Source: Phycisphaerales bacterium (GTDB lineage Bacteria > Planctomycetota > Phycisphaerae > Phycisphaerales > UBA1924). From it: a stretch of 64,000 nucleotides of DNA. Below, one piece after another: positions 1 through 64,000 of this stretch. The first letter of the stretch is position 1. Each line of letters starts with the position of its first letter. The stretch lies in the NCBI GenBank assembly GCA_022843565.1, contig JALHNK010000001.1, positions 1-64,000 of the forward strand. The letters are read 5' to 3'. The position numbers were made by a program, and so were the translations under genes. The notes beneath the pieces are model-generated. The model saw nothing but the letters and a program-made list of their open reading frames with translations, was not told the origin of the DNA and made no database searches.

Positions 1-48
1 AGCAGAGCCGGCCCCAGCGATCACCCGGCCCCGAGACTAGACTCCCTT

Positions 49-1230
49 ATGCTTGATCCTCGCACCGGCACCCCGCCCGCGGCGACCACCCCCCCCGCCG
101 CTGACCACGCCGGTGACGACGCGATCCGACGCACGCTCGCACGCCACCCGCGCCCGCTCGGTGGCGATCCGGTCAAGCAACTCGATGCCCCGAAGATGAG
201 CCTCTCAGGCTTGATTCTCAACAACGCCGGCGGCGCAACCGACACCCTGGCCCCCAAGCGCAAGCCGAGCTGGCTCAAGGCCAAAGTCCCCGGCGGGCCC
301 GGCTACGAGCGCCTCAAGGGCATCATGGACGAGCACGGCCTGCACACCGTCTGCCAAGAGGCCGGCTGCCCCAACATGGGCGAGTGCTGGGCCCGCGGCG
401 TCGCCACGATCATGATCTTGGGCGATACCTGCACGCGCGCGTGCGGCTTCTGCAACGTCAAGACCGGGCGGCCGGCGAGCGTGGACAAGGATGAGCCGCG
501 GCGGGTCGCCGAGTCGCTGCGACTCATGGGGCTCAAGCACGTCGTGATCACGAGTGTGAACCGCGACGAGCTGCCCGACGGCGGTGCCGCGATCTGGGCC
601 GAAACGATCATGCGCTCCAAGGACGCGTGCCCGGAGATGAGCATCGAGGTGCTGATCCCGGACTTCGAGGGCAACTGGGGCGCGCTGCAGATGGTGATCG
701 ACGCGGGGCCGCACATCATCAATCACAACCTGGAAACGGTGCGCCGGATGTATCCGGCGGTGCGCCCCAGCGCGAAATTTGACCGCAGCCTGGAGCTGCT
801 CCGCCGCGTGAAGGAGCAGGGCGGCGTCGCCAAGACCGGCATCATGGTCGGCATTGGCGAGCGCGATGAGGAAGTGCTGGAGTTGATGGACGATGTGATC
901 GGCAAGACCAAGGGGACAGGGCCGAGGGCCGCGGGCTCAGCTCTGACCACTCGGCCCGCGGCCCTCGGCCCTTCTTCCTGCGACATCCTCACCATCGGCC
1001 AATACCTCCAGCCGACGCGGAACCACCTGCCGCTGGACCGGTTTGTGACGCCGGAGCAGTTTGCGATGTACCAGGACGAAGGCCTGAAGCGCGGCTTCAA
1101 GGTCGTGCAGAGTGGGCCGCTGGTGAGAAGCTCGTATCACGCGGATCATCAGGCGGACGAGTTGTCGTCGATCAAGGATGAGCGCGAGAAGCGGAATGTG
1201 GAGGCGATGCGGGGGTTGCTGGGGGGGTGA
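49..1230 (+). CDS. lipA: Lipoyl synthase (radical SAM) with an in-frame repeat insertion
   Basis: LipA inserts two sulfur atoms into protein-bound octanoyl groups to make the lipoyl cofactor of 2-oxoacid dehydrogenases and the glycine cleavage system. Both iron-sulfur cluster signatures are visible: the auxiliary motif CQEAGCPNMGECW near residue 102 and the radical-SAM motif CTRACGFC near residue 128. The C-terminal RSSYHAD serine loop is also present. The first 49 residues are Pro/Ala-rich and outside the usual family start. An internal ATG at 196 is possible, but the 5' ATG at 49 was kept. The oddity is about 22 extra residues near residues 288-310, just before the conserved DILTIGQYLQPT strand. 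They are encoded by a palindromic 7-bp repeat tract. Function is very likely retained because all catalytic motifs are intact on both sides. Confidence 0.96.
   Translation: MLDPRTGTPPAATTPPAADHAGDDAIRRTLARHPRPLGGDPVKQLDAPKMSLSGLILNNAGGATDTLAPKRKPSWLKAKVPGGPGYERLKGIMDEHGLHTVCQEAGCPNMGECWARGVATIMILGDTCTRACGFCNVKTGRPASVDKDEPRRVAESLRLMGLKHVVITSVNRDELPDGGAAIWAETIMRSKDACPEMSIEVLIPDFEGNWGALQMVIDAGPHIINHNLETVRRMYPAVRPSAKFDRSLELLRRVKEQGGVAKTGIMVGIGERDEEVLELMDDVIGKTKGTGPRAAGSALTTRPAALGPSSCDILTIGQYLQPTRNHLPLDRFVTPEQFAMYQDEGLKRGFKVVQSGPLVRSSYHADHQADELSSIKDEREKRNVEAMRGLLGG
919..974. repeat. Heptamer repeat tract with 18-bp inverted repeat inside lipA
   Basis: Eight consecutive 7-bp words run here (gggccga, gggccgc, gggctca, gctctga, ccactcg, gcccgcg, gccctcg, gcccttc). 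The outer parts form a perfect 18-bp inverted repeat, 919-936 against 954-971. The tract is translated in frame within lipA. The same GGGCCGA word recurs in the dus gene at 63539-63622. Confidence 0.85.
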
Positions 1231-1336
1231 GGGCGGGGCGAGGGGTTGTGCGGGCACGGGGTGGATCGCGTGTAAATGTTGGTTTGAGTGCGGCTCGGCG
1301 CGGAACCGGCCGGAACTCGCAGGCGAAGGTTCGATC

Positions 1337-2947
1337 ATGCGACCCACACACGCGCGTGCGCCACGTCGATTACTTGGGCTGGCTTTGCTGAGCGTTGGCG
1401 TCGCTGCGCTTCCGGCGGTAGCGACGCCTCATGACCTTCAGTTCACGTATGTTCAGAGCGTCGGCGGAACGCCTTCAGGCTCTGCCAGCGCCCCGACGCT
1501 GGATGAGCAGGGCAACGTTGCATGGATGGGGGCTCGCGAAGTCATCGTTTCGACAGCTGGCGTCGCCTCTTACGCGCAACGCAGCGGCCCCGGTGGCCCG
1601 GGCTCTCCCGGTTTCATCTCGCATGCTCACCTTGGGGCACCGCGCTTGACAGCAGGATCAGTTTACATCGCAAACACGACGAGCAGCGGGCAAACGCTGT
1701 ACCGAACGACCAACGGCGTGACCGAGGCGCTGCTCGTCGCGGGACAGACGCTGCCGGGGTTGCCAAGTGTCAGACTCTTGCCCAACATCACGCCGTTCTA
1801 CAACCTTGTTGCGCAGGGGCGCTCGGTGGCGGGGACTGCGCTCACGGGCGCCGGCGCTTCCGGGACCGAACTGTTCAGGATTGACGGGGTGCAATCAACG
1901 ATCATCGCGAATCAGGCGACCGTCGCGCCGGGGACGGATGGGCAGCCGTTTCGCGCGTCGGGTGCGCGTAACACCACCATGGGCCGATCGGTCGTGATGA
2001 ACCGGAGCGGGGACGTGTTCTTCTCCGCGTCGCTCCACGCGAACGGCGCGGGACAGACCGAGTACACGTCGGGGATTTGGCGGAGCTCGGTGGAGGCGGG
2101 CACCGGGCAGCACCGCGTTGATCCGCTGGTGCTGTTCTCGGGCGTGAACAGCGGCGTGAATCGACCGGTCTCCGGCGCCATCTCCGTCAATGCGCAGGGG
2201 GATGTCGGGTTCTCTGACGGCTCGGCGCTGTATGTCCACCGACAGTCCGACGGCGTCACTGAGCGACGCACCGTCGGTGAGCTTGCGGGGATCACGAGCC
2301 TCGGGTCGTCCACGTCGCCGCTGATCAACAACGCGCAACAGCTTGTCACGATCACACAGACGTCCACATGGCTCGGGCTGGGGGTGGGATACGCGAGCGG
2401 TTCGGCCATGGTGATGCTCGACGGAACCAGCACTCGCGAGATCGTTCGAACCGGAATGACACTGCCGGACGCGGGGCAGTTCAGGATCGCCTCGTTCGTT
2501 GGTCCGTCGGATGGCGCAATTCCGAATCAGTTCAACGTCGCGAGTTCCGATCAGGGGCCGCTCGGGTACGCGATCAATAACCTCGGCCAAGTTGTGATGA
2601 TGGTCAACGTGCGAGACACGCAGTCGGGGCTTCCGATCAATCAACGGGCGCTGCTGGCGTGGGATCCGCAAGGCGGGCTGGTGACGCTTGCGATCGAGAG
2701 CGAGCCACTGCCGCGGCCGGGCGCGTGGAGCGGTGATGTCCTCTTTCTAAACTGGGTGGGCGGCTCCAACGGCATGGACGGCCGGTCGATTGGATTGAAC
2801 GACGACGGCGTTGTGACGTTCTCGGCCGGGGTTGGAACGGGCGCGGGCGTGTTCACCGTCACGATCCCAGCGCCGGGCGCGGCGGTGGCGTTTGCCGGGG
2901 CAGTCTTGGTAATCGGGCGACGGCGGCGTGAGTTGCCCTTATCCTGA
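1337..2947 (+). CDS. Secreted PEP-CTERM-type protein with tandem NxxG repeats
   Basis: A 536-residue exported protein. The start at 1337 gives a signal peptide (MRPTHARAPRRLL, then a hydrophobic stretch ending about residue 30, ALPAVATPH). The body carries spaced motifs of the form N-x-x-G-x-V: LDEQGNVAW near 55, MNRSGDVFF near 221, VNAQGDVGF near 285, INNLGQVVM near 413 and LNDDGVVTF near 488. These resemble planctomycete tandem-repeat surface proteins with a choice of anchors. The last 26 residues are a sorting tail: PAPGA, a hydrophobic helix, then IGRRRR. This is the PEP-CTERM architecture, processed by exosortase; no exosortase gene lies in this window. The substrate or partner is unknown. 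It ends 6 bp before the next gene, so co-transcription is possible. Confidence 0.85.
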   Translation: MRPTHARAPRRLLGLALLSVGVAALPAVATPHDLQFTYVQSVGGTPSGSASAPTLDEQGNVAWMGAREVIVSTAGVASYAQRSGPGGPGSPGFISHAHLGAPRLTAGSVYIANTTSSGQTLYRTTNGVTEALLVAGQTLPGLPSVRLLPNITPFYNLVAQGRSVAGTALTGAGASGTELFRIDGVQSTIIANQATVAPGTDGQPFRASGARNTTMGRSVVMNRSGDVFFSASLHANGAGQTEYTSGIWRSSVEAGTGQHRVDPLVLFSGVNSGVNRPVSGAISVNAQGDVGFSDGSALYVHRQSDGVTERRTVGELAGITSLGSSTSPLINNAQQLVTITQTSTWLGLGVGYASGSAMVMLDGTSTREIVRTGMTLPDAGQFRIASFVGPSDGAIPNQFNVASSDQGPLGYAINNLGQVVMMVNVRDTQSGLPINQRALLAWDPQGGLVTLAIESEPLPRPGAWSGDVLFLNWVGGSNGMDGRSIGLNDDGVVTFSAGVGTGAGVFTVTIPAPGAAVAFAGAVLVIGRRRRELPLS

Positions 2948-2953
2948 CGAGTC

Positions 2954-4417
2954 ATGCCCGCCCCCGCTCCCCCTCAATCCAATCACCCCCCCATCCACCT
3001 CGACGCCCTCATCCTCGGCGGCGGTATCGCTGGGCTTTGGACGCTTGCGCTGCTCCGCGCTCGAGGCGTGCGGGCGGGGTTGCTGGAGGTTGATGCGCTG
3101 GGGCAGGGGCAGACGCTTTGGTCGCAGGGGATTATTCATGGTGGGGTGAAGTACGCGCTGGGGGGCAGGGCGTCCGCGGCGAGCCGTGCGATCAGTGAGA
3201 TGCCGGGGGCGTGGCGCGAGGCGCTGGCGGGGCGGGGCGAGGTTTCGTTGCGTGGCTTGGGCACGAGCGCGGCTGCTGGTGGGATTGATGGCGGCAGCGC
3301 GGCTGCGAGCGCGAGTGCTGGTGGCGGTGGTTCTCGCGTGTTGAGTGAGTCGCAGGTGCTTTGGACGACGCCGGGGGTGATGTCGCGGTTCGCGGCGGCC
3401 GCGGCGAGCAAGGCGATCCGCACGCCGGTGAAGGGTCTGAGCGCCGACGAGCGGCCGGGGATCTTCGGCGCGGCGCCGTCGGGCGTGGATGTCTATCGCG
3501 TGGATGAGCCGGTGCTGGAGGTTGCCAGTGTGTTGCGATCGCTGGCGCGTGGGCATGAGCGATCGATCGCTCGTGTCAAACGCGTTGTGAGTATTGAGGC
3601 GAGTGACGGGGCCGCGCGCGGTGCGGGGGATGGTGCCGCGGCGGGAGCCGGCGGCGTGCGCGTGCGGGCGGAGATTGACGGCCCGGGCTCGGGCGAGATC
3701 GTGATCGATGCGAAGATGGTCATCCTCACGGCGGGCTCGGGCAACGCCGCGCTGGGCGCGATGATCGATGGCGGGCGATGGATGCGGATGCAGACGCGGC
3801 CGCTGCACATGCTGGTGGCGACGGTGCCGGGCGCGATTGCGCGAGAGTTGGATGAGGTCGCCCGCCGTGCGGGCGGTGATCGCGGCGCGGGTGATGAGGG
3901 TGTGCGGGGCAGGGCTGGTGCTGGTGCTGGCGCTGGGGCGATGATCTTTGGGCATTGTCTTGGGGCTTCGACGGTGCCGCGGGTGACGGTGACGAGTTCG
4001 CCGGGGGTGGATGGGGCGGTGCATTGGCTGATCGGCGGGGGGATTGCTGAGAGCGGTGTGGAGCGGAGCGAGGCGCAGCAGATCAGTGAGGGGCGATCGG
4101 AACTGCGGGCGTGTCTGGCGTGGGTGGCGGATCGCTTGGAGGGGATCGAGCTGCGCGCGGGGCGGATCGATCGGGCCGAGGGGCTGATGCCCGACGGCGC
4201 GAGGCCGGACGAGCCGGTGATCCAGCATCACGGCGCGGTCTCGTCGGCGTGGCCGACGAAGCTGGCGTTTGCGCCGCTGCTGGCGGCGCGATTGGCATCG
4301 CGCGCGGCGGAACTGGGCATCACGATGCGGCCCGGCGCGGGGCCTGCGGATGACGGCGTGTTCGCCGATCTCTCGCGTGCGAGCGTGGGCCGTTTGCCCT
4401 GGGAGCGTGGGCTGTGA
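2954..4417 (+). CDS. FAD-dependent oxidoreductase, DAO / glycerol-3-phosphate dehydrogenase-like
   Basis: A 487-residue flavoprotein of the DAO fold. The dinucleotide-binding motif GGGIAGLW lies near residue 20, followed by an acidic LLEVD at the end of strand 2. The SQGIIHGGVKYALGG segment near 55-70 resembles the flavin-contacting region of GlpA/GlpD-type glycerol-3-phosphate dehydrogenases. Several Gly/Ala-rich stretches (about residues 100-118, 215-235 and 305-325) look like low-complexity insertions between secondary-structure elements. The substrate cannot be set from sequence. The stop overlaps the GTG start of the following aldo-keto reductase (GTGA), so the two are probably translationally coupled and may act in one pathway. 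Confidence 0.8.
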   Translation: MPAPAPPQSNHPPIHLDALILGGGIAGLWTLALLRARGVRAGLLEVDALGQGQTLWSQGIIHGGVKYALGGRASAASRAISEMPGAWREALAGRGEVSLRGLGTSAAAGGIDGGSAAASASAGGGGSRVLSESQVLWTTPGVMSRFAAAAASKAIRTPVKGLSADERPGIFGAAPSGVDVYRVDEPVLEVASVLRSLARGHERSIARVKRVVSIEASDGAARGAGDGAAAGAGGVRVRAEIDGPGSGEIVIDAKMVILTAGSGNAALGAMIDGGRWMRMQTRPLHMLVATVPGAIARELDEVARRAGGDRGAGDEGVRGRAGAGAGAGAMIFGHCLGASTVPRVTVTSSPGVDGAVHWLIGGGIAESGVERSEAQQISEGRSELRACLAWVADRLEGIELRAGRIDRAEGLMPDGARPDEPVIQHHGAVSSAWPTKLAFAPLLAARLASRAAELGITMRPGAGPADDGVFADLSRASVGRLPWERGL

Positions 4418-5202
4418 TCGCGCGAGCGCTGGGCAACACGGGGATCAGCGTCTCGCCGATCGGGCTGGGGACGGTGAAGCTCGGGCGCACTTCGGGATTG
4501 AAGTATGCGAACGCGCCGACATCGCTGCCGAGTGATGACGATGCGCTGGTGCTGCTGCGCGCGGCGGCGGACTTCGGCGTGTCGCTGATCGACACCTCGC
4601 CGGCGTATGGCCAGAGCGAGCGGCGGCTGGGCGAGTTGCTCACGCGAGTGCGCCCGCGCGAGGCGTGGACGATCTGCACGAAGGCGGGCGAGAGCTTTGA
4701 CGAGGCGAGCGGCGCTTCGAGCTACGACTTCAGCGCCGGGGCGATCCGCGCGTCGATCGAGCGATCGCTGATGCTGCTGCGCGTTGAGCGCGTCGACATC
4801 GCGCTGCTCCACTTTGCCAGCGGCGCGATGGATGCTGAAGTGCTCGCGAGGGGCGAGGCGATGGGCGAGCTTGCGAAGCTCAAGCGCGAGGGCAAGTGCG
4901 GCGCGATCGGCGCGTCGATCGGCTCGATCGAGGGCGGAATGCTGGCGGTGACGTCACGCGCGTGCGACGTGGTGATGGTCACACTGAACGCGATGGATCG
5001 ATCGATGCTGCCGGTGATTGATGTCGCGGCCCTGGCGGGCGTGGGCGTGTTGATCAAGAAGGCGCTGGGCTCGGGGCACTTGGATGCTCGAGAGTCGCTG
5101 CGGGGCGTGATGCAAACGCCGGGCGTTGGATGCGCCGTGGTCGGGACCACGAGTGTGGAGCATCTGCGCGAGGCGGTGGAGGTTGCGACTTCGTGCCACT
5201 GA
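4414..5202 (+). CDS. Aldo/keto reductase family protein
   Basis: A 262-residue NAD(P)H-dependent oxidoreductase with the AKR barrel. The N-terminal hairpin and first strand (LGNTGISVSPIGLGT) are typical. The catalytic tetrad is visible: Asp and Tyr in DTSPAYGQSE near residues 52-61, Lys in ICTKAG near 88 and His in LLHFAS near 130. The GTG start overlaps the stop of the upstream FAD oxidoreductase by four bases, so expression probably depends on it. It is shorter than many AKRs (about 280-330 residues). The stop codon lies inside a perfect hairpin (5197-5222) that could end transcription. The substrate is unknown. Confidence 0.88.
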   Translation: MIARALGNTGISVSPIGLGTVKLGRTSGLKYANAPTSLPSDDDALVLLRAAADFGVSLIDTSPAYGQSERRLGELLTRVRPREAWTICTKAGESFDEASGASSYDFSAGAIRASIERSLMLLRVERVDIALLHFASGAMDAEVLARGEAMGELAKLKREGKCGAIGASIGSIEGGMLAVTSRACDVVMVTLNAMDRSMLPVIDVAALAGVGVLIKKALGSGHLDARESLRGVMQTPGVGCAVVGTTSVEHLREAVEVATSCH

Positions 5203-5222
5203 TCCGGCTTTGCGGATCAGTG
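5197..5222. repeat. Hairpin repeat, CACTG...GCTTTG...CAGTG family (copy 1)
   Basis: A perfect 10-bp stem (CACTGATCCG / CGGATCAGTG) closes a GCTTTG hexaloop. It overlaps the stop codon of the aldo-keto reductase gene. Related hairpins with different stem bases but the same loop occur at 10214-10237 and 10330-10355. A degenerate copy lies at 5251-5276. Confidence 0.85.
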
Positions 5223-5241
5223 CGGATCGCCCATCAGCCAA

Positions 5242-6351
5242 TCAAGGAGCACTGGACGCAGAGCCGCTCAGTGGCACGTTCTCGGTGATCTTCAAGATCG
5301 CGGCGGCGGCGCTGAGGCGCACGGCAGGATCCGTGTCGGCCATGAGCGTTGCCAGCGGGGCGAGGTGTTCGGTGAGGCGGGTCTCGCCGTAGACGAGGGC
5401 GGATTGGGCGCGTTGGGTGGCGATGGGGCTGGTGGAGTATTCCTTGGCGATGAAGCCGCCTCGAGAGTTGCCGAGTTTTGCCAGTGCGCCCGCGGCGGCG
5501 AGGCGTGTCTCGGCGGGGTAGCGGCCCTGTTGCTGGTCGTTGGACATGGTGAGGTTGATGAGCTCGCCTCGCGAGGATTGATCGCGTACCTGGCCGATGA
5601 TCTGCGCCGCGAGGGTCGCGGCTTCGAGGTCTTGTGGCGAGGCGGGGTAGAGGGCGGCGCGGATCTCTGAGACGGCGCGTTCGTCGCCGAGTTTCACCAT
5701 CGCCTCGGCGATCTGGAGCTGCATGATGCGCGTCTGCGTCGGATCTGAGCGGGGCGAGCTGGTGCCCGAGGCCTCGCGGAGCATCTTGAGCGCCGAGGGG
5801 TTGCCAAGCTCACCGAGCACGAACGCGGCGTGCGCTCGGACGCGCGTGTCCGGATCGCGGAGCATGGTTGAAAGGGGCGTGGGGTCGATGGACTCGCCCA
5901 TGCGGACGAGGGCGTAGATCGCGGCGGCGCGAACGAAGGGTGAGGAATCCGAACGCAGCGGCGTGAGAGCCGCGGCGTTGTCTTTGGCCTTCAGCCGACC
6001 GGCGGCCAGCGCGGCGACGGTGCGGACGCCGGGGCTGGCGTCGCGCAGGGCGACGGGCAGCACGGGCTTCAGTCGCGAGGGGGCGCTGAGCAGGCCCTCG
6101 ATGGCGTTGGCGCGGAACTCGGGTTGGCCGCTGCTGGTGGCTTTGAGCAGAAGATCGATCGCTTGCTCGCGGAGCTGGCTCACGGCGACCTGGTCGCGCG
6201 GGTTGATGGAGCCGGCGACGGCGACGGAGTTGGACGAGGCACCGGAGCTCTGACCGCTGTCATTGGCGCCGGCGTTTGAAGGGCCGGTGGACTTGCACGC
6301 CGCCAGCGGCGAGAGGGCGAGGGTCAGTGCGATGAGGTGGAGAGGTTTCAT
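5242..6351 (-). CDS. HEAT-repeat lipoprotein
   Basis: A 369-residue protein with an N-terminal lipoprotein signal: MKPLHLIALTLALSPLAACK, where LAAC is the lipobox and Cys19 the likely lipidated residue. After a Ser/Gly-rich linker the protein is built from helical HEAT-type repeats. Examples are the segments around FRANAIEGLL, VRTVAALAAGRL, VRAAAIYALVRMG and VRAHAAFVLGELG. These are usually protein-binding scaffolds of the envelope. It lies 29 bp downstream of lnt on the same strand, so the two probably form an operon; Lnt would N-acylate this lipoprotein. The extreme C-terminus is encoded by a degenerate hairpin repeat. No enzymatic motif was seen. Confidence 0.85.
   Translation of the reverse strand: MKPLHLIALTLALSPLAACKSTGPSNAGANDSGQSSGASSNSVAVAGSINPRDQVAVSQLREQAIDLLLKATSSGQPEFRANAIEGLLSAPSRLKPVLPVALRDASPGVRTVAALAAGRLKAKDNAAALTPLRSDSSPFVRAAAIYALVRMGESIDPTPLSTMLRDPDTRVRAHAAFVLGELGNPSALKMLREASGTSSPRSDPTQTRIMQLQIAEAMVKLGDERAVSEIRAALYPASPQDLEAATLAAQIIGQVRDQSSRGELINLTMSNDQQQGRYPAETRLAAAGALAKLGNSRGGFIAKEYSTSPIATQRAQSALVYGETRLTEHLAPLATLMADTDPAVRLSAAAAILKITENVPLSGSASSAP
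5251..5276 (-). repeat. Degenerate hairpin-repeat copy inside a coding 3' end (copy 2)
   Basis: Read on the minus strand this is CACTGAGCG, loop GCTCTG, CGTCCAGTG, with two stem mismatches compared with copy 1. It supplies the last codons of the HEAT-repeat lipoprotein (ending VPLSGSASSAP), so this repeat copy has become coding sequence. Confidence 0.65.
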
Positions 6352-6380
6352 GGCGTGGGCAGCGTGCGGGGGTGGCGAGG

Positions 6381-8327
6381 TCAGATCGGTTTCGTGCGAC
6401 GAAGTGAGAGGATGCCGAGGATGGCGGCGATGATGCCGGTGAATGTGCCGTAGAGATCGCCGATGCGTGCGTAGGTGGTAGATCGGCTGGAACTGGTCGG
6501 GATCGTGACGGTGGTGCGCAAGACGCCCTCTCGCCAGGCGCCGGATTCGCCAGCGGGGGTGTCATCGGGCCCTTGGCGGACGATGCGGCCATCGGCGTCG
6601 ATGTGGGCGGAGATGCCGGTGTTGGCGACGTGGACCATCGGCGTGTTCAGCTCGGCGCAGCGCCAGCGGCAGAGCAGCAGGAAGTTCGGGCGGCCGGGGG
6701 AGAGGTTGCCGTACCAGCCGTCATTGCTGGCGTTGATCATGATGTCCGCGGCGCGGGCGCCGTTCTGATGGACCATCGCGCGGCAGGCCCAGGCCCACAC
6801 GGTTTCGTAGCAGATGGGCGTGGCGATGCGGATGTTGTTCACGCGGGCCGGGGGCGAGTCAGATCGCGTCGCGGTCCCGGCGACCGTGAAGACCACCGGC
6901 GTGGTGCCAGCGCGAAGCTCGAAGGTGAGACCCTTGAGCACGAGGCGATCGAGCACCCACTGCTGAAACGCAGGGAAGCGAGAGAAGAACGGGAGCGTCT
7001 CGCCGAAGGGCGTGAGCTTGATCTTGTCGTAGCGGGCCGGATCCACGGCGCCGTCGCGCACGAGAAACATCGAGTTGAAGACGCCGTCGGACTTGGCCTT
7101 GAGGCGTCCCTCGGGCAGGGACTCGAACTGCAGGTTGTCCTCCGCGATTGCGCCGATGAGCATCGGGATGCGCATGGACTTCTGGGCGTCCAGGAGCGCG
7201 TCGGCGTAGACCGTCGCGAGGATCGGCCCGCTGACGCCGAGCTCGGGCACCGGCTGTCGAAGGGGGAAGGCGAGGCCGGCGCGATCCTGCGCGGCGCGGG
7301 CTGAGGCATTGAGCGCGGGGCCGGGGAACATGGTCTCGGGCCAGACGATCAGGTCCGGCCTCCAGTTTGCATTTGACCCAAGCGGGGCCGGGCGCGATGC
7401 GGCGCGGCTCAGATCAAGCCAGCGGCGCATCGCGATCAATCGCTCGTGCGTCGGCCAGGAGGTCTTGTTGTCCTGCGCGATGTTGGTCTGGAGGGCGGCG
7501 ACACGCAGCGCGGGTGCCTCAGCGGAGCCCATGCCCGGAAGGTTGGCGAGGTTCTCAAGCGAGCCCAGCGTGATCCCGGCAATGAGGATGAACGCACTGA
7601 GTGACCATGTCAAGAGCCTCTCGCGCCGGTCGGTCGGCGTGGTCGGCGCTGGATCGGTTGGTGCGGATGCGGAGGACGCATCGCGACCCGCGCCGGAGCC
7701 GGGTGGTACGCGAGGCGGAGCCGTGGGTACCCGAGTCGAATCAGGGTTCGCCCTGAGCATCGCCATCAGCGTGCAGGCCGGCAGCACCACGAGAAATGAG
7801 ACGAAGTACGTACCGAGCACGCTGGCCGGGTTGCCCAGGCCCCAGTTGGACCACAGATCGATCGTCGGGTGCGCGGCGAAGAAGAACGGGAAGCCCTCGA
7901 GAAAGACATCGCCGCGGATGAACTCGACGCCGGTCCAGAGTGTTGCCAGCAGAGCTGGGAGGGCCACGCGGGCGGTGCGGGAATGGCCGCTCCAACGGAA
8001 AACGGTCGCGGTGATGAAGACGAAGAGCCCCGCCCAGAAGACCATGTAAAACTGATGCAGGACGTAGGCCAGCTCGCTGACGTTCCACATGAACGCGTGC
8101 TGCCATGCGTAGAACGGCAGCATCGCCAGGGCGAAGACGCTGGCGATCGCCAGACGGCGGCGACGCCGGGCGAAAGGCAGCCTTTGGGCAACCAGCAACG
8201 CCGGAACGGGAATCAGAAACGCGACGGGCCACACGCCGACCGGCGGGAAGGCCAGCGCCAGCAGACCGGCGCTGGCAAGACCCGCCAGAAGCGCGACAAG
8301 GACGAGGTGGCGCGTGAAGTTGGGCAT
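6381..8327 (-). CDS. lnt: Apolipoprotein N-acyltransferase
   Basis: Lnt transfers an acyl chain to the N-terminal Cys of mature lipoproteins at the inner membrane. The 648-residue reading starts at MPNFTRHLV (8327); the open frame upstream of it looks non-coding. Six or so hydrophobic helices fill residues 1-210, a seventh lies near 240-260, and a nitrilase-fold periplasmic domain follows. The catalytic triad of the family is visible: Glu in VWPETMFP near 329, Lys in YDKIKLTPFGE near 430 and Cys in PICYETVW near 504. NASNDGWYG follows. A Pro/Ala/Thr-rich cytoplasmic insertion of about 45 residues (near 195-240) enlarges it beyond the usual ~510 residues. Downstream is a HEAT lipoprotein. Confidence 0.93.
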   Translation of the reverse strand: MPNFTRHLVLVALLAGLASAGLLALAFPPVGVWPVAFLIPVPALLVAQRLPFARRRRRLAIASVFALAMLPFYAWQHAFMWNVSELAYVLHQFYMVFWAGLFVFITATVFRWSGHSRTARVALPALLATLWTGVEFIRGDVFLEGFPFFFAAHPTIDLWSNWGLGNPASVLGTYFVSFLVVLPACTLMAMLRANPDSTRVPTAPPRVPPGSGAGRDASSASAPTDPAPTTPTDRRERLLTWSLSAFILIAGITLGSLENLANLPGMGSAEAPALRVAALQTNIAQDNKTSWPTHERLIAMRRWLDLSRAASRPAPLGSNANWRPDLIVWPETMFPGPALNASARAAQDRAGLAFPLRQPVPELGVSGPILATVYADALLDAQKSMRIPMLIGAIAEDNLQFESLPEGRLKAKSDGVFNSMFLVRDGAVDPARYDKIKLTPFGETLPFFSRFPAFQQWVLDRLVLKGLTFELRAGTTPVVFTVAGTATRSDSPPARVNNIRIATPICYETVWAWACRAMVHQNGARAADIMINASNDGWYGNLSPGRPNFLLLCRWRCAELNTPMVHVANTGISAHIDADGRIVRQGPDDTPAGESGAWREGVLRTTVTIPTSSSRSTTYARIGDLYGTFTGIIAAILGILSLRRTKPI

Positions 8328-8363
8328 GGGCGGGGCGAGCGTAGCAAGCGCGGCGTGGGGACA

Positions 8364-8420
8364 GGCTGGGTGGCCCGCCTCTCCGAGGCGGGCGTCGTCA
8401 GAGCCGCGTACGCGAGCTCG
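8364..8420. repeat. 57-bp dispersed repeat, copy 1
   Basis: This 57-bp sequence recurs at 10116-10172 with three differences. It contains a perfect hairpin here (CCCGCCTC, loop TCC, GAGGCGGG). Both copies are intergenic and in the same orientation, flanking the gene at 8438-10114. Confidence 0.85.
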
Positions 8421-8437
8421 TTGCCCAATGATCGTGC

Positions 8438-10114
8438 ATGAAAACCGCTCGCACCCGCTCCGCACGTCCGCTCGCCGCTTGGTCGGTCGTTTTCGGTCAC
8501 GTTCTGCTGTCGAGCGCGATGGCGGGTTCGCTGCCAGCACCGACGCCGCTGGTGGCGCTCTCGGGTGATGACAAGTGTTCGCGGTGCGCGGGTGTGCTGC
8601 TGCCGGGTCGGCTGGAGTTCTTCGCGGCGGGCCGCGGCGCGGCGTCGAGCGCCAGCGGCGGCGTGGGCGATGTGCCGTTGCGCGTGGATTCGGACCTGCC
8701 GGAGATATTCCTCTCAACCGGCGTGCTGTACAGCACCAGCGCGACACTGCCGGAGTTCCGGGCCAAGGACGGCACGCTGGTGATCGAGGCTCAGCGTCGT
8801 CAGCGGAGCAACGGCTTTGCGACGATCGACGGCGGGTTCGAGGTGTTTCTCTATCACATGAGCAACCCCACGCCCGAGGTGCAGGGCGCGCTCACGACCG
8901 AGCCGCGGCAGCGGCGCGTGGTGGTGATGGTGCGGAACACGGGGGCATCGGCGGTGACAATCCGGCCCAGGCAGATCATGGAATCTCGCGGCACGATGGC
9001 CGCGGCCGATGGTCCCGAGTCGCGGCTGACGGCGCGGATGCTCCGCGCGGATTGGCGATCGGTCATCGAAACGCTGACGATCGAGCCCGGCGCGGCACGA
9101 GTCATCGCGTGGTCGCCACGCCTGAGCACGCCCGAAAAGACCGGCCCGAGCGGCTCGGAGACGGGCGCTGAGGCCGACAGTTCGCCGAGCGACTTCTTCA
9201 CCGGTATGGTGCGTGCGACGGTCGAGTCGGTGGGCGGCCAGAGCGCCCGGACCGGGCTGGAAGTCTCGGTGATCGCGATCGACGCGGCGACGGCACGCGA
9301 CGACTTTGACTCGGCGGCGCTCGCGGCGTCATCGCGCGGGGCCTGGTCGGGCGAAGGGGGCATGGACCTGCAGATTCCGCCGCCGACGTGCCACGTGCGG
9401 CGCGTCGTGGGTGTGTCCCGGAGCTTTCTGTGGCGCAGCGACGAAGTCGTGCTCAACGCGGCGGACCTGCGCGGCTTGGCGGGGCTCCCGGCGGAGCAGA
9501 ACGCCGTCGACACGCCGACGCACCGCGACCCCGACTTTCATCGCGGCGAGCGCGACCCGATCACGCCGGCGAGCGAGGCCCGCAAGCGTGCAGTCGGCGC
9601 GGTGCCCGGCGTGGCATTCCTGATGGCTGCGCCGGCGGTGCAGACGGTTTCGTGCCCGAAGGCTCGGCAGACGGCGGACATGCTTCTGCACCCCGGATAT
9701 GTGCACGCCGACACGGTGGGGAACTATCAGGTTGAGTATCTGCTCACCTTCACGCTGATCAATCCGAGCGCGAGCGAGCGGAGCGTGGACATCCGTTTCG
9801 GCAAGCAGGATGCGGACGTCGGGCTTGCGTGGCAGGTGCACTCGGGCGAGTCACCACTGAGCCGCGAGGACCTGCGGACGCTGGATGTGAATGTGCAATG
9901 GGCCGGCGGATGGCGGAAGGACGATCTGGGCGACAACACGCGATCGCTGCTTGTGCCGGCCAAGGGCACCCCGGCGGATGTCGCCGTGCCGGGACGCGTG
10001 GTTGTGCCGGCCGGAGGGAAGCGGACGGTGAGCGTGCGGGCGATGATCGTGGGGACCAGTTCGCTGCCGTTCTTCGTGTACGTCGTGCCGATGTATCGAG
10101 CGGAGGCGAAGTGA
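8438..10114 (+). CDS. Secreted protein of unknown function
   Basis: I do not recognise this 558-residue protein. It has a twin-Arg-poor N-terminal signal-like segment (MKTARTRSARPLAAW, then a hydrophobic stretch ending AMAGSLPAP near residue 33). The mature part is rich in beta-type sequence. It includes segments such as VVVMVRNTGASAVTIRP near 170 and VEYLLTFTLINPSASERSV near 430, which look like immunoglobulin-like or adhesive beta-sandwich strands. A CSRC pair sits near residue 47. No catalytic motif is apparent. It is flanked on both sides by copies of a 57-bp repeat and transcribed opposite to lnt. The start could also be elsewhere in the signal region; a cell-surface or periplasmic role is inferred only from the signal peptide. 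Confidence 0.75.
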   Translation: MKTARTRSARPLAAWSVVFGHVLLSSAMAGSLPAPTPLVALSGDDKCSRCAGVLLPGRLEFFAAGRGAASSASGGVGDVPLRVDSDLPEIFLSTGVLYSTSATLPEFRAKDGTLVIEAQRRQRSNGFATIDGGFEVFLYHMSNPTPEVQGALTTEPRQRRVVVMVRNTGASAVTIRPRQIMESRGTMAAADGPESRLTARMLRADWRSVIETLTIEPGAARVIAWSPRLSTPEKTGPSGSETGAEADSSPSDFFTGMVRATVESVGGQSARTGLEVSVIAIDAATARDDFDSAALAASSRGAWSGEGGMDLQIPPPTCHVRRVVGVSRSFLWRSDEVVLNAADLRGLAGLPAEQNAVDTPTHRDPDFHRGERDPITPASEARKRAVGAVPGVAFLMAAPAVQTVSCPKARQTADMLLHPGYVHADTVGNYQVEYLLTFTLINPSASERSVDIRFGKQDADVGLAWQVHSGESPLSREDLRTLDVNVQWAGGWRKDDLGDNTRSLLVPAKGTPADVAVPGRVVVPAGGKRTVSVRAMIVGTSSLPFFVYVVPMYRAEAK

Positions 10115-10115
10115 C

Positions 10116-10172
10116 GGCTGGGTGGCCCGCCTCTCCGAGACGGGGGTCGTCGGAGCCGCGTACGCGAGCTCG
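10116..10172. repeat. 57-bp dispersed repeat, copy 2
   Basis: This matches 8364-8420 at 54 of 57 positions. The internal hairpin here has one mismatch (CCCGCCTC / GAGACGGG). It begins 1 bp after the stop codon of the secreted protein gene. It opens a 273-bp intergenic stretch (10115-10387) that consists largely of repeats and hairpins. Confidence 0.85.
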
Positions 10173-10213
10173 CAGGCGAGGACTGCAATCGGGGCGGGGC
10201 AACTGCGCCCGGC

Positions 10214-10237
10214 CACTGAACGGGTTTGCGTTCAGTG
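10214..10237. repeat. Hairpin repeat, CACTG...GGTTTG...CAGTG family (copy 3)
   Basis: A perfect 9-bp stem (CACTGAACG / CGTTCAGTG) closes the loop GGTTTG. The stem differs from copy 1 at paired positions while complementarity is preserved. That pattern argues for selection on the hairpin. Confidence 0.8.
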
Positions 10238-10329
10238 CCTGGCGACAATCCCAAGCCCAAGAAGGCTGGATCGCGCTGCTGCCGTCGCGGGAGTCCTTCT
10301 CGCGCAAGAGGACACGGTTGCCCACGCCG

Positions 10330-10355
10330 CACTGGTCCGCAAAGCCGGACCAGTG
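10330..10355. repeat. Hairpin repeat, CACTG...CAGTG family (copy 4)
   Basis: A perfect 10-bp stem (CACTGGTCCG / CGGACCAGTG) closes the loop CAAAGC, the reverse complement of GCTTTG. It therefore lies in minus orientation, 33 bp beyond the stop of the minus-strand DUF899 gene. It may act as its transcript end. Confidence 0.85.
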
Positions 10356-10387
10356 GCACGTTCAATGCCACGCTCCCCCACTTCATT

Positions 10388-11011
10388 TCAATAGTGGTAC
10401 TTCGGCTCCCAGCCGTTCGCGCCATCCTTGAGAAGGTCCAGCAGTGGCCACACCGGGCAGAACGGATCACCCGGGCCGAGTTGCTGCGAGCGCGAGACTC
10501 GGGTGATCGTGCCGTCGGCGGCCTTGTGAAACGCGCTGATGCCCGGAATCACGCCGCCCTTGGCACTCTCAAACCCCATGTCCTTTGCGAACGTCGTGCC
10601 CGCGATGGAGACGACCGGGAATGTCCACTTGCGGCCCGAGGCGAACGCTGCCGCGGCCTGCGGATCATCCGGCGTGCTGAGCACGAACGCGGTGCGGCTC
10701 GCCAAGTGGTTGTACAAGCCGTTGAACCCATCGGCCCAGAGCGTGCAATACACGCACCCGCGGCCCATGTTGTGGACGACAATCAAGTCTCGCCCGCCGC
10801 CGAACAGCTCCGACAGCTTGACCTCCGAGCCGCTGCCAGCCATGCGCAGCCGGTAGTCGCTGACGGCAGCGCCGAAGCCCGGCTGGCTCCGCTGAGCCTT
10901 CAACGCCGCGGTGAGGCGGGCCTGAGCCTCATCAACCTCGCGCGTGAGGCGGTCGATGTCGGGGGTGGTTTGGACCTGGCCGCGGATCGGCAGGGGTGTG
11001 TCGCTTGACAT
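10388..11011 (-). CDS. DUF899 (thioredoxin-like) family protein
   Basis: A 207-residue protein matching the DUF899 pattern. It has an N-terminal helix, then LSELFGGGRDLIVVHNMGR followed by a CVYCTLW dithiol-like CxxC. A central SGRKWTFPVVS segment and a C-terminal DPFCPVWPLLDLL follow. DUF899 proteins have a thioredoxin-like fold; their biochemical role is not established, and a redox function is inferred from the CxxC. The start at 11011 (MSSDTPLPIRGQ) was chosen because the open frame upstream is Arg/Pro-rich and shadow-like. It is transcribed divergently from the coiled-coil gene at 11551. Confidence 0.82.
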   Translation of the reverse strand: MSSDTPLPIRGQVQTTPDIDRLTREVDEAQARLTAALKAQRSQPGFGAAVSDYRLRMAGSGSEVKLSELFGGGRDLIVVHNMGRGCVYCTLWADGFNGLYNHLASRTAFVLSTPDDPQAAAAFASGRKWTFPVVSIAGTTFAKDMGFESAKGGVIPGISAFHKAADGTITRVSRSQQLGPGDPFCPVWPLLDLLKDGANGWEPKYHY

Positions 11012-11550
11012 GCGAGTGCTCCGGTTGATCGATGGGCGGAGTCGCGGGTGGCTCGTGAAGATGTCGCGCCACCGAGATCGCCGGCTCTGGGGAAACGGTA
11101 TCCGGGGCGGGTGCGAGGAGCGGGGGCGTGGGATTGGTCGTTCGTCGGCCGCTCGGCGGGGCTTCATCGGCACGGTGTAGGGCGGCCCGGTGGGCCGGGG
11201 AATCCCGACGACAAACGGGAGAACGACTCCTGTCTGGCTCGGCTTCAGCCCGGCGGATGCAACCGGCGGACGGGCGTGAGCGGATAGTGGCCTCCCTGGG
11301 GTGCCGCCGCTCGCGTTCTCTGCCCGTCGCCCCGCCACTGATTTCACCCCAAATCCACCACAAGTCCTTGCGGGCAAACGAGTTGACGGGCGAGCGGGCA
11401 TCGGTTATACACTCGGCCCACGCCCGCATCCCCCACCCCCCCCACACCCCGCGTGTGCGTACGGGCGGCCTATTGTCGGCACTGGTCTTTGCTCGGTCCG
11501 GGTCCGGCCGGAAACCACATCGGAAATTTCGTCGCGTCAGGAGCCTCATT
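11012..11550. other. Intergenic region between divergent genes
   Basis: A 539-bp stretch without a convincing gene. It contains the promoter at 11383-11411 for the rightward gene. Open frames here are Arg/Pro-rich and look like shadows. No other structure was recognised. Confidence 0.6.
11383..11411 (+). promoter_or_regulatory. Sigma-70-type promoter
   Basis: TTGACG (11383-11388), a 17-bp spacer and TATACA (11406-11411) match the housekeeping consensus at 5/6 and 4/6. Transcription would start near 11418 and give a leader of about 130 bases before the GTG at 11551. Confidence 0.6.
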
Positions 11551-12408
11551 GTGCACATCGTCACCAAGATTCTCATCGTTTTCGGCGCCATCCTCTGCAT
11601 CCTGCTTTCGGCGCTGACCGTGTCGCTGGCGGGCAATACTGAGGCTGTGCGCGGGGCGTACGCCGCGGAGCGCGATGCCAAGATCGCCGCTCAGGCGGAA
11701 CTCGCGGTCGAGCGGTCCGAGTCGGCGAAGCTGACGGCGGCCGCGGCGGTCGAGAAGGAGCCGCTGGTTCGCGTCGCTCAGGAGGCCGAGGCCAAGCTTC
11801 GCGCCCTGGAGACCGAGCGGAACACGCTGAAGGCCGAGAAGTCTGAGGCCCAGGGCCAGGTGGACACGCTCCGCAACCAGTTCAACGAGCTGACTGTGAC
11901 CACGCAGACGCAGGCCTCGCTGATCAAGAGCCTGAAGGACGAGCTGGACGCCAGCCGTAAGGCCTCGCTGGACACCGCCAAGCAGCTTGCCGAGGTGATC
12001 GAGCGTCTGAACGAGTCCGAGCGCCTTCGCGGCGTGCTGGACCAGACCGCCCGCTCGCTCCGCGAGCAGCTCGAAGAGATGAAGTTGGCCAGCGCCGCCG
12101 GCGGCGCTTCGGCCGGTGCGCCGGTTGGCAGCAACGTCGCTCGCGCCGTCGAGCTGGCCGGGGCCCGCGTCAGCGGCCGCATCGTGCGGACGTTCAAGAG
12201 CCCCTCGGGCGAAGAAATGGCCTCGGTGAACATCGGCAGCGGCACGGGCCTGAAGGTCAACACCAAGCTCAACATCGTCCGCGACGGGTTCGTTGCGTCG
12301 CTGGTGATCACTGCGGTGGACGTCTCGGAGTCTGTCGGTCGCATCGAGAAGCTCGGCCGCGAGGTCGAGGTTCGTGCGGATGACCTGGTGCTGAGCCGTT
12401 TGGACTGA
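11551..12408 (+). CDS. Membrane-anchored coiled-coil protein
   Basis: A 285-residue protein with one N-terminal transmembrane helix (IVTKILIVFGAILCILLSAL). A long Ala/Glu/Lys-rich coiled coil follows (about residues 30-180, with segments such as EAEAKLRALETERNTLKAE). A small C-terminal domain (about 195-285) contains GRIVRTFKSPSGEEMASVNIG and a GLKVNTKLNIVRDG strand. That domain resembles beta-barrel modules found after coiled coils in planctomycete envelope proteins. The GTG start at 11551 was chosen because CAGGAG (11538-11543) lies 7 bases upstream and the helix begins at once; the longer open frame is probably untranslated leader. A small membrane protein follows 180 bp downstream. Function is unknown. 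Confidence 0.8.
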   Translation: MHIVTKILIVFGAILCILLSALTVSLAGNTEAVRGAYAAERDAKIAAQAELAVERSESAKLTAAAAVEKEPLVRVAQEAEAKLRALETERNTLKAEKSEAQGQVDTLRNQFNELTVTTQTQASLIKSLKDELDASRKASLDTAKQLAEVIERLNESERLRGVLDQTARSLREQLEEMKLASAAGGASAGAPVGSNVARAVELAGARVSGRIVRTFKSPSGEEMASVNIGSGTGLKVNTKLNIVRDGFVASLVITAVDVSESVGRIEKLGREVEVRADDLVLSRLD

Positions 12409-12419
12409 AGCGGGGAAGG

Positions 12420-12580
12420 AAGTCGCGAGTCGCGAGGGCCGAGTCGCGAGTGGACGGGCCTTTGGTTTTCCACGATTGCCGATTGCCGACTCCCGATTGC
12501 CGACGCTGAGTTTGCCCGAAGCCGTGCCCCTGCTTGCAGACGACTGATTGCTGACAACTGACCGCTGACAACTGACCGAA
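12420..12580. repeat. Heptamer repeat tracts (TCGCGAG, ATTGCCG, ACTGACC words)
   Basis: Three successive 7-bp-period tracts lie between two genes. One has TCGCGAG-type words (about 12422-12450), one ATTGCCG-type words (about 12474-12510), and one ACTGACC / GCTGACA words (about 12542-12578). The word changes but the period stays seven. Confidence 0.8.
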
Positions 12581-12589
12581 GGATTGACC

Positions 12590-12808
12590 ATGAGCCAGTA
12601 CGGGATGCAGATGCCGGGCGGGATGCAGAGCCGCGGGCCGTCGATGAGTGTGTACACGGGCTTGCTGCTGATCGCGGTGGTGTGCATGGTGGCGGCGTGC
12701 GCCGTGGCGTACACCGCCGCGGCTCGGGTCGCGCCCAAGGGCGATGTCTTCTCGGTCCACACTCCGGGCGATCAGGGCAAGCCGGCGAAGATTGAGCTGG
12801 CGAACTGA
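12590..12808 (+). CDS. Small single-pass membrane protein
   Basis: A 72-residue protein. It has a Met/Gln/Gly-rich head (MSQYGMQMPGGMQSRG), then a transmembrane helix near residues 20-45 (VYTGLLLIAVVCMVAACAVAY), and a short charged tail (GDQGKPAKIELAN). The ATG at 12590 is preceded by GAAGGA with suitable spacing; a TTG two codons upstream is also open. It lies downstream of the coiled-coil membrane protein and may share its transcript, with heptamer repeats filling the gap. No family was recognised. Confidence 0.7.
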   Translation: MSQYGMQMPGGMQSRGPSMSVYTGLLLIAVVCMVAACAVAYTAAARVAPKGDVFSVHTPGDQGKPAKIELAN

Positions 12809-12813
12809 GTCGG

Positions 12814-12845
12814 CAGCCTTCAGCCGTCAGCTTTCAGGGGTCAGC
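12814..12845. repeat. Heptamer repeat tract (CAGCCTT-type)
   Basis: A short degenerate 7-bp-period tract, cagcctt / cagccgt / cagcttt / caggggt. It begins 6 bp after the small membrane protein's stop. It is the reverse-strand form of the CTGAAGG words at 12931. Confidence 0.7.
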
Positions 12846-12930
12846 CAAAAAGTCACTCGCCCCTCGTCGGCTCGGTCATGATCCAGTGGCCTCAGCCGAG
12901 CCGCACGCCGGCGCCTCCGCCGCTTTCCTG

Positions 12931-13063
12931 CTGAAGGCTGAAGGCTGAAGGCTGAAGGCTGAAGGCTGAAGGCTGAAGGCTGAAGGCTGAAGGCTGAAGG
13001 CTGAAGGCTGAAGGCTGAAGGCTGAAGGCTGAAGGCTGAGAGCTGAGGGCTGGCATCTGACTG
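12931..13063. repeat. Perfect 15-unit CTGAAGG tandem array plus degenerate tail
   Basis: CTGAAGG is repeated exactly 15 times at 12931-13035. Four degenerate units follow (CTGAGAG, CTGAGGG, CTGGCAT, CTGACTG). This is the longest and purest heptamer array in the window. It lies upstream of the tRNA-Asp promoter. The surrounding intergenic stretch 12809-13235 holds no gene. Confidence 0.95.
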
Positions 13064-13088
13064 CTCCCTCTTTGCTCTCCAAAAGGAC

Positions 13089-13116
13089 TTGACACCGGGC
13101 CTGAGAAGACTATCTT
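13089..13116 (+). promoter_or_regulatory. Promoter of tRNA-Asp
   Basis: A perfect -35 box TTGACA (13089-13094), a 16-bp spacer and TATCTT (13111-13116) are present. They lie about 120 bp upstream of the tRNA. A second TTGACA at 13133 lacks a matching -10. Confidence 0.6.
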
Positions 13117-13235
13117 TCCACCCGCGCCGGAGTTGACATACGGCGCGGCGTACGAGCGGAGCCGGACAGGATCGCGTCTACCAAGGCACGGTCACCCCAG
13201 ACTCCCATCGTGCGGTCCAACGACAGAGCAGACCC

Positions 13236-13309
<74 letters not shown>

Positions 13310-13313
13310 CTTG

Positions 13314-13343
13314 AAACGGCCCTGTTTGGGGCCGTTTTCTTTT
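13314..13343 (+). terminator. Rho-independent terminator after tRNA-Asp
   Basis: The stem AACGGCCC / GGGCCGTT, with loop around TGTTT, is followed by a T-rich TTTCTTTT run. It lies directly after the tRNA. Confidence 0.85.
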
Positions 13344-13621
13344 GAAATGGGTTCAGCACAGCGCGACGCCGATCGCAAGTCGGCCTCGCTCTCCTCCTCA
13401 TCGTCCGCCACGGCTTTGTCCTGAAGGTCGATGGCCGTGCGGTGCTCCAACCACTCCGCGACTTCTGGCCGGAGCAACGGGTTGCACCCGAATGCCTCTC
13501 TGGTCGCCGACTCCAAAGCCGACCCTGCCGTGCGGACGACGATCCGCCGACGCGCGCAGCCAGCGCGGCTGCTCCCTGTGGTCGCGCGATCTCGGGGTTC
13601 GTGCGGGGGATAACGTGGTCG

Positions 13622-14839
13622 ATGCGTATCGGCATCATCGGCTGCGGCACCGCTGGGCCCGCGGCGGGGATCTTTCTCGCTCGCGATGGGCATGATGTCA
13701 CGCTGATGGAACGCTTCATCGCGCCGCGGCCTGTCGGTGCGGGCCTTCTGATTCAACCGATCGGGCAGGCGGTGCTTCACGATCTGGGGCTGCTTGCGGA
13801 ACTCTGGCCGCTGGCGGCACCGGTGAGTCGCCTGCTCGGTCGCACCAGCGCGGGCCGGGCGGTCATGGACCTAAAGTACGCTGATCTGCGCACCGACTTT
13901 GTCGGCATGGGCATCGGGCGCCAGGCGCTCTTCTCGACCCTGCTGCACGCGGCGGAGCGTGCCGGGGTGCGGCTGAGCTTTGGGGAAGACTGCCGCGGGG
14001 TTGTGAATGCTGAAGATGGAAAGACCGTCCGCGTGAGCACCGCCGATGGCCGATCGCTCGGGCCGTTCGACATGCTCGTGGTCGCCGACGGGGCCCGCTC
14101 GTCGCTGCGCCCGGCGTCGCTCGTTCGTCGAAGCACGCAGTATCCGTGGGGGGCGCTTTGGTTCACGTGCGCGATGCCGGACGCGAGCTTTGAGGGCGTG
14201 CTTGAACAGGTGTATCGCGACACTCGCCAGATGCTCGGTTTTCTGCCGATCGGCTCGGAGCGATTGGCGGTGTTCTGGAGTCTGGCGGCCGATGCTGCGG
14301 CGGCGCTACGAAGCCGTCCGATTGATGATTGGAAGCAGGCGGTGCGACGACTCTCGGCCCGAGCAACGCCGCTCATAGACCAGGTCAGCGGTTGGGATGA
14401 GGTTGCGCTGGCCCCGTACTACGACGCGGTGCTCTCACGCTGGAATGAAGGCCGCGTCGTCTTCATCGGCGACGCGGGCCACGCCATGAGCCCGCAGCTT
14501 GGCATGGGTGCGAACCTCGCTCTGGTGGACGCGGCGGTCTTGACCTCGTGCCTGGTTGAGAGCGCGGACGTTTCGACGGCGCTGGCGAGCTACTCGCAGA
14601 AACGCCGCGCGCCGCTGAGGTACTACCAGTGCGTGTCGCGGCTGCTGACGCCCTGGTTTCAATCGGCGCAGGCGTGGCGGGCGCCGATCCGTGACGTGTG
14701 CCTGCCGATTGCGACGCGGGTGTCGCCGCTGCGGACGCAGATGCTGCAAGGGCTGGTCGGGGCCAAGCACGGCTGGCTTAGCGCGCGGCCGATACCGGAG
14801 CTCCCGCACCCGAAGGCGGTCGAATCGACATCGCGCTGA
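13622..14839 (+). CDS. FAD-dependent monooxygenase (UbiH / salicylate-hydroxylase type)
   Basis: A 405-residue group A flavin monooxygenase. The FAD-binding Rossmann motif GIIGCGTAGPAAG lies at residues 4-16. The GD motif with the following helix is FIGDAGHAMSPQLGMGAN near 282-299. Between them are the conserved VVADGARSSLR segment (near 155) and an aromatic-rich substrate region. Such enzymes hydroxylate aromatic or polyprenyl substrates using NAD(P)H; the actual substrate is not deducible. The start at 13622 (MRIGIIGC) fits the family N-terminus; upstream frame is shadow sequence. The 312 bp between tRNA-Asp and this start (13310-13621) hold only the tRNA terminator and nothing else I recognise. 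The gene runs toward the minus-strand histidine kinase. Confidence 0.88.
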   Translation: MRIGIIGCGTAGPAAGIFLARDGHDVTLMERFIAPRPVGAGLLIQPIGQAVLHDLGLLAELWPLAAPVSRLLGRTSAGRAVMDLKYADLRTDFVGMGIGRQALFSTLLHAAERAGVRLSFGEDCRGVVNAEDGKTVRVSTADGRSLGPFDMLVVADGARSSLRPASLVRRSTQYPWGALWFTCAMPDASFEGVLEQVYRDTRQMLGFLPIGSERLAVFWSLAADAAAALRSRPIDDWKQAVRRLSARATPLIDQVSGWDEVALAPYYDAVLSRWNEGRVVFIGDAGHAMSPQLGMGANLALVDAAVLTSCLVESADVSTALASYSQKRRAPLRYYQCVSRLLTPWFQSAQAWRAPIRDVCLPIATRVSPLRTQMLQGLVGAKHGWLSARPIPELPHPKAVESTSR

Positions 14840-14996
14840 CGCGCTGACGAAACGCGCTCTCGGCACTGCCGCGAGTACGCGGGCGGCGGACCCACGACAT
14901 GCCGGAGGCTGTAGCGACACTGCGTACAGACGCGAGCGCTGACCCCTCTTGGAAGGAGGGGGTATCCAAAGGCAGAAGATCGAGCGGGAATCCGTC

Positions 14997-17915
14997 TCAG
15001 GCAGCGGCGCTCGCGCGGCGGGATCCGGTGCGTGCGTTGAGCCATGCGGCGCAGGTTGAGAGCAGCTTCGTCTTGTCAATGGGCTTGGAGGTGTAGTCGT
15101 CGCAGCCGGCCTCCAGGCACTTGTTGCGGTCCTCCGACATGGCGTTGGCGGTGAGGGCGACGATCGGCAGCACGCTCCCGCGCTCTCGAAGCGTTCGTGC
15201 GAGGGTGTAGCCGTCCATCTCGGGCATCTGCATGTCGGTCAGCAGGAGGTCGAACGGGACGTTGCCAGCGGCGGCGCGTTCGATCATCTCGAGGGCGATG
15301 CGGCCGTTGGCGGCGATCTCGACGGTCGCGCCGGCTTTGCGGAGGTGGAACGAGATGAGGCGCTGGTTGTCCTCGCCATCCTCGGCAATCAGAATGCGGC
15401 CGCGCAGTTCGACTGCGGAGTGATCGGCGGGCTTGATCTGCGTCGCGGCCTCGAGGCTCGTGACCATGGCTGAGCCGGGCACGGGCTCAAGCGGGAGCGC
15501 GACGCGGAAGCAGGAGCCGCGGCCCGGCTCGGTGCGCAGGAGCGTTGTGTCGCCTCCCATCAAGACCGAGAGGCGTCGGCAGATCGTGAGGCCGAGGCCG
15601 GTGCCACCGAACCTCCGGGTCGTGGTGGAGTCGGCCTGGCCGAAAGGCCTGAAGAGCTGGCCAGCTTGCTCGGGGGTCATGCCCGCGCCGGTGTCCTCGA
15701 CATCGATCGTGAGCGTGGGGCGTGCGCCGACGTTGTCGACGCCGGCGGTGACGGTGACCTGACCTTGCTCGGTGAACTTCACGGCGTTGCCGACGAGGTT
15801 CATGAGGATCTGGCGGAGGCGTGTCGGATCACTGATGATGCGCTCGGGCACCGCGGATGCCAGCGATGTGCGGAGCGACAGCTCTTTGCCGACGGCGCGC
15901 GGGCTCATCAGGCTCTGGACCTCACGCAAGACGTCGAGCAGCGGGGTCTCGACGCGCTCGATGGTCATCTTCTCGGCTTCGATCTTCGACAGATCCAGGA
16001 TGTCGTTGATCACCGTCAGCAGGTGTTGGCCGGCGTTCCTGATCGTGTCGACCGCACGGAGCCGCTGCGCCGGCGCGTCCGGGGCGTTGCTTTCATCACG
16101 AAGCAGGTCGGCGAATCCCAGGATCGCCGTCAGCGGAGTTCGGATCTCGTGGCTCATGTTGGCCAGGAACTCGCTCTTGGCCTTGTTCGCTGCTTCAGCG
16201 ATTTGCTTGCTCTGGGCCAGGCGGCGCTGCGACTCGACACGCTCGCTGATGTCGCTCTCGATGGCCATGAATCCTGTGACCGTCCCCTTGTCGTCTCGGA
16301 GGGGGGTGATCTCGACAGCGACCATGTAGCAGCGCCCGTCCTTGGCGTAGTTCGCGAGCTCCGCGGTCGTGGGCGTGCCGGTTGCGATCGCGTGGCGGAG
16401 CTGCTTCACCGCGGCCTGATCGGTGAGCGGCCCCTGAAGCACGTGCCCGGGCTTGCGGCCCTTCACTTCCTCCAGGGTGTACCCGGTGATGCGGGTGAAG
16501 CCGGCGTTCACCCATTCGATGCGGCCGAGCGCGTCGGCGATGACCACGGCGTTGGATGTGCGGCGCGCGATCTCCGCCAGCCTGTCCACCGACGCCTTGG
16601 CGGCCACGAGCTCGGAGGTCATGCCGCGGGCCAGCGCCAGGGCCTGGGCGCGCCCTCGCCCGAGCGTCCAGACGATCGCGGCGAGCAGCACGCTGAGCGC
16701 TGAGCCGCCGACGCCGATGATGGCGGATACGGTGTGATCGAGACTGGCGTGGAACTTCGGCGTGCTGCTGGTGACAATCGTCCAGGTGTTGCCCCCGACC
16801 TCGATCGGTGTCGCGCGACGGAAGAGCCGCCCGACGTAGGACGATTCGTCGATCGGGCCGCTGGTGCCGGAGAGATGCTTGTCGAAGTCAAAGAGTTTGT
16901 TCGCGGCGGTCGTCTGCTCACCCTGGAAGATCTCAAAGTCGAGATCGCCTTCGGCCGCTCTGGCAACGCCCGCCAGTGCATCTTCGAGAACGATCGGCGA
17001 ATAGACCACGCCGACCAAAGCGGCCAGTCGCTCGTCGGGTGATTCGGGAGCGGCACCCTTTCTGTACACCGGCATGAAGTAGTTGAAGCCCCTGCGATCC
17101 TTGCCATCCTGCCAGAGCGTTGTTTGCCCGGAGATCACGGTCTGCCCCGAGCGCACCGCTCGCTCGATCGCCTCACGCCGGACCGGATCCGAGCCGACGT
17201 CGAAGCCCCAGATCGCCGCGTTTCGCGCCTCCGGGAAACAGTGCTTCACGACGTACAGGTCCGGCGGAGTTGGCGCCGCGGGGTCCGCCAGCGGCAGACT
17301 CCACACTGCGAAGTCCGGTGCTCCATCGGCTCGCTCGGCGGCGATGAACGCATCGAGCTTTGACCGCTGGACGCGCTGGATGAGCCCGAAGCCGATCGCG
17401 CCCGGAAACTCCACGGGCATATCGCGCGACATGACGTACCGACGGAACTCGTCACGCTCAACGGACTGGCTCGCGGCGTACACGCCTCTCGCACCGGCCA
17501 TGCCGAATCGTGGGTGCGTGATGCGACGTTGCGCGTCACCCACCAGACGCTCGGAGACCCGCTCGAAGCGTGCCTGGGCCTCGTCCTGGACTGTGCGACT
17601 CGTGGCGATCACCGCCATCGCTGTTGCGACCAAGCCGATTGCGAGCACGCCTGCGGTGCCGGCGATCACTCGCCAGCGGTTTGCGGCCGGGCTTGGGTCC
17701 AGCGCTGCCCCGGCGCACCGCATCGCCACGATCAGCCTCCAGATGATCACCGGCCCGGCGACGAATGAGAGGCAGATCGTGCTGACGATCGCAAAGAGCA
17801 GAACGCCCATGTCCGGTGCCAAAACAGACAGCGCGGCCATGACGACCGCCTCGGCCAAGGCGATGGCGACGAGAATCTCGATCAGCACGCGCGGGATGTT
17901 CAGCGGTTGCTTCAT
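14997..17915 (-). CDS. Hybrid sensor histidine kinase (CHASE-PAS-HisKA-HATPase-REC)
   Basis: A 972-residue membrane sensor. Helices near residues 10-60 and 80-105 precede a CHASE-type extracytoplasmic domain (about 110-320; [13 protein letters not shown] and PVYRKG motifs), with a further helix near 390-415. A PAS domain spans about 455-570 ([15 protein letters not shown]). HisKA has the phosphorylatable His in [10 protein letters not shown] near 588. The HATPase has [19 protein letters not shown] and GGTGLGL boxes (about 690-800). A C-terminal receiver follows, with phosphoacceptor Asp in [13 protein letters not shown] near 892 and the Lys switch in SKPID. The start [10 protein letters not shown] at 17915 was preferred over a longer frame. 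CHASE domains often sense small ligands; none can be named here. No separate response regulator lies next to it. Confidence 0.93.
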
Positions 17916-18315
17916 GAAACAAACAGCGCACAACCCGCCGGAATGGCGGACAATCGCAGTTCTATCGGTTCGGTGGAGGCGGAGGTTCAGTGAGCCTGCA
18001 CTGCGACAATGCTGAAGGTGACGCGCGTCGCGATGAGGCGTTTGGCGCACCCGTGACGCTCATCGAGCGCGACCGCGGCGTCCGTTTGGGGCATTCTGTG
18101 CTGCGTCGCCGTCACTGGGGGCAGAGCCGCGCGCGTGCTCGCGTGGTACTCCGGGTTGGTGTGCCGGTTGTGCGGGCTGTACGGGCTGTGAGGGCCGTGA
18201 GGGCTGTGACCACCCTGACGCCCGCACGGCTTGTGCGGATCGCGCGGGCGGTGCTTTGGTGCTGAGCCCGATGATCGCGAGGGCTTGACGCGAGCGGCCT
18301 CTGGCATACACTTGC
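17916..18315. other. Divergent intergenic region between kinase and ars operon
   Basis: About 400 bp without a convincing gene. It holds a degenerate 9-bp tandem repeat at about 18166-18210 (gtgcgggct, gtacgggct, gtgagggcc, gtgagggct) and the ars promoter near its right end. Frames through the 9-bp repeat give Gly/Pro- or His/Ser-rich peptides and are not taken as genes. Confidence 0.6.
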
Positions 18316-18332
18316 ATGATGACGCAAATACG
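18283..18332 (+). promoter_or_regulatory. ars operon promoter and possible ArsR operator
   Basis: TTGACG (18283-18288), a 16-bp spacer and TACACT (18305-18310) form the promoter. The predicted start of transcription (about 18317) coincides with the arsR start codon, so the mRNA would be almost leaderless. TTGC (about 18310-18313) and GCAA (about 18322-18325) flank 8 bases and form a small inverted repeat. It overlaps the start point and is a plausible ArsR operator. Confidence 0.5.
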
Positions 18333-18705
18333 CAAACATCAACCATCCCTGACGCCGAAGCTCGCCGCGAGGCGGAGCGGCGCGATCGATGTGGTGCTGG
18401 ACCCGGCGTTGTTCAAGGCTCTGGCCGATTCGACGCGGGCGGTGCTCGTCGCGTGCATCGCCAAGTGCGGGCGTGGGTGTTCCGTGGGGGAGGTCGCTGA
18501 GTGTTGCTCGGTGGATGTGTCGGTCGTTTCGCGTCACCTGGCGCTTTTGGCGCGAGCCGGGGTTCTGGAAGTTTCCAAGCAGGGGCGCACGGTGCGCTAC
18601 CAGGTTCGATACACCGATGTGTCGCGGTCGCTGCGGGCACTGGCCGATGCGATCGATGAGTGCGGCCCAACTTCATGTGGAGCGCGCGATGGCGGATGCT
18701 GCTGA
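18316..18705 (+). CDS. arsR: ArsR/SmtB family arsenite-responsive repressor
   Basis: A 129-residue winged-helix repressor. The core runs FKALADSTRAVLVACI, a cysteine-rich turn CIAKCGRGC near residues 50-58, AECCSVDVSVVSRHLALL as the recognition helix (67-84), and the wing GRTVRYQV. Four more cysteines lie in the C-terminal tail (CGPTSCGARDGGCC). These thiols are likely to bind As(III), releasing the operator. Two in-frame ATGs (18316 and 18319) start it. The predicted transcription start lies on top of them. The 3' end overlaps arsC by 17 bases, indicating coupled translation. Confidence 0.92.
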   Translation: MMTQIRKHQPSLTPKLAARRSGAIDVVLDPALFKALADSTRAVLVACIAKCGRGCSVGEVAECCSVDVSVVSRHLALLARAGVLEVSKQGRTVRYQVRYTDVSRSLRALADAIDECGPTSCGARDGGCC

Positions 18706-19135
18706 GCGTTTGCGTGTGTTGTTTCTTTGTACCGGCAACTCGTGCCGCAGCCAGATGGGCGAAGGCTGGGCCCGCGCGCTGCACGCCGGCTCGATCGACG
18801 CCTACTCCGCCGGCACCGACCCGCACGGCATGAACCCGCTGGCGATCCGCGCGATGCGCGAAGCGGGCGTGGACATATCGACGCACAGCTCAAAGCGCGT
18901 CGAGGCGCTCGCGGGGATCGCGTTTGACTACGTGATCACGGTGTGCGATTCGGCGCACGAGGCGTGCCCGGTGTTTCCGGGCAGGACCAAGGTGGTGCAT
19001 TTCGGGTTTGAGGATCCGCCGCGGCTGGCCAGGGGCGCGACGTCTGAAGACGAGGCGATGCCGCACTATCGGCGCGTGCGTGATGAGATTCGGGCGTTCG
19101 TTGAGACCATGCCGGAAACACTGAAAGGACGATGA
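18689..19135 (+). CDS. arsC: Arsenate reductase, thioredoxin-coupled low-molecular-weight phosphatase type
   Basis: A 148-residue enzyme reducing arsenate to arsenite. The P-loop CTGNSCRSQMGEGWA (CX5R) lies near residues 15-29. The resolving cysteines are in CDSAHEACPVFPG near 87-99, the arrangement of the thioredoxin-dependent ArsC family. The ATG at 18689 lies inside the end of arsR. The stop overlaps the arsM start (ATGA). The operon order arsR-arsC-arsM suggests that arsenate is reduced and the product passed directly to methylation. Confidence 0.93.
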   Translation: MADAAERLRVLFLCTGNSCRSQMGEGWARALHAGSIDAYSAGTDPHGMNPLAIRAMREAGVDISTHSSKRVEALAGIAFDYVITVCDSAHEACPVFPGRTKVVHFGFEDPPRLARGATSEDEAMPHYRRVRDEIRAFVETMPETLKGR

Positions 19136-20037
19136 CCATGAAGATCGAGACCAAAGCGTGCTGCGCGGATCCCGCCATGTGCTGCACGCCGGCGGCCGTT
19201 GACGCCGAAGGCGTGCGGGCAAGCGTGCGCGAAGGCTACACGACCATCGCCCGTGGCGGGGCCTGCGGGCCCAGCGCTGCCGGCGGCGGGTGCTGCGGCG
19301 CGACGGCGTTCACGCCCGAGCAACTGGCCAGGGCCATCGGCTACAGCGGCGACGAGCTCGCCTCATCACCCGACAGCGCGAACATGGGGCTCTCCTGCGG
19401 CAACCCCACCGCTCTGGCCTCGCTCCAACCGGGCGAGGTTGTGCTGGACCTCGGCGCCGGCGGCGGCTTTGACTGCTTCATCGCTGGGGCAAAGGTCGGC
19501 GCAACTGGGCGCGTCATCGGCGTGGACATGACCTCGGAGATGCTCACGGCGGCGCGACGCAACACCGCGTCGTATGGCGCACGCACGGGACTCAGCAACG
19601 TCGAGTTCCGCCTCGGCGAGATCGAGGCGCTGCCGGTGGCCGACGCGAGCGTGGATGTCGTGATCTCCAACTGCGTGCTGAATCTCTCGCCGGACAAGGC
19701 GCGGGTGTGGCGAGAGGTCACGCGCGTGCTGAAAAGCGGCGGCCGTGTCGCGGTCTCCGATCTGGCGCTGCTCCGCCCGCTGCCCGATTCGGTGATGACC
19801 GACGTCGCGGCGTTGATCGGCTGCGTCGCCGGGGCGGTGCTGATCGAGCACACGATGGCTGACGCACGCGCGGCGGGGCTGACGGACATCGTGACAACAT
19901 CCAAGCCCGAGTACATCGACGCGATGACCAACTGGGAAGACCCGCTGTACAAGGCGATCATCGCCAAGCTGCCGCCGGGGTCCAAACCGAGCGATTACAT
20001 CACGAGCCTGGATATCTCGGCGCGAAAGGGAAGCTGA
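19132..20037 (+). CDS. arsM: Arsenite S-adenosylmethionine methyltransferase
   Basis: A 301-residue ArsM. It has an N-terminal Cys-rich head (ACCADPAMCC), a YTTIARGGACG segment, then NMGLSCGNPTA. SAM-binding motif I is VLDLGAGGGFDCF near residue 103, and ISNCVLNLSPDK near 180 carries the conserved arsenic-binding Cys. ArsM methylates As(III) to mono-, di- and trimethylated forms that can leave as volatile species. It starts within the arsC stop (19132; a second ATG at 19138 is also possible). No arsB or acr3 efflux gene follows, so methylation may be the main exit route encoded here. Confidence 0.93.
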   Translation: MTMKIETKACCADPAMCCTPAAVDAEGVRASVREGYTTIARGGACGPSAAGGGCCGATAFTPEQLARAIGYSGDELASSPDSANMGLSCGNPTALASLQPGEVVLDLGAGGGFDCFIAGAKVGATGRVIGVDMTSEMLTAARRNTASYGARTGLSNVEFRLGEIEALPVADASVDVVISNCVLNLSPDKARVWREVTRVLKSGGRVAVSDLALLRPLPDSVMTDVAALIGCVAGAVLIEHTMADARAAGLTDIVTTSKPEYIDAMTNWEDPLYKAIIAKLPPGSKPSDYITSLDISARKGS

Positions 20038-20196
20038 CGCGGCACGAGCCGGCTACTCCTGCGAGGTCGGGCCTCGCGTCGGGCTTCTCGGGTGTCTTGC
20101 CTATATTCACCTCTGGTTCCGCCCTGCCGCTTTTGAGTGCGGCGGTGCGGCTTGCTACGACTTTCGCTGGCGTTCCTTTGGGGCTGGAGACTCACG

Positions 20197-21660
20197 ATGC
20201 GCGTTGTCATGCTGGGTTGGGAGTTTCCACCATTTATCTCGGGCGGGCTTGGCACTGCGTGCTATGGGCTGACCAAGGCCCTGGACTCGCGCGGGCATGA
20301 GGTGATGTTTGTGCTGCCGCGGCCGGTGGACAGGTCGGCGGCGAGCCACATCCGCTTGTTGTCGCCCGAGGGGGCGGTCGCGTCTGCGCCAGTTCGAATG
20401 AACGACGGCACACTCGTGCAGACAGGGACCGAGGTCAGCAGCGAGAAGGTGACCGTCGGCGCCACCGGCACGACGATCTTCAAGTCCACCAAGTTTGTCG
20501 GCGTGCCTGCGGGCTTTCAGAGCCCCTATGCGTCTGGCGGTGCGCCGGGGGCGGGCGTCGGGTCGCGAGGCACCACGCGCCCGCGTCTGGTCAAGACTGA
20601 GCTGCCCGACGGCACGTTCCTTGAAACACTCGAAGAAGTGGCGTGGTCTGACGAGCACGAGCAGGAGCTGGAGCACGCAAAGGCGATCTTCAGCATCTCC
20701 GGCGGAAAGTCCGGAGCGCACTATCAGGGCGACCTGATCGGCGAGAGCGAGCGCTATGCGCGACTCGTGGTGGCCTTGGCGCGGAACGAGGAGTTTGACG
20801 TTGTTCACGCGCACGACTGGTTGACGTTCCCCGCCGGGCAGGCGCTGGCGCGCGTGACGGGCAAGCCGCTGATCGTTCACGTCCATAGCACGGACTTTGA
20901 CCGCAGCGGCGACCATGTGAACCAGCGGATCTATGACATCGAGCGCCGCGGCATGATGGCCGCGATGCGGGTGATCGCCGTCAGCGAGCTGACCAAGAGC
21001 ATCTGCGTGCGGCGCTTCGGCGTGCCGGCCAGCAAGGTCGATGTCGTGTACAACGGCATCGATTCGGATCATCAGGCGCCGGCGGGTTCGACGATCTTCA
21101 GCCGCGACAAGATCGTGCTGTTTCTGGGGCGGATCACGATGCAGAAGGGGCCGGAGTATTTCATCGGCGCGGCGCGGCGCGTGCTGGAGAAGGTTCCCGA
21201 GGCGAAGTTCATCATGGCCGGCTCGGGTGACATGGAACTGCGGATGATCGAGCTCGCGGCGGAGTACGGCATCGGGCACAAGGTGCTCTTCACCGGCTTC
21301 CTGCGCGGGGCGGATGTCGAGCGCGTGTACTCGATGGCGGATTGCTACGTCATGCCCAGCGTCAGTGAGCCCTTTGGCATCGCGCCGCTGGAGGCGATGC
21401 GCAACGACGTGCCGGTGATCATCAGCAAGCAGAGCGGCGTGAGCGAAGTGCTGACGCACGCGCTGAAGGTGGACTTCTGGGACATCGACGAGATGGCCAA
21501 CAAGATCGTCGCGGTCTTGCGACACCCGCCGCTGAGCCAGACGCTCCGCGAGCACGGCAACATCGAGATCAAGCGGCTGACGTGGGAGGGCGCAGCAAAG
21601 GCGTGCGAGCGCACGTACGAAGCCGCGGTGAACGGTCAGGCGCGGCTGCTGGGGGTGTGA
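20197..21660 (+). CDS. Glycogen/starch-synthase-like glycosyltransferase (GT4/GT5 type)
   Basis: A 487-residue GT-B glycosyltransferase. The N-terminus MLGWEFPPFISGGLGTACYG carries the GGLG nucleotide-sugar loop typical of glycogen/starch synthase-like proteins. The acceptor-side motif VVHAHDWLTFPAGQAL lies near residue 205. The C-terminal domain has VVYNGID, LFLGRITMQKGPEY and the EX7E motif in SEPFGIAPLEAM (near 389). The start at 20197 follows CTGGAGA with correct spacing. A low-complexity linker lies around residues 90-140. The role is likely glucan or polysaccharide synthesis; a different sugar specificity cannot be excluded. Confidence 0.86.
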   Translation: MRVVMLGWEFPPFISGGLGTACYGLTKALDSRGHEVMFVLPRPVDRSAASHIRLLSPEGAVASAPVRMNDGTLVQTGTEVSSEKVTVGATGTTIFKSTKFVGVPAGFQSPYASGGAPGAGVGSRGTTRPRLVKTELPDGTFLETLEEVAWSDEHEQELEHAKAIFSISGGKSGAHYQGDLIGESERYARLVVALARNEEFDVVHAHDWLTFPAGQALARVTGKPLIVHVHSTDFDRSGDHVNQRIYDIERRGMMAAMRVIAVSELTKSICVRRFGVPASKVDVVYNGIDSDHQAPAGSTIFSRDKIVLFLGRITMQKGPEYFIGAARRVLEKVPEAKFIMAGSGDMELRMIELAAEYGIGHKVLFTGFLRGADVERVYSMADCYVMPSVSEPFGIAPLEAMRNDVPVIISKQSGVSEVLTHALKVDFWDIDEMANKIVAVLRHPPLSQTLREHGNIEIKRLTWEGAAKACERTYEAAVNGQARLLGV

Positions 21661-21663
21661 AGA

Positions 21664-21690
21664 CAGCCGTCAGCTTTCAGCTTTCAGCAG
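21664..21690. repeat. Heptamer repeat tract (AGCTTTC-type)
   Basis: A short degenerate 7-bp-period tract (agccgtc, agctttc, agctttc, agcagaa) begins 4 bp after the glycosyltransferase stop. Confidence 0.65.
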
Positions 21691-21749
21691 AACAGCAGCA
21701 CCGGCGGGCAGGCGGGACGCCTGCCCCACAGGCCTGCCCCGCGGTGGTT

Positions 21750-22094
21750 TCAGTCGCCGCCGACGATCACCGGGCGCTGGCTGGGCGGGAGCTTGTCCCA
21801 CTCGGCCTGTTCCTTTTGGCGCTGGGCGTTGAACGCCTGCACCTGCTTCTGATACTCCGCCTGCTCCTGCGCGGTCTGCGGCTTCACCGGTGGCGCACCG
21901 TCGCCGAAGAGGTTGATCACATTGAACTGGTTCAAGAGCATCACACCGGCGACCAGGAAGCAGACCACGACGATGCCGATCTTCAGGCCATCGCTTCCGG
22001 GGACTGCGCTGCTGGAGGGGCCGCCGGACTTTGCGGGCTTTCCGCCCTTGCCGGTGGGTTTGTCGAAGTTCAGGCCGTCGGTGAGACTGCTCAT
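21750..22094 (-). CDS. Small single-pass membrane protein
   Basis: A 114-residue protein. It has a Gly/Lys/Ser-rich cytoplasmic head (about 1-40), one transmembrane helix near 42-62 (IGIVVVCFLVAGVMLLNQF) and a Gln/Glu/Ala-rich tail (AQEQAEYQKQVQAFNAQRQK) likely to be helical. The ATG at 22094 follows GAAAGGA at proper spacing. It lies 71 bp downstream of the ABC-2 permease gene on the same strand and is probably an accessory subunit or co-transcribed partner. No known family was recognised. Confidence 0.75.
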   Translation of the reverse strand: MSSLTDGLNFDKPTGKGGKPAKSGGPSSSAVPGSDGLKIGIVVVCFLVAGVMLLNQFNVINLFGDGAPPVKPQTAQEQAEYQKQVQAFNAQRQKEQAEWDKLPPSQRPVIVGGD

Positions 22095-22165
22095 ATGCGG
22101 TCCTTTCAGTGCCGAGCCGTTCCGGTGACGGACGATCGGGTTCACGCAGGCAGCGATCCGGGAGG

Positions 22166-23524
22166 TCACCCGACATCGCGCTTCTGGAATAACAATATAG
22201 CGAGTGCCAGGAACAAGACCACCTGTGTCGCGGCGTATGCGAGCAAAAGAGTCAGGTGGTTGGTCGGGATCGTCTGATTCTGGGTCACCGCGTCCAGGAG
22301 CCAGAAGAACTGGAGATTCGGGATGATGCCCCAGGCCCCGAGGGCCGCGATGTTCACCCGCGTCGGGCGATCAAACAGGTAGTCGTCGCGTTGCGGCGGG
22401 CGATCGACGCGGACGCCTTCGCCGCCGATGTTGCGGATGGTGAGCTTCAGATCCGTCGGCTGCCACGACGTCACCACGATCGCGGCGGGCGATCCGATTC
22501 GCAACGCCGCCTCGGAATCGATCGGCCCCGTCGGCGCGACGAAGCCGGGGTGGCTCAGGGCCGAGCCGTTGGGCATCGGGCCGTAGTACAGGGCTTGGCC
22601 CGCGGCGATCTTGCGCTTCGGGCCCGCCCGGAGCGTCAGGGTGTACTCATCGCCAGAGTTCGCGAACGACGCGAATCGCTCTCGCTCGGGAGCCGCGGCT
22701 TTGATGCGGGCCAGTGGCTCGTTGTCGTAGGCGTATTGGCCGACCAGATAGCCGGACATCAAGCCCATGAGCATCATGCCGAAGCAGACCACGATCGTCA
22801 TCACCTGGCCCAAGCGCGTCGACGCGGCGATGGCCACCGCGGCCATGACCAACAGGGCCGCGAGCACCGAGACGCACGCGATGGCCGACTGGGGCTTGAA
22901 GTCCTTGAAGAACGTCTGCACCTCCCACTTTGGGCCGATGAGCATGACCAGGAGGAAGGCGACGACCATCAGCGGCAGCAGCAACAGCGCCGCCGTCTGC
23001 GTGAAGTGCCAGCCGTAGAAAAAGTTCCCCCAGACCGCGACGAGCAGCGAGATCGCAAGCGCCCCCACGGAGAAGACGATGACCGGCATGTCGAGCTCTT
23101 GCGCAGCGTTGGTCAGCACGCCGTGACGGATCGCCAGCCAGACAAAGAGGATCATCTGGATGACCGCGACGATGATCGCCGCCGCGACGCCGAGATACTT
23201 GCCCAGGATCAGCACGGCCCGCGGCACGGGCTTGGAGACCACGGTGAGGACGGTCTTGTTCTCGATCTCGCGACTGACGGCGCTGGTGGCGGTGAAGGCC
23301 CCGAGCAGCGTGCCGCAGAGGAAGACGGTGGCCAGCGAGACATCGAGCAGCAGCTTGTTATCGCCGGAGACCTCGCCGGCTTCGGTCATGCCCATCGAGT
23401 AGCCGGTGGACCAGGTGGTGAGCAGGATCGCGCCGCCGGCGATCATGATGAGGATGAAATAGATGGGTTGGCGCAGGGCCTCGATGAACGTGACGCGCGA
23501 GATGGTGAAGATCTGGCTGAGCAT
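22166..23524 (-). CDS. ABC-2 type transporter permease
   Basis: A 452-residue integral membrane protein. It begins MLSQIFTISRVTFIEALRQP, the usual start of ABC-2 permeases, followed by helices near 20-45, 65-90, 110-135, 150-175, 185-210 and 225-250. A soluble extracytoplasmic domain (about 255-405) and a final helix near 425-445 close it. The EIENKTVLTVVSKPVPR cytoplasmic loop near residue 88 is the coupling segment that contacts the ATPase. No ATPase lies beside it on this strand. The ATPase at 28980 in the divergent operon is the nearest candidate partner. Confidence 0.88.
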   Translation of the reverse strand: MLSQIFTISRVTFIEALRQPIYFILIMIAGGAILLTTWSTGYSMGMTEAGEVSGDNKLLLDVSLATVFLCGTLLGAFTATSAVSREIENKTVLTVVSKPVPRAVLILGKYLGVAAAIIVAVIQMILFVWLAIRHGVLTNAAQELDMPVIVFSVGALAISLLVAVWGNFFYGWHFTQTAALLLLPLMVVAFLLVMLIGPKWEVQTFFKDFKPQSAIACVSVLAALLVMAAVAIAASTRLGQVMTIVVCFGMMLMGLMSGYLVGQYAYDNEPLARIKAAAPERERFASFANSGDEYTLTLRAGPKRKIAAGQALYYGPMPNGSALSHPGFVAPTGPIDSEAALRIGSPAAIVVTSWQPTDLKLTIRNIGGEGVRVDRPPQRDDYLFDRPTRVNIAALGAWGIIPNLQFFWLLDAVTQNQTIPTNHLTLLLAYAATQVVLFLALAILLFQKRDVG

Positions 23525-23815
23525 TGCGGGCCCGGAGCATATCGGCGTCGGCAGCGGATCGCGAGCCGGTCGGGGAGAGTCGGGGCAATGAGAGACTGAT
23601 CGGCTGATACGCCGCGCGCGGGCGAGAAGTTCAAGTCGCGACGAACCGGTCGCATCCTCGTGCGTACAGAGCGGTCCACGCGGGGAGGATCTCCGCGCGC
23701 CGGGAGGTCTCTCGCGCGGCTCATCCACAGACCCTACACCACCACACACTGCCAACCAACCCCCTCACGCTTTGTCTTCCAGTTCCCAAGTCGGCTGAAT
23801 GAAGTAGACATCGCC

Positions 23816-23845
23816 GGATCGGGCGGTGACAATAGAGCCCGATCC
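23816..23845. promoter_or_regulatory. 9-bp inverted repeat, candidate operator
   Basis: GGATCGGGC (23816-23824) and GCCCGATCC (23837-23845) are perfectly complementary around a 12-base centre. The pair lies between the two divergent operons, with no T-run, so an operator or shared regulatory site is more likely than a terminator. Confidence 0.4.
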
Positions 23846-23879
23846 GCGATGAAGGTCTGGAGCGGGAGCGAGAAGCGGT

Positions 23880-23930
23880 CGGGGTACGGGGTACGGGGTA
23901 CGGGGTGCGGGTTGCGGGTTGCGGGTGTGT
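23880..23930. repeat. Heptamer repeat tract (GGGGTAC / GGGTTGC words)
   Basis: Seven-base units ggggtac (three copies), ggggtgc, gggttgc (two copies) and gggtgtg run without interruption. One strand is very G-rich and could form unusual structures. Confidence 0.85.
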
Positions 23931-24077
23931 TCGGGGGGCGGGGGTGCGGCGGCTTCGTTCTGAAGCTCGCTGATTGGTCCGGTGAATCGGGAGAGATACG
24001 CGCCGGGCGGCGGGCGTGTACCCTCGTGTCCTTGATGACTGGCAGGTTCAGGTGAGTTGAAGGTTCGCGGAGCGCGC

Positions 24078-26171
24078 ATGAAAGCCGATTATCTCAGCTA
24101 CGCACGGGCAACAAGCGTCAGCATTCTCGGGCTGGTGATCCAGCTCCTGATGGGCGTTGGTTTGCTCATCTACAGCATCCTCGGGCGGGATCACGCGGCC
24201 CAGAGCGGCGCGTACGCCATTCTCCTGGGCGTGATCGTCTGGCTCGTGCTGGCGGTCATCTATGACCAGCACCGGCGCGAACGCATCGAAGCCCTGGAAC
24301 AGGAACAGCTCGACGCGCAGCAGCGCGGGTCGGTTTTCGAGGGTTCGGCCGAAGATCTCCGCATCAACGCCCGCCGCTTGGCCTGGATGCACAAGTTCCT
24401 GGTCCCGGGCGTGTCGCTGGCGCTGGCCGGGCTCCTGATCGCCCTGTGCCTCTGGCGCGTGAGCGACGCGGTCGACAAGATCGGGTATGACAAGGCGGGC
24501 GTTGATCTGTTCATGAAGCCGCCGCATCGCGGCTGGGCGATCGCGATCGGCCTGGGCTTCGGCGTCATCGGCTTCATCTTCGCCCGGTTCGTCTCGGGCA
24601 TGGCCAAGCAGAAGATGTGGGCGAATCTTCGGGGCGGCGCCGCGTACGCCGTGCTGGCATCGCTGATCGGCGTCGCGATCGCAGCGTCGCACTTCTACGA
24701 CATGGCCAACCGCGACGACGCCCTGCGCTACCTGCAGATCGTCATCCCGGCCATCGCGGGCTTCCTGGGCGTTGAGATCTTCATCAGTCTGCTGCTGAAC
24801 CTGTATCGCCCGCGCAAGGCCGGGGAGATGCCCCGGGCCGCGTTCGATTCGCCGATCCTCGGCTTCGTCGCCTCGCCGGACCGCATCGCCAAGACCCTCG
24901 GCGGGGCGATCAGCTATCAGGTGGGTGTCGATGTCACCGGCTCGTGGGCGTACAAGCTCGTGGCTCGCGCCGTGCTGCCGCTGCTGCTGCTGGGCACTGC
25001 GGTGCTGTGGGTGATGACGAGCGTCGCGGTCGTCGGGCCGACCGAGCGCGCGGTGCGCGTTCGCAACGGGCAGTTGATCGAGCAGCTCGGCCCCGGCTTG
25101 CACTTCAAGCTCCCGTGGCCGTTTGAGGCGGTCGACCGGACCAGCGCCACGACGATGCAGCAAATGGAGCTGGCGACGCCGGCACCGGGCGAGGACATCC
25201 GCGCCATGCTGTGGACCAACGATCACAAGGTCAAAGAGTCGTACGCGATCGTCCGCGCCCAGCGCCGTGCGTCGCGGACCGCGGGCGATGCCGTCACCGC
25301 CCCAAGCGAGGCGGCGGCGCCGGGCTCACCGGCGACACCGAGCGCTGGCGAGGCGGGCTCGTTTGAGATCGCGCTGGTGGCGGTGCGGGTGCCGCTCCGG
25401 TACCGCGTGCGAGATATCGAGCTCTTTGAGAAGTTCAACACGCCGGCGACGCGGGCGGATGCGATCGGGGCCCTGGCCCGTCGCGAGCTGATGCTCGAAC
25501 TCGCGGCGTATACCGACGACGAGGTCATCGGCCCCAAGCGGGCCCAGGCCGGCGAGGCGATCTTCCGTCGCATCCAGAAGGCGCTGGACGGCGCGAACAC
25601 GGGCGTCGAGGTGCTGTTCGCCGGGATCGAGACCGTTCACCCCCAGCGCGAGGTGGCTCGCGAGTTTGAGAAGATCGTCGGCGCCGGGCGACGCAGCGAG
25701 GAACTGGTCGACGGTGGCCGCACCGAGGCGATCGGCACGCTGACCCGCGTGGTCGGCGATCTGACGCTTGCCAAAGAGATCGTCGAGCAGCTCGGCGTGC
25801 GGAAGCGGATGCAGGGCGAGGGGGCCGACGCCAAGGCGATCGCGGAGCAGACGACCAAGATCGACACGCTGATCCTGCGGGCGGGTGGAAAGGCCGGGGC
25901 AACGATCGCGGCGGCTCGCGCCGACCGCTGGCAGCGGCACATGGGCCAGCGCGGGCAGGCCATGGCCTACGAGGGCCGGCTGGCAGCCTTCCGCGCCAAC
26001 CCGATCCTCTACAAGGCGACACTCTACCTGAACATGCTCAAGGAAGAACTCGGCGAGGCACGCGTCTACCTCGTGCCCGACGAGAAGTCCGTCCGCGTGC
26101 GCGTCAACGCCGAGGACCAGGGCTCGGGCGGCAACGTGTTCTCGACCGGGGCGGCCGAAGCGGCGAAGTAA
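24078..26171 (+). CDS. SPFH/Band 7 protein, HflK-like, with a multi-helix membrane domain
   Basis: A 697-residue protein. Residues 1-310 carry about eight hydrophobic helices (for example VSILGLVIQLLMGVGLLIYS and AYAILLGVIVWLVLAVIY). An SPFH domain begins near 315 with VGPTERAVRVRNGQLIEQLG and LHFKLPWPFEAVD, diagnostic of HflK/stomatin proteins. A helical C-terminal region (about 490-670) is rich in Ala/Arg/Glu. HflK proteins form membrane-bound cages with HflC that control FtsH and membrane microdomains. The long N-terminal membrane domain is unlike Escherichia coli HflK, which has one helix. The ATG at 24078 was preferred over TTG 24057. First gene of a six-gene operon. Confidence 0.88.
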   Translation: MKADYLSYARATSVSILGLVIQLLMGVGLLIYSILGRDHAAQSGAYAILLGVIVWLVLAVIYDQHRRERIEALEQEQLDAQQRGSVFEGSAEDLRINARRLAWMHKFLVPGVSLALAGLLIALCLWRVSDAVDKIGYDKAGVDLFMKPPHRGWAIAIGLGFGVIGFIFARFVSGMAKQKMWANLRGGAAYAVLASLIGVAIAASHFYDMANRDDALRYLQIVIPAIAGFLGVEIFISLLLNLYRPRKAGEMPRAAFDSPILGFVASPDRIAKTLGGAISYQVGVDVTGSWAYKLVARAVLPLLLLGTAVLWVMTSVAVVGPTERAVRVRNGQLIEQLGPGLHFKLPWPFEAVDRTSATTMQQMELATPAPGEDIRAMLWTNDHKVKESYAIVRAQRRASRTAGDAVTAPSEAAAPGSPATPSAGEAGSFEIALVAVRVPLRYRVRDIELFEKFNTPATRADAIGALARRELMLELAAYTDDEVIGPKRAQAGEAIFRRIQKALDGANTGVEVLFAGIETVHPQREVAREFEKIVGAGRRSEELVDGGRTEAIGTLTRVVGDLTLAKEIVEQLGVRKRMQGEGADAKAIAEQTTKIDTLILRAGGKAGATIAAARADRWQRHMGQRGQAMAYEGRLAAFRANPILYKATLYLNMLKEELGEARVYLVPDEKSVRVRVNAEDQGSGGNVFSTGAAEAAK

Positions 26172-26180
26172 GAGCGGTGT

Positions 26181-26216
26181 CGTGAACGTGAACGTGAAAC
26201 GGACGTGAGAGTGAGC
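26181..26216. repeat. Hexamer repeat tract (GTGAAC)
   Basis: A degenerate 6-bp-period tract (cgtgaacgtgaacgtgaaac) lies between the first two SPFH genes. A similar tract is at 57735-57760. The words resemble the heptamer family but the period here is six. Confidence 0.65.
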
Positions 26217-26285
26217 GAGCGGTTTTGTTGGACGAACGTCAGTGATTCGAGATTTTGAGATTTGAGATTCGTCTCTGGAGAGCCC

Positions 26286-27308
26286 ATGCAGAAGCTTCTG
26301 AAGTACATCGTCACCGGTTTGATCGTGCTGGCCGTCCTGGCCTTTATGACCACCTACTCCGTGCGTTTTACCGAGAGCGCCGTGGTCACCACGTTCGGCA
26401 AGGCCGACGGCTCGCGGACCGAGCCGGGCATGGGCCTCCGCTGGCCGTACCCGATCCAGAGCGTCATCAAGTACGACACGCGCTCACGCTTCGTCGAGGC
26501 CGTGCCTCAGACCGCGGCGACCAAGGACGAGCGCCAGATCATCGTCTCGGCGTTTATCTCCTGGCGCGTCAAGGACCCGCTGAAGTTCTATCAGCTCTAC
26601 GGCAGCGGCGCACGCCCCATCGAGCATCTCCGCAAGGCGGACGATCAGCTCAAGGGCTCGCTCTCGGCCGCTTTGGCGTCGATCAGCGAGTACCGCCTCG
26701 ATGAGTTGCTCAACGCCCGCGAGGGGAGCAAGCTGGCGGAGCTGGAGACCAAGATCAGGGCGAAGCTGACCAGCCGCGAGCAGGCCGGCGGCGCCGGCCT
26801 GGCGCTGCAAGAGGGCGGGATCGAGATGCTGAGCGTCGGCATCTACAACATCCAGATGCCCGAGTCGATCACGCAGAACGTCTTTGACGCGATGAAGGCC
26901 GCCCGCACGCGCATCGCCGCGGACGCAGTGAAGAAGGGCGAGGCCGAGGCCGAGGCCATCCGCGCTCAGGCCGACGCCGACTCACGAACGATCATGGACT
27001 TCGTGCGCCAGCGGGCCGAGTCGATCCGCTCGCAGGGCGATCGCGAGGCGGCCCAGTACTTCGCAAAGATGAGCGAGGTGCCGGAGCTTGCGGTCTTCCT
27101 CAAGAGCCTCGAGCTCATGCGTGACGGCATCAGCTCTCGTACGACGATCATCTGGCCCTTCAGCGCGCCGGGCATGGGCGTGATGAACCCGACGACGTCG
27201 TTCGACCCGGGGGCCGACGCGCTCCCCAAGATCTTCCCCAATGCCGCGCCCGATGCCGGCACCAAGACCGCCGAGCTCAAGCCCGGCACTGCACCGGCCC
27301 CAAAGTAA
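26286..27308 (+). CDS. hflC: SPFH/Band 7 protein, HflC-like
   Basis: A 340-residue protein with one N-terminal helix (LLKYIVTGLIVLAVLAFM). An SPFH domain follows directly: TESAVVTTFGKADG, then GMGLRWPYPIQSVIKYD and VSAFISWRVKDPLKFY. The Ala/Glu-rich helical segment (about 215-260, KKGEAEAEAIRAQADAD) is the classical HflC coiled coil. Its size matches HflC (about 330 residues). It lies between two further SPFH genes and probably co-assembles with them. The start at 26286 (MQKLLKY) fits the helix; an upstream frame adds 8 residues. Hexamer repeats fill the gap to the preceding gene. Confidence 0.9.
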   Translation: MQKLLKYIVTGLIVLAVLAFMTTYSVRFTESAVVTTFGKADGSRTEPGMGLRWPYPIQSVIKYDTRSRFVEAVPQTAATKDERQIIVSAFISWRVKDPLKFYQLYGSGARPIEHLRKADDQLKGSLSAALASISEYRLDELLNAREGSKLAELETKIRAKLTSREQAGGAGLALQEGGIEMLSVGIYNIQMPESITQNVFDAMKAARTRIAADAVKKGEAEAEAIRAQADADSRTIMDFVRQRAESIRSQGDREAAQYFAKMSEVPELAVFLKSLELMRDGISSRTTIIWPFSAPGMGVMNPTTSFDPGADALPKIFPNAAPDAGTKTAELKPGTAPAPK

Positions 27309-27455
27309 TGCCCGAGGCGCGCGATCGCTCGCTCCATCGGAGTCGCGCGAGTTCTGAGTGTTGAGTCGGCGGTTGATCTTCGAGCTTGACGGGCCCTCCG
27401 GGGCGACAGTGTGCATCTCACGCCGTGCGACCCGCGGCGAGCAGAGGAACGAATC

Positions 27456-28901
27456 ATGAGTCAGATCCCAGGCAGCAATCTCCCGCCAGAATCCGCCGGC
27501 GCAAACCCGGCGATGGTGCGGCGGCGTCCCGCGTCGGTGCAGCTCCGCGCCGGCGGCACCGGGCCCGACGTGCAATCGCTGATGGACCCGGCGAATCAAT
27601 CGCTGGCCGACGCGCTGAAGATCACGTATCGGATCATCCAACTGGCGATGCTCGGCCTCGTCGTCGCGTACGCCGCCAGCGGGTTCCAGTCTGTGAAGCT
27701 GACCGAGACGGGCGTTCGGATCAACCTCGGCCGGGCCGAGAGCGAGACGCTGCCGGCGGGCTTTGCCATGAGCCTGCCTACGCCGATGGGCGAGGTGGTG
27801 AAGATCGACACCAGCGCTGTGTCGCTGGACATGGAACGCTCGTTCTTCCAGGCGCTGTCAGAAGAGAACCTGCGCAAGCCACCGAGCGAGCTTGAGAACT
27901 TCGGCAAGATGCGGCTTGATCCGCTGGCCGACGGGCAGAACCTTACCGGCGATCTGGGCATCGCCCACTCGCGCTGGCGCGTGCAGTATCAGCGAGCCAG
28001 CAACAAGGTGCTGGAGTACATCCGGAATGTCAATCCCGAGGACGAAGAGAAGATCGTTAACCGAGCCGTGATGCGCGGCGTCGTCTTCGCCTCCAGCGCC
28101 GTCTCCATCGACGAGTTCCTCAAAGCCCAGCCCGACCCGGATCGCAAGGGCCCGCTCCCGTTGGTCGAGCTCGCGGCGAAGGAGCACGCCCAGCAACTGC
28201 TGGACGAGATGAAGACGGGCATCGTGATCACGAACTTGGATATGGAGGCCCGCACGCCGCCCCTGGCGCTGCGACGCGACTTCGCACAGGTCGATGCCAG
28301 CAAGCAGGACGCACGCCGCGAGGCCGAGGCCGCGGAGCAGGAGCGGAGCACCCGACTTTCGACCACCGCCGGCGACGCGGCGCCGATGCTTCTGTCGCTG
28401 ATCTCAACGTACGACGCGCAGCTCGCCAAGGAAGACACGTCGGGTGCCGATGCGACGCTGAAGCTCATCAACGACATGCTCGACGGGCGCCCCGTGACCG
28501 TTGACGGGCAGGTCTCGCCCCGTATCAAGGGCCTCGCGGCGACGACGATCTCCGACGCGGAGCAGTACCGCTCGGCGATCGTGAGCAAGGCCGCGACCGA
28601 TGCGCAGCTCTACGGCGCCAAGCTGGCGATCTATCGGGGCAACCCCCGCCTGCTGGTCAGTGGCGAGTGGCAAACGGCGTTCTCGTCCATGATGGCCGGC
28701 AACAACCGCCCGGCGATCTGGTGGGCGCCGGTGGGCCAGCCGATCGATCTCTGGTTGAACACCGACCCGGAGCTGGCCAAGCAGCGCGAGATGGCGGCCC
28801 TGCAAGACCGGACCCGCAAGATCAACGAGCGGGAAGCGAAGGACATGAGCAAGGCCCGGAACAACGAGTTCCTGACGCCGACGCGTGAGATGAAGGAATA
28901 G
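27456..28901 (+). CDS. Third, divergent SPFH-like membrane protein
   Basis: A 481-residue protein in the same operon as two SPFH proteins. A disordered head (1-45) precedes one transmembrane helix (about 55-78, IIQLAMLGLVVAYAASGFQ). A Band 7-like start follows (KLTETGVRINLGR, LPAGFAMSLPTPMGEVVKID). The central part (about 165-330) contains VNRAVMRGVVFASSAVSIDEF and VITNLDMEARTPPLALR, matching the HflK-like subdomain where the chain turns into its helical arm. The DAEQYRSAIVSKAATDAQLYGAK segment (near 360) resembles the helical tail of HflK. GAGGAAC precedes the ATG at 27456. It likely forms hetero-oligomers with its neighbours; sequence divergence makes this an inference. Confidence 0.78.
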   Translation: MSQIPGSNLPPESAGANPAMVRRRPASVQLRAGGTGPDVQSLMDPANQSLADALKITYRIIQLAMLGLVVAYAASGFQSVKLTETGVRINLGRAESETLPAGFAMSLPTPMGEVVKIDTSAVSLDMERSFFQALSEENLRKPPSELENFGKMRLDPLADGQNLTGDLGIAHSRWRVQYQRASNKVLEYIRNVNPEDEEKIVNRAVMRGVVFASSAVSIDEFLKAQPDPDRKGPLPLVELAAKEHAQQLLDEMKTGIVITNLDMEARTPPLALRRDFAQVDASKQDARREAEAAEQERSTRLSTTAGDAAPMLLSLISTYDAQLAKEDTSGADATLKLINDMLDGRPVTVDGQVSPRIKGLAATTISDAEQYRSAIVSKAATDAQLYGAKLAIYRGNPRLLVSGEWQTAFSSMMAGNNRPAIWWAPVGQPIDLWLNTDPELAKQREMAALQDRTRKINEREAKDMSKARNNEFLTPTREMKE

Positions 28902-28921
28902 TCAGCGGTGGCGCTGCTTGA

Positions 28922-28955
28922 TTCATGCTGACGGCTGGAAGCTGGCGGCTGAAGG
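28922..28955. repeat. Heptamer repeat tract (GCTGAAG-type)
   Basis: Degenerate 7-bp units (gctgacg, gctggaa, gctggcg, gctgaag, gctgcct) lie between the third SPFH gene and the ABC ATPase gene. Confidence 0.7.
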
Positions 28956-28979
28956 CTGCCTCGATCTGGAGTTGATGTG

Positions 28980-30248
28980 ATGCAGAATGCCAGCGTGACG
29001 AGCGTGCCCCCCGTAGTCGCGGTGCAAGCGCTCTCCAAGACGTTCAAGGATTTCTGGCTCCGCACGCGGGCCAAGGCGGTGGACAACGTCACGTTCAACG
29101 TCAACCCGGGCGAGATCTTCGGCCTGCTCGGGCCCAACGGCTCCGGAAAGTCCACCACGATCAAGATCATGCTGGGGCTGCTGAAGCAAACCAGCGGGCG
29201 CGTCGCGGTCTTCGGTCGCTCGCCCACAGACGTGGACAGCAAGAAACGCATCGGCTACCTGCCCGAGGAGTCGTACCTCTACCCGTTCCTGAACGCCGAA
29301 GAAACGCTGGACTACTACGCCAAGCTCTTCCAGCTCGATCATCGCGTGCGCACGCGCCGCATCAGCGAGCTGCTGGAGATGGTGGGCCTGAACGCCGTGA
29401 AGTTCCGCCCGGTCCGCGAATACTCCAAGGGCATGCAACGCCGCATCGGCCTGGCCCAGGCGCTGATCAACGACCCGGACCTGCTGATCCTCGACGAACC
29501 CACAACGGGCCTGGACCCGATCGGCACGCGACAGGTCAAGGACCTGATCATCGAGCTGGGGCGACGCAAGAAGACGATCGTCCTCTCCAGCCACATCCTG
29601 GCCGATGTCGAGGACTGCGTCGATCGAATGGTCATCCTCTACGGCGGCCGGATCCGCGAGGAGGGAACCTGCGACGAGATCCTCTCGGCGAACGATCGCG
29701 CCGTCATCGAGACCGATCCGCTGGATCAGGACACCATCGCCGCGATCGACAAACTCATCCGCGAGCGCAGCGGCGGGCGACACTCGATCAACAAAGTCAG
29801 CAAGGGCCGCCAGAAGCTCGAAGAGAAGTTCATCAAGATGGTCGAGGCCGCCGTCGCGGAAAAGGCCGAGACCAGCGGCGCGCGTCACGGCGGCGCAACC
29901 GCCGGCTTCCTCCGCTCCGGCGATGCGGTCGATGCGCCCAAGGGCGAGGCGCTCATCGCCGACCTCGTGCAACGCTCGCAGCGCGACGAACGCGACCTGT
30001 CGCAGCTCGCCGGCGCCGCTCGCGAGGCCGCGAACGCCGCGGTGAGTTCCGCCGCGGCGCGGGCCCAGCCCGATGCGAGCGTCATCCGCGATCTCGTGCA
30101 GGGCGATCCGCCGCCGGCGGCACCCAACCAACCCGCTCGCGGCGGCGGCGCGACTGGCGGCAAGCCCGCATCCCCCCCACCGTCGACGCCAGCGAGCAAC
30201 GTGGACCTCTCGGCGATCAACCGCCTGACCGACAGCGGCGAGCCGTAA
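28980..30248 (+). CDS. ABC transporter ATP-binding protein
   Basis: A 422-residue ATPase of an ABC-2 exporter. Walker A is GLLGPNGSGKST near residue 50. The signature is YSKGMQRRIGLAQ near 148, Walker B LLILDEPTTGLDP near 168, and the switch His is in SSHILADVED near 203. The ATPase core ends near residue 240. A further 180 residues form an Ala/Arg-rich, then Pro/Gly-rich tail found in long planctomycete exporter ATPases. It is followed by a large ABC-2 permease. It may also serve the permease at 22166, which has no ATPase of its own. GTG at 28977 is an alternative start. Confidence 0.93.
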   Translation: MQNASVTSVPPVVAVQALSKTFKDFWLRTRAKAVDNVTFNVNPGEIFGLLGPNGSGKSTTIKIMLGLLKQTSGRVAVFGRSPTDVDSKKRIGYLPEESYLYPFLNAEETLDYYAKLFQLDHRVRTRRISELLEMVGLNAVKFRPVREYSKGMQRRIGLAQALINDPDLLILDEPTTGLDPIGTRQVKDLIIELGRRKKTIVLSSHILADVEDCVDRMVILYGGRIREEGTCDEILSANDRAVIETDPLDQDTIAAIDKLIRERSGGRHSINKVSKGRQKLEEKFIKMVEAAVAEKAETSGARHGGATAGFLRSGDAVDAPKGEALIADLVQRSQRDERDLSQLAGAAREAANAAVSSAAARAQPDASVIRDLVQGDPPPAAPNQPARGGGATGGKPASPPPSTPASNVDLSAINRLTDSGEP

Positions 30249-30344
30249 CCCACCACGAATCATCGTCCGCGCCGAACACACGGCTTTGTGCCTTTCCGCC
30301 AGTGCCCGATGCCCAGTCCCTCGTGCCTCCCTTCTGACCCACAC

Positions 30345-32366
30345 ATGACCTGGACCGAGAGCCTCTCCAAGATCGATCGTGTGCAGCAGTCGATGATCTT
30401 TAAGATCGTCGCGACGGTCATCATTGTGCTCGCGGGCATCGGCGGTGTCATCGCGTACAGCGTCTCGCAACAAGCCAAGGCCAACGCGACGGCCCCGATG
30501 GTCGATCCGAGCAGCACCTCACCGACGAATCCGAGCGGGCCTGGCGCACCATCCGGCACAGCGGAGGCCGGCGGCTCGGTCAAGGGCGAGGCCGGGCGCG
30601 TGGAACTTGAGCGTGACGCCCGCGAGCGCAGTGTTGAGCAGTCGTACGCCAAAATCACCGAGGGCCTCCGCAATCAGAGCCTGTCAACCGGAAGTGTCAC
30701 GCTCGGCATCGTCGCGGGCATGGGTGTCGCACTGTCAGCGGTGTGGATCGGGCTTGGGCTCACGTATCTGTTCATCCTGTCGCTCGCGGCGGTCGTCGCA
30801 CTGCCGATGCTCCAGTTCGGTAGCGAGAGTGTCGCGAGCACCGGCCGGTTCTTCATCGGCGTGCTGGCGCTCACCCTGAGCTTCTCGACGCTCGTCCGCG
30901 GCGCCGCCCTCCTGCTCGGCGCTTCGCACCCCGTCACCGCCATTGCCCGAAACGTCATCAACGAAGCGGTCCGCATGAAGATCTCGCTGGTCTTCATCGT
31001 GATCCTCATCGTCGGCCTCGCAGCTCTGCCGGGGATGCTCCAGGAGAACGTCCCGCTCCGCTACAAAGTCCAGAACTTCCTGCAGTACGGCATGGGCGGA
31101 TCGTTCCTGCTCGCCGCGGTCTTGGTGCTCTTCCTTTCGGTGGCGACGATCACCTTCGAGCAGCGCGACAAGGTCATCTGGCAGACGATGACCAAGCCGG
31201 TGCGGGCGTGGCAATACCTGCTGGGCAAGTGGCTCGGCGTCAGCGTCGTCGCCGCGTTGCTGCTGGGCGTCTCGGCCACCGGTGTCTACCTGTTCACCGA
31301 GTTCCTCCGCCACCAGCGAGCCTTCGGCGAGATCGCGCCGTTCGTCGCCGACCCGAACGACAACGTCGAGTTCACCGAGGACCGCTTCGTCCTTGAGTAC
31401 CAGGTCCTCGCCGCCCGCCAGACGATCAACGCCTTCATCCCCGAGGAAGACGCCGACGCGATCGGGCGCGAGGTCAACGCGATCTTCTCCCGCGAGCAGA
31501 AGGCCCGCGAGGCGGACCCGAAGCTCCCCGAGCCGGACCCGGCCAAGATCATCAAGCAGGTGCAGACCGAGCGCCTTCGCGATTTCCTCTCGGTTCGCGC
31601 CGATCAGGTCGAGGGCAAGGAGTATCGCTTTGAAGGGCTCGAAGCCGCCAAGCAACTGAATCTGCCCATGGCCCTGCGGTACAAGATCAACGCCGGCGAC
31701 AACGCGCCGACGGTCACGTACCGCGTGACGTTCATCATCGGCAGCTCCCCGCCTCGCGTCGTGACCACGAACCTTGCCCAGGCGATGACGATGCCGCTGC
31801 TGGCGCGAGAGATCGATGACAAGGGCGTGCTCCGCATCCAGGTCTACAACGGCGACGTGATGAACCGTCGCGCCAACCCAGAGACCATGAGCTTCGCCGT
31901 CGGCGACGGGCTCCAGATCAGCTACCCAGTCACGACGTTCGCACCCAACTTCCTGCGGGCCACGCTCGTGCTCTGGTTCAAGCTCGTGTTCCTCAGCGCG
32001 ATCGCTGTCACCGCGGCGACCTTCCTCTCGTTCTCCGTTGCCTCGCTGGTCTCCTTCGGCGTGTTCGTCATCGCCGAGAGCTCGGGCTTCCTGGCCAAGG
32101 CCGTTGACACCTTCGCAACCACCGACCAGAACCAGGAGACCATCTGGTTCAACGTCATCGTCGCCAAGATCAGCGAGGGCGTCGTCGCGGCGTTCCAGGC
32201 CTACTCACGCATCGACCCGATCGCCAGCGTCGTCGAGGGCAAGTACATCTCCTGGGCCAGCGCCGGCGAGGCGTCGGTCCTGCTCCTGGCCATTTCCGCC
32301 GTGCTCTGGGCCATCGCGGCAACAATCTTCCGCCAGCGCGAACTGGCGATCTACTCCGGCCAGTAG
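30345..32366 (+). CDS. Large ABC-2 type transporter permease
   Basis: A 673-residue membrane protein. A helix near 18-40 and several near 105-180 are followed by an ABC-2 permease-like block (about 205-310: VIVILIVGLAALPGMLQENVPLRY, then FEQRDKVIWQTMTKPVRAWQYLLGKW as coupling loop). A large soluble domain (about 325-520) and three C-terminal helices (about 535-665) close it. The loop resembles that of the permease at 22166 (VLTVVSKPVPR), so the two belong to one group. It lies directly after the ATPase gene. Pairing with the ATPase is inferred from order. The transported substrate is unknown. Confidence 0.87.
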   Translation: MTWTESLSKIDRVQQSMIFKIVATVIIVLAGIGGVIAYSVSQQAKANATAPMVDPSSTSPTNPSGPGAPSGTAEAGGSVKGEAGRVELERDARERSVEQSYAKITEGLRNQSLSTGSVTLGIVAGMGVALSAVWIGLGLTYLFILSLAAVVALPMLQFGSESVASTGRFFIGVLALTLSFSTLVRGAALLLGASHPVTAIARNVINEAVRMKISLVFIVILIVGLAALPGMLQENVPLRYKVQNFLQYGMGGSFLLAAVLVLFLSVATITFEQRDKVIWQTMTKPVRAWQYLLGKWLGVSVVAALLLGVSATGVYLFTEFLRHQRAFGEIAPFVADPNDNVEFTEDRFVLEYQVLAARQTINAFIPEEDADAIGREVNAIFSREQKAREADPKLPEPDPAKIIKQVQTERLRDFLSVRADQVEGKEYRFEGLEAAKQLNLPMALRYKINAGDNAPTVTYRVTFIIGSSPPRVVTTNLAQAMTMPLLAREIDDKGVLRIQVYNGDVMNRRANPETMSFAVGDGLQISYPVTTFAPNFLRATLVLWFKLVFLSAIAVTAATFLSFSVASLVSFGVFVIAESSGFLAKAVDTFATTDQNQETIWFNVIVAKISEGVVAAFQAYSRIDPIASVVEGKYISWASAGEASVLLLAISAVLWAIAATIFRQRELAIYSGQ

Positions 32367-32424
32367 AACACCAGCGGGCCGGCATCTCTTGCCGCCACTG
32401 GCCCGATTCGCACGTGAGGCCACC

Positions 32425-34506
32425 ATGACCCGATCCGAATCGCCCACCATCCGAACCTCGCCAGACAGCGCGCCGCGGACCCGACTCGCTCGCGGCCGCT
32501 CACGCCCGCGCGGCATGGTTCAGGTCGTGTGCATGGGCATCATCGCGGTCTGTCTGGCCATCAGCATCCTGCTCACCACGCTCATCGCCGCCTCCAGCGG
32601 CCGGCACCAGCTCGTCTACACCGATCGCGCCGAAGACGGCATGTCCCGCGACGAGGCCCTGGGCATCGCCGTCGGCGCGTTCCGTGGGCTCTTCGTCAAC
32701 GCCCTCTGGATGCGCGCCCACGAGCTGAAGCAGGAGGGCAAGTTCCACGAGGCGGTGGACCTGGCGCGGACGATCACGCGTTTGCAGCCGCGCTTCCCGC
32801 GCGTGTGGGCCTTCCACGCCTGGAACCTGGCGTACAACATCAGCGTCGCGACCAACACGCCGCAGGAGCGCTGGCAATGGGTGAACGCCGGCATCCGCCT
32901 GTTGCGTGACGAGGGCATCCCGCAGAACCCCAGCGACCTGCTGCTGCACAAGGAGCTCTCGTGGCTGTATCTGCACAAGGTGCAGATGCTGATGGACGAC
33001 GCGAACCAGTTCTACAAGCGCCAGTTCGCGCTGGAGTGGACGATCGCGATGGGCACGCCGCCCGATCGCACGCCGCAGACGCAGAAGACCGAAGACGCGA
33101 TCAAGGCGTACAACGAGACGTACCTTGGCCCGATCTCCGGGGCCGCGTCGTCGCTCGAGGAGCTCTACGAGCGGCCGAACGCACAGAACGCCAAGCTCAT
33201 CGTCGAGACACTCAAGTCCAAGATGGGCATGGACGTGACCACGCCGATGGGTCGGCGCATGTTCCTGTACCAGGTCGAGCTGCTGCGTTCGGCCCTGCGC
33301 CAGGCCAGCGCGCTGCGCCAAGCCAACAAAGACCTCAACATCAACCCGCCCGGCGGCGATCTGGTCACGCTGCTGATCGCGCCGGAGAACGTCGACTCAC
33401 GCCGTGAGCTGATCTACCACCTCCGCAAACGCACGCTGATCGACGAGTATCACATGGAGCCCGAGCGGATGATCCGCTTCACGCAGAAGTACGGGCCCAT
33501 GGACTGGCGTCACCCCGCCTCGCACGCGCTCTACTGGGCCGCGCGCGGCGTCGAAGAGGCCCTGGCCCGCCTGAACGAGGGCAACAAGGCCAACAACGAC
33601 TTCATCAACACCGACCGCCTCGTCGTGCAATCACTCCAAGAGCTCTACCGCTCGGGCATGATGATGTTCGACATCAGCAACCCTGACCTCTACGTCACCA
33701 TGCCCAACGACTACTTCATCCCCACGTACGGGCAGGTGATCACCGAGCTGATGGAGCGCGAGGAGCAGCAGTACCTCGAAACCAAGGACGCGGACATCTC
33801 GAACCGGACGTACCGCTTCTATTCCGCCGGCTACGAGAACTTCCTGCACGACGCGATCAGCTTCCTCTACCGGCGCAACCAGATCGACGAGGCGGAGAAG
33901 TACCGCGTGGAGCTCCTGACCTGGCCCGGCATCAAGGGCACAGACTACGACCTGCGGAACGCCATGTGGAAGAACATGCCGCTCGACGAGTTCGTCATTC
34001 AGAACCTCAAGGAACGCATCACCAGCCCGAACATCGCGGTGCAGGAAGTCGCCGCGGCCATCCAGTCGGCGCTCGTGAATGGGCTGCTGGCGGGCGATAC
34101 GGAGCTGTATCGAAAATCGATGGCCTATGCGGAGCGTTTCCATCACGAGTTCACCAAAGAGCAGTGGAAGAAAACGGGCATCGACACCAACGCCGCCCGC
34201 ATGGGCGTCATGCAGCAGGATTTCCGCGAGCTCACAGGCTTCTACACCGCGTTCGTGCTTCGCGGCGCCGGCCTCACCAACTCGCTGGTGATCTACTCTC
34301 GCCTGGCCGAGGATCATCGCGTCTGGTCGTACGACACGATGCTGGAGATGAACATCCCGCGCGGGCTCAACGAGAAAGACGCCGCGGCTGCTCAGTCCGA
34401 GTTCGCAAAGCTCTACCCCAAGCCCGTCGGCCTCGACGAGTTCCGCGCCTTCCGCGACGCCGCCCGCCGCGAACGCGAACAGCGCGGGACCAGTGAGCTG
34501 AAGTAG
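32425..34506 (+). CDS. Large membrane-anchored helical-repeat protein of unknown function
   Basis: A 693-residue protein with a basic cytoplasmic head, one transmembrane helix near 30-55 (VVCMGIIAVCLAISILLTTL), and a long helical ectodomain. Segments such as KQEGKFHEAVDLARTITRLQPRFPRVWAFHAWNLAYN (two adjacent helices near 105-140) read as TPR-like pairs, which suggests a scaffold. Trp and Tyr are frequent. No enzyme motif is visible. It is the last gene of the SPFH-ABC operon, 58 bp after the permease, and is a good candidate for a dedicated component of that complex. The ATG at 32425 is chosen by the position of the helix. Confidence 0.82.
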   Translation: MTRSESPTIRTSPDSAPRTRLARGRSRPRGMVQVVCMGIIAVCLAISILLTTLIAASSGRHQLVYTDRAEDGMSRDEALGIAVGAFRGLFVNALWMRAHELKQEGKFHEAVDLARTITRLQPRFPRVWAFHAWNLAYNISVATNTPQERWQWVNAGIRLLRDEGIPQNPSDLLLHKELSWLYLHKVQMLMDDANQFYKRQFALEWTIAMGTPPDRTPQTQKTEDAIKAYNETYLGPISGAASSLEELYERPNAQNAKLIVETLKSKMGMDVTTPMGRRMFLYQVELLRSALRQASALRQANKDLNINPPGGDLVTLLIAPENVDSRRELIYHLRKRTLIDEYHMEPERMIRFTQKYGPMDWRHPASHALYWAARGVEEALARLNEGNKANNDFINTDRLVVQSLQELYRSGMMMFDISNPDLYVTMPNDYFIPTYGQVITELMEREEQQYLETKDADISNRTYRFYSAGYENFLHDAISFLYRRNQIDEAEKYRVELLTWPGIKGTDYDLRNAMWKNMPLDEFVIQNLKERITSPNIAVQEVAAAIQSALVNGLLAGDTELYRKSMAYAERFHHEFTKEQWKKTGIDTNAARMGVMQQDFRELTGFYTAFVLRGAGLTNSLVIYSRLAEDHRVWSYDTMLEMNIPRGLNEKDAAAAQSEFAKLYPKPVGLDEFRAFRDAARREREQRGTSELK

Positions 34507-34595
34507 CTGGGGAGCCGCCGACCGCGAGCGTCGAATGGCCGCACCGCCGCCGACACTCTCAATAGGGCGATCGCTCCGCTACGGCCCGTGCATTT

Positions 34596-34653
34596 GGCTC
34601 TGGGCTCATGGCTCTTCGCTGAAAGCTGAAAGCTGAAGACTGAAGACTGGCGT
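34596..34653. repeat. Heptamer repeat tract (GGCTCTG then GCTGAAA words)
   Basis: Continuous 7-bp units change word midway: ggctctg, ggctcat, ggctctt, then ctgaaag, ctgaaag, ctgaaga, ctgaaga. The tract lies between the convergent genes 32425-34506 and 34654-36135. Confidence 0.8.
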
Positions 34654-36135
34654 CTACTTCCCCTGCCGATACTTCTCCCGATAGCGCTCCGCCAGGATCG
34701 TCTGCTTGTTGCTCAGGTCGATCGGCCGGCCCTGGATGTACGCGCCGATCACATCCGTTCGCACATCCAGCGGGTCGCCCCGCGTGATGATGATCGTCGC
34801 GTCCTTGCCCGGCGTGATCGATCCGATCACCTCCGACACCCCCAAGATCTCCGCGGCGCTCAGCGTCACCGATCGCAGCGCGCTGGCGTTGTCCAGCCCG
34901 TGCGCCGCCGCCATCCCCGCGGCGTAAGGCAGGTTCCGCTCGTGCGGCGTCTCCTCTCCGCTCGCCAGCGCGAACGCGATGCCCGCGTCCTTCAATCGCT
35001 TGGGCAGCGTGAACATGTCGTCATACGCCGTGTCCTCGCGCCGCGGCAGGTTGATCACCGCGTTCACGATCACGCTCGCGTTGATCGCCTTGAGCTGCTC
35101 CGCCGCGAGGACCGCGTCGCGCCCGCCAACGATCGTGAGCCTCAGGTTTTCCCTTCGAGCGAACGCCACCGCCGACAGAATCTGGTCGTATTCCTGCGCC
35201 TCGACGAACACCGTGCGCTGCGGCTCGCCCTTGCCAGCGCCCGCACCCGCGCCGCCAGCACCAGAGCTCGGGAAGATCGACCGCATCGCCTCCCAGCGCA
35301 GGTCCGTCGGCACGCCGGCGGTATCGGCGTCCTTCGCCGCGATGTACGCCTTGGCCCGGGCGAACGCGCCGGTCGGGCCGGTCAGCCGATCGAGGCTCTC
35401 CTTCGTCCGGCGCTGCTGGTCATCCTCGCTCTGATCCATCCACCACGCCCGCACCGTCCGCACGCGCGGCCACTGCACCACCAGCCCCGCGTCTCGCCTG
35501 ATCGTCAGATCCTCCGTCGTCCACCCGTCTGCCGAGATCACACTCGCACGCCCCGCGATCGTGCCACCGGTCGGGAACGCGCCGAAGATCAGCACGCCGT
35601 TGCTGCGGGCGACCGGCATCAACCACGAATCCGGGTTCACCGTGCTGGCCGCGACGACCTCGGGCGTGATGTCGCCCGCCTCGTTCATGTCCGTGCTCGG
35701 TCGCAGCGCACCGATCTCCTCAAGCCCCATGCGCGTGTACGCGCTGATCAGGCCGGGATAGACCCGCGCCCGCTCACGCGCCGCGCCCGGCGTCTTCGCG
35801 TCACCGCCCGATGTGAAGTCTCGCACCTGCACGCCGGCGCCGGGCTTGAAGTCCGCCCGCTTGCCGATCGCACGCAGCTTGCCCTGATCGAACAGCACAT
35901 ACCCATCAATGATCGGCTCGGCATCCACCGGATACACATCCACGCCCACCAGCGCGATCGGGCTCTTCTGCACCGGCGCTCGCGGCGTCAGATCCTGCGC
36001 CATCACGCCGCCAACCGGCGCGAGCACCGCACACGTTCCCGCGAGCATCGCCATCGATGCGACGGACGCACCCAATCGCCGGCCCAGCGCACCAGCCCTT
36101 GTCAGAACCAAGATGCTCTTTGTTGCGGTCTTCAT
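34654..36135 (-). CDS. Secreted amidohydrolase-fold protein lacking the metal-binding HxH
   Basis: A 493-residue protein. It has a signal peptide (MKTATKSILVLTRAG, hydrophobic segment, cleavage near VMAQDL, residue 47). The start at 36135 is supported by GAGGAAGG seven bases upstream. The N-terminal beta part (ALVGVDVYPVDAEPIIDGYVLF) and C-terminal SAAEILGVSEVIGSITPGKDATIII are typical of the amidohydrolase superfamily. The site that normally reads PGxxDxHxH is PGLISAYTRMG here (near residue 128), so the metal ligands are missing. It is probably a non-catalytic relative with a structural or binding role. It lies 147 bp downstream of the giant amidohydrolase on the same strand. Confidence 0.83.
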   Translation of the reverse strand: MKTATKSILVLTRAGALGRRLGASVASMAMLAGTCAVLAPVGGVMAQDLTPRAPVQKSPIALVGVDVYPVDAEPIIDGYVLFDQGKLRAIGKRADFKPGAGVQVRDFTSGGDAKTPGAARERARVYPGLISAYTRMGLEEIGALRPSTDMNEAGDITPEVVAASTVNPDSWLMPVARSNGVLIFGAFPTGGTIAGRASVISADGWTTEDLTIRRDAGLVVQWPRVRTVRAWWMDQSEDDQQRRTKESLDRLTGPTGAFARAKAYIAAKDADTAGVPTDLRWEAMRSIFPSSGAGGAGAGAGKGEPQRTVFVEAQEYDQILSAVAFARRENLRLTIVGGRDAVLAAEQLKAINASVIVNAVINLPRREDTAYDDMFTLPKRLKDAGIAFALASGEETPHERNLPYAAGMAAAHGLDNASALRSVTLSAAEILGVSEVIGSITPGKDATIIITRGDPLDVRTDVIGAYIQGRPIDLSNKQTILAERYREKYRQGK

Positions 36136-36282
36136 ACAGCCTTCCTCACGGCGCACGAGGCGCCGAATGCTGAACACGCGAAACTCACCTCAAGACAGAT
36201 CCACCGCGAAGCTCTTCAAACGAATCGACAAACGGTCCGCCAGCGCGCGTCTCGCGCGAACGCGACACGTACGCCGCGAGAC

Positions 36283-39200
36283 CTACTCACAACCGCAAAC
36301 GCCCTGGCGGTTGCTCTCGGGGTTCAACCCTCGCCGCAACCGATCCAGATACAACTCGCGCCGGGCGATCACTGCTTCGCGGTTCATCCGCGCAATCAGC
36401 GGCATTCGCCCCTGACCGCCCGCCGGCGCGCCGGATCGCGCCGCGTCAAACGACCACTCGCCAAGCCCCTGGGTCGACAACGCGTTTCCGCTCGTGGCGA
36501 GCACGCCGAGCTCGGCCTCCATCTCGCTCAGCGTCATCCAGTTCGTCGGCTTCTTCGGCTCGTCAGTCGGTTTCGCCGGTGCCGCGGGCTTCGCATCACC
36601 GGGAGCCTTCGGCGCGCCCGAGGCCGGAGTGGTCGGCTTCGCGGCCGGCTTCTTGACCGGGCCATCGCGTTGGATCTTCTGGATCAGCCGCGCACGCTCC
36701 TTGGCGATCCACTGGCGCGTGCGCTGATCGCGTTCGAGTGAGAACCGCTCTACACCGTCGACAAACGTGCGTTCGGCCTTGCTGTAGACACTCAGCGGAT
36801 CTCCGGACCAGATGACCACATCGGCCTGCTTGCCGGCCTCCAGACTGCCGGTCCACTGATCGATCATGAGCTGCTTGGCGGGGTTGATCGTGACCCACTT
36901 GAGCGCCTCCACACTGTCCACGGTGCGCACGCCGTCGGCCCGCAGGCTGTACTTCTCGCCCTTAGCGGCCTCGAGGTTCATCCGGCGCGCCATCTCGTCC
37001 GAGTCGCTGTTGAAGCTGACAACAACGCCCTGCTCGTGCATGATCGGGAACGCGCCGGGGATCGCGTCCTGCACCTCAACCTTGTACGCCCACCAATCCG
37101 CAAACCCCGACGCGCCGAGCGACGTGTCGCGCACGATGTCGGCGACCTTGTAGCCTTCGAGAATGTGCGTGTACGTGCCGAGCTTGAAGCCGAACTCCTG
37201 CGCGACGCGCCCCATCATCAGGATCTCGTCCTGCCGGTAGCTGTGGCAGTGGATCAATCGCTTGCCCGCGAGGATCTCGGCGAGGGCTTCGAGTTCCAGA
37301 TCACGGGTGCGGGCTCTTGGATCCTTCGCGATCGCGGCCGCGTACTCCTTCGCCGCGACGAACCGATCGCGGATCTGCATCTCCACGCCCATGCGCGTCT
37401 GCGGGTACGTCGAGCCCTCGCCCGACGAGTTGCCGCCCTTGGGGTTCTCACCCAGCGCGAACTTGATGCCGCCGATCGCCTCGGCCATGTGCATGTCGTC
37501 GGCGTTGACGCATCCCCAGCGGATCTTGTTGACCTGTGATTGGCCGCCGATCGCGTTGGCCGAGCCGTGCAGGTTGAGCACGGTCGTGACGCCGCCGGCG
37601 AGCTGGCGATACCACTCGACGGTGTCGGGGTTGGTGACGTCCTGGATGCGGACCTCCGCCGTGACCGCTTGCCCGCCCTCATTCACGCCGCGGCTGATAC
37701 CCGTGTGCGAATGCGCATCGACGATGCCGGGCGTCACATGCTTGCTCTTGGCATCGATGATCAGCCAGCCCTCGGGCGCGACGCCTTCGGGCGGTTTGAC
37801 ATCGGTTCCGACGCGTTGAATCTTGCCGCTGACAATGATGATGCCCGCGTTCTCCAATCGGCCCGCCGGCCCGCTCGTCCAGATCGTCGCGTTGTGGATC
37901 AGGATCGTGCCCGGCAGCTTCTCGCCCGGCTTCACGCCGTACGCCCCGAACGGCAAGCCCGGCAGCTCCTCCGGCGCATCGGCGGGCTCGTCCTTGTCAT
38001 CATCCTTGTCCTTGTCCTTCTTGGCGTCGGTCGGGGCCGCGCTCTCTCGCTTCATCGTCAACGCACTGTTCATCGCGCCGGCGCTGACGGTGCCGCTGGC
38101 GCTCTCGCCATCGAGCTTCAGGACGATCGTCGCCGGCGGCGCGCCCTCCATCGCGGGCTGCACGTTCAGCGTCAGCGTCTTGCTCGCGGCGTCAAACGTC
38201 CCCTCGCCCGGCGCGCTCTGCATCATCGCGCTCGCAGTGCCGCTCACGCGGGCGCCATCGAGCGTGATCGTCATCGTCACCGGCAGGCCGCCCTGCGGCA
38301 CGCCCGGACCCTGCGTCATCAACGTGCCGGCCCATGTGCCGCTGACGCCGTCATCCTTGCGGGCGTCGGACTTGCTCGCGTCGGACTTCGGCTCGGTGGC
38401 CTTCGCGTCCTCGGGCTTCTTGGGCTCGGCGGGCGCACCATCGGTCTTCTTCGGCTCCGCCGGCGCGGGAGCTTCCGCCACACGCGTCGCCTTGAACTCC
38501 AGCGGCTTGTCCGCGTTCTCCTGCCATGTGCCGACAAGCTCGCCAGCCTCGACCTTCGCAACAACCTTGACGGTGCCCGTCCCCACGCCCAGCTTCTCGC
38601 GGCTGGCGCTGAACCACACACCATCGCCCTTGGCGACATCATCATCCGCCTCGACATCCTTCGCACCGCCCACGATCGTGAGCTTCACCTGCCCGTCGCG
38701 CGCGATCGAGATGCTCAACCGCTCCGGCCCACCGGGCGGGATCGGGTTCCCGCCGACGGACTTCATCTCCCAGTTGCCACGCAGCGCGCTGCTGGCTCGA
38801 TCGGGCTTGGGCTCGGTCCCCTTGGTCGCCGTCCACCGGAACTGCGTGCCGTCGGCCCATTGCCCCGCGCCGCTGAAGCCCGTGATCGCGTTCTTCTCAT
38901 TGCGTTCAACCAGCCCGCTGATGCTGATCATGCCCGCGCTGCCCAGCGGCTCGTTGTCAAAGACCATCGCGACTCGATCCTCACCGATGCTCGCGGTCTT
39001 CGCACGCGACTTCTTCTCCTTCGCCGGCCGTCCGTCCTCCGTCGCCGGCCAGCGCCGGATCGTGATCGTGTTGTCCTTGTCGATCGAGATCGCGATGCGA
39101 TCCGCGCCGGCATCGCCGGCGATCTTCACGTCATAGAAGCCCTCGGCCTTGATCGGCGCCGCGTTGATCTCGTGGCGCACGCCATCAACCCACACATCGC

Positions 39201-40806
39201 GCAGCTTGGTCTTCTTGGCGAAGATCGGCCCATCGGCGACGATCACGCTGGCCCGCTTGCCCTTCTCGATCGTGCCGAGTTGATCGCTGAGGCCCATCAT
39301 CGCCGCGGGTCGCGTGGTGAGCATCGCCAGCGCGTCGTCTTCCTTCAGCCCGTGCCGGATCGCCTCGCGCACGTTGGCCATGAATCGCGAGCGGTCCTTC
39401 AGCTTCGCGGTCGTCAGGGCCGCGTTGATGCCCGCCGCCAGCACACGCCGCGGATTCGTCGGCGCCTGCTCCCACGTCATCATCTCGCGAAGATCAACCT
39501 CCTCCGCATCGCCAACGGAGCTGATCCGCGGCTTCTCCGGGAAGTTCAAGGGCAGGATCAGCGAGCCCTTCCACTGATCGCCGGGTCCGGCCTTGCTGCC
39601 CGCCGGGTTCGCGATCGACAACGCCTCGATCGATGCCTTCACGCTCTCCAATCGACGGAACTCAAACCCGCTGCCAAGGATGATCGCAGGGCGCGAGAAC
39701 TCCCGCGCGATCTTGCTCACACGCGTCACCTCGTGCTCGTCATCGGCGTTCATCAGCATCGGGAGCGGTTGAGTGATCTCCTGGCGTGGCAGGCGACCGC
39801 CCTGAGCATTCAACTCTGAGGCCGTCGCGTTCAACACCGAGATCGCGCTCCACTCGGCGGAGTCGGACATCGGTGCCGCCGCGTCGATCAGCACCTGACG
39901 CACCATCGCGATCGCGCCCATCTGTGAATCCGGATAGCCCGGCCAGCGCCCGGCGCCACCGCCGACGTTGGTCAGGTCCAGCGCGACGCTCTGGTACACC
40001 GCGTTGCGATACACCGGCGGTCGCGCCGCCGCGGCCTCGCTCTCAGGCTGCGCCAGCGACACTGCGGCGGACTGCCCGCGGAAGATCCCGCCCTTGGGCG
40101 ACATCACCGCAGCGACATACCCCATCCCACGCATCGACTTGGCCAGCCCGTCATCAACACCCTTGCCATCCAGCGCCCGGCGCTGCGGCGTCACCCGAGC
40201 GCTCCAGTGCGCCCCCTTCACCTCTGGCTCGGGGCGCGGCGCATCAACTTCCAGATACGGCTCGACAAAGCCCGGATAGATGTGCAGACCGGTCGCATCA
40301 AAGGACTTCGACCCCGCGGGCCCTGGGATCGCCTTCGCCAGAGCCGCGGCGTCGGATTTCTCCTTCGCTTGCGCCGCGGCCCGATCCTTCGCGTCCGCAC
40401 CCGGCTCACCCCCGTCATCACCGGCCTTGGCAGCGTCGTCGCCCTCCTTTGCGGTCGCAGCCGACGCGCCCTTCGGCTCGTTCTTCTGATCCGCCTCGTT
40501 GAACAGCACATCGACGATCAGGCCATCGCGCATCACCACCGTCGCGTGCCTCAGCACCTTGCCCGGCGACACATGCACCGTCGCATTGGTGAGCGATGTC
40601 CACCGCACCGCGTCCGAAGCGCCGACGCGATTCGGCGGCGGCTGACTGCCGATCGGCCCCGCGCTGCCGGGGGCACCGGCCTGCACCCAGCCGACGCCAG
40701 CGATCGTCGCCAGCGCGACGCCGCCCAGAATCGCTCGCAATCGCGACGCCCGACGGGAAATGCTCACGGACGCACGCACACACACACCGCTCGATGTTCC
40801 TGGCAT
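36283..40806 (-). CDS. Giant secreted double-amidohydrolase protein
   Basis: A 1507-residue protein with a signal-like N-terminus (hydrophobic segment about 25-42, ending WVQAGAPG). The first amidohydrolase-like domain (about 65-620) has PGFVEPYLEVD near 175 in place of the HxH motif and is probably inactive. A central region (about 620-1000) carries beta-sandwich repeats and acidic Lys/Asp/Glu-rich linkers. The second amidohydrolase domain (about 1000-1420) keeps PGIVDAHSHTG near 1025, LIHCHSYRQDE, GTYTHILEGYK and an Asp in NSDSDEM near 1265, so it may be active. Such fusions are common in planctomycetes, and the substrate is unknown. A GTG start (VSISRRASR) 13 residues in is also possible. 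Confidence 0.85.
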   Translation of the reverse strand: MPGTSSGVCVRASVSISRRASRLRAILGGVALATIAGVGWVQAGAPGSAGPIGSQPPPNRVGASDAVRWTSLTNATVHVSPGKVLRHATVVMRDGLIVDVLFNEADQKNEPKGASAATAKEGDDAAKAGDDGGEPGADAKDRAAAQAKEKSDAAALAKAIPGPAGSKSFDATGLHIYPGFVEPYLEVDAPRPEPEVKGAHWSARVTPQRRALDGKGVDDGLAKSMRGMGYVAAVMSPKGGIFRGQSAAVSLAQPESEAAAARPPVYRNAVYQSVALDLTNVGGGAGRWPGYPDSQMGAIAMVRQVLIDAAAPMSDSAEWSAISVLNATASELNAQGGRLPRQEITQPLPMLMNADDEHEVTRVSKIAREFSRPAIILGSGFEFRRLESVKASIEALSIANPAGSKAGPGDQWKGSLILPLNFPEKPRISSVGDAEEVDLREMMTWEQAPTNPRRVLAAGINAALTTAKLKDRSRFMANVREAIRHGLKEDDALAMLTTRPAAMMGLSDQLGTIEKGKRASVIVADGPIFAKKTKLRDVWVDGVRHEINAAPIKAEGFYDVKIAGDAGADRIAISIDKDNTITIRRWPATEDGRPAKEKKSRAKTASIGEDRVAMVFDNEPLGSAGMISISGLVERNEKNAITGFSGAGQWADGTQFRWTATKGTEPKPDRASSALRGNWEMKSVGGNPIPPGGPERLSISIARDGQVKLTIVGGAKDVEADDDVAKGDGVWFSASREKLGVGTGTVKVVAKVEAGELVGTWQENADKPLEFKATRVAEAPAPAEPKKTDGAPAEPKKPEDAKATEPKSDASKSDARKDDGVSGTWAGTLMTQGPGVPQGGLPVTMTITLDGARVSGTASAMMQSAPGEGTFDAASKTLTLNVQPAMEGAPPATIVLKLDGESASGTVSAGAMNSALTMKRESAAPTDAKKDKDKDDDKDEPADAPEELPGLPFGAYGVKPGEKLPGTILIHNATIWTSGPAGRLENAGIIIVSGKIQRVGTDVKPPEGVAPEGWLIIDAKSKHVTPGIVDAHSHTGISRGVNEGGQAVTAEVRIQDVTNPDTVEWYRQLAGGVTTVLNLHGSANAIGGQSQVNKIRWGCVNADDMHMAEAIGGIKFALGENPKGGNSSGEGSTYPQTRMGVEMQIRDRFVAAKEYAAAIAKDPRARTRDLELEALAEILAGKRLIHCHSYRQDEILMMGRVAQEFGFKLGTYTHILEGYKVADIVRDTSLGASGFADWWAYKVEVQDAIPGAFPIMHEQGVVVSFNSDSDEMARRMNLEAAKGEKYSLRADGVRTVDSVEALKWVTINPAKQLMIDQWTGSLEAGKQADVVIWSGDPLSVYSKAERTFVDGVERFSLERDQRTRQWIAKERARLIQKIQRDGPVKKPAAKPTTPASGAPKAPGDAKPAAPAKPTDEPKKPTNWMTLSEMEAELGVLATSGNALSTQGLGEWSFDAARSGAPAGGQGRMPLIARMNREAVIARRELYLDRLRRGLNPESNRQGVCGCE

Positions 40807-40891
40807 CCAAACAGTCTACCGAAACGCCGCTCGCCGTGGCGCGACGCCCACGACCCGAATTGCGGGGGCCGGGAGAACCCACGGCTACGCG

Positions 40892-41371
40892 TCACGCCTC
40901 GCTGTCGACCCGGGCCGGCGTCGTCCGCACCAGGTCGGTCATGTACACCTGAAATCCGTCGTGCATGATCTTCATGCTCCCGGAGTCGAACATCTTTCGA
41001 AAGCTCGCCTCGCTGGCGATCTCTCGCACGCGCGTCTCCCACGACACGAAGTAGTCATCATCCACCTGCCCGTGCCGGTGCCCGTGCCACACAATCTCGA
41101 AGACGCTCAGTTGCATCAGGTTGAAGAAGTACTCGCGCACCTCCCGCTCGCTCGCGGCGTGCTCCACGTCATGCCGATACACCTTCGCAAGCGAGGGATC
41201 GCTCACCCGCATCTCGCGCAGGTGCATCTGAAGCTCCACGAGCTTCGTGAAGTTCGCGTGGCGCGCCGCCCGGCGCGCGTGCCAGAACTGAAACCCGGTG
41301 TAGAACAAGCCGCTGGCGATCGCGGTGGCGCTGAGCGCCTGAAAGAAGACCTGCGCGTACAGGATGTCCAT
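40892..41371 (-). CDS. Membrane-anchored protein of unknown function
   Basis: A 159-residue protein. The first 30 residues hold a membrane helix (MDILYAQVFFQALSATAIASGLFYTGFQF). A helical cytoplasmic domain follows with an amphipathic stretch (VELQMHLREMRVSDPSLAKVY near 45-65) and conserved-looking His residues (VWHGHRHGQ near 96). This layout resembles small membrane proteins with a DUF6082-like cytosolic part, but I cannot place it firmly. It lies between a small protein gene upstream (41428) and the giant amidohydrolase downstream, all on the minus strand. Confidence 0.65.
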   Translation of the reverse strand: MDILYAQVFFQALSATAIASGLFYTGFQFWHARRAARHANFTKLVELQMHLREMRVSDPSLAKVYRHDVEHAASEREVREYFFNLMQLSVFEIVWHGHRHGQVDDDYFVSWETRVREIASEASFRKMFDSGSMKIMHDGFQVYMTDLVRTTPARVDSEA

Positions 41372-41427
41372 ACCCCGAGGGTATGGAATCTCATCGACAG
41401 CAGAGCCGCGTCAGCCGCGCCGAACGG

Positions 41428-41880
41428 TTACTTGCCGATGCCCGATCGGATCGCCTGTGCGTAGCGCAGGACATCCATCGGCGTCCAAACGACGTTGTTC
41501 CGAACCCACCAACTGTCGGAGTACTTGTCGCCGCCGCCGACGCGGAGCGCGACGGCCGCGACGGTCGAGCAGTTCTGCGCCAGCAAGTGGTACGGCGGCA
41601 ACGGGCCCTGGAGTTCCTGCCCGCCGGATTGCAGCCCAAAGACCGCCCACCACGAGCGGATCTTCTCCTCGTCGAGCCCGTGAATGATCCCGTTCGTCGG
41701 CTGCCGGTCCGCTTCGGCCGCGATATCCATCATCAGCGATCGCTTGCGATGCGGCCCAACATTGAACGCCCCCTCCTCCGGCCACCAACTGATGTAGTCC
41801 AGCCCCATCGTCACGCTCGCGTGACCGACCAGTGGCCCGTTCGCCGTCACCGTCGGTCCCCAGACATGCACCGCCAGCAT
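41428..41880 (-). CDS. Possible permuted papain-fold protein, small
   Basis: A 150-residue protein. The start at 41880 is preferred because GGAGG lies seven bases upstream; a longer frame to 41949 is also open. Visible features are GHASVTMGLDYISWWPEEG near residues 18-36 and YHLLAQNCSTVAAVALRVGG near 96-115. A His in a GHAS/T context followed by a Cys in an NCST context is the order seen in circularly permuted papain-fold enzymes and toxins (His first, Cys later). The family assignment is an inference. No signal peptide is seen. Confidence 0.6.
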   Translation of the reverse strand: MLAVHVWGPTVTANGPLVGHASVTMGLDYISWWPEEGAFNVGPHRKRSLMMDIAAEADRQPTNGIIHGLDEEKIRSWWAVFGLQSGGQELQGPLPPYHLLAQNCSTVAAVALRVGGGDKYSDSWWVRNNVVWTPMDVLRYAQAIRSGIGK

Positions 41881-41992
41881 CTCGAGCCTCCGTGGAGTGG
41901 GTCGGGCGGAGCATATCGAATCGCCCGCCAGGGTGACGATGACCGTCATTCACACCCTGTTCTCAACCGCACCCGCTAGACTCCAACTCGCC

Positions 41993-43651
41993 ATGGACGC
42001 GGCTGACCACCAACCCGACTCTCGCCCCCACCCACCCCCGGCGCCGATTCCCCCCACCGCCGCCGGTCGCTCCGGCGGGCACGCGCTCGGCTCGGCAGTC
42101 CGTGTCACCTCGCTGGTCACGCTCGCCTCGCGCTTCGGCGGCCTCGCCCGCGACCTGCTCGTGGGCCTGATGTTCAAGGACACCGCCCTGGGCTCGGCCT
42201 TCACCTTCGCCTTCGCGATCCCCAACCTCTTCCGCCGGCTGTTCGGCGAGGGGGCACTCTCCGCGGCGTTCGTCCCCGAATACACCCAGACCCATAAGCG
42301 CGATCCCGCCAACGCCGATCGGCTCGCTTCGCTCACGCTCGTGTGGCTCGCGTTGGTCACGTCGATCCTCACCGTGCTTGGCGAACTCGGGCTTCTCATC
42401 GCGCTGCTGACGCTGCCGCCGGATGAAGAACGCTTCATGGCCATCACCCTCACGATGGTGATGCTGCCGTTCATGCCCTTCATCTGCATGGCCGCGATCC
42501 TCTCGGGAATGCTGCAAGTCCACGGCAAGTTCGGCCCCGCCGCCAGCGGGCCGCTCATCCTCAACGCCTTCATCACTGGCGTCGGCCTCTGGTATGTCTT
42601 GCGAGGCCAAGCCGCGACGCTCTCAGCTGGCGTGATCATCGGCATCGCCACGACGCTCTCGGGCCTCACGCAGGTTCTGTGGTTCCTCTGGCTGCTGCGC
42701 CCCCACGTGGGCTGGACTCGCAACACCGCCGGCGCTCGCGAGGCCGGGCGCACGATGCTCAAGCGATTCGTGCCCGTGCTCATCGGCGCCGGCACGCTCC
42801 AGCTCAACACGTTCATCGACCTGCTGATCGCCAGCTTCCCGATCTGGGTCGGGCCGACGATCATGGGCGTGGTCTATCCGCTGGACGACGCCAGCGCCAC
42901 CATCCTCTCAATGACCAGCCGGATCTACCAGTTCCCGCTGGGGGTCTTCGGGATCGCGGTGGCGTCGGCGGTCTTCCCGCTGCTGTCGCGAGCCGCGGAC
43001 GCGCCGGGCGAGTTCGCCAGCGTGCTCCGCCGCGGCGCACGCCTGTCGCTCTTCATCGCGGTCCCCGCATCGATCGGCCTCGTACTTGTTCGCCACGACG
43101 CCACCAGCGCGCTGGTGCCCACGTTCAGCGACGTCGGCAAGGCCCGCTGCGCCGACGTCCTGCTGGGCTTCTCACTCGGCGTCTGGGCCTACGCCCTCAC
43201 CCACGTCCTCACCCGCGCGTTTTACGCCCTGGGCGATACGAAGACCCCCATGCGCATCGCGATCTGGATGGTCGGCATCAACGTCGCGCTCAACCTCACG
43301 CTCATCTGGCCCCTGCGCGAGGCGGGCCTGGCGTGGTCCACCAGCCTCTGCGCCATCGCCCAGGTGCTGATCCTCTGGCGCATTCTGAGCCGTCGCTCCT
43401 CGATCGAGCTCGATAACGCGACGCTCAACGCGATCCTCAAAATCCTGCTCATGTCCGGTTTGATGGCGGTCGCGGTCTTCGCCCTGGCCCTGCTCTGGCC
43501 CTCGTCGCCCGACGACCGCTGGCGCGTCCACGCGCTCCGCCTCGTGGCCAGCGCCGCCCTGGGTGCCCTGGTCTACATCGGGGCCGCCAAAGCCCTCGGC
43601 ACGCCCGAGCTCGGCTGGCTGCTCACCCGACATCGACGGCCAAACCCGTAG
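41993..43651 (+). CDS. murJ: Lipid II flippase MurJ
   Basis: A 552-residue MOP-superfamily membrane protein. It begins with a Pro-rich head (1-28) and then about fourteen helices. Diagnostic segments are VTSLVTLASRFGGLARDLLV near 37, FAIPNLFRRLFGEGALSAAF near 70-90 and RAFYALGDTKTPMR near 412. MurJ flips undecaprenyl-linked peptidoglycan precursor across the inner membrane. Its presence with murG in the same window implies peptidoglycan synthesis. The start at 41993 (MDAADHQ) is chosen for position; ATG 41939 is in frame. Transcribed divergently from the gene at 41428. Confidence 0.95.
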   Translation: MDAADHQPDSRPHPPPAPIPPTAAGRSGGHALGSAVRVTSLVTLASRFGGLARDLLVGLMFKDTALGSAFTFAFAIPNLFRRLFGEGALSAAFVPEYTQTHKRDPANADRLASLTLVWLALVTSILTVLGELGLLIALLTLPPDEERFMAITLTMVMLPFMPFICMAAILSGMLQVHGKFGPAASGPLILNAFITGVGLWYVLRGQAATLSAGVIIGIATTLSGLTQVLWFLWLLRPHVGWTRNTAGAREAGRTMLKRFVPVLIGAGTLQLNTFIDLLIASFPIWVGPTIMGVVYPLDDASATILSMTSRIYQFPLGVFGIAVASAVFPLLSRAADAPGEFASVLRRGARLSLFIAVPASIGLVLVRHDATSALVPTFSDVGKARCADVLLGFSLGVWAYALTHVLTRAFYALGDTKTPMRIAIWMVGINVALNLTLIWPLREAGLAWSTSLCAIAQVLILWRILSRRSSIELDNATLNAILKILLMSGLMAVAVFALALLWPSSPDDRWRVHALRLVASAALGALVYIGAAKALGTPELGWLLTRHRRPNP

Positions 43652-43723
43652 GGTGCCCTAGGAAGCCCTAGGCAACACAGGGCCCCCGGGCACGCCGCCA
43701 GCACCCGGGATCCTCAAAAAGCG

Positions 43724-43750
43724 AAAAACGGCCGCACGCGGCCGTCTTTC
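43724..43750. terminator. Bidirectional terminator between murJ and tRNA-Ala
   Basis: The stem ACGGCCG / CGGCCGT (loop CACG) has a T-rich tail on the right and an A-rich flank on the left. It can therefore serve both the rightward murJ transcript and the leftward tRNA. Confidence 0.75.
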
Positions 43751-43762
43751 GTTCCACCGTAG

Positions 43763-43837
43763 TGGAGGCAAGGGGACTCGAACCCCTGACCTCATCCATG
43801 CCATGGATGCGCTCTACCAAAACTGAGCTATGCCCCC
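43763..43837 (-). tRNA. tRNA-Ala (anticodon GGC)
   Basis: Read on the minus strand the acceptor is GGGGGCA / TGCCTCC. The anticodon stem CATCC / GGATG closes loop ATGGCAT (anticodon GGC). The T arm is AGGGG-TTCGAGT-CCCCT and the discriminator is A. The D arm AGCTCAG...GAGC is complete. CCA is not encoded. Confidence 0.96.
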
Positions 43838-43979
43838 ATGATCAACGAGCGTTGGTGCGCCCGATCACGGAACCGAGATGTCACCCTCACCCGCCGGATG
43901 TCCGCCGCGTGAAGGAAGGGATGATAGCCAGCCAACCCCGTCGGGGGAAGACCCCCCAACGGGTCCAGTTGCCGGTGCG

Positions 43980-45152
43980 TCAGCCGCCCCTTCCCCCCAG
44001 CGCCCGATCCACCGCCGCGATCACCTCATCGGTCGTGATCCGATCGATTCGGCATCGCTCCGGGTGATCATCCGCAAGTTCCTCTGAGGGCAGCGTCGGG
44101 TCCGCGGTGATGATGATCTCGCGCGTCGTGCCAGGGTGTTCCGGCAGCAGTGTCCAGCGCGGGTCCGTCGGCCCAAACAGCGAGACGCACGGCACCCCAA
44201 AGGCCGCCGCGATGTGCCGCGGCCCCGTGTCATTGGTCAGCACCAGCTTCGCACGCCGCACGATCCCCTTCAGCGACGCGACCGTCCCGCCCAACTCATG
44301 CAAGCACACCACCATCCGCTCGTCTTCCGGATGGTCCAGCACGATCGCGTCGCGGATGATCGACACCAGCTCACCCTCGGCCGGCGAGCCGTTGATCGCG
44401 ACCTTGAGCCGATGCTGGCTGATCAGGTGGTGCGCCACGCCGGCGAACCGCTCGACGGGCCAGCGTTTGGCGGGGTTGTTGCCGCCTGGGTTGATGAGGG
44501 CAAAGGGCTCGGGCGCGGGCCCGACTTCGCCGAAGACCGGCCCTGGTTCGAGGCCGCCCTTCATCAGCACCTGGCGCGATTCCTGATCCTGGCGCTCGGT
44601 GCTGCTCAGCTCAAGCATCGGCGTCCAGTTGACCACCGACGAGCCGTCGGTGCGCGTCGCCATGTCCACGATGAAGCTCCGCGAGCGCAGGACTTCCAGC
44701 AGCGCCCGCCCGGCGGTCAAGTAGTAATCCACGGCGCTGATCGGCTCCCACCCCTTGCGTGGCGGCGGGCGCCGGGGCGCAATCAACCGCTCAGTCAGCA
44801 GCACCCCGCGCCCGTCACGGTCATACCCCACGCGGATCGGGATCGATGCGAGCCGAATCGCCATCGCGCTGGCAAACGAGTTGGGCAACAGCAACGCGGC
44901 GTCAAACCGCAGCGCCACGAGCTTTGACGCGATCTTCGCCGGCCCCGTCACCGATCGCCCGTCGGCGACGATGATGTCATCGAGCAGGTCACTGCCGCTC
45001 AACAACTCATCCAGCCCCGGCCTCACCAGCCCCACGATCACCGATCGGGGCATCGCCTCTCGCAGCAACCGCAACGTCGGCGTGGCCATGACCGTGTCGC
45101 CCAGCCACGAGGGCAGGAACACCAGCACACGGGCAGGACGCGGCTCAGGCAT
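43980..45152 (-). CDS. Glycosyltransferase family 9 (heptosyltransferase-type)
   Basis: A 390-residue GT9 enzyme. The N-terminus VLVFLPSWLGDTVMATPTLR is the classical heptosyltransferase start. The C-terminal half contains INPGGNNPAKRWP near 220, the nucleotide-sugar-binding NDTGPRHIAAAFGVP near 312 and LFGPTDPRW. GT9 enzymes transfer L-glycero-D-manno-heptose to the lipopolysaccharide inner core. The gene lies 29 bp downstream of a GmhB-like phosphatase, a step of ADP-heptose synthesis, which supports this role. WaaF (heptosyltransferase II) is the closest reading, but I and II types cannot be separated by eye. Confidence 0.87.
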   Translation of the reverse strand: MPEPRPARVLVFLPSWLGDTVMATPTLRLLREAMPRSVIVGLVRPGLDELLSGSDLLDDIIVADGRSVTGPAKIASKLVALRFDAALLLPNSFASAMAIRLASIPIRVGYDRDGRGVLLTERLIAPRRPPPRKGWEPISAVDYYLTAGRALLEVLRSRSFIVDMATRTDGSSVVNWTPMLELSSTERQDQESRQVLMKGGLEPGPVFGEVGPAPEPFALINPGGNNPAKRWPVERFAGVAHHLISQHRLKVAINGSPAEGELVSIIRDAIVLDHPEDERMVVCLHELGGTVASLKGIVRRAKLVLTNDTGPRHIAAAFGVPCVSLFGPTDPRWTLLPEHPGTTREIIITADPTLPSEELADDHPERCRIDRITTDEVIAAVDRALGGRGG

Positions 45153-45181
45153 CGCCGCCAGTTATAGCCGAATCACCACGA

Positions 45182-45766
45182 TCAAGCACGCAGCATCATC
45201 TCCACCGCACCCGCCAGATCGAGCGCCCACACGCCCCCCTCATCTGGCTGGCGCGGGTGCAGCCGGATCGCGCGAGCCTTCGAAACTCCCGCGTTGATCG
45301 CGGCTTCGACATCGCGGGCCATGTCACCGGCCGCCCAAGACTGCGAGATGTCGAGCCCAAGCTCGGCCGCCGCGGTGAGGATCATTCCCGGCCCGGGCTT
45401 GCGCCACGTGTCCTCACGCGTGAACCGCGGCACCACGCCCTTGGGGTGAAACGGGCAGTAGTACAGCGCGTCCAGCCGCGCGCCATCCTTCGCGAGAAGT
45501 TCACGCACGCGATCGTTCACACGCTCGACCTGCGCGATCGTCGCCGGCGGGCTGTTGGCCATGGGCCCGCGCGCGACGCCGCCCTGGCTCGTGAAGCAGA
45601 CGACGACGAAGCCGGCGCGGTTCAATCGCGCGATCGCGGCGGCCGCGCCGGGCAAGAGCCGCACGAGCTCGGGGTCAAAGAGATCGCCGGGGCGCTCCAG
45701 ATGGCTGGTCGCCGGATGGCTGTCGGTGATGGTGTCATCGCGATCGAGAAAAACCGCCGCTCTCAC
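45182..45766 (-). CDS. HAD-family phosphatase, GmhB-like (heptose bisphosphate phosphatase)
   Basis: A 194-residue HAD phosphatase. Motif I is FLDRDDTITDS at residues 6-16 (nucleophile Asp8), motif II VCFTSQGGVARG, motif III RKPGPGM, and motif IV GDMARDVEAA. The insert YYCPFHPKGVVPRFTREDTW matches the substrate loop of D-glycero-D-manno-heptose-1,7-bisphosphate phosphatase. The zinc cysteine set of GmhB is incomplete here. Its position next to a GT9 heptosyltransferase gene supports the assignment. Histidinol-phosphatase activity is the main alternative in this family. Confidence 0.82.
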   Translation of the reverse strand: MRAAVFLDRDDTITDSHPATSHLERPGDLFDPELVRLLPGAAAAIARLNRAGFVVVCFTSQGGVARGPMANSPPATIAQVERVNDRVRELLAKDGARLDALYYCPFHPKGVVPRFTREDTWRKPGPGMILTAAAELGLDISQSWAAGDMARDVEAAINAGVSKARAIRLHPRQPDEGGVWALDLAGAVEMMLRA

Positions 45767-45793
45767 GAGGACCTCCCGCGCCGTGTGCCTGTT

Positions 45794-46525
45794 TCAGATC
45801 CGCGCGTGACGCATCATCGGGAACATGACCGTCGCGATGTTGTCGCACAGGCGCGTGCCGACGCGCGTAGCGATATCGGCGTGCTCGGCCGCCTGCTGAC
45901 GTACGCCCTGAGCGGTGAGCGAACGAGCCGCCATCGCGGCCTGCGCAGCCGCGGTCTTGATGTGCGCTTCGACCTCGCTCGGCGCAACCTCAAAGTGATA
46001 CTGGAAGCCGTAGGTACGAAGGCCGACGCGGAAGCTCTGCACCTTGCAATCGTTTGACGACTGGAGCAGCGCCGCGTCCGGCGGCAGCTTGCTCACCTCG
46101 CGCGCGTGCGTCTGAAACACCATCGCGTTCCACGGGACGCCCGCCAGCAGCGTGTCGGTCTGGCCAGGCACGTTCGTGCGAATCGCGCAGTAGCCAAACT
46201 CCGGCTGGGCGGCGACACTGACCTCGCCGCCAAGGGCCGAAGCGATCATCTGATGGCCGAGACAGATCCCAAGCACCGGCAACTGACGTGCGTGGGCACC
46301 CTTGATGTACGCAAGTTCCGGTGCCATCCAGGGCAGGTCATCGCCGACATTCTGCGGCCCGCCGAGCACGATCAGGGCATGCACAGAGTCGTAATCCGTC
46401 GGCAAGGCGGAGGCGCCCGCGCGATCCGGACGACGCACGTCCAGCTTGTGGCCCAGGTCACGAAGCACCGGGCCCAGCCGCCCGAGCGTGTCAACATCCG
46501 AGTGTTGCAGAACGATGATGGCCAT
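45794..46525 (-). CDS. Class I glutamine amidotransferase-like protein
   Basis: A 243-residue protein of the GATase1 fold. The nucleophile elbow GICLGHQMIA lies near residue 86 and the His-Glu pair in FQYHFEVAPSEVEAH near 174. LIVLGGPQNVGDD near 52 is the oxyanion-strand region. It resembles stand-alone amidotransferases related to GMP synthase and to gamma-glutamyl hydrolases. The partner synthetase, if any, is not next to it. The minus-strand start at 46525 gives the usual MxIIVLQH N-terminus. Upstream, toward 46683, only repeats are found. Confidence 0.87.
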   Translation of the reverse strand: MAIIVLQHSDVDTLGRLGPVLRDLGHKLDVRRPDRAGASALPTDYDSVHALIVLGGPQNVGDDLPWMAPELAYIKGAHARQLPVLGICLGHQMIASALGGEVSVAAQPEFGYCAIRTNVPGQTDTLLAGVPWNAMVFQTHAREVSKLPPDAALLQSSNDCKVQSFRVGLRTYGFQYHFEVAPSEVEAHIKTAAAQAAMAARSLTAQGVRQQAAEHADIATRVGTRLCDNIATVMFPMMRHARI

Positions 46526-46553
46526 AGGGCGGGAGGATAGCCGGGGCGAGGGG

Positions 46554-46685
46554 AGCCTTCAGCCTTCAGCCTTCAGCAGTCAGCCGCACCCGCGTGACGG
46601 TCGCCCAAACGCAACGGCACCCACCCGCCTCGGTTTTGAAGCTGAAAACCGACAACTGAACACTGACATCTGGCGTCTGACAGCT
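46554..46685. repeat. Two heptamer repeat tracts (CTTCAGC; CTGAACA / CTGACAT)
   Basis: Units cttcagc x3 plus agtcagc occupy about 46556-46584. Units gctgaaa, accgaca, actgaac, actgaca, tctggcg, tctgaca occupy about 46640-46682. Both lie between the amidotransferase gene and the end of the TolC-like gene. Confidence 0.75.
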
Positions 46686-48402
46686 ACTCAGCCACTGGCT
46701 TCTGCAACTGCCCTTCGCGCGTGACGCGGAGTTTTCCGGTTGAGAGCAGGTAGTCCAGGACCGCGTTCCTCAGGTCCGTCGTCGCGCCATCGCGCGAGTT
46801 CTCCGCGTCGCGCAGCGCGTTGGCGGTGTCCACCGCGTCCTGCGCCGTCACCGTATCGGCCTTGAGCTCCTGCTCCTCCATGCGGCGCTTGTTGATGAAC
46901 ACCGCTCGCTCGGCCAGTTGCAGCGCAAACCGCGTCCGCTCGATCGCCCGCACGCGCGAGCGCGCCTCGACGATCACGTTGTCACGCGTCTGCTCCATGA
47001 CCCGCTGCTGCTGCTCGAAGGCGATCGTCGCGCTGCGGAGCTGCAACCGCTCCGTCTCACGGTCCAAGGGCAGGTTCAGCGTCAATCCCGCGCTGATCGT
47101 CGAGCGATCCGGGTTCACAAACGGCTGTCCACGCTGCGATCCCTGATCGCCGCCGAGGTTCGCCGAGCCGACAATGTTCAGATCCGCGAGCAGCGCGTTC
47201 TTGGAGTTCCGCACCGCCCGGCGCTGGTCCTCAACCCGATCGCGCAGCGTCTGAAGGTCCAGCCGATACAACAGCGCCACCTCGCCGGCCGCCTCCGGCG
47301 TGATCTCCGGCTCCGGCAGGTCCAGCGCCTCGCTCTTGATCACCACGCTGGCGTTGACATCGAGCCCGAGCCGCACCTTGAAGCGGTCAAGCGCCAGCAC
47401 GTAGCGCTCGGCCTGCGACGCCAGACGCGATGTGGCCACCAGCACGTCGTTGCTGGCGATGTTCTTTTGGAACTCGGCCAGTCGCCCGGCCTCGACGAGC
47501 GCCGCGGTGCGCGTTTCCAGGGCTCGGAGTTGCTTGAGCGCGTTCTCCTGGTTGGCGATCTCGCGTTGCTGCTGGAGCAGATCGAAGTAGTCGCGCGCGA
47601 TCGAGACCAGATACGCACGCCGGAAGTCCTCGAACGATCGGGCCGCGTACACCAGGTTGCGCTCGCTCTGGATCAAGTCCTCGCGCGCAACATCACCCGC
47701 CCCGCGCAGCAGCGGCAGCGTCGCCGACAGCACCAGCGATGACGAATCGACGTACCGCCCGGTGGCGCTCTCGCGGAGCTGCTCCGTCAGCGAGTACACG
47801 TACGCCGCCTCCACCTCGCCGCCATAGGGCAGTCGCTGCGTCACGCCGAGTTGATTGACCACTTCCAGCGCCGTGGTGTTCTGCTGCGTCGGTGCGTAGC
47901 GACTCACAATCTGCGGCGAGATCGAACCGAAAAACCGGGGCGACCACAGATGCCTCTGAATCAACAGCCGGATCGCCGCGAGGATGTACTCCTCCTCAGC
48001 GTTCAAAACTTCCCGCCCGGTGCGCTGGGCCTGGCGCAGCGCGCCGGTCAGGTCCAGCTCGAGCCCCGTCTCGGCGGGCTTCACCATCGCTGAGAGTCTG
48101 GCCGCGACATCGCGATCCTGGTTCGCCAGCTTCCATCGCAGGTCCTTGGCCTCCGGATCGTTCGTCTCCGGACGTTCGCGCCGTGCGCCCTCGCTGTCCA
48201 GGTCACCCGGCTCTCGCCACGCCCGGGTCGGCACGAGGCCATCTCCGCCGAGCAGCTTGGATCGCTCGCGGACCAGCGCATCGGTCTGCGCATCGATATC
48301 CGAGAGATCGGAGTGGCAGCCCGTATTCGGTATTTGAATGGTACACAAAGCGAGGATCGCGATGCACGCAGGACGACGGTTTTCTGCGCGAAATCGTGTC
48401 AT
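46684..48402 (-). CDS. TolC-like outer membrane efflux lipoprotein
   Basis: A 572-residue protein. The start at 48402 gives a lipoprotein signal (MTRFRAENRRPACIAILAL ... IPNTGC, lipidated Cys near residue 29). Two long helical arms typical of outer-membrane efflux proteins follow. Examples are SERNLVYAARSFEDFRRAYLVSIARDYFDLL near 255 and the second half near 440-540 (QQQRVMEQTRDNVIVEARSRVRAIERTRF). Short beta-prone stretches (VNQLGVTQRLPYGGEVEAAYVYSL near 190) suit the membrane barrel. It would form the outer channel of a tripartite pump; no RND or MacAB partner lies beside it. Confidence 0.85.
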   Translation of the reverse strand: MTRFRAENRRPACIAILALCTIQIPNTGCHSDLSDIDAQTDALVRERSKLLGGDGLVPTRAWREPGDLDSEGARRERPETNDPEAKDLRWKLANQDRDVAARLSAMVKPAETGLELDLTGALRQAQRTGREVLNAEEEYILAAIRLLIQRHLWSPRFFGSISPQIVSRYAPTQQNTTALEVVNQLGVTQRLPYGGEVEAAYVYSLTEQLRESATGRYVDSSSLVLSATLPLLRGAGDVAREDLIQSERNLVYAARSFEDFRRAYLVSIARDYFDLLQQQREIANQENALKQLRALETRTAALVEAGRLAEFQKNIASNDVLVATSRLASQAERYVLALDRFKVRLGLDVNASVVIKSEALDLPEPEITPEAAGEVALLYRLDLQTLRDRVEDQRRAVRNSKNALLADLNIVGSANLGGDQGSQRGQPFVNPDRSTISAGLTLNLPLDRETERLQLRSATIAFEQQQRVMEQTRDNVIVEARSRVRAIERTRFALQLAERAVFINKRRMEEQELKADTVTAQDAVDTANALRDAENSRDGATTDLRNAVLDYLLSTGKLRVTREGQLQKPVAE

Positions 48403-48660
48403 CGAGGTACACACCTTGCTCCGTAGTCGGGTCGCGATAGGGAAACACCACCCCAATTGCGCCACAAGAAGCCCCGAAGTGTACCCCTGCGGGGTCTCTT
48501 GCGTTGCTTGCGTCAACCCTTCTACCTATGCTCCACCCCCCTCGATCGTCCGCGCCGGGCTGAGATGCCCGACACGGGCTCACCGGCCCACTCGGGGCCC
48601 TAAGTTTGGTCAATGGACGGTGCTTCGTGGGCCGCTTCCCTTTTCGGAGGGCTCTGCCAA

Positions 48661-51600
48661 GTGGCGTCCATTACTTACGACTCACAATCATTTCTCATTG
48701 ACGGTCGTCGCATCTTCTTGGTCGGAGGGACGATCGACTACGCACGCGTCCGCCGCGACCAGTGGGCCGCCCGGATCATGGCCGCCAAGCAGGCCGGCCT
48801 GAACACCATCACCACGGACATCGTCTGGTCGCGCCACGAGGCCCGCCCGGGCTCGTTCGACTTCCAGGGTGAGAACGACCTCCGCGCCTTCGTCCAGCTC
48901 GTCGGCGCCGCCGGGATGTACTGCGTCCTGCGCATCGGCCCGTTCATCGGCTCGGGCTACGACCTTGGTGGCCTGCCGGTCTGGTTGCTCTCGCTCAAAG
49001 AGGTCAAGCTCCGCACCGCCAACACCGCCTTCCTGGAAGCCACCAGCCGCTTCTTCAACGCTGTCGCCAACCAGGTCCGCGATCTGCAGGCCACCGCCAC
49101 CGAGACCGGCCCCGGCGGGCCCATCATCATCGTTCAGGCCGAGTCCGCCTGGACCTGCGGCGACGACACCCTCGCCCCCCAATACCTCGGCGAAATCGGT
49201 CGCTACCTTCGCGAGTCCGGCTTTGACGTTCCGATCATCAACGCCAACAACCTTTGGCAGGGCCTCGAAAGCGAGATCGACACCTGGACCGGCAACAGCG
49301 ACATGCTCTCGACGCTGCGCCAGTTGAACGCCGTCCGCTCGTCGATCCCCCGCATGGTCGGCGCCTTCACCGTCGGCCAGGCCGAGACCTGGGGCGCACC
49401 GGCCCGCGCCAACCCCGCGATCGACGCCAACGAGCTCCAGCGCGAGCTGACCGAGATCATCGCCGCGGCGGGCCAGTTCAACATCGAGCCGTTCTGCGGC
49501 GGCACGAACTTCGGCTTCTCCGCCGGTCGCTCGCCCCACGCCTCTGACGCCTTCTACACCACCAGCAACGACCAATCCGCCCCGCTGACCGAAGCCGGCA
49601 CCCCGGGCGAGCTGTTCCACCCGCTGCGCCGCATCGCGATGTTCGCGTCGCGCTTCGCCCGCGTGCTCTCGAACCTCGAGCCCAAGCGCGCCGGCGTCAG
49701 CCTCGTGCCCGAGTCGGTCTTCTCGGTGACGAACCCGAAGCTCCCCTCGACGGGGCACGTCGTGTCCTACGCCGCGGGCTCACAGGGCTCGGTCGCGTTC
49801 GTCTATGGCTCGCGCATCCCCGCCGCCGGCCCGGCCGGCGAGCGCCCCGCGCAGCTCCTGATGAACGACGGCTCCACGCTCCCGGCATACCTGGGCCAGA
49901 ACCAGGTCACCTGGTGCATCTTTGACGTGCGCCTGGCCGGGCGCTCGCAGCTCAACTACTGCAACCTCTCGCCGTTCGCGCTGGTCGGCAAGGTGTTTGT
50001 CATCGCCGGGCCCGCGGGCTCGCCGGTGCGCCTGGCGATCAACGACGCGCCGCTGGAAACGGTCGTCCCCTCTGGCGATGAGCCCGAGACGATCGAGCAC
50101 GAGAACATCCTGGTGGTCATCTGCCGCGAGGAGATGCTGCCCAAGCTCCTGGTCAGCGATGACGCTGTGTACCTCGGTGCCGACGACCTTGCGGTCACCG
50201 GCGAGCCGATCGTCTACAAGGCCGATCGCGAGGTCATCCGCTACGCCGCCGATGGCAGCGTCTCGACGATCAAGTATCACCTGCCGCAGCCGCCGCGCAA
50301 GGTCAAGGTCACGCGCACGGTCAACGTCCCGCCGGTGGGCAAGGCCAAGGGCAAGAAGCCCGCAACAACGACGATCACCGAAGAGATCATGCAAGACGCG
50401 CCGGCCAGCCCGGTGCTGCTTGCGCCGCGCCCGAAGAACCCCGCGCCGCCGACGCTGACGCCCTGGCTCGCCGCGGAGCAGGCCGAGTACACCACCGGCA
50501 GTTCCGCTCGCTTTGCGTCCATCGCCGGCCCGGCCGACCTGGCAACCCTCGGCGCCCCGTACGGCTACGGCTGGTATCGCTGCAACTTCCGCCCGCCGTC
50601 GGCAGGCAAGACACTCGTCGCCTCCCCCGGCAGCGGCGATCGCCTGCACCTGTTCATCGGCGGCCACGATGCCGGAGTCCTGGGCGTCGGCCCCGGCGCG
50701 ACCGGCCTCGGCGATGCCACCATCTCGCTCCAGAAGAAAGACCAATCCCTGGTCATCCTCGCGGAGAACCTCGGTCGCGCCAGCGGCGGCCAGCAACTCG
50801 GCGAGCCCAAGGGCGTCGTCGGCCCGCTCTGGGAGATCAAGCCCGCTCGCGCCATCAGCAAGGCCAACGTCCGCACTGATCGCCCGCTGGAAGCCTTCTC
50901 ATTCCGCACGCCGCTCTTTGACGTCCACGCATCAGACGTCACCGAGCCCGAGCGCACCGCCTGGACCTGGGCCGGCAAGCGCAAGCACACGCTGCTCATG
51001 ACGCTCACGCTCCCGCCCGGCTCGCCGCATCGCGGGCTCATCATCCTCAACGAGAAGCCCATCGCCTTCTTTGACTCGACCAGCCCCCGCCAGCTCACCA
51101 TCGATCCCGAGCAGATGTCCCGAGGCGACAACACCCTCGAACTGGCGCTGCTCACCTCCGCACGCGCTGATCGCGCGTCGCTGGTCAAGCACGTCGAGTT
51201 CTTTGACATGGTCGCCAACCTCACCGCCGACGCCCGGTGGGCCTTCGCCAAGTGGGAAACACCCGCCGACGCCGCGTTCAAGCCCCAGCGCGCCAGCGCC
51301 AAGGGCCCGTGCTGGTACAAGGCCCGCTTCAGCGTCCCCAGCGCACCCGGCGGCCTCTCCCACGGCTTTACACACCACCTCAACGTCTCGCTCAACTCGC
51401 TGAGCAAGGGCCAGCTCTACATCAACTCGCGCCACGTCGGGCGCTACTTCAACGCCACCGGCAAGGGCAAGCCCGTCGGCCCGCACTCAACCATGCTCAT
51501 CCCGTCGAGCTTCCTCATCCCCGGCTCCACCAACGAGATCGCCATCTTCGACGAGCACGGCTTCACGCCGTCGAAGGTGAAGATCGCTTACGTGGTCTGA
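48661..51600 (+). CDS. GH35-like (beta-galactosidase family) protein with atypical active site
   Basis: A 979-residue protein. GTG 48661 was chosen because GGAGGG lies nine bases upstream and the family N-terminus (ITYDSQSFLIDGRRIFLVGG) begins at once; ATG 48613 is also open. The TIM barrel shows GLNTITTDIVWSRHE, GSFDFQGENDL, LRIGPFIGSGYDLGGLPVWL and FCGGTNFGFSAG, all GH35-like. The acid/base Glu is in IIVQAESAW near 161. The nucleophile region that normally reads SEFY-GW is VGAFTVGQAETWG near 233-245, so the usual Glu seems to be Ala. Beta-sandwich jelly-roll domains fill the C-terminal half. No signal peptide is obvious. It may be a binding protein or a variant hydrolase. Confidence 0.8.
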   Translation: MASITYDSQSFLIDGRRIFLVGGTIDYARVRRDQWAARIMAAKQAGLNTITTDIVWSRHEARPGSFDFQGENDLRAFVQLVGAAGMYCVLRIGPFIGSGYDLGGLPVWLLSLKEVKLRTANTAFLEATSRFFNAVANQVRDLQATATETGPGGPIIIVQAESAWTCGDDTLAPQYLGEIGRYLRESGFDVPIINANNLWQGLESEIDTWTGNSDMLSTLRQLNAVRSSIPRMVGAFTVGQAETWGAPARANPAIDANELQRELTEIIAAAGQFNIEPFCGGTNFGFSAGRSPHASDAFYTTSNDQSAPLTEAGTPGELFHPLRRIAMFASRFARVLSNLEPKRAGVSLVPESVFSVTNPKLPSTGHVVSYAAGSQGSVAFVYGSRIPAAGPAGERPAQLLMNDGSTLPAYLGQNQVTWCIFDVRLAGRSQLNYCNLSPFALVGKVFVIAGPAGSPVRLAINDAPLETVVPSGDEPETIEHENILVVICREEMLPKLLVSDDAVYLGADDLAVTGEPIVYKADREVIRYAADGSVSTIKYHLPQPPRKVKVTRTVNVPPVGKAKGKKPATTTITEEIMQDAPASPVLLAPRPKNPAPPTLTPWLAAEQAEYTTGSSARFASIAGPADLATLGAPYGYGWYRCNFRPPSAGKTLVASPGSGDRLHLFIGGHDAGVLGVGPGATGLGDATISLQKKDQSLVILAENLGRASGGQQLGEPKGVVGPLWEIKPARAISKANVRTDRPLEAFSFRTPLFDVHASDVTEPERTAWTWAGKRKHTLLMTLTLPPGSPHRGLIILNEKPIAFFDSTSPRQLTIDPEQMSRGDNTLELALLTSARADRASLVKHVEFFDMVANLTADARWAFAKWETPADAAFKPQRASAKGPCWYKARFSVPSAPGGLSHGFTHHLNVSLNSLSKGQLYINSRHVGRYFNATGKGKPVGPHSTMLIPSSFLIPGSTNEIAIFDEHGFTPSKVKIAYVV

Positions 51601-51819
51601 CACACGTCAGAGCCGCGGGCGCAAGCACGCGGACGGGCGCAGCCGTTTGTCGTGCGCGCCGGAACTGCGGCGCTCGCACCCGCATCGGACCGATGCCCTC
51701 GCTTGCTTCGAGTGACCAATCACGCCGAATCGCGTCGAGCGATGCCATGCCCCGCATGGCCGATCGCCTCCGCGTGCTCGCGCACGCGGCTCCGACAAAC
51801 CATCGAGCATGACCGGACT

Positions 51820-53121
51820 TCACGCCCCGCCGACCGTCAGCGACACGCCCTTGCCCTTGTGATCGTGCGCGGCCTTCTCCCAGCCGCTGCCCAGCTCGCC
51901 GATCGGGTCCGGCGGGATGATCTCGACCTTCTTCTCGCCGAGCTTGGCTTCGCCGCGCTTGACCTTGTCCTGGAACTTCAGGCACTCTTCAAGGAGCCTG
52001 GAGAGGATTTCCTCTTCGGGCACGTTGGCGACCTTCTCGCCCTGAACGTAGATGATGCCCTTGCGGTCGCCGGCGAAGACCGCGACGTCGGCACCCTCGG
52101 CCTCGCCCGGGCCGTTGACGATGCAGCCCATGACCGCCAGCTTGATCGGGAGCTGGATCTGCGTGCTGACCTTGTTGCGCACGTCTTGGACCAGCGAGAC
52201 CAGATCAACCTGGATTCGCCCGCAGGTGGGGCAGGCGATGAGCTCCGCACCCTTGCGCTCGCGCACGCCGAGCGAGTAGAGCATTTCCAGCCCGTCTTCG
52301 ACCTCGTACTTGCTGTCGCTGGCGTAGGAAATGCGGATCGTGTCGCCGATGCCGTTGGCGATGAGCGTGCCCAGCGCGACCACCGAGCGGATGCAGCCGG
52401 TCTCCTTCGGCCCCGCGTGCGTAACACCCAGGTGCAGCGGATGGTCGAACCGCTTGGAAATCTCGGTGTACGCGTCGACGACCGTCGGAACGTCCATCGA
52501 CTTGGCGCTGATGACGATGTCGTGGAAGTTCTGCTCGTAGAAGATGTCGAGGTATTCCTCGAGCTTGGTGATCATGATCGCAAGCAGGTAGCCGCGCTTG
52601 TTGTCGTGGAAGAACGCGCCGAGTTCCTTCAGACGCTTCTGCTTGTCCTTCCGCTCGATGATCGAGCCCTCGTTCACGCCGATGCGGATGGGGATGCCCC
52701 GGCCGCCCTGCGCCGCCTTGCAGGCGTTGATGACCTCGATGACCTGGTCGCGGTCCTGAATGTTGCCGGGGTTCAGGCGGATCTTGTGAACGCCCGCCTC
52801 GACGGCCTCCAGCGCCCGCTTGAAGTGGAAATGCACGTCCGCGACGATCGGCACGCGCACCTGCGGGATGATCTCCTTCAGCGCTTCGGTGTCCTTCCTC
52901 TCCGGCACCGCGACGCGAACGACCTCCGCCCCCGCCGCGGTCAACCGGTTGATCTCGGCGACGCACTTGTCGATCCCGTGCGTGTACCCGGTGGTCATCG
53001 TCTGCACACTGATCGGCGCAGGGGTCGTGCCGTTCAGGCCGCCGCCGATGCGGACAAAGCCAACACGGTCATCACCAAGAGTCACCTGACGAGTCGGACG
53101 GCGGGGTTGCATAGGGGGCAT
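51820..53121 (-). CDS. ispG: 4-hydroxy-3-methylbut-2-enyl diphosphate synthase (flavodoxin) IspG
   Basis: A 433-residue enzyme of the MEP isoprenoid pathway that converts MEcPP to HMBPP. The TIM barrel starts with PISVQTMTTGYT near 37. VRVAVPERKD, ADVHFHFK and HKIRLNPGNI follow. The 4Fe-4S ligands are in CPTCGR near 297 and VMGCIVNGPGEAEGADV near 340, with the catalytic Glu in NGPGEAE. M1 or M4 (53112) may be the start. This is the short two-domain form. It lies alone, with repeats on the upstream side. Confidence 0.96.
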   Translation of the reverse strand: MPPMQPRRPTRQVTLGDDRVGFVRIGGGLNGTTPAPISVQTMTTGYTHGIDKCVAEINRLTAAGAEVVRVAVPERKDTEALKEIIPQVRVPIVADVHFHFKRALEAVEAGVHKIRLNPGNIQDRDQVIEVINACKAAQGGRGIPIRIGVNEGSIIERKDKQKRLKELGAFFHDNKRGYLLAIMITKLEEYLDIFYEQNFHDIVISAKSMDVPTVVDAYTEISKRFDHPLHLGVTHAGPKETGCIRSVVALGTLIANGIGDTIRISYASDSKYEVEDGLEMLYSLGVRERKGAELIACPTCGRIQVDLVSLVQDVRNKVSTQIQLPIKLAVMGCIVNGPGEAEGADVAVFAGDRKGIIYVQGEKVANVPEEEILSRLLEECLKFQDKVKRGEAKLGEKKVEIIPPDPIGELGSGWEKAAHDHKGKGVSLTVGGA

Positions 53122-53145
53122 TCTAGGGGGTCGGCCGCGCGCGGC

Positions 53146-53236
53146 CAGCCTTCAGCCGCCAGCTTTCAGCCGTCAGCTTCGAGCCTCAAGCCTCACGTCT
53201 TCGACCCCTCGGCCCTCAAACCTTGGCCCTTCCCGT
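53146..53236. repeat. Heptamer repeat tract (CAGCCTT, GAGCCTC, CGGCCCT words)
   Basis: A tract of thirteen or so 7-bp units changes word along its length: ccttcag / ccgccag / ctttcag, then gagcctc / aagcctc, then tcggccc / tcaaacc / ttggccc. It lies upstream of ispG, between it and the Nudix gene. Confidence 0.8.
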
Positions 53237-53241
53237 CCCCC

Positions 53242-53817
53242 TCACACCACCCGACTATGCGCCCCCGCCGGGCTCGTGCCGCGCACGATCGGCCCCAGGT
53301 CCGCGATCGCCGCCGCCTGGCCCGGCCACATGAACATCACTCTCGCGTCGTGCTCCGCCACCCAGCGGAACTCACTGTGCTCGGCGTTGAGCCGCGGCTG
53401 CCACGTCGCGCTCACCACCGCCACGAACCGGGGCGACAGCACGATGCAGTTGATCGACGCGATGTAGAACGGGTACACCTGCTCCAACGCCCACACGCCC
53501 AGGCAATCCGCGGATCGCACATCGAGGCCGACCTCTTCGCGGACCTCGCGAAGGGCCGCGTCGATCGCCGTCTCGCCCGCCTCGATATGCCCCATCACCG
53601 GCTGCCACGTTTGGGCCAGCGGGTCGCGCGTGCGTTTGATCTGCAGCAGCTCAATGCTCGCGGGGATCTGCGCGTCGCGCGATTCGTTGTCGTGCGAGCG
53701 CGAGACTCGCGCCGCCTGGCTGATGCGAGCGACATAGACATCAACAATGTCACTGCGAACGCGCGGCCCGTGCCCCGGCTCGCGCCGATAGCCGTCAGAA
53801 TCACGGTCGGTACCCAT
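53242..53817 (-). CDS. Nudix hydrolase
   Basis: A 191-residue Nudix protein. The Nudix box is complete: GHIEAGETAIDAALREVREE followed by VGL, near residues 78-100. A strand-rich start (VDVYVARI) and SINCIVLSPRF after the box support the fold. The start at 53817 (MGTDRDSDG) gives a loosely structured head before the fold. Nudix enzymes cleave nucleoside diphosphates linked to other groups. The substrate cannot be told. Repeats border both ends. Confidence 0.9.
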   Translation of the reverse strand: MGTDRDSDGYRREPGHGPRVRSDIVDVYVARISQAARVSRSHDNESRDAQIPASIELLQIKRTRDPLAQTWQPVMGHIEAGETAIDAALREVREEVGLDVRSADCLGVWALEQVYPFYIASINCIVLSPRFVAVVSATWQPRLNAEHSEFRWVAEHDARVMFMWPGQAAAIADLGPIVRGTSPAGAHSRVV

Positions 53818-53847
53818 GGCGGAGTCTAAGCCGAGCGCAACAACGCA

Positions 53848-54030
53848 AAGCTCGAAGCTCAAAGCTCGAAACTCAAAGCTCCAAGCCGAGATCGCGCCAG
53901 TCGCGCACCGATTCTCGCCCCAGACCCCCAAATCCCCGCTTGCTGACCACTGACGACTGACAACTGAAAGCTGAAGGCTGAAGGCTGACAACTGAAGGCT
54001 GACGGCTGAAGGCTGACGGCTGACCCCTCC
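53848..54030. repeat. Heptamer repeat tracts (AGCTCGA / AGCTCAA; GCTGAAG / ACTGACG)
   Basis: Units agctcga, agctcaa, agctcga, aactcaa, agctcca run at about 53849-53885. Units actgacg, actgaca, actgaaa, gctgaag x2, gctgaca, actgaag, gctgacg, gctgaag, gctgacg run at about 53950-54025. This is one of the longest heptamer regions, between the Nudix and GGDEF genes. Confidence 0.85.
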
Positions 54031-54031
54031 C

Positions 54032-55561
54032 TCACTCCCTCTCCCCCATCACAATCCGATCCTTGCCCTCGCGCTTGGCTTGCAGCAATCGCTCGTCCGC
54101 GGCGTGCAGCAGCTCCGCCGACGTCAGACCGTCCCACGGGAACGTCGCCAGCCCGCCGCTGACCGTCAGCTTGCCCGGCGCATGGGCCGAGAGCTTCGGA
54201 AACGCGTGATCACTCACCCGCTGCTGGAATCGCCGCACGACCTGCCAAGCGCTGGCCAGCGGCTGGCTGCCCGGCGTGCGCGGCCCCTCGCGATCAAAGA
54301 GCACGATCGCCAGCTCGTCGCCGCCGATGCGGCAGACGCGATCGTTCGGGCGGACCGTACTCGTCAGCAACCGCACGAGCTCGACCAGGATCTCATCGCC
54401 CGCGCCGTGCCCGTACTTGTCGTTGTAGTACTTGAAGTTGTCGGCATCGAGCAACAAGACGTAGAAGCTCGCGCGAGTCCGCTTCGCGTGCTCCGCCGCC
54501 TGGGCCACGTACCGCTCAAAGTACCGCCGATTGAACGCCCCCGTGAGCTCATCCGTCGTCGCTTCGCGAGCGAGTCGCTCGCATTGCTCCTGGCTTGCGA
54601 GGATCGCGCCGAGCCAGGTGCAGATCGCGCGAACGAGCGCCTGCGAGCCCGGCGCGCCGGCGACGCTGGACTTCAGCACGCCGAAGATCCGGCCATCGCA
54701 CGCCACGATCTCGCCGCCGCTTGCGCCGGGCGCTTCGTCGAGCGTCGCGTCCGGCCCGAGCAACTCTCGCACCCGCGCCATCAGCATCGGGCGGATGGGC
54801 TGCCCGTTGTGGATCGCCCGAAGCAGCGCCGCCTCGGCGTTCAGCCACGCCGCCGAGGCATCGACGCTCAGGGCGCGACCGAGCGGCGCCGCCGGCCCGG
54901 CGCTGGTCGCGGGCGACCCGCCGGGGTGCGAGGCGTCGCCAGCGACCGATGAGTGCTCATCGTGGCCGCGCGAAGGCCCCAGGGGGCTTGGTTCAGGCCC
55001 GGTCATCGCCTGGACAACCACCGGCGCAGCGATTCGCGTGGCGACCGGGGCCGGAGTGACTCCGGTGGGCGACGCGAACGCGACCTGCTGAGTCGTCGTG
55101 CCCACGGGCGGGACTGCCGGCGATGGGACAGACGGCGCCGCCGCCGTCACCCGAACCGAGGAATGTCGCAGCACAAGCTCGCGAAGCTCGTTGCCGTCGC
55201 AACGGGTGCTGACCCGACCATCCAGCGCGCTGACACCTCCGCCGGCGGTTGGCAGCGGCGGCGGCCCGCCTCGCGGTGCGCTCTCGGCGCGAGCGACCCC
55301 AAGCACCCGAACGCGCGGATCGATCTCGCGCAGGGCGCTGACGAGGCCGTGGGTGGTGAGGCCGACGAGTTCCGGCTCGCTCTCGGGGCCGATGATCACC
55401 ACCGCCTGGGCCGGCGAGGTGCGATCGATCGGGTCGTTGAGCTCGCCGATCGCGTCGAGCACGTTGCCAGCGCGGATGAGCTCGATGCCATCATCGCGCC
55501 GGAGCGATGACTCCAGGCCGGTGCGCCCAACGACGATCACACGCATCGAGGCACCGCTCAT
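54032..55561 (-). CDS. GGDEF-domain (diguanylate cyclase-type) regulator
   Basis: A 509-residue protein. The N-terminal about 90 residues (MRVIVVGRTGLESSL, then AQAVVIIGPESEPE) look like a receiver-type fold without the acidic cluster. A Pro/Ala-rich linker follows (about 95-215), then a helical region. A GGDEF domain covers about 335-509: ATTDELTGAFNRRYF, LLDADNFKYYNDKYGHGAGDE and RIGGDELAIV near 409-418. The signature reads GGDEL instead of GGDEF. The RPND inhibitory site sits five residues before it, as in feedback-regulated cyclases. It is likely to make cyclic di-GMP. It overlaps the upstream gene by ATGA, so the two are coupled. Confidence 0.88.
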   Translation of the reverse strand: MSGASMRVIVVGRTGLESSLRRDDGIELIRAGNVLDAIGELNDPIDRTSPAQAVVIIGPESEPELVGLTTHGLVSALREIDPRVRVLGVARAESAPRGGPPPLPTAGGGVSALDGRVSTRCDGNELRELVLRHSSVRVTAAAPSVPSPAVPPVGTTTQQVAFASPTGVTPAPVATRIAAPVVVQAMTGPEPSPLGPSRGHDEHSSVAGDASHPGGSPATSAGPAAPLGRALSVDASAAWLNAEAALLRAIHNGQPIRPMLMARVRELLGPDATLDEAPGASGGEIVACDGRIFGVLKSSVAGAPGSQALVRAICTWLGAILASQEQCERLAREATTDELTGAFNRRYFERYVAQAAEHAKRTRASFYVLLLDADNFKYYNDKYGHGAGDEILVELVRLLTSTVRPNDRVCRIGGDELAIVLFDREGPRTPGSQPLASAWQVVRRFQQRVSDHAFPKLSAHAPGKLTVSGGLATFPWDGLTSAELLHAADERLLQAKREGKDRIVMGERE

Positions 55562-56403
55562 GGCGCACCGCCCGTGGGGCCATCGCGATCGCGACGGTCG
55601 CGATCGTCATCCGGCCCCAGATCGCGCAGCAGCATCCGCAGTTCCTCGGCGCTGAGCACCTCGTTGCGCAAAGGCTCCGGCGCGTCATCCATCTCCGCGT
55701 CCAGCGCGTCGTGGCCCGGCGCGTGCTTCGAGGAGCGCAGGAGTTGATCCAGCTCGCTCTGCTCACCGGTCAGTCGAAGACGCGGGCGGGCCCCCGCCAC
55801 CGCCGGTGCGCTCCGCGGGCCGCCCTCGGGCACACCCATCGCCGCCCCGCGCCGATCGGGCGCCGACGCTTCGACACGAATCGGTAGCCGCGCGCTCTCG
55901 AGCGTCGGCCAGCTCGCCGCCTCGTCGCGCGTCGCGCTGGTCAGCTCGCCCTCTTCACGCACACGCCGATACACCCACACCCGCCCGCGCGGCGCGAACT
56001 TCTCCATCGCACGAAACACGTCCCCGCTGCCAAGCAGTTGCGACGGCTGGCAGAACACAGTTACAAAGCCCTCGCGACCGCACAGGCTGGACATCCGACA
56101 CGCCGCGGCCATCACGCTCATCGCGTCGCGACGCACGCGCACCCGCACCCCACGCCGGCTCAGGCTCTGCACCAAGTCAGTCGGCGGTTCCTGCGCTTCA
56201 GGAACCCACACCAGGCACTCATCCTTCGGGCTGACCGACTCGCCGCCGCCATCGCGATGAGCCGCGCCGGCCCACGAACGCGCAGAACTTGCGCCGGGTT
56301 CGCCGAACTGATCATCCCCCGGAATGTCGCGCGGATCACCGCCCGGTACTCGACTCATCTCGGAGTTCAGTGTATCACAAGCTGGCGAATCGGTGGTCAG
56401 CAT
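55558..56403 (-). CDS. Hypothetical protein coupled to the GGDEF gene
   Basis: A 281-residue protein of unknown family. After a disordered head (to about 60) there is a receiver-like alpha/beta region (about 62-150: ECLVWVPEAQEPPTDLVQSL, GVRVRVRRDAMSVMAAACR, GFVTVFCQPSQLLGSGDVF, GRVWVYRRV). No phosphoacceptor Asp is visible at the end of the third strand. The rest is charged and low-complexity, with a helical tail (SAEELRMLLRDLGPDDDRD). Starts at 56478, 56403 (MLTTDSPA) and 56358 (MSRVPGG) are possible; 56403 is a compromise. Its stop overlaps the GGDEF start, so it probably works with that protein. Confidence 0.65.
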   Translation of the reverse strand: MLTTDSPACDTLNSEMSRVPGGDPRDIPGDDQFGEPGASSARSWAGAAHRDGGGESVSPKDECLVWVPEAQEPPTDLVQSLSRRGVRVRVRRDAMSVMAAACRMSSLCGREGFVTVFCQPSQLLGSGDVFRAMEKFAPRGRVWVYRRVREEGELTSATRDEAASWPTLESARLPIRVEASAPDRRGAAMGVPEGGPRSAPAVAGARPRLRLTGEQSELDQLLRSSKHAPGHDALDAEMDDAPEPLRNEVLSAEELRMLLRDLGPDDDRDRRDRDGPTGGAP

Positions 56404-56505
56404 TTGTCGCGAGATCCCCTCATTTCTCCGCCTAAATCCGAGCAACTCATCGGGTCCGGTCGCCACGCAGCACCACAAGCACCGCCCGAACCGCCGCCCG
56501 CGTTA

Positions 56506-57675
56506 TCAGACGGCCAAAACTGCGCGGGCGATGGCCGCCGCGCCGTCCGCCGGCCCAAGCGCCACCAGAGCACGCCGCATCTGCGCTCTGCGATCGTGAT
56601 CACGCAATATTCCCACCAGCAACGGACCAAGGGTCAGGGCATTCGCCCTAGCCTCGATCTGATCACGCTCCACCAGCGCGCCACCATGCGCAACCAGCCG
56701 CCCAGCGTTCAACCGCTGGTGCTCGTCGCGGTGGTAGGGATATGGCAGGAACAGTGTCGGCGTCTGGTTCGCCCACGCCTCGCCCACGCTTCCCGCTCCG
56801 GCGCGGCTGATCGCAAAGTCCGACGCGCCCCACCACAGCCCCATGTCCCTCACCAATGGCACCACGGTCGCCGGAACCTCATGACGCTCGTACGCACTGA
56901 TGAGCTGCTGCGCCACACCGTCAGAACTCGCTCCCCCCGCGCCGCCACCGCACTGGTGCAGCACGCGCCACCGCCCGCGCTGCAGTTCGCTGGCCAGCTC
57001 CGGCAACATCGTCATCATCGCGCCATTGATGCTCGCGGCCCCCAGGCTACCGCCAGTGATCATCAACACACACTCACCCGGCCCTGCGCCCACCGCCGCC
57101 CGACATGCCTCGCGATCCTTCCCCAGCGCCGCGGCTCGCACGATCGGCGGCACCAGCTTCCATGCCTTTGCATACCCGGCGCTCGTCGGCAGGGCCGTGA
57201 AACAGCGGGCGGCGCGACGCGAGATCCAGCGATTCGCCTTGCCCGGCTGCGCATCGAGATTCACCAGCGTGATGTCCAGCCCCTCAACGCGCGCCGCCTG
57301 CACGCAGGGCCCGGCCACAAACCCGCCCAGCGCGATCACCTTCACCGGCGAGCCCTCGGCCTCATCGCGGAGTTGTTGAAACAGCCGTCGCGCCTTGCGA
57401 ATGCTGCGGCCCCAGCTTCGAACAAAGTTCAGCAGCGTCAACGGGCGCAGGCCCAGCGGGCGGGCGTCCAGGGCCGCGTACTCGACGCCCTCGGGCTCCA
57501 GCACGCGTCGATCAACATCGCGATCGCTGCACACATGAACGCGTCGAATGGGACAAGCCGCGTGCGTGAGAGCTTCGAGCTGCTCACCGATGGCCAGGCC
57601 CGGGTAGATGTGCCCGCCGGTGCCACCACCAACGAAGACGAACGTGGAACAGCCGCGCCGGGACGAAGGATGCAT
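56506..57675 (-). CDS. murG: UDP-GlcNAc:lipid I N-acetylglucosaminyltransferase MurG
   Basis: A 389-residue GT28 enzyme that adds GlcNAc to lipid I, giving lipid II. The glycine-rich loop FVFVGGGTGGHIYPGLAIGEQL lies near residues 11-32. The second G loop is LMITGGSLGAASIN near 207, and the donor-site ISRAGAGSVGEAWANQTP near 290 is present. The start at 57675 (MHPSSRRG) is chosen because the upstream frame encodes His-Val repeats from hexamer DNA. It is not in a dcw-type cluster here. Together with murJ it marks a normal lipid II pathway. Confidence 0.95.
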   Translation of the reverse strand: MHPSSRRGCSTFVFVGGGTGGHIYPGLAIGEQLEALTHAACPIRRVHVCSDRDVDRRVLEPEGVEYAALDARPLGLRPLTLLNFVRSWGRSIRKARRLFQQLRDEAEGSPVKVIALGGFVAGPCVQAARVEGLDITLVNLDAQPGKANRWISRRAARCFTALPTSAGYAKAWKLVPPIVRAAALGKDREACRAAVGAGPGECVLMITGGSLGAASINGAMMTMLPELASELQRGRWRVLHQCGGGAGGASSDGVAQQLISAYERHEVPATVVPLVRDMGLWWGASDFAISRAGAGSVGEAWANQTPTLFLPYPYHRDEHQRLNAGRLVAHGGALVERDQIEARANALTLGPLLVGILRDHDRRAQMRRALVALGPADGAAAIARAVLAV

Positions 57676-57734
57676 GAGTGGTAACAGGTCGCGATCGATC
57701 ACGAGCCGAGGATAGCGAGAGAGGGGCAGGAGAA

Positions 57735-57765
57735 CGTGAACATGAACATGAACGTGAAAAGGAGG
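57735..57765. repeat. Hexamer repeat tract (ATGAAC / GTGAAC)
   Basis: A 6-bp-period tract (gtgaacatgaacatgaacgtgaaa) lies upstream of murG. It resembles the tract at 26181-26216. Confidence 0.65.
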
Positions 57766-57837
57766 CGTGCGGATGACTGGGCGAGATCGTCGGCGGTGGC
57801 GGTCGTTGTGGCGCAGAACGACCGACTGTTCATTGGT

Positions 57838-57918
57838 GGCTCGCGCCCCCCACTCGCGAGCCCCCACTCGCGACTCGCGACTTGCGACTGCCTCCCCCCC
57901 GCGACTCGCCGTCGCGGC
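57838..57918. repeat. Heptamer repeat tract (ACTCGCG words)
   Basis: Units actcgcg, agccccc, actcgcg, actcgcg, acttgcg, actgcct, ccccccc, gcgactc precede the tRNA-Leu gene. These words are close to the TCGCGAG tract at 12422-12450. Confidence 0.75.
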
Positions 57919-57940
57919 GTGACACTACGATGAGCCCGCC

Positions 57941-58025
57941 GCGGGCGTGGCGAAACTGGCAGACGCGCGGGACTTAGGATCCCGTGGGCTCAAACCCCGT
58001 GCAGGTTCAACTCCTGTCGCCCGCA
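57941..58025 (+). tRNA. tRNA-Leu (anticodon TAG)
   Basis: An 85-base class II tRNA. The acceptor is GCGGGCG / CGCCCGC with discriminator A. Anticodon loop CTTAGGA carries TAG. A long variable arm (GGGCTCAAACCCCG) and a T arm GCAGG-TTCAACT-CCTGT complete it. CCA is not encoded. Confidence 0.96.
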
Positions 58026-58426
58026 CTTTGATTCCGGACCGCTCCGCAGCCACGGGCTGGCAAAGGTCGACGGCGCGGCTGTGGTTCCCGACGCGCCGTC
58101 GGCGCCCCCAGCGACCGCCCAACACCCCCGCATTTCGTCAGCGCCTGCTCGCGCGATGGCCCGCCGCTCCTGCGCGCCCCTGCTTGGGTGGCGCGAGCGC
58201 GATCGCGTCACGACGACCCCGGCGCATGCCATGAGGGTGTCCAGGCGCCAAGGCATGTCAATCTGGAGGACTTTCGCGGCTCCCTGAAAGGGTATTCACT
58301 GAGGGTTTTTGCCTCGATCTGGGCGGAAAAATGGGGAAGAACTGTCGGTTTGACCGCTCTTGTCATCGCCTTGTGCAGATCGTGTGAGCGAATCGTCAGT
58401 TTCTGCGGATGTTTGCCTCATTTCGG

Positions 58427-58455
58427 TTGTCAACCCTACTGAGGCCTTGTACATT
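58427..58455 (+). promoter_or_regulatory. Sigma-70-type promoter of the activator gene
   Basis: TTGTCA (58427-58432), a 17-bp spacer and TACATT (58450-58455) match consensus at 5/6 and 4/6. The transcript would begin near 58462, at the foot of the hairpin 58463-58495. Confidence 0.6.
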
Positions 58456-58462
58456 CCGGGTA

Positions 58463-58495
58463 CCAAAGTGAGGGAGAGAGATTTCCTTCACTTGG
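58463..58495 (+). promoter_or_regulatory. 5'-terminal mRNA hairpin with GAGAGAG loop
   Basis: The stem CCAA-GTGAGGGA / TTTCCTTCAC-TTGG has 12 pairs, counting one G-U, with a single bulged A. The loop is GAGAGAG-rich. It lies at the predicted transcript start of the activator mRNA. It could protect the 5' end or bind a regulator; the GGAGAGA word recurs in the 61.1-61.5 kb elements. Confidence 0.5.
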
Positions 58496-58548
58496 CACAC
58501 AAGGCGGATACCGGACAAGGGCGGGAGCTCTCAGCCGGTGGGTAGTAC

Positions 58549-59730
58549 ATGCGAGGAGAGGGTTTCGGTGCCGGTCGAGGCATCGACACTCGTGGCTGGT
58601 CCATCTACGGATTGGTTCCCTCTCCTATGCCTCGCACGAACGGTTCAAACAACTCGATCCCATCGGACCGACCGGCTGACGACGCCGAGGCCGGGCTTGA
58701 CGCATTGGCACAGAACTCGGTCCCCGAGTCGCGTCTGGTCGGTTCCTCGCCGGCGATGATCAAGCTTCGCAAACTCGTCCACGCGGTTGCACAAAAAGAC
58801 TGCACTGTGCTCATTCGGGGTGATTCGGGCACCGGCAAGGAGTTGGTCGCCCGGACACTGCACGATCAGAGCAAGCGCGCCCAGGGTGCCTTCGTCGCCG
58901 TTGATTGCACCGGTCTGCGCGACACGCTCCTGGAATCGCAGCTCTTTGGCCATGTCAAGGGCGCGTTCACCGGGGCCGAGCAGAACACCATCGGCTTCAT
59001 CCGCGCCGCCGACGGCGGAACACTGTTCCTCGACGAGATCGGCGAACTGGAGCCCAAGACCCAGGCCAAACTGCTGCGAGTTCTGCAGGAGCGGGTCGTC
59101 GTGCCGCTGGGCTCGGTCAAGCCGGTGCCGATCAATGTCCGCATTTTCGCCGCCACGCATCGCGATCTGAAGAAAATGGTCGCCCACGGCCAGTTCCGCG
59201 AAGACCTGTACTTCCGTCTCGATGTGGTCACGGTCGCGGCTCCGAAGCTGAGCGAGCGCCGTACTGACGTCGTCCCGCTTTGCGAGCACTTCCTGCGTGA
59301 GGTCGCGGCGCTCTATGAGGAGCCGGTCAAGCGGCTTTCGAGCGAGGCCGTCAAGGTGCTCAACGCCTACGACTGGCCGGGTAACGTGCGAGAGCTCGCC
59401 AACGCCGTTGAACACGCCGTGGTCTTCAGCAAGCGCGCAGAGATTGACGTCCTGGATCTTCCGGATCGCGTGCGCGGCGTCTCGGCCGAGCCGCTCAAGC
59501 TGGATCTGGTGGACGGGCCGATCATCCCGCTGGAGAGCGCCGAGAGGGGCCTGATCGTGCGGGCTTTGAAAGCCACCAATGGCAACCAGAGCCGCGCCGC
59601 AGAGATGCTGCTGATCGACCGTCGCCGGTTGAATCGAAAGGTCCTGAGGTACGGGCTCGATCACCTGATCACGCCGGGTGCAGACGAATCGACACCGATG
59701 CCGCGCTCCGCGCGGGCCGCCGGTGAATGA
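58549..59730 (+). CDS. Sigma-54-dependent transcriptional activator without a receiver domain
   Basis: A 393-residue bacterial enhancer-binding protein. A low-complexity N-terminus of about 60 residues takes the place of a receiver or sensor domain. The AAA+ domain follows: Walker A GDSGTGKE near 91, the sigma-54-contacting GAFTGAEQ near 140, Walker B GGTLFLDEIGEL near 160, and the Arg-finger region REDLYFRLDVV. A C-terminal Fis-type helix-turn-helix (GNQSRAAEMLLIDRRRLNRK, about 345-365) binds enhancers. Start 58549 has a GGTGGG Shine-Dalgarno; ATG 58627 is an alternative. A near-consensus sigma-54 promoter lies 770 bp downstream, so a local target is likely. Its activity must be controlled in trans or by its amount. 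Confidence 0.93.
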   Translation: MRGEGFGAGRGIDTRGWSIYGLVPSPMPRTNGSNNSIPSDRPADDAEAGLDALAQNSVPESRLVGSSPAMIKLRKLVHAVAQKDCTVLIRGDSGTGKELVARTLHDQSKRAQGAFVAVDCTGLRDTLLESQLFGHVKGAFTGAEQNTIGFIRAADGGTLFLDEIGELEPKTQAKLLRVLQERVVVPLGSVKPVPINVRIFAATHRDLKKMVAHGQFREDLYFRLDVVTVAAPKLSERRTDVVPLCEHFLREVAALYEEPVKRLSSEAVKVLNAYDWPGNVRELANAVEHAVVFSKRAEIDVLDLPDRVRGVSAEPLKLDLVDGPIIPLESAERGLIVRALKATNGNQSRAAEMLLIDRRRLNRKVLRYGLDHLITPGADESTPMPRSARAAGE

Positions 59731-60290
59731 ATGACGGGAGAGTGATCTTGGGCCATCGCCCACGCGAGGCCCCCGCCGCCGAGACCCTGACCGGGCACTC
59801 GGCGGCGATCGCTTTTGCCCCGGCGGAGCGACCCGTGCGGCCGGCGTCTCGCCTGCCCCCGGCGCCCGAACCAACGCTCAACCCTTCTCCCGGCGCGCCG
59901 AACTCCCGGCGCCAAGACACCCCGGCGCAGCCTCGATCAAACCAGCCGCCGCGACCAACGAGCCAAGCGCCGCGGCGTCGGGACCTGGTGGCGATCGAAC
60001 TAGCGCGCCAAAGTAGCACGCACTGCCGAAATGGTTCGACACCCACGCCGCGACGACGCGTGCCACTCGGCGAGGAGCTGCACAAGATCGCGAATCTGGG
60101 AGGCACAGATGCGCGAGTCTGCGGGCTTCGGGCAATCTGGCGCGGTCGACTGACGACGAAACGGCCCAGCCGATCGCGGCACGAGCCCTGCTTCCAGCCG
60201 CGGAATGACGACAGAGCCTCCGACTACGTGTGAGTCTGGCGAATGCCCGCGAGCGAGCTTCGACGAGCGGGTCATGGCGTCGTCATCGCG

Positions 60291-60326
60291 TTGGCCTGTT
60301 TTGTACCACACGCCAAAACAGACCAA
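60291..60326. promoter_or_regulatory. Imperfect inverted repeat, possible enhancer site
   Basis: TTGGCCTGTTTTG, a 10-base centre and CAAAACAGACCAA pair at 12 of 13 positions (8-bp perfect core, 60296-60303 / 60314-60321). It lies about 200 bp upstream of the predicted sigma-54 start, the usual distance for an activator binding site. Confidence 0.4.
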
Positions 60327-60458
60327 CCCACGATCGGTGGCGACTTTTCACGCGCCGCTTGCGCGCGATCGCAGGCGGAGTGGTCGGAATAGACCAACGA
60401 GACGAGCACGATGGACGTCGCAGAGCTCGATTGCAAAAGCACGGTTTCTCCTGCAAGA

Positions 60459-60476
60459 GACGCGAGATCTCGCGTC
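60459..60476. promoter_or_regulatory. Perfect 18-bp palindrome
   Basis: GACGCGAGATCTCGCGTC is perfectly self-complementary. It ends 21 bp before the -24 box of the sigma-54 promoter. That is close for an enhancer and suits a repressor or second regulator. Confidence 0.45.
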
Positions 60477-60497
60477 GATGCGACTTCTCGCTCGGTC

Positions 60498-60513
60498 TGG
60501 CACGCGCCGTGCA
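60498..60513 (+). promoter_or_regulatory. Sigma-54 promoter (-24/-12)
   Basis: TGGCACG-CGCC-GTGCA matches the consensus TGGCACGNNNNTTGCA at all fixed positions except one (T to G). The invariant GG and GC are separated by exactly 10 bases. Transcription would start near 60524, 41 bases before the ATG at 60565. Confidence 0.75.
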
Positions 60514-60564
60514 TTACCACGCCGGAGAGAGGCGGTCCCACGACCGAAGGGAGTGTTCCTGGTC

Positions 60565-61011
60565 ATGTCTGGCCGCGTTTCATCTTCAGTCATCGTCGTG
60601 AAGTACGACGATGAGATGCTCTCCGGGCTCAGCCGGTGTGTGCTTCGGCACCGCTGGAGCGTTCTCGATGGCCGTGGTGGCAAGCCGCTGGTCAAAGAGA
60701 TCGTGTGCTCGCAGGTCTCGCTCCTGCTGTTGCAGGTGCCCAGAGACCGCGCGCCGGCCTTGGATCTTCTCGAACGGTTGCAGCGGCTGTGGAGGCCTCT
60801 GACGACGGTTGTTCTGGCGAGTGATGAGTGTGAAACGTTAGAGGCAAGCCTGCGTCGCGTCGGAGTGACGGCGTATCTCGGCCCGTCAAGCACGCAGGAA
60901 GTGATCGAGGGTGTGCTGAAGCAGGTCGCGCCGGGTTGCCTTCAGGCGATCGGCACGGGCAGCGAGGTTGAAGTGAAAGTCGGGAAGACGAGCAAGCGTC
61001 GGGTGAAGTAA
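60565..61011 (+). CDS. Receiver-like protein lacking the phosphoacceptor Asp
   Basis: A 148-residue protein. The order of secondary structure resembles a response-regulator receiver: SVIVVKYDDEMLSGLSRCVL, VCSQVSLLLLQVPRDRAPAL, LTTVVLASDECETLEASLRR, VTAYLGPSSTQEVIEGVL. At the end of the third strand, where Asp is expected, the sequence is LLLLQVP, so it could not be phosphorylated in the normal way. A Lys-rich tail follows (VKVGKTSKRRVK). GGGAG lies 11 bases before the ATG. It follows a sigma-54 promoter and the receiver-less activator gene, and may replace a receiver domain in trans. The family is tentative. Confidence 0.72.
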   Translation: MSGRVSSSVIVVKYDDEMLSGLSRCVLRHRWSVLDGRGGKPLVKEIVCSQVSLLLLQVPRDRAPALDLLERLQRLWRPLTTVVLASDECETLEASLRRVGVTAYLGPSSTQEVIEGVLKQVAPGCLQAIGTGSEVEVKVGKTSKRRVK

Positions 61012-61070
61012 GTGATCAACGGGCCCAGTCAGGGCTCGATTCAGGTTCGAGTGTGATTTCAGTTGTTTCA

Positions 61071-61201
61071 CGTCGGTGAGGATCAGCGGCAACGGACTGC
61101 CTGGTTACTGCTGGTTGGTGGAATATCACGACACTCCTTCCTCCCACCGCTGACCGGCGGAGAGAGAGCGAGGTGGGACGTGCCGCTGATCCCCGCCGAT
61201 G
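61071..61201 (+). ncRNA. Candidate structured RNA element, copy A
   Basis: The ends pair in a long stem: 61071-61094 against 61179-61201, about 22 pairs with one mismatch and one bulge. Inside, TCCCACC (61142-61148) pairs with GGTGGGA (61172-61178). A core of about 60 bases (61108-61169) is shared with copy B, including ATCACGACACTCCTTCCTCC (61124-61143) and GGAGAGAGAGC (61159-61169). The strand is assigned from neighbouring genes; the pairing alone is symmetric. No known RNA family was recognised. Confidence 0.6.
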
Positions 61202-61268
61202 TGAGACGAGTTGACAACCAAAGAGCGAGATGAGATTCGATGACCGATGCGTGCGAATGCGTCCGTGA

Positions 61269-61371
61269 CGATCGACGGCGGGATCAGTGGATTCTGCTGG
61301 TGGGCAACATCACGACACTCCTTCCTCCCAGTCTACCGGTGGAGAGAGAGCCCTGAGAACGCCGTCGATCG
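61269..61371 (+). ncRNA. Candidate structured RNA element, copy B
   Basis: The outer stem is perfect over 12 bp (61269-61280 against 61360-61371) and is unrelated in sequence to the outer stem of copy A. GGATCAGTGG (61281-61290) corresponds to GGATCAGCGG in copy A. The core 61294-61351 matches copy A closely: CTGCTGGT, then CATCACGACACTCCTTCCTC (61309-61328), then GGAGAGAGAGC (61341-61351). Confidence 0.6.
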
Positions 61372-61389
61372 ACGAGGACCCGCTTCGTT

Positions 61390-61416
61390 TCGTGTCGGCC
61401 TAGAGAACCGACACGA
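61390..61416 (+). other. Perfect hairpin after the tandem elements
   Basis: A 9-bp stem TCGTGTCGG / CCGACACGA closes loop CCTAGAGAA. No U-run follows, so it is not a standard terminator. It may be part of the same structured leader. Confidence 0.55.
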
Positions 61417-61577
61417 CCTGTTTCGACTCGCAGCCCCGCTGGCGAGAGAGAGCCCGCCCAGTACCCGAGAGGGTGTTGTGGCGATTTCCACGGTCGGTCT
61501 GATCGTGTGATCTCGTCTGGAACATCGTAAATCTGTGCGCCTCTGCACATGAGCCTCGGGGGGTCTTGGAGTCCGCG

Positions 61578-61757
61578 ATGACGGCGCTCGAATCTTCCAC
61601 TTCAAAGCTGATCCCGCTCGTGGCTCCGCCGCCGTCGAGCTTTGACGTCGAGTCGCTCCGCCGGACACTCAATCGATCGATGTTCGATGTCGCCCTGCTG
61701 GGTGTCGGCATCGTCTGCGCTATGTACTACGCGATCGTGCACCGCTCGGATCGGTAA
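61578..61757 (+). CDS. Small single-pass membrane protein
   Basis: A 59-residue protein. A Ser/Pro-rich head (TSKLIPLVAPPPSSFD) leads to an amphipathic segment and a transmembrane helix near residues 33-53 (MFDVALLGVGIVCAMYYAIV), ending in HRSDR. The ATG at 61578 has GGAG six bases upstream. It lies downstream of the tandem structured elements, which may be its leader. No family was recognised. Codon use and the good Shine-Dalgarno support it despite its size. Confidence 0.65.
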   Translation: MTALESSTSKLIPLVAPPPSSFDVESLRRTLNRSMFDVALLGVGIVCAMYYAIVHRSDR

Positions 61758-62568
61758 GCGCCTCAACTGAAATCTTGATCGTTCCCGCTCGTTTGGCGGG
61801 ACCGAAGATGTGTGACGACGACACCCTCGCCATCTTCAACGCCCGCGGCTCTCCCTCACCGGTTTCCGCGGGTTTTCATTTGGGCCCGCCGATTCTGCGA
61901 AGCTCGTCACGCGGCGTTTGTGACGATTCCCCGCAGAGACCGTGCCCCGACGTCGCCTTGTGCGCTTGGGCACCTGGGCTGTACGGTTCAGACGCTGCGA
62001 CGCCACTGGCCCGGCTCGAATGAGCCTCGGACTGGTCATGCGTTCGCGTCAGCTCCACTGCGGCGCCACGCTTGCACCACCGCTTGCCGCGCGTCGCCCG
62101 CGCGAGCGATCGGGCCGAGCTGCGAACCTCACGAAGTCCGACGTCTCAACCAAAGCCGCGCCGAACACCCGCGACGCCATCGCCAGCACGCTGGCGGACC
62201 TGAATCAACTTCGTCATCATCCCTCGCGGCCGCCCTCGGGCTGCCGGTGATCGTGACAACAAACGTCCTCCTCGCGCCGTTCGCGGCCGTGCTGACCGCG
62301 ACCGCCGCTGGGGTGATGACCTCAGTCATGGCGTCGGCGATCGTCGTCACGATGCAACGTCACGACGTTGAGTATCGAGCTCGTTGCAACCCCACGGCCC
62401 GTGCGTCGCCGATGTCTCCATCGCGATCGGGCACGAAGACCCATCGCTCGTTACGGGACGGCGTGCCAGTCGACGTTACCCCGCGCCATTGCGGATCTTC
62501 GCGCGGACTTGATCGAAGAACCGGCGGAGTGGCTGGCACGCCGCGTGGCAGTCGTGTATGCTGGAGCC

Positions 62569-62704
62569 TTCAACACGCGAGGAGCACGCCAGACCTCGCC
62601 AAAGCCCACGGAGAGTGTCCAGACCACCGCCCACGCGGGCAGTCAACCAACATCGTTCCTACCAAACGCTCGCATCGGTTATGTGATCGGTGCGGGCGTT
62701 TTTT
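62569..62704 (+). ncRNA. Candidate terminated small transcript
   Basis: A possible promoter (CTGGCA at 62533-62538, 18-bp spacer, TATGCT at 62557-62562) precedes the terminator at 62667-62704 by a suitable distance. The product would be a transcript of about 135 bases. A 42-codon Arg-rich frame (ATG 62559, stop near 62687) overlaps it, so a small mRNA is the alternative. The promoter match is weak. Confidence 0.3.
62667..62704 (+). terminator. Rho-independent terminator
   Basis: The stem CGCTCGCATCG / CGGTGCGGGCG has 11 pairs including G-U pairs. It is directly followed by TTTTTT. It points rightward and is the strongest terminator in the right end of the window. Confidence 0.8.
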
Positions 62705-62813
62705 ATTTCCGCTGCCCGCGGCGTTCGGCGGCAGGGCGTCGGTCCGTCAGACCCGCGCGTCGAACCGGCGCGTGCCCCGCCACACGATGGCAACACCGTT
62801 GACGCCGCCACGT

Positions 62814-64000
62814 TTACGACGAAACCGGCGCCGGCGTGTAGAGCTCGTCGAGCACCGCCATCCAGTCGTTCAGCGTGTTCACGCCGATCATCTTCTGCTT
62901 CACCGCGTCCGGGTCCGGGTGATGCTGCGCGAACTTGATGCCGAACTTCCGCATCATGCGTCCGCTGGCCTTCTCGCCGTTGATCACGCGCGAGATCTCG
63001 AAGTGCTCGAGCAAGACCGCGCGCTGCTCTGCGAGCGTGGGCCTCGTCGGCGTCTGGCCCGCGAGCATCTGTCGTGCCTGGCGGAAGATCCAGGGGTTGC
63101 CGATGCAGCCGCGCGCGACGCTGACGCCAACGACGCCGGTGTACGCGATCATGCGGAAGATATCGGGCGCGTCCCAGACATCGCCGGAGCCGAAGACGGG
63201 CTTGTCCGGATGGCGCGAGCACAGGTCTTTGAGAAACGGCCAGCGCGAGGGGCCGATGTACTTCTGCTCCACCGTTCGCGCGTGGACGGTGGCCCACGCG
63301 TAGCCGAGCTCGTACGCCGCGTTGAAGATGATCTCGAAGTTGCGGGCCATCTCCGGCGTGTCGTCGTACGCGCGTCGCAGCTTCACGGTACACGGCACCT
63401 CCGGCGGCAGGGCCTCGCGCACGGCCTTGAGGATGGCGATGGCCCCGGCGGGTTGGGTGAGCCAGTGCCCGCCTCGCGACTTGCGGTCGATCTTCTTGAC
63501 CGGGCAGGCGAGATTGACGTCGATGGTGGCGAAAGACAGGGCCGAGGTTTGAGGGCCGAGGGCCGAGGTGGAGGGGGAGGGGGGAGTGCTGAGCGATGAG
63601 GGATGAGTGCTGAGGTTTGACGCGGCGCGCGTGGGTGGAGTTGGTCGCTGCGTATGCGCGAAGACGGCGCGCGGGTCGTAGCTCTCCGGCGGTTGCTCGT
63701 TCGCGAGTGCCAGGAGCGCTTCGGGGGTGCAGTCGTCTTCGCAGTCGGGGTCGATCGGGTCGAGGGGCGCATCGGCGTCGGTTGCGGCGGCGCTGCCCGG
63801 CGCTTCGCCGGTCACCTTCCATCGCGTATCGACATAGTGCGGCTGGCGACCCGGGCCGTACGCGATCTCGCGGTACGCCTTGTCCGGCCGCTTGCCCTGC
63901 TCCAGCATCTTGAGCGCACCGGCCGCCATCTCGTCCGGATCGCTCCCGATGATCTGACCCGACAACGGCGTGTCCTCGCGCCCGCAAGGCAGCGCGTCGG
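62814..64000 (-). CDS. tRNA-dihydrouridine synthase (partial), with an internal insertion
   Basis: A Dus-family flavoenzyme that reduces uridines in tRNA loops. The 5' end lies beyond the right edge of the window: reading continues upstream of 63965 through codons for DTPLSGQIIGSDPDEM, which corresponds to about residue 70 of the family. Visible motifs are NLACPVKKIDRK (catalytic Cys), CTVKLRRAYDD, ATVHARTVEQKYIG (FMN/tRNA-binding His) and FGSGDVWDAPD. About 100 residues separate the GALKMLEQG helix from the NLACPVKK strand, where normal enzymes have about 15. Part of that insertion is made by an 84-bp heptamer tract. DusB-type is the likeliest subfamily. Confidence 0.9.
   Translation of the reverse strand, partial: DALPCGREDTPLSGQIIGSDPDEMAAGALKMLEQGKRPDKAYREIAYGPGRQPHYVDTRWKVTGEAPGSAAATDADAPLDPIDPDCEDDCTPEALLALANEQPPESYDPRAVFAHTQRPTPPTRAASNLSTHPSSLSTPPSPSTSALGPQTSALSFATIDVNLACPVKKIDRKSRGGHWLTQPAGAIAILKAVREALPPEVPCTVKLRRAYDDTPEMARNFEIIFNAAYELGYAWATVHARTVEQKYIGPSRWPFLKDLCSRHPDKPVFGSGDVWDAPDIFRMIAYTGVVGVSVARGCIGNPWIFRQARQMLAGQTPTRPTLAEQRAVLLEHFEISRVINGEKASGRMMRKFGIKFAQHHPDPDAVKQKMIGVNTLNDWMAVLDELYTPAPVSS
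63539..63622. repeat. 12-unit heptamer tract inside the dus gene
   Basis: Twelve 7-bp units (gggccga, ggtttga, gggccga, gggccga, ggtggag, ggggagg, ggggagt, gctgagc, gatgagg, gatgagt, gctgagg, tttgacg) total 84 bp, or 28 codons, so the frame is kept. The encoded segment is Ser/Thr/Pro-rich. Confidence 0.9.

Follow-up and report, generated by a model that had tools for sequence, protein, structure and literature searches.

Tandem copies of a structured RNA element beside a predicted sigma-54 activator point to a new RNA family in Phycisphaerales

We analysed a stretch of 64,000 nucleotides from a Phycisphaerales bacterium (the window; its genome is denoted G000, and related genomes and loci carry G and L numbers). 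The region 61071-61371 consists of one element, present twice, which, as judged by comparison of homologous loci, belongs to an RNA family that Rfam does not contain and that is linked to a predicted sigma-54 switch. A nearly constant apical loop carried on freely varying stems suggests that these are small regulatory RNAs of a new family. We give an even chance to the reading that the copies are tandem small RNAs which a dedicated sigma-54 activator would switch on and which would act through their C/U-rich loop, an arrangement resembling the Qrr RNAs of Vibrio in wiring, not in sequence. The relevant features of the window are the following:

58549-59730, + strand: sigma-54 activator gene, with an AAA+ Sigma54_activat domain and a Fis-type HTH, without a receiver domain (Pfam, orthologue search)
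60498-60513, + strand: -24/-12 (sigma-54) promoter-like site TGGCACGCGCCGTGCA, 11 of 12 matches (motif scan; same place in nine genomes)
60565-61011, + strand: pseudo-receiver gene, receiver fold with the phospho-acceptor Asp replaced (alignment, structure model, structure matches)
61080-61192, + strand: RNA copy A, modelled part; its outer stem reaches about 61068-61204 (folding, covariance model)
61122-61146, + strand: apical loop of copy A, AATATCACGACACTCCTTCCTCCCA (repeats, folding)
61159-61169, + strand: purine-rich strand GGAGAGAGAGC of copy A (sequence, folding)
61269-61371, + strand: RNA copy B (folding, covariance model)
61306-61330, + strand: apical loop of copy B, AACATCACGACACTCCTTCCTCCCA (repeats, folding)
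61341-61351, + strand: purine-rich strand GGAGAGAGAGC of copy B (sequence, folding)
61434-61453, + strand: motif CCCCGCTG..GAGAGAGAGC (recurs in all nine genomes)
61842-61876, + strand: terminator-like hairpin CCCGCGG/CCGCGGG with the loop CTCTCCCTCACCGGTTT, followed by TTTTC (sequence)

Copies A and B share direct repeats of 25 nt (96% identity), 17 nt (82%) and 29 nt (69%), which are equally spaced at 182-186 nt. Each copy is enclosed by an inverted repeat of 27 nt, located at 61065-61091/61181-61207 for A (85% complementary) and at 61261-61287/61353-61379 for B (78% complementary). The predicted folding energies were -81.3 kcal/mol for A (z -8.15) and -56.9 kcal/mol for B (z -4.23), and in both cases 0 of 200 shuffled sequences were as stable. 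The two folds have a common layout of outer stem, short middle stem, asymmetric internal loop, inner stem (14 pairs in both) and an almost identical apical loop of 25 nt, AAYAUCACGACACUCCUUCCUCCCA. The 3' side of the internal loop reads AGAGAGAG, and in both copies this loop holds the purine-rich strand GGAGAGAGAGC. The outer stems differ in sequence between the copies, yet both pair, with about 23 pairs in A and 12 uninterrupted pairs plus 6 more in B. The repeats, inverted repeats and folds thus bear out the sequence-only reading of this DNA, which had described two copies with a shared core, each within a long terminal stem, and outer stems that differ but still pair (about 22 pairs in A and 12 in B). 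The comparison with Rfam that it had proposed gave no match at or above the gathering threshold (cmscan, window and five related loci), and a relaxed search of the A/B region returned chance-level matches only. Directly 3' of copy B (61390-61416) lies a perfect 9-pair hairpin with the loop CCTAGAGAA, and G001 has at the matching position a hairpin with a different stem sequence and the loop CCTGAGAAA. The sequence TTGACAA at 61212-61218 recurs in the array spacers, before or between copies, in G000, G001, G129 and G126, and could be the -35 box of an additional promoter.

Relatives of the element, which were absent from the sequence-only reading, place the observation well above chance. The covariance-model search it had called for brought the total to 18 copies in 8 genomes, belonging to five genera of one Phycisphaerales family. 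Each genome has one to five copies, always in one array and downstream of the pseudo-receiver gene. The window contains two; searching with the loop sequence revealed three in tandem in G001, a Phycisphaerales genome of the same genus, and two in the more distant G033. The arrays in G129 (two copies), G128 (five), G126 (one), G125 (one, near a contig end) and G036 (two) came to light through searches with the small protein whose gene lies immediately upstream. Among these genomes, G033 and G129 are metagenome-assembled and belong to the Phycisphaeraceae. Two covariance models, R1 built from seven copies and R2 from 18, found no further convincing member when run on 163 family genomes, 400 from the order and 397 from the class, sets that overlap and were scanned with stricter filters at which weak matches are lost. 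The exact loop gave no match in genome and viral contig collections, the pattern being too strict for relatives. Weak loop-pattern matches in G053, G032, G030, G051 and G039 were rejected because they fold differently, model matches in G122, G184, G200, G307 and G420 because they proved on reading to be coding sequence or unrelated hairpins, and an Omnitrophota loop-pattern match (L063) because it did not fit the covariance model. G145 possesses the activator and the pseudo-receiver, and the models recognised no RNA in it, which counts against the small-RNA reading. Locus L039 of this genome shows, 3' of the pseudo-receiver gene and near a PEP-CTERM-like gene, CTCCTCTCGCTCGCG in repeated stretches and then a hairpin, perhaps a divergent equivalent of the array.

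The alignment of all 18 copies indicates that the RNA structure is under selection. Changes on both sides were seen in 21 of the 26 pairs, pairing cells reached 91.5% as against 70.9% in shuffled alignments, and cells changed on both sides numbered 87 against 27.8, with a covariation score of 0.589 against 0.209. The structure had guided the alignment, which biases these counts. Not one of 500 shuffles equalled the alignment in pairing, two-sided changes or covariation score, and the score fell below 0.1 when the partner column was slid by 1-3. G-U pairs outnumbered A-C pairs 77:13 on the + strand, a count subject to the same bias; such an excess is expected if + strand RNA is under selection, and an unfitted comparison of strand energies went in the same direction, weakly (p 0.06). 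Most copies formed a like rod when folded one by one. The proposal of an unrecognised structured RNA under structural selection, made from the sequence of the window, is strongly supported by the covariation among homologues that it had asked for and by the lack of an Rfam match. A protein-coding reading of the copies was rejected, as the stems covary and the lengths vary out of frame. The loop CGACRCGACA(A)CUCCUUCYYYCC was kept in most copies, within an open apical loop of 25-33 nt; two G128 copies have an altered loop, CACACAUCCCUCCCCC. Since the loop is largely constant while both stems vary, it is the likely working part of the RNA.

With regard to expression, motif matches tie the putative RNA to sigma-54. 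In all nine genomes examined, i.e. the eight with the RNA and G145, the pseudo-receiver start is preceded, at about 110 nt or less, by a TGGCACG-N4-TTGCW site (10-12 of 12 matches), while about 0.009 sites with at least 10 of 12 matches are expected per genome from the window's own background. Copies a, b and e of G128 have sites of their own (12, 11 and 12 matches; 64, 71 and 69 nt upstream), and the single copy of G125 has a 12/12 site 150 nt ahead of it; in the other genomes a site is found only before the pseudo-receiver gene. The site at 60498 is the only one in the window, so A and B would share one transcript with the pseudo-receiver gene. The scan for sigma-54 sites gave these two copies no promoter of their own, which counts against the small-RNA reading. 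As to a wider sigma-54 regulon, the window genome has one perfect site elsewhere (C201), and sites with one mismatch were in no excess over the control. This 12/12 -24/-12 site (C201:3064; locus L099, 1500-2139) is divergent from another sigma-54 activator gene. The roughly 600 nt beyond the site contain CCCCGCTGGCAGAGATTGAGAGAT and no convincing ORF; a second sigma-54 RNA is possible there.

Orthologues of the activator (E below 1e-90) were found in 9 of the 163 family genomes, which are exactly the eight RNA genomes and G145, and all nine encode RpoN. The activator gene adjoins the locus in the window, G033, G126, G128, G129 and G145. In G001, G036 and G125 it lies elsewhere, away from the array, which counts against the small-RNA reading. 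The neighbouring pseudo-receiver protein has no Pfam match; comparison of its structure model (pLDDT 83.9) with known structures gave matches to receiver domains as well as to 4dad and 4dn6, CpaE-type proteins of pilus assembly. In an alignment of the nine sequences, read by eye, six have Gln at the phospho-acceptor position, two have Glu and one has Val, and the conserved receiver Lys is not kept. The combination of receiver fold, replaced Asp and lost Lys is the reason for calling it a pseudo-receiver. The loop of the window's terminator-like hairpin, CUCUCCCUCACCGG, was also seen, by reading, at the locus end in G001, G033, G129 and G128, and it occurs a single time in the window genome.

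The pattern CCCYGCTG-N(0-10)-GAGAGA matched in all nine genomes, and its reversed control gave 0 matches. Some matches lie in the pseudo-receiver 5' region (GGAGGAGAGAGAG-AUG), some within the array and, as a variant, one where a PEP-CTERM-like gene of G129 begins. Others belong to a separate, very conserved intergenic RNA-like element without an Rfam match (G000 C86, G033 C101, G125 C26, G128 C137, G145 C5). This second element (about 1403-1490 of locus L138 in G000 C86; also loci L130, L131, L133 and L143) has a core of 54 nt, GCAGGGCGCCAUCGUUAGACAGCGCCCCGCUGGAGGAGAGAGAGAUC, flanked by genes for an epimerase and a secreted protein, and a CUCUCCUCC stretch about 100 nt downstream of the core could pair with GGAGGAGAG in several genomes. 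A 28-nt stretch of the second RNA recurs in G128, with one C/U difference, where it immediately precedes the start codon of the pseudo-receiver gene. It is conceivable, if improbable, that these parts make up an RNA circuit new to Planctomycetes, in which the sigma-54 tandem C/U-loop RNAs would be joined by an unlinked conserved RNA whose CCCCGCUGGAGGAGAGAGAGAU copies the ribosome-binding-site region of the regulated genes, so that regulator, target and decoy would share one recognition sequence. The start regions of PEP-CTERM-like proteins at L016 3834-5362 (G033) and L134 (G129) have GAGAGAG just before the ATG, and two PEP-CTERM-like genes lie directly 3' of the array in G033. We do not claim a link between PEP-CTERM genes and the array, as the genes with GA-rich starts are near it in G033 and elsewhere in G129, and the pattern is not general.

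Vibrio provides the best-known cases of multicopy small RNAs under a sigma-54 activator. The Qrr RNAs, which are activated by LuxO, resemble the array RNAs in being several siblings with one conserved unpaired core and in being linked to an NtrC-class activator and to sigma-54 promoters (PMC4211561), the latter predicted here for three copies in G128 and one in G125 and elsewhere only before the pseudo-receiver gene. Unlike Qrr, the array RNAs are without a sequence or Rfam match, stand in tandem at one locus instead of being dispersed, and fold into a single long rod whose apical loop is large; their activator lacks a receiver domain and has a pseudo-receiver as neighbour. RoxS and FsrA of Bacillus likewise have a C-rich unpaired region suited to G-rich ribosome-binding sites, and the array genomes hold a second GA-rich RNA much as Bacillus has the RosA sponge (PMC8216469). 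In contrast to RoxS and FsrA, to which they have no homology, the array RNAs are under putative sigma-54 control and in tandem copies, and loop pairing is here a proposal. Weinberg et al. (PMC2864571) list Rhodopirellula-1 and other candidate structured RNAs in Planctomycetes; the window and related loci matched no Rfam family, and the literature searched contained no close counterpart in Planctomycetes.

By analogy with Qrr and RoxS/FsrA, we favour small RNAs that would pair their loop with purine-rich translation starts. The activator would turn the locus on, and the pseudo-receiver would perhaps restrain the activator or signal to it. A single transcript starting near 60525 of the window would cover the pseudo-receiver gene as well as copies A and B and end at the terminator-like hairpin, 61842-61876. 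The long stems would shield the hairpins or be cut to free them, and the C/U-rich loop CACUCCUUCC, whose composition complements that of purine-rich ribosome-binding sites, would pair with target mRNAs and block translation, several copies giving a higher dose. Complements of the loop showed no enrichment, and the pseudo-receiver start ranked 34th of 549 in loop pairing; its ribosome-binding site, a good partner by eye in G000 and G001, was rejected as not significant. Against the GA strands, 89% of permuted partners were as good and the pairing was no better than with shuffled GA strands, while against the second GA-rich RNA 12-69% of shuffles did as well, which is not significant.

The absence of an RNA partner in these pairing tests fits a protein-titrating sponge, in which the repeated loops or GA strands would sequester an RNA-binding protein other than CsrA. 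Such sponges are exemplified by CsrB and RsmZ, which sequester CsrA by means of many ANGGA motifs in hairpin loops. The array RNAs share with these the repeated hairpins and the constant unpaired sequence, but their loop is C/U-rich and lacks ANGGA, which makes CsrA itself unlikely, and Rfam gives no match. The suggested CsrA/Rsm target is not supported: the GGA sits at the base of the inner stem, no conserved apical loop contains ANGGA and the best-conserved part is C/U-rich. With one to five copies, the number of hairpins is also low for titration, and we regard a sponge as unlikely, though worth keeping in mind.

Alternatively, the hairpins could be a cis element of the sigma-54 operon, controlling stability or downstream expression from the 3' part of the pseudo-receiver transcript. 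The array always follows the pseudo-receiver gene and, with a sole sigma-54 site preceding that gene in the window, the copies would share its transcript. However, three G128 copies and the G125 copy have their own site, the genes 3' of the array vary between genomes, and mere stability needs no conserved loop sequence; we consider this reading rather unlikely. The sequence-only reading had offered either a tandem leader or two small RNAs, perhaps acting in trans. Its small-RNA half gains from the 3 of 5 G128 copies with a sigma-54 promoter of their own, whereas its leader half loses ground, as the ORF of the 59-residue membrane protein to be served has no detectable homologue at related loci and the G036 array, by reading, directly precedes an unrelated gene.

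Unpaired purine-rich and pyrimidine-rich strands in nearly every copy would also allow the C/U-rich loop to pair with a GA strand, whether its own or that of another copy, so that a larger RNA fold arises; this is highly improbable, since the loops pair with their own GA strands no better than with permuted partners or shuffled strands, a pseudoknot inside one hairpin would have no linker, and two genomes have a single copy. A MITE, REP or protein-binding palindrome, i.e. a DNA-level or mobile repeat without RNA function, would explain long inverted repeats in tandem, but is disfavoured and has a negligible chance given that the copies are confined to one locus per genome and not dispersed, that neighbouring copies differ in their stems with loops fixed, and that G-U prevails over A-C (77:13).

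The 18-copy alignment suffices to start a new RNA family entry. If the preferred reading of activator-controlled small RNAs is true, an RNA family inherited together with a pseudo-receiver and an activator of its own would provide an independent case of Vibrio-type wiring, at a defined and testable locus.

Follow-up and report, generated by a model that had tools for sequence, protein, structure and literature searches.

Results

A dus gene with an extended loop

The window, which is the whole 64,000-nucleotide stretch of Phycisphaerales DNA that was analysed, comes from a draft genome (G000) that is 89% complete and consists of 237 contigs. Near its start it carries lipA, and at its end the 3' part of dus; both genes contain tracts of seven-base units (Table 1). 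The dus gene runs beyond the window end (contig C1, 62817-64361, locus L001), and its full frame encodes 515 residues. The protein scores 127.1 bits against Pfam model PF01207, well above the gathering cut-off of 20.4. The best NCBIfam model is the DusB equivalog TIGR00737, whose match starts only past the insertion described below. Because its score of 174.1 bits lies below the NCBIfam cut-off of 293.3, the protein is named Dus and not DusB. The protein shows a predicted TIM-barrel fold and the N-x-x-C-P strand, in which N283, A285, C286 and P287 are invariant in alignment A1; we take C286 to be the catalytic cysteine.

Table 1. Features of the window and the evidence for each. Positions are those of the window.
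Feature	Position	Strand	Evidence or content
lipA (lipoyl synthase)	196..1227	+	NCBIfam lipoyl synthase; frame open from base 1
Inverted heptamer arrays in lipA	918..972	+	Arms 918-936 and 954-972, perfect 19-bp complement
Inverted heptamer pair, example	12814..13052	.	CAGCCTTCAGCC... at 12814-12846; (GCTGAAG)n at 12930-13052
dus, 3' part	62814..64000	-	ORF; Pfam PF01207, 1e-36; PDB relatives 1vhn and 6ei9
Lineage-specific linker insertion, 121 residues	63534..63896	-	Barrel helix to strand FATIDVNLACP; anchors and structure alignment
Element B, 33 bp: four heptamers and CTTCC (here CTGTC)	63535..63567	-	Genome matches of 24-mer; flank comparison
Period-7 tract	63539..63622	-	Residues 247-275 of the 515-residue Dus; lag identity and shuffles
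Element A, second heptamer unit type CCTCAGCACTCATCCCTCATCGCTCAGCACT	63580..63614	-	About 11 matches elsewhere in the genome

Foldseek searches with a predicted model of the protein (pTM 0.79) return 1vhn and DusB (6ei9) first, with a TM score of 0.86 to both on the target. Residues 73-152 and 277-480 of Dus align with residues 10-80 and 84-277 of 1vhn, and the alignment to E. coli DusB (6ei9) is similar. Relative to solved Dus structures the insertion amounts to some 122-124 residues, at a site where 1vhn and DusB have 2-3. The initial annotation had placed an insertion of about 100 residues between the helix and NLACPVKK; it lies there, and measures about 120 (121 by anchors). In the predicted model, helix 142-154 is followed by a short helix, 160-168, and then by mostly low-confidence chain. 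Residues 178-204 and 223-273 have pLDDT below 50, with a helix predicted at 213-220 between them, and pLDDT is 33-37 over residues 241-270, the tract region; strand 279-283 comes next and leads into NLACP. On this model, the loop ahead of the NLACP strand is predicted to be disordered. In a TIM barrel, the face on which helices return to strands lies opposite the catalytic face.

The tract matches itself at lag 7 in 51 of 77 positions (66%), at lag 14 in 42 of 70 and at lag 21 in 41 of 63, while the remaining lags give 30-42%. Of 20,000 dinucleotide-shuffled versions, none reaches 51 at lag 7 (they average 28.4, with an sd of 3.6 and a maximum of 44), nor does any of 20,000 in which the codons of the frame were shuffled. 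The 84 bp consist of 12 imperfect heptamer units with a one-base phase slip after unit 7, and encode the peptide ASNLSTHPSSLSTPPSPSTSALGPQTSAL. Both the heptamer period and the reading of the tract as dus coding sequence, as first annotated, therefore stand, the latter by the open minus-strand frame and its Pfam match. A scan of the window for 84-base stretches with at least 60% self-match finds 272, 232 and 172 starts at lags 7, 14 and 21. Elsewhere from lag 3 to lag 21, the same scan finds 41 starts at lag 9, 17 at lag 15, 5 at lag 18 and none at the rest.

Dispersed heptamer elements in the genome

Searching the genome with the 84-bp tract gives 41 further matches in two groups, one covering query bases 8-64 (element A) and the other mainly bases 38-84 (element B). 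The element B 24-mer, CTCGGCCCTCGGCCCTCAAACCTC, occurs at 44 sites with at most 3 mismatches, dus copy included, 14 of them exact; the reversed control occurs at none. Similarity among the 20 non-duplicate copies of element B extends from -3 to +33 and stops there. Their flanks, read by eye, are mostly other short repeats beside gene ends or terminator-like hairpins; with few flanking ORFs tested against Pfam, the copies appear to be mostly intergenic. When at most 2 mismatches are allowed, this genome has 34 sites of the 24-mer, its genus-mate G001 has 7, G112 has 11 and G031 has 1, and 96 of 100 family genomes have none. Growth in place is not what the genome indicates for the tract, which is one copy of a dispersed element, and local microsatellite growth as its sole origin is rejected because the 24-mer occurs at 44 sites.

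A 449-kb sample of the genome holds 37 lag-7 tracts, against 0-2 at lags 4, 5, 10, 11, 13 and 17; lag 8 has 16 tracts, and lags 6 and 9 have 14 each. Five of the 37 lag-7 entries, in four pairs, are inverted within 250 nt. Few 20-mers in the sample are exactly common to at least three loci; a palindromic 20-mer, GGCAGGCGGGACGCCTGCCC, occurs at six. Two element B copies on contig C50, near 18116 and 18862 (L177 and L178), lie some 750 bp from each other in opposite orientations with the same flanking sequence, which marks a local inverted duplication. Spread driven by a RAYT is not indicated: the Y1/RAYT transposase family PF01797 occurs in 48 of 61 family genomes, this genome has one weak match within a 905-residue frame, and its presence does not set the genome apart.

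No coding-like frame runs across 39 of the 53 period-7 or period-8 tracts in the same sample, and the other 14 are flanked by such a frame on either side. For those of the 14 in which Pfam gave a domain, the tract precedes the domain, except in Dus and in the ambiguous case of PheT (L148). By ORF and Pfam tests, the latter excluding a frame at window positions 11473-12771, only 1 of 53 tracts lies clearly within a conserved domain. The initial suggestion that coding insertions may be frequent finds no support here for genes at large; what is frequent is the reuse of one dus loop across related genera. In L148, a CTCGGCC-type heptamer tract at 9636-9674 corresponds to PheT frame residues 70-82, ahead of the B3/4 domain, and may fall in the coding N-terminal part.

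The insertion is older than the tract

Linker length could be measured in 53 of 61 family genomes, most genomes compared being metagenome assemblies, and ranges from 7 to 121 residues, with only 7-10 in some members. Outside the family, the linker is a single residue in all 11 same-order relatives measured. This survey omitted G019, G028, G047 and the outgroup G095, in which the helix pattern failed; the dus of G045 is cut by a contig end, and G009, G027 and G048 lack a close orthologue. The survey skipped lags that are multiples of 3, which a second survey at all lags from 4 to 17 included; G019 and G028 were added for that second survey and for the tree, and G049 for the second survey. Named relatives in the contig search are mostly Phycisphaerales bins.

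The Dus of G001, which matches the present one at 72% over residues 2-378, has a homologous insertion of 102 residues that aligns along most of its length. Its coding sequence gives no heptamer signal, with a best lag identity of 0.45. Since G001 has the insertion without the tract, the insertion is the older of the two: it is a family trait that predates the tract, which was added late. A heptamer origin of the insertion fails on the same comparison, since an insertion of this kind exists with no periodicity in its DNA, the very case that the initial annotation had named as refuting. Near relatives show partial conservation in the N-terminal half (YRxMAYG, DTRW, EDDCTPEALLAL) of the insertion, and its last 40 or so residues, which hold the tract, are hypervariable.

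Different tracts at one loop

The all-lag survey covered 55 dus linkers of the family (8,904 nt); tracts at lag 7, 8, 14 or 16 are present in 11 of them, and two linkers give a lag-9 signal. The 55 dus cores, six times as long in total (55,629 nt), hold none at any lag from 4 to 17. The units differ from genome to genome: GGGAATC in G051, GTGACGAA in G013, GGCCAAA(T/G) in G007, a GGAACT type in G003, a GATGCC type in G015, and an AGAGACG[CG] type that G039 and G056 have in common, perhaps by shared descent. Runs of N gave false tracts for G056 and were disregarded. A wider set of linkers includes one (L239) with a lag-4 signal; the dus linkers of L230, L012 and L025 hold the peptides ETGRRPVPL, GTGVPPV and AENTE, which may be translated repeats.

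On a tree built without the linker, the 13 tract-bearing rows are scattered and require 11 changes, compared with a mean of 12.2 when shuffled, and well supported branches alone force 4; all these rows lie within one 40-row part of the family. The dus units of G013 and G051 are dispersed repeats of their own genomes. Counting overlapping matches, the G013 unit has 68 matches in G013 and is found in 9 of 61 genomes, and the G051 unit has 44 in G051 and is found in 3 of 61; for the second pattern of this unit search the control has matches too, in G000 and G019. Genome-wide lag profiles of 16 relatives, set beside that of the window, show period 7 or 8 enriched in several; the G016 profile stands high at almost every lag, probably because of a run of one base. 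A link between the tract density of a genome and the presence of a dus tract is only suggestive, because some genomes with a dus tract, such as G039 and G003, are sparse.

Of the 57 family genomes with a close orthologue and both sides of the insertion assembled, 56 have the helix and the NLACP or NFACP strand in a single open frame. The exception is G047 (66% complete), in which dus is broken upstream of the linker and another protein-like frame is joined at repeats; the cause may be a chimeric assembly or a genuine break in the gene. That units of 7 or 8 bp nevertheless leave 56 of 57 genes in frame favours translation over excision or bypass, short of proof. Judged by these frames, the insert is probably translated in the cell.

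Inverted pairs in lipA and dus

That lipA is a second enzyme with such a tract, as first annotated, is correct. Its insert is an inverted pair of GGGCCGA units, of the element B type, just ahead of CDILTIGQYL, with an inverted-repeat z of 13.5 and a fold of -55.5 kcal/mol (z -7.1). Of 24 lipA genes measured (from 30 loci), only this one and that of G030 have inverted pairs, and their units differ. At the same lipA loop, the G030 pair is one of octamers, and G013 has an octamer-like stretch.

Strong inverted repeats occur in 8 of 51 dus linkers (z 6.9-13.9, matched by 0 of 60 codon shuffles in each). By inspection seven of these are paired arrays (G003, G013, G018, G039, G051, G052 and G056), and that of G011 is a plain hairpin. 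Hairpins within the coding sequences of lipA, G051 dus and G039 dus are stable, at z -5.9 to -7.3. In this window the dus tract is one-sided: it has neither an inverted pair (z 0) nor a fold (z +0.43), and an RNA hairpin was rejected for it on these values.

Discussion

We consider it likely that the dus tract is a copy of the dispersed elements A and B, taken in frame and free of stops into a disordered loop that already existed. Short heptamer elements would have been copied into a linker already present in dus, and the resulting peptide would be read through as an unstructured linker rich in Ser, Thr and Pro. The extra chain would be tolerated because the loop, where a barrel helix returns to the NLACP strand, lies on the face away from the active site, so that copies that keep the frame survive; the insert may be neutral. 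Across the family the loop would act as a sink in which genera gain 7- or 8-bp units of their own, sometimes as inverted pairs. Heptamer arrays might be copied by template switching, by recombination with one another, or by a mobile system that has escaped view.

More tentatively, and with the chances on the whole against it, the repeats may be minimal elements that spread themselves: modules of four heptamers or octamers, often in inverted pairs, carried by an enzyme or by template switching, with the loops ahead of a core strand in the barrel enzymes Dus and LipA as recurrent landing sites. If so, new protein loops would repeatedly be built from intergenic repeat DNA.

It is improbable that the low-complexity linker was selected as a functional tail, binding tRNA or a partner, with the repeats incidental. 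The partly conserved N-terminal half of the insertion, where helices 160-168 and 213-220 are predicted, speaks for such a role, but the tract lies in the hypervariable last 40 or so residues, and some family members manage with the shortest linkers. A slightly poorer prospect is that slipped-strand events lengthened a microsatellite within dus, with no part played by the intergenic repeats, and that its changing length affects the enzyme, as at a contingency locus. Periodicity can arise by slippage in place, which probably occurs here and there, as arrays of varied length suggest (for example on G007 C20); the dus tract is tandem, and the window has long pure arrays such as that at 12930-13052, with 17.6 copies. 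Yet the dus units are imperfect, 33 bp of the tract match an element of fixed sequence at 40-odd other loci, and the change of a single 7- or 8-bp unit would break a gene that stays in frame in 56 of 57 cases.

We regard as very improbable a scheme in which the inserted DNA goes untranslated, an RNA element, in the form of the hairpins of lipA and of dus in seven relatives, being removed or bypassed by the ribosome. The very stable hairpins in the coding sequences of lipA, G051 dus and G039 dus fit it, but bypass would not need the open, stop-free frames seen in 56 of 57 genes, and no hairpin is predicted for this window's dus tract. An assembly artefact of a metagenome bin can be virtually dismissed: although the draft is fragmented, repeats do break assemblies and G047 looks chimeric at repeats, the frame here is open, both dus flanks resemble those of relatives such as G001, and the pattern recurs in many independent bins.

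STRR work on cyanobacteria is reportedly due to Mazel, and papers on Rickettsia palindromic elements are said to be by Ogata. Heptameric GGGAATC and GGGGA(C/T)T repeats of Xanthomonas and Nostoc are dispersed, biased to non-coding DNA and preferentially of four units, with 70 cases of inverted pairs in Xcc and few in Nostoc (Rehm et al. 2015, PMC4692102). The present repeats resemble them (PMC4692102) in period, dispersal, four-unit arrays and, in this genome, period 7 at many loci, mostly non-coding placement (39 of 53) and inverted pairs; one G051 unit is itself GGGAATC. Unlike those described there (PMC4692102), the Phycisphaerales repeats have many 7- and 8-bp units, and in-frame copies in core enzymes at a recurrent loop. 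TAACTGA repeats of Beggiatoaceae and cyanobacteria are likewise dispersed, with a few translated within ORFs, there mostly at protein ends, but they have a fixed unit, lie mostly just before start codons and are not reported to recur in one enzyme loop (MacGregor 2015, PMC4679880). Rickettsia palindromic elements and other REPs within genes are short, dispersed and translated in frame in functional proteins, as the Dus copy appears to be, but they are palindromes with terminal tags (PMC3733652). The Dus copy is a non-palindromic heptamer array that neither folds (z 0.43) nor, by eye, has a GTAG or CGTC end tag in its 33 bp; the LipA copy is an inverted pair. A survey of prokaryote satellites also mentions heptamer-derived families in Bacteria (PMC6749651).

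The present case unites dispersed heptamers, inverted pairs and in-frame copies in the Phycisphaerales, a group for which no paper on heptamer repeats was found by title and abstract in the literature searched. It offers a natural series in one conserved enzyme across dozens of genera, from empty loop to bare insertion to insertion with repeat, in which non-coding repeat DNA turns into protein sequence. The series points to a process by which arrays of 7- and 8-bp units, differing in sequence between lineages, are spread; the earlier cases in cyanobacteria and Xanthomonas likewise come without a mechanism, and the series supplies many insertions on which a mechanism of spread can be tested.

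A further extended loop may be present in a cysteinyl-tRNA synthetase frame of this genome (L135, 2-766, minus strand), in which residues 77-251 match profile positions 2-124; the match implies about 50 extra residues within the catalytic domain, possibly another loop insertion.
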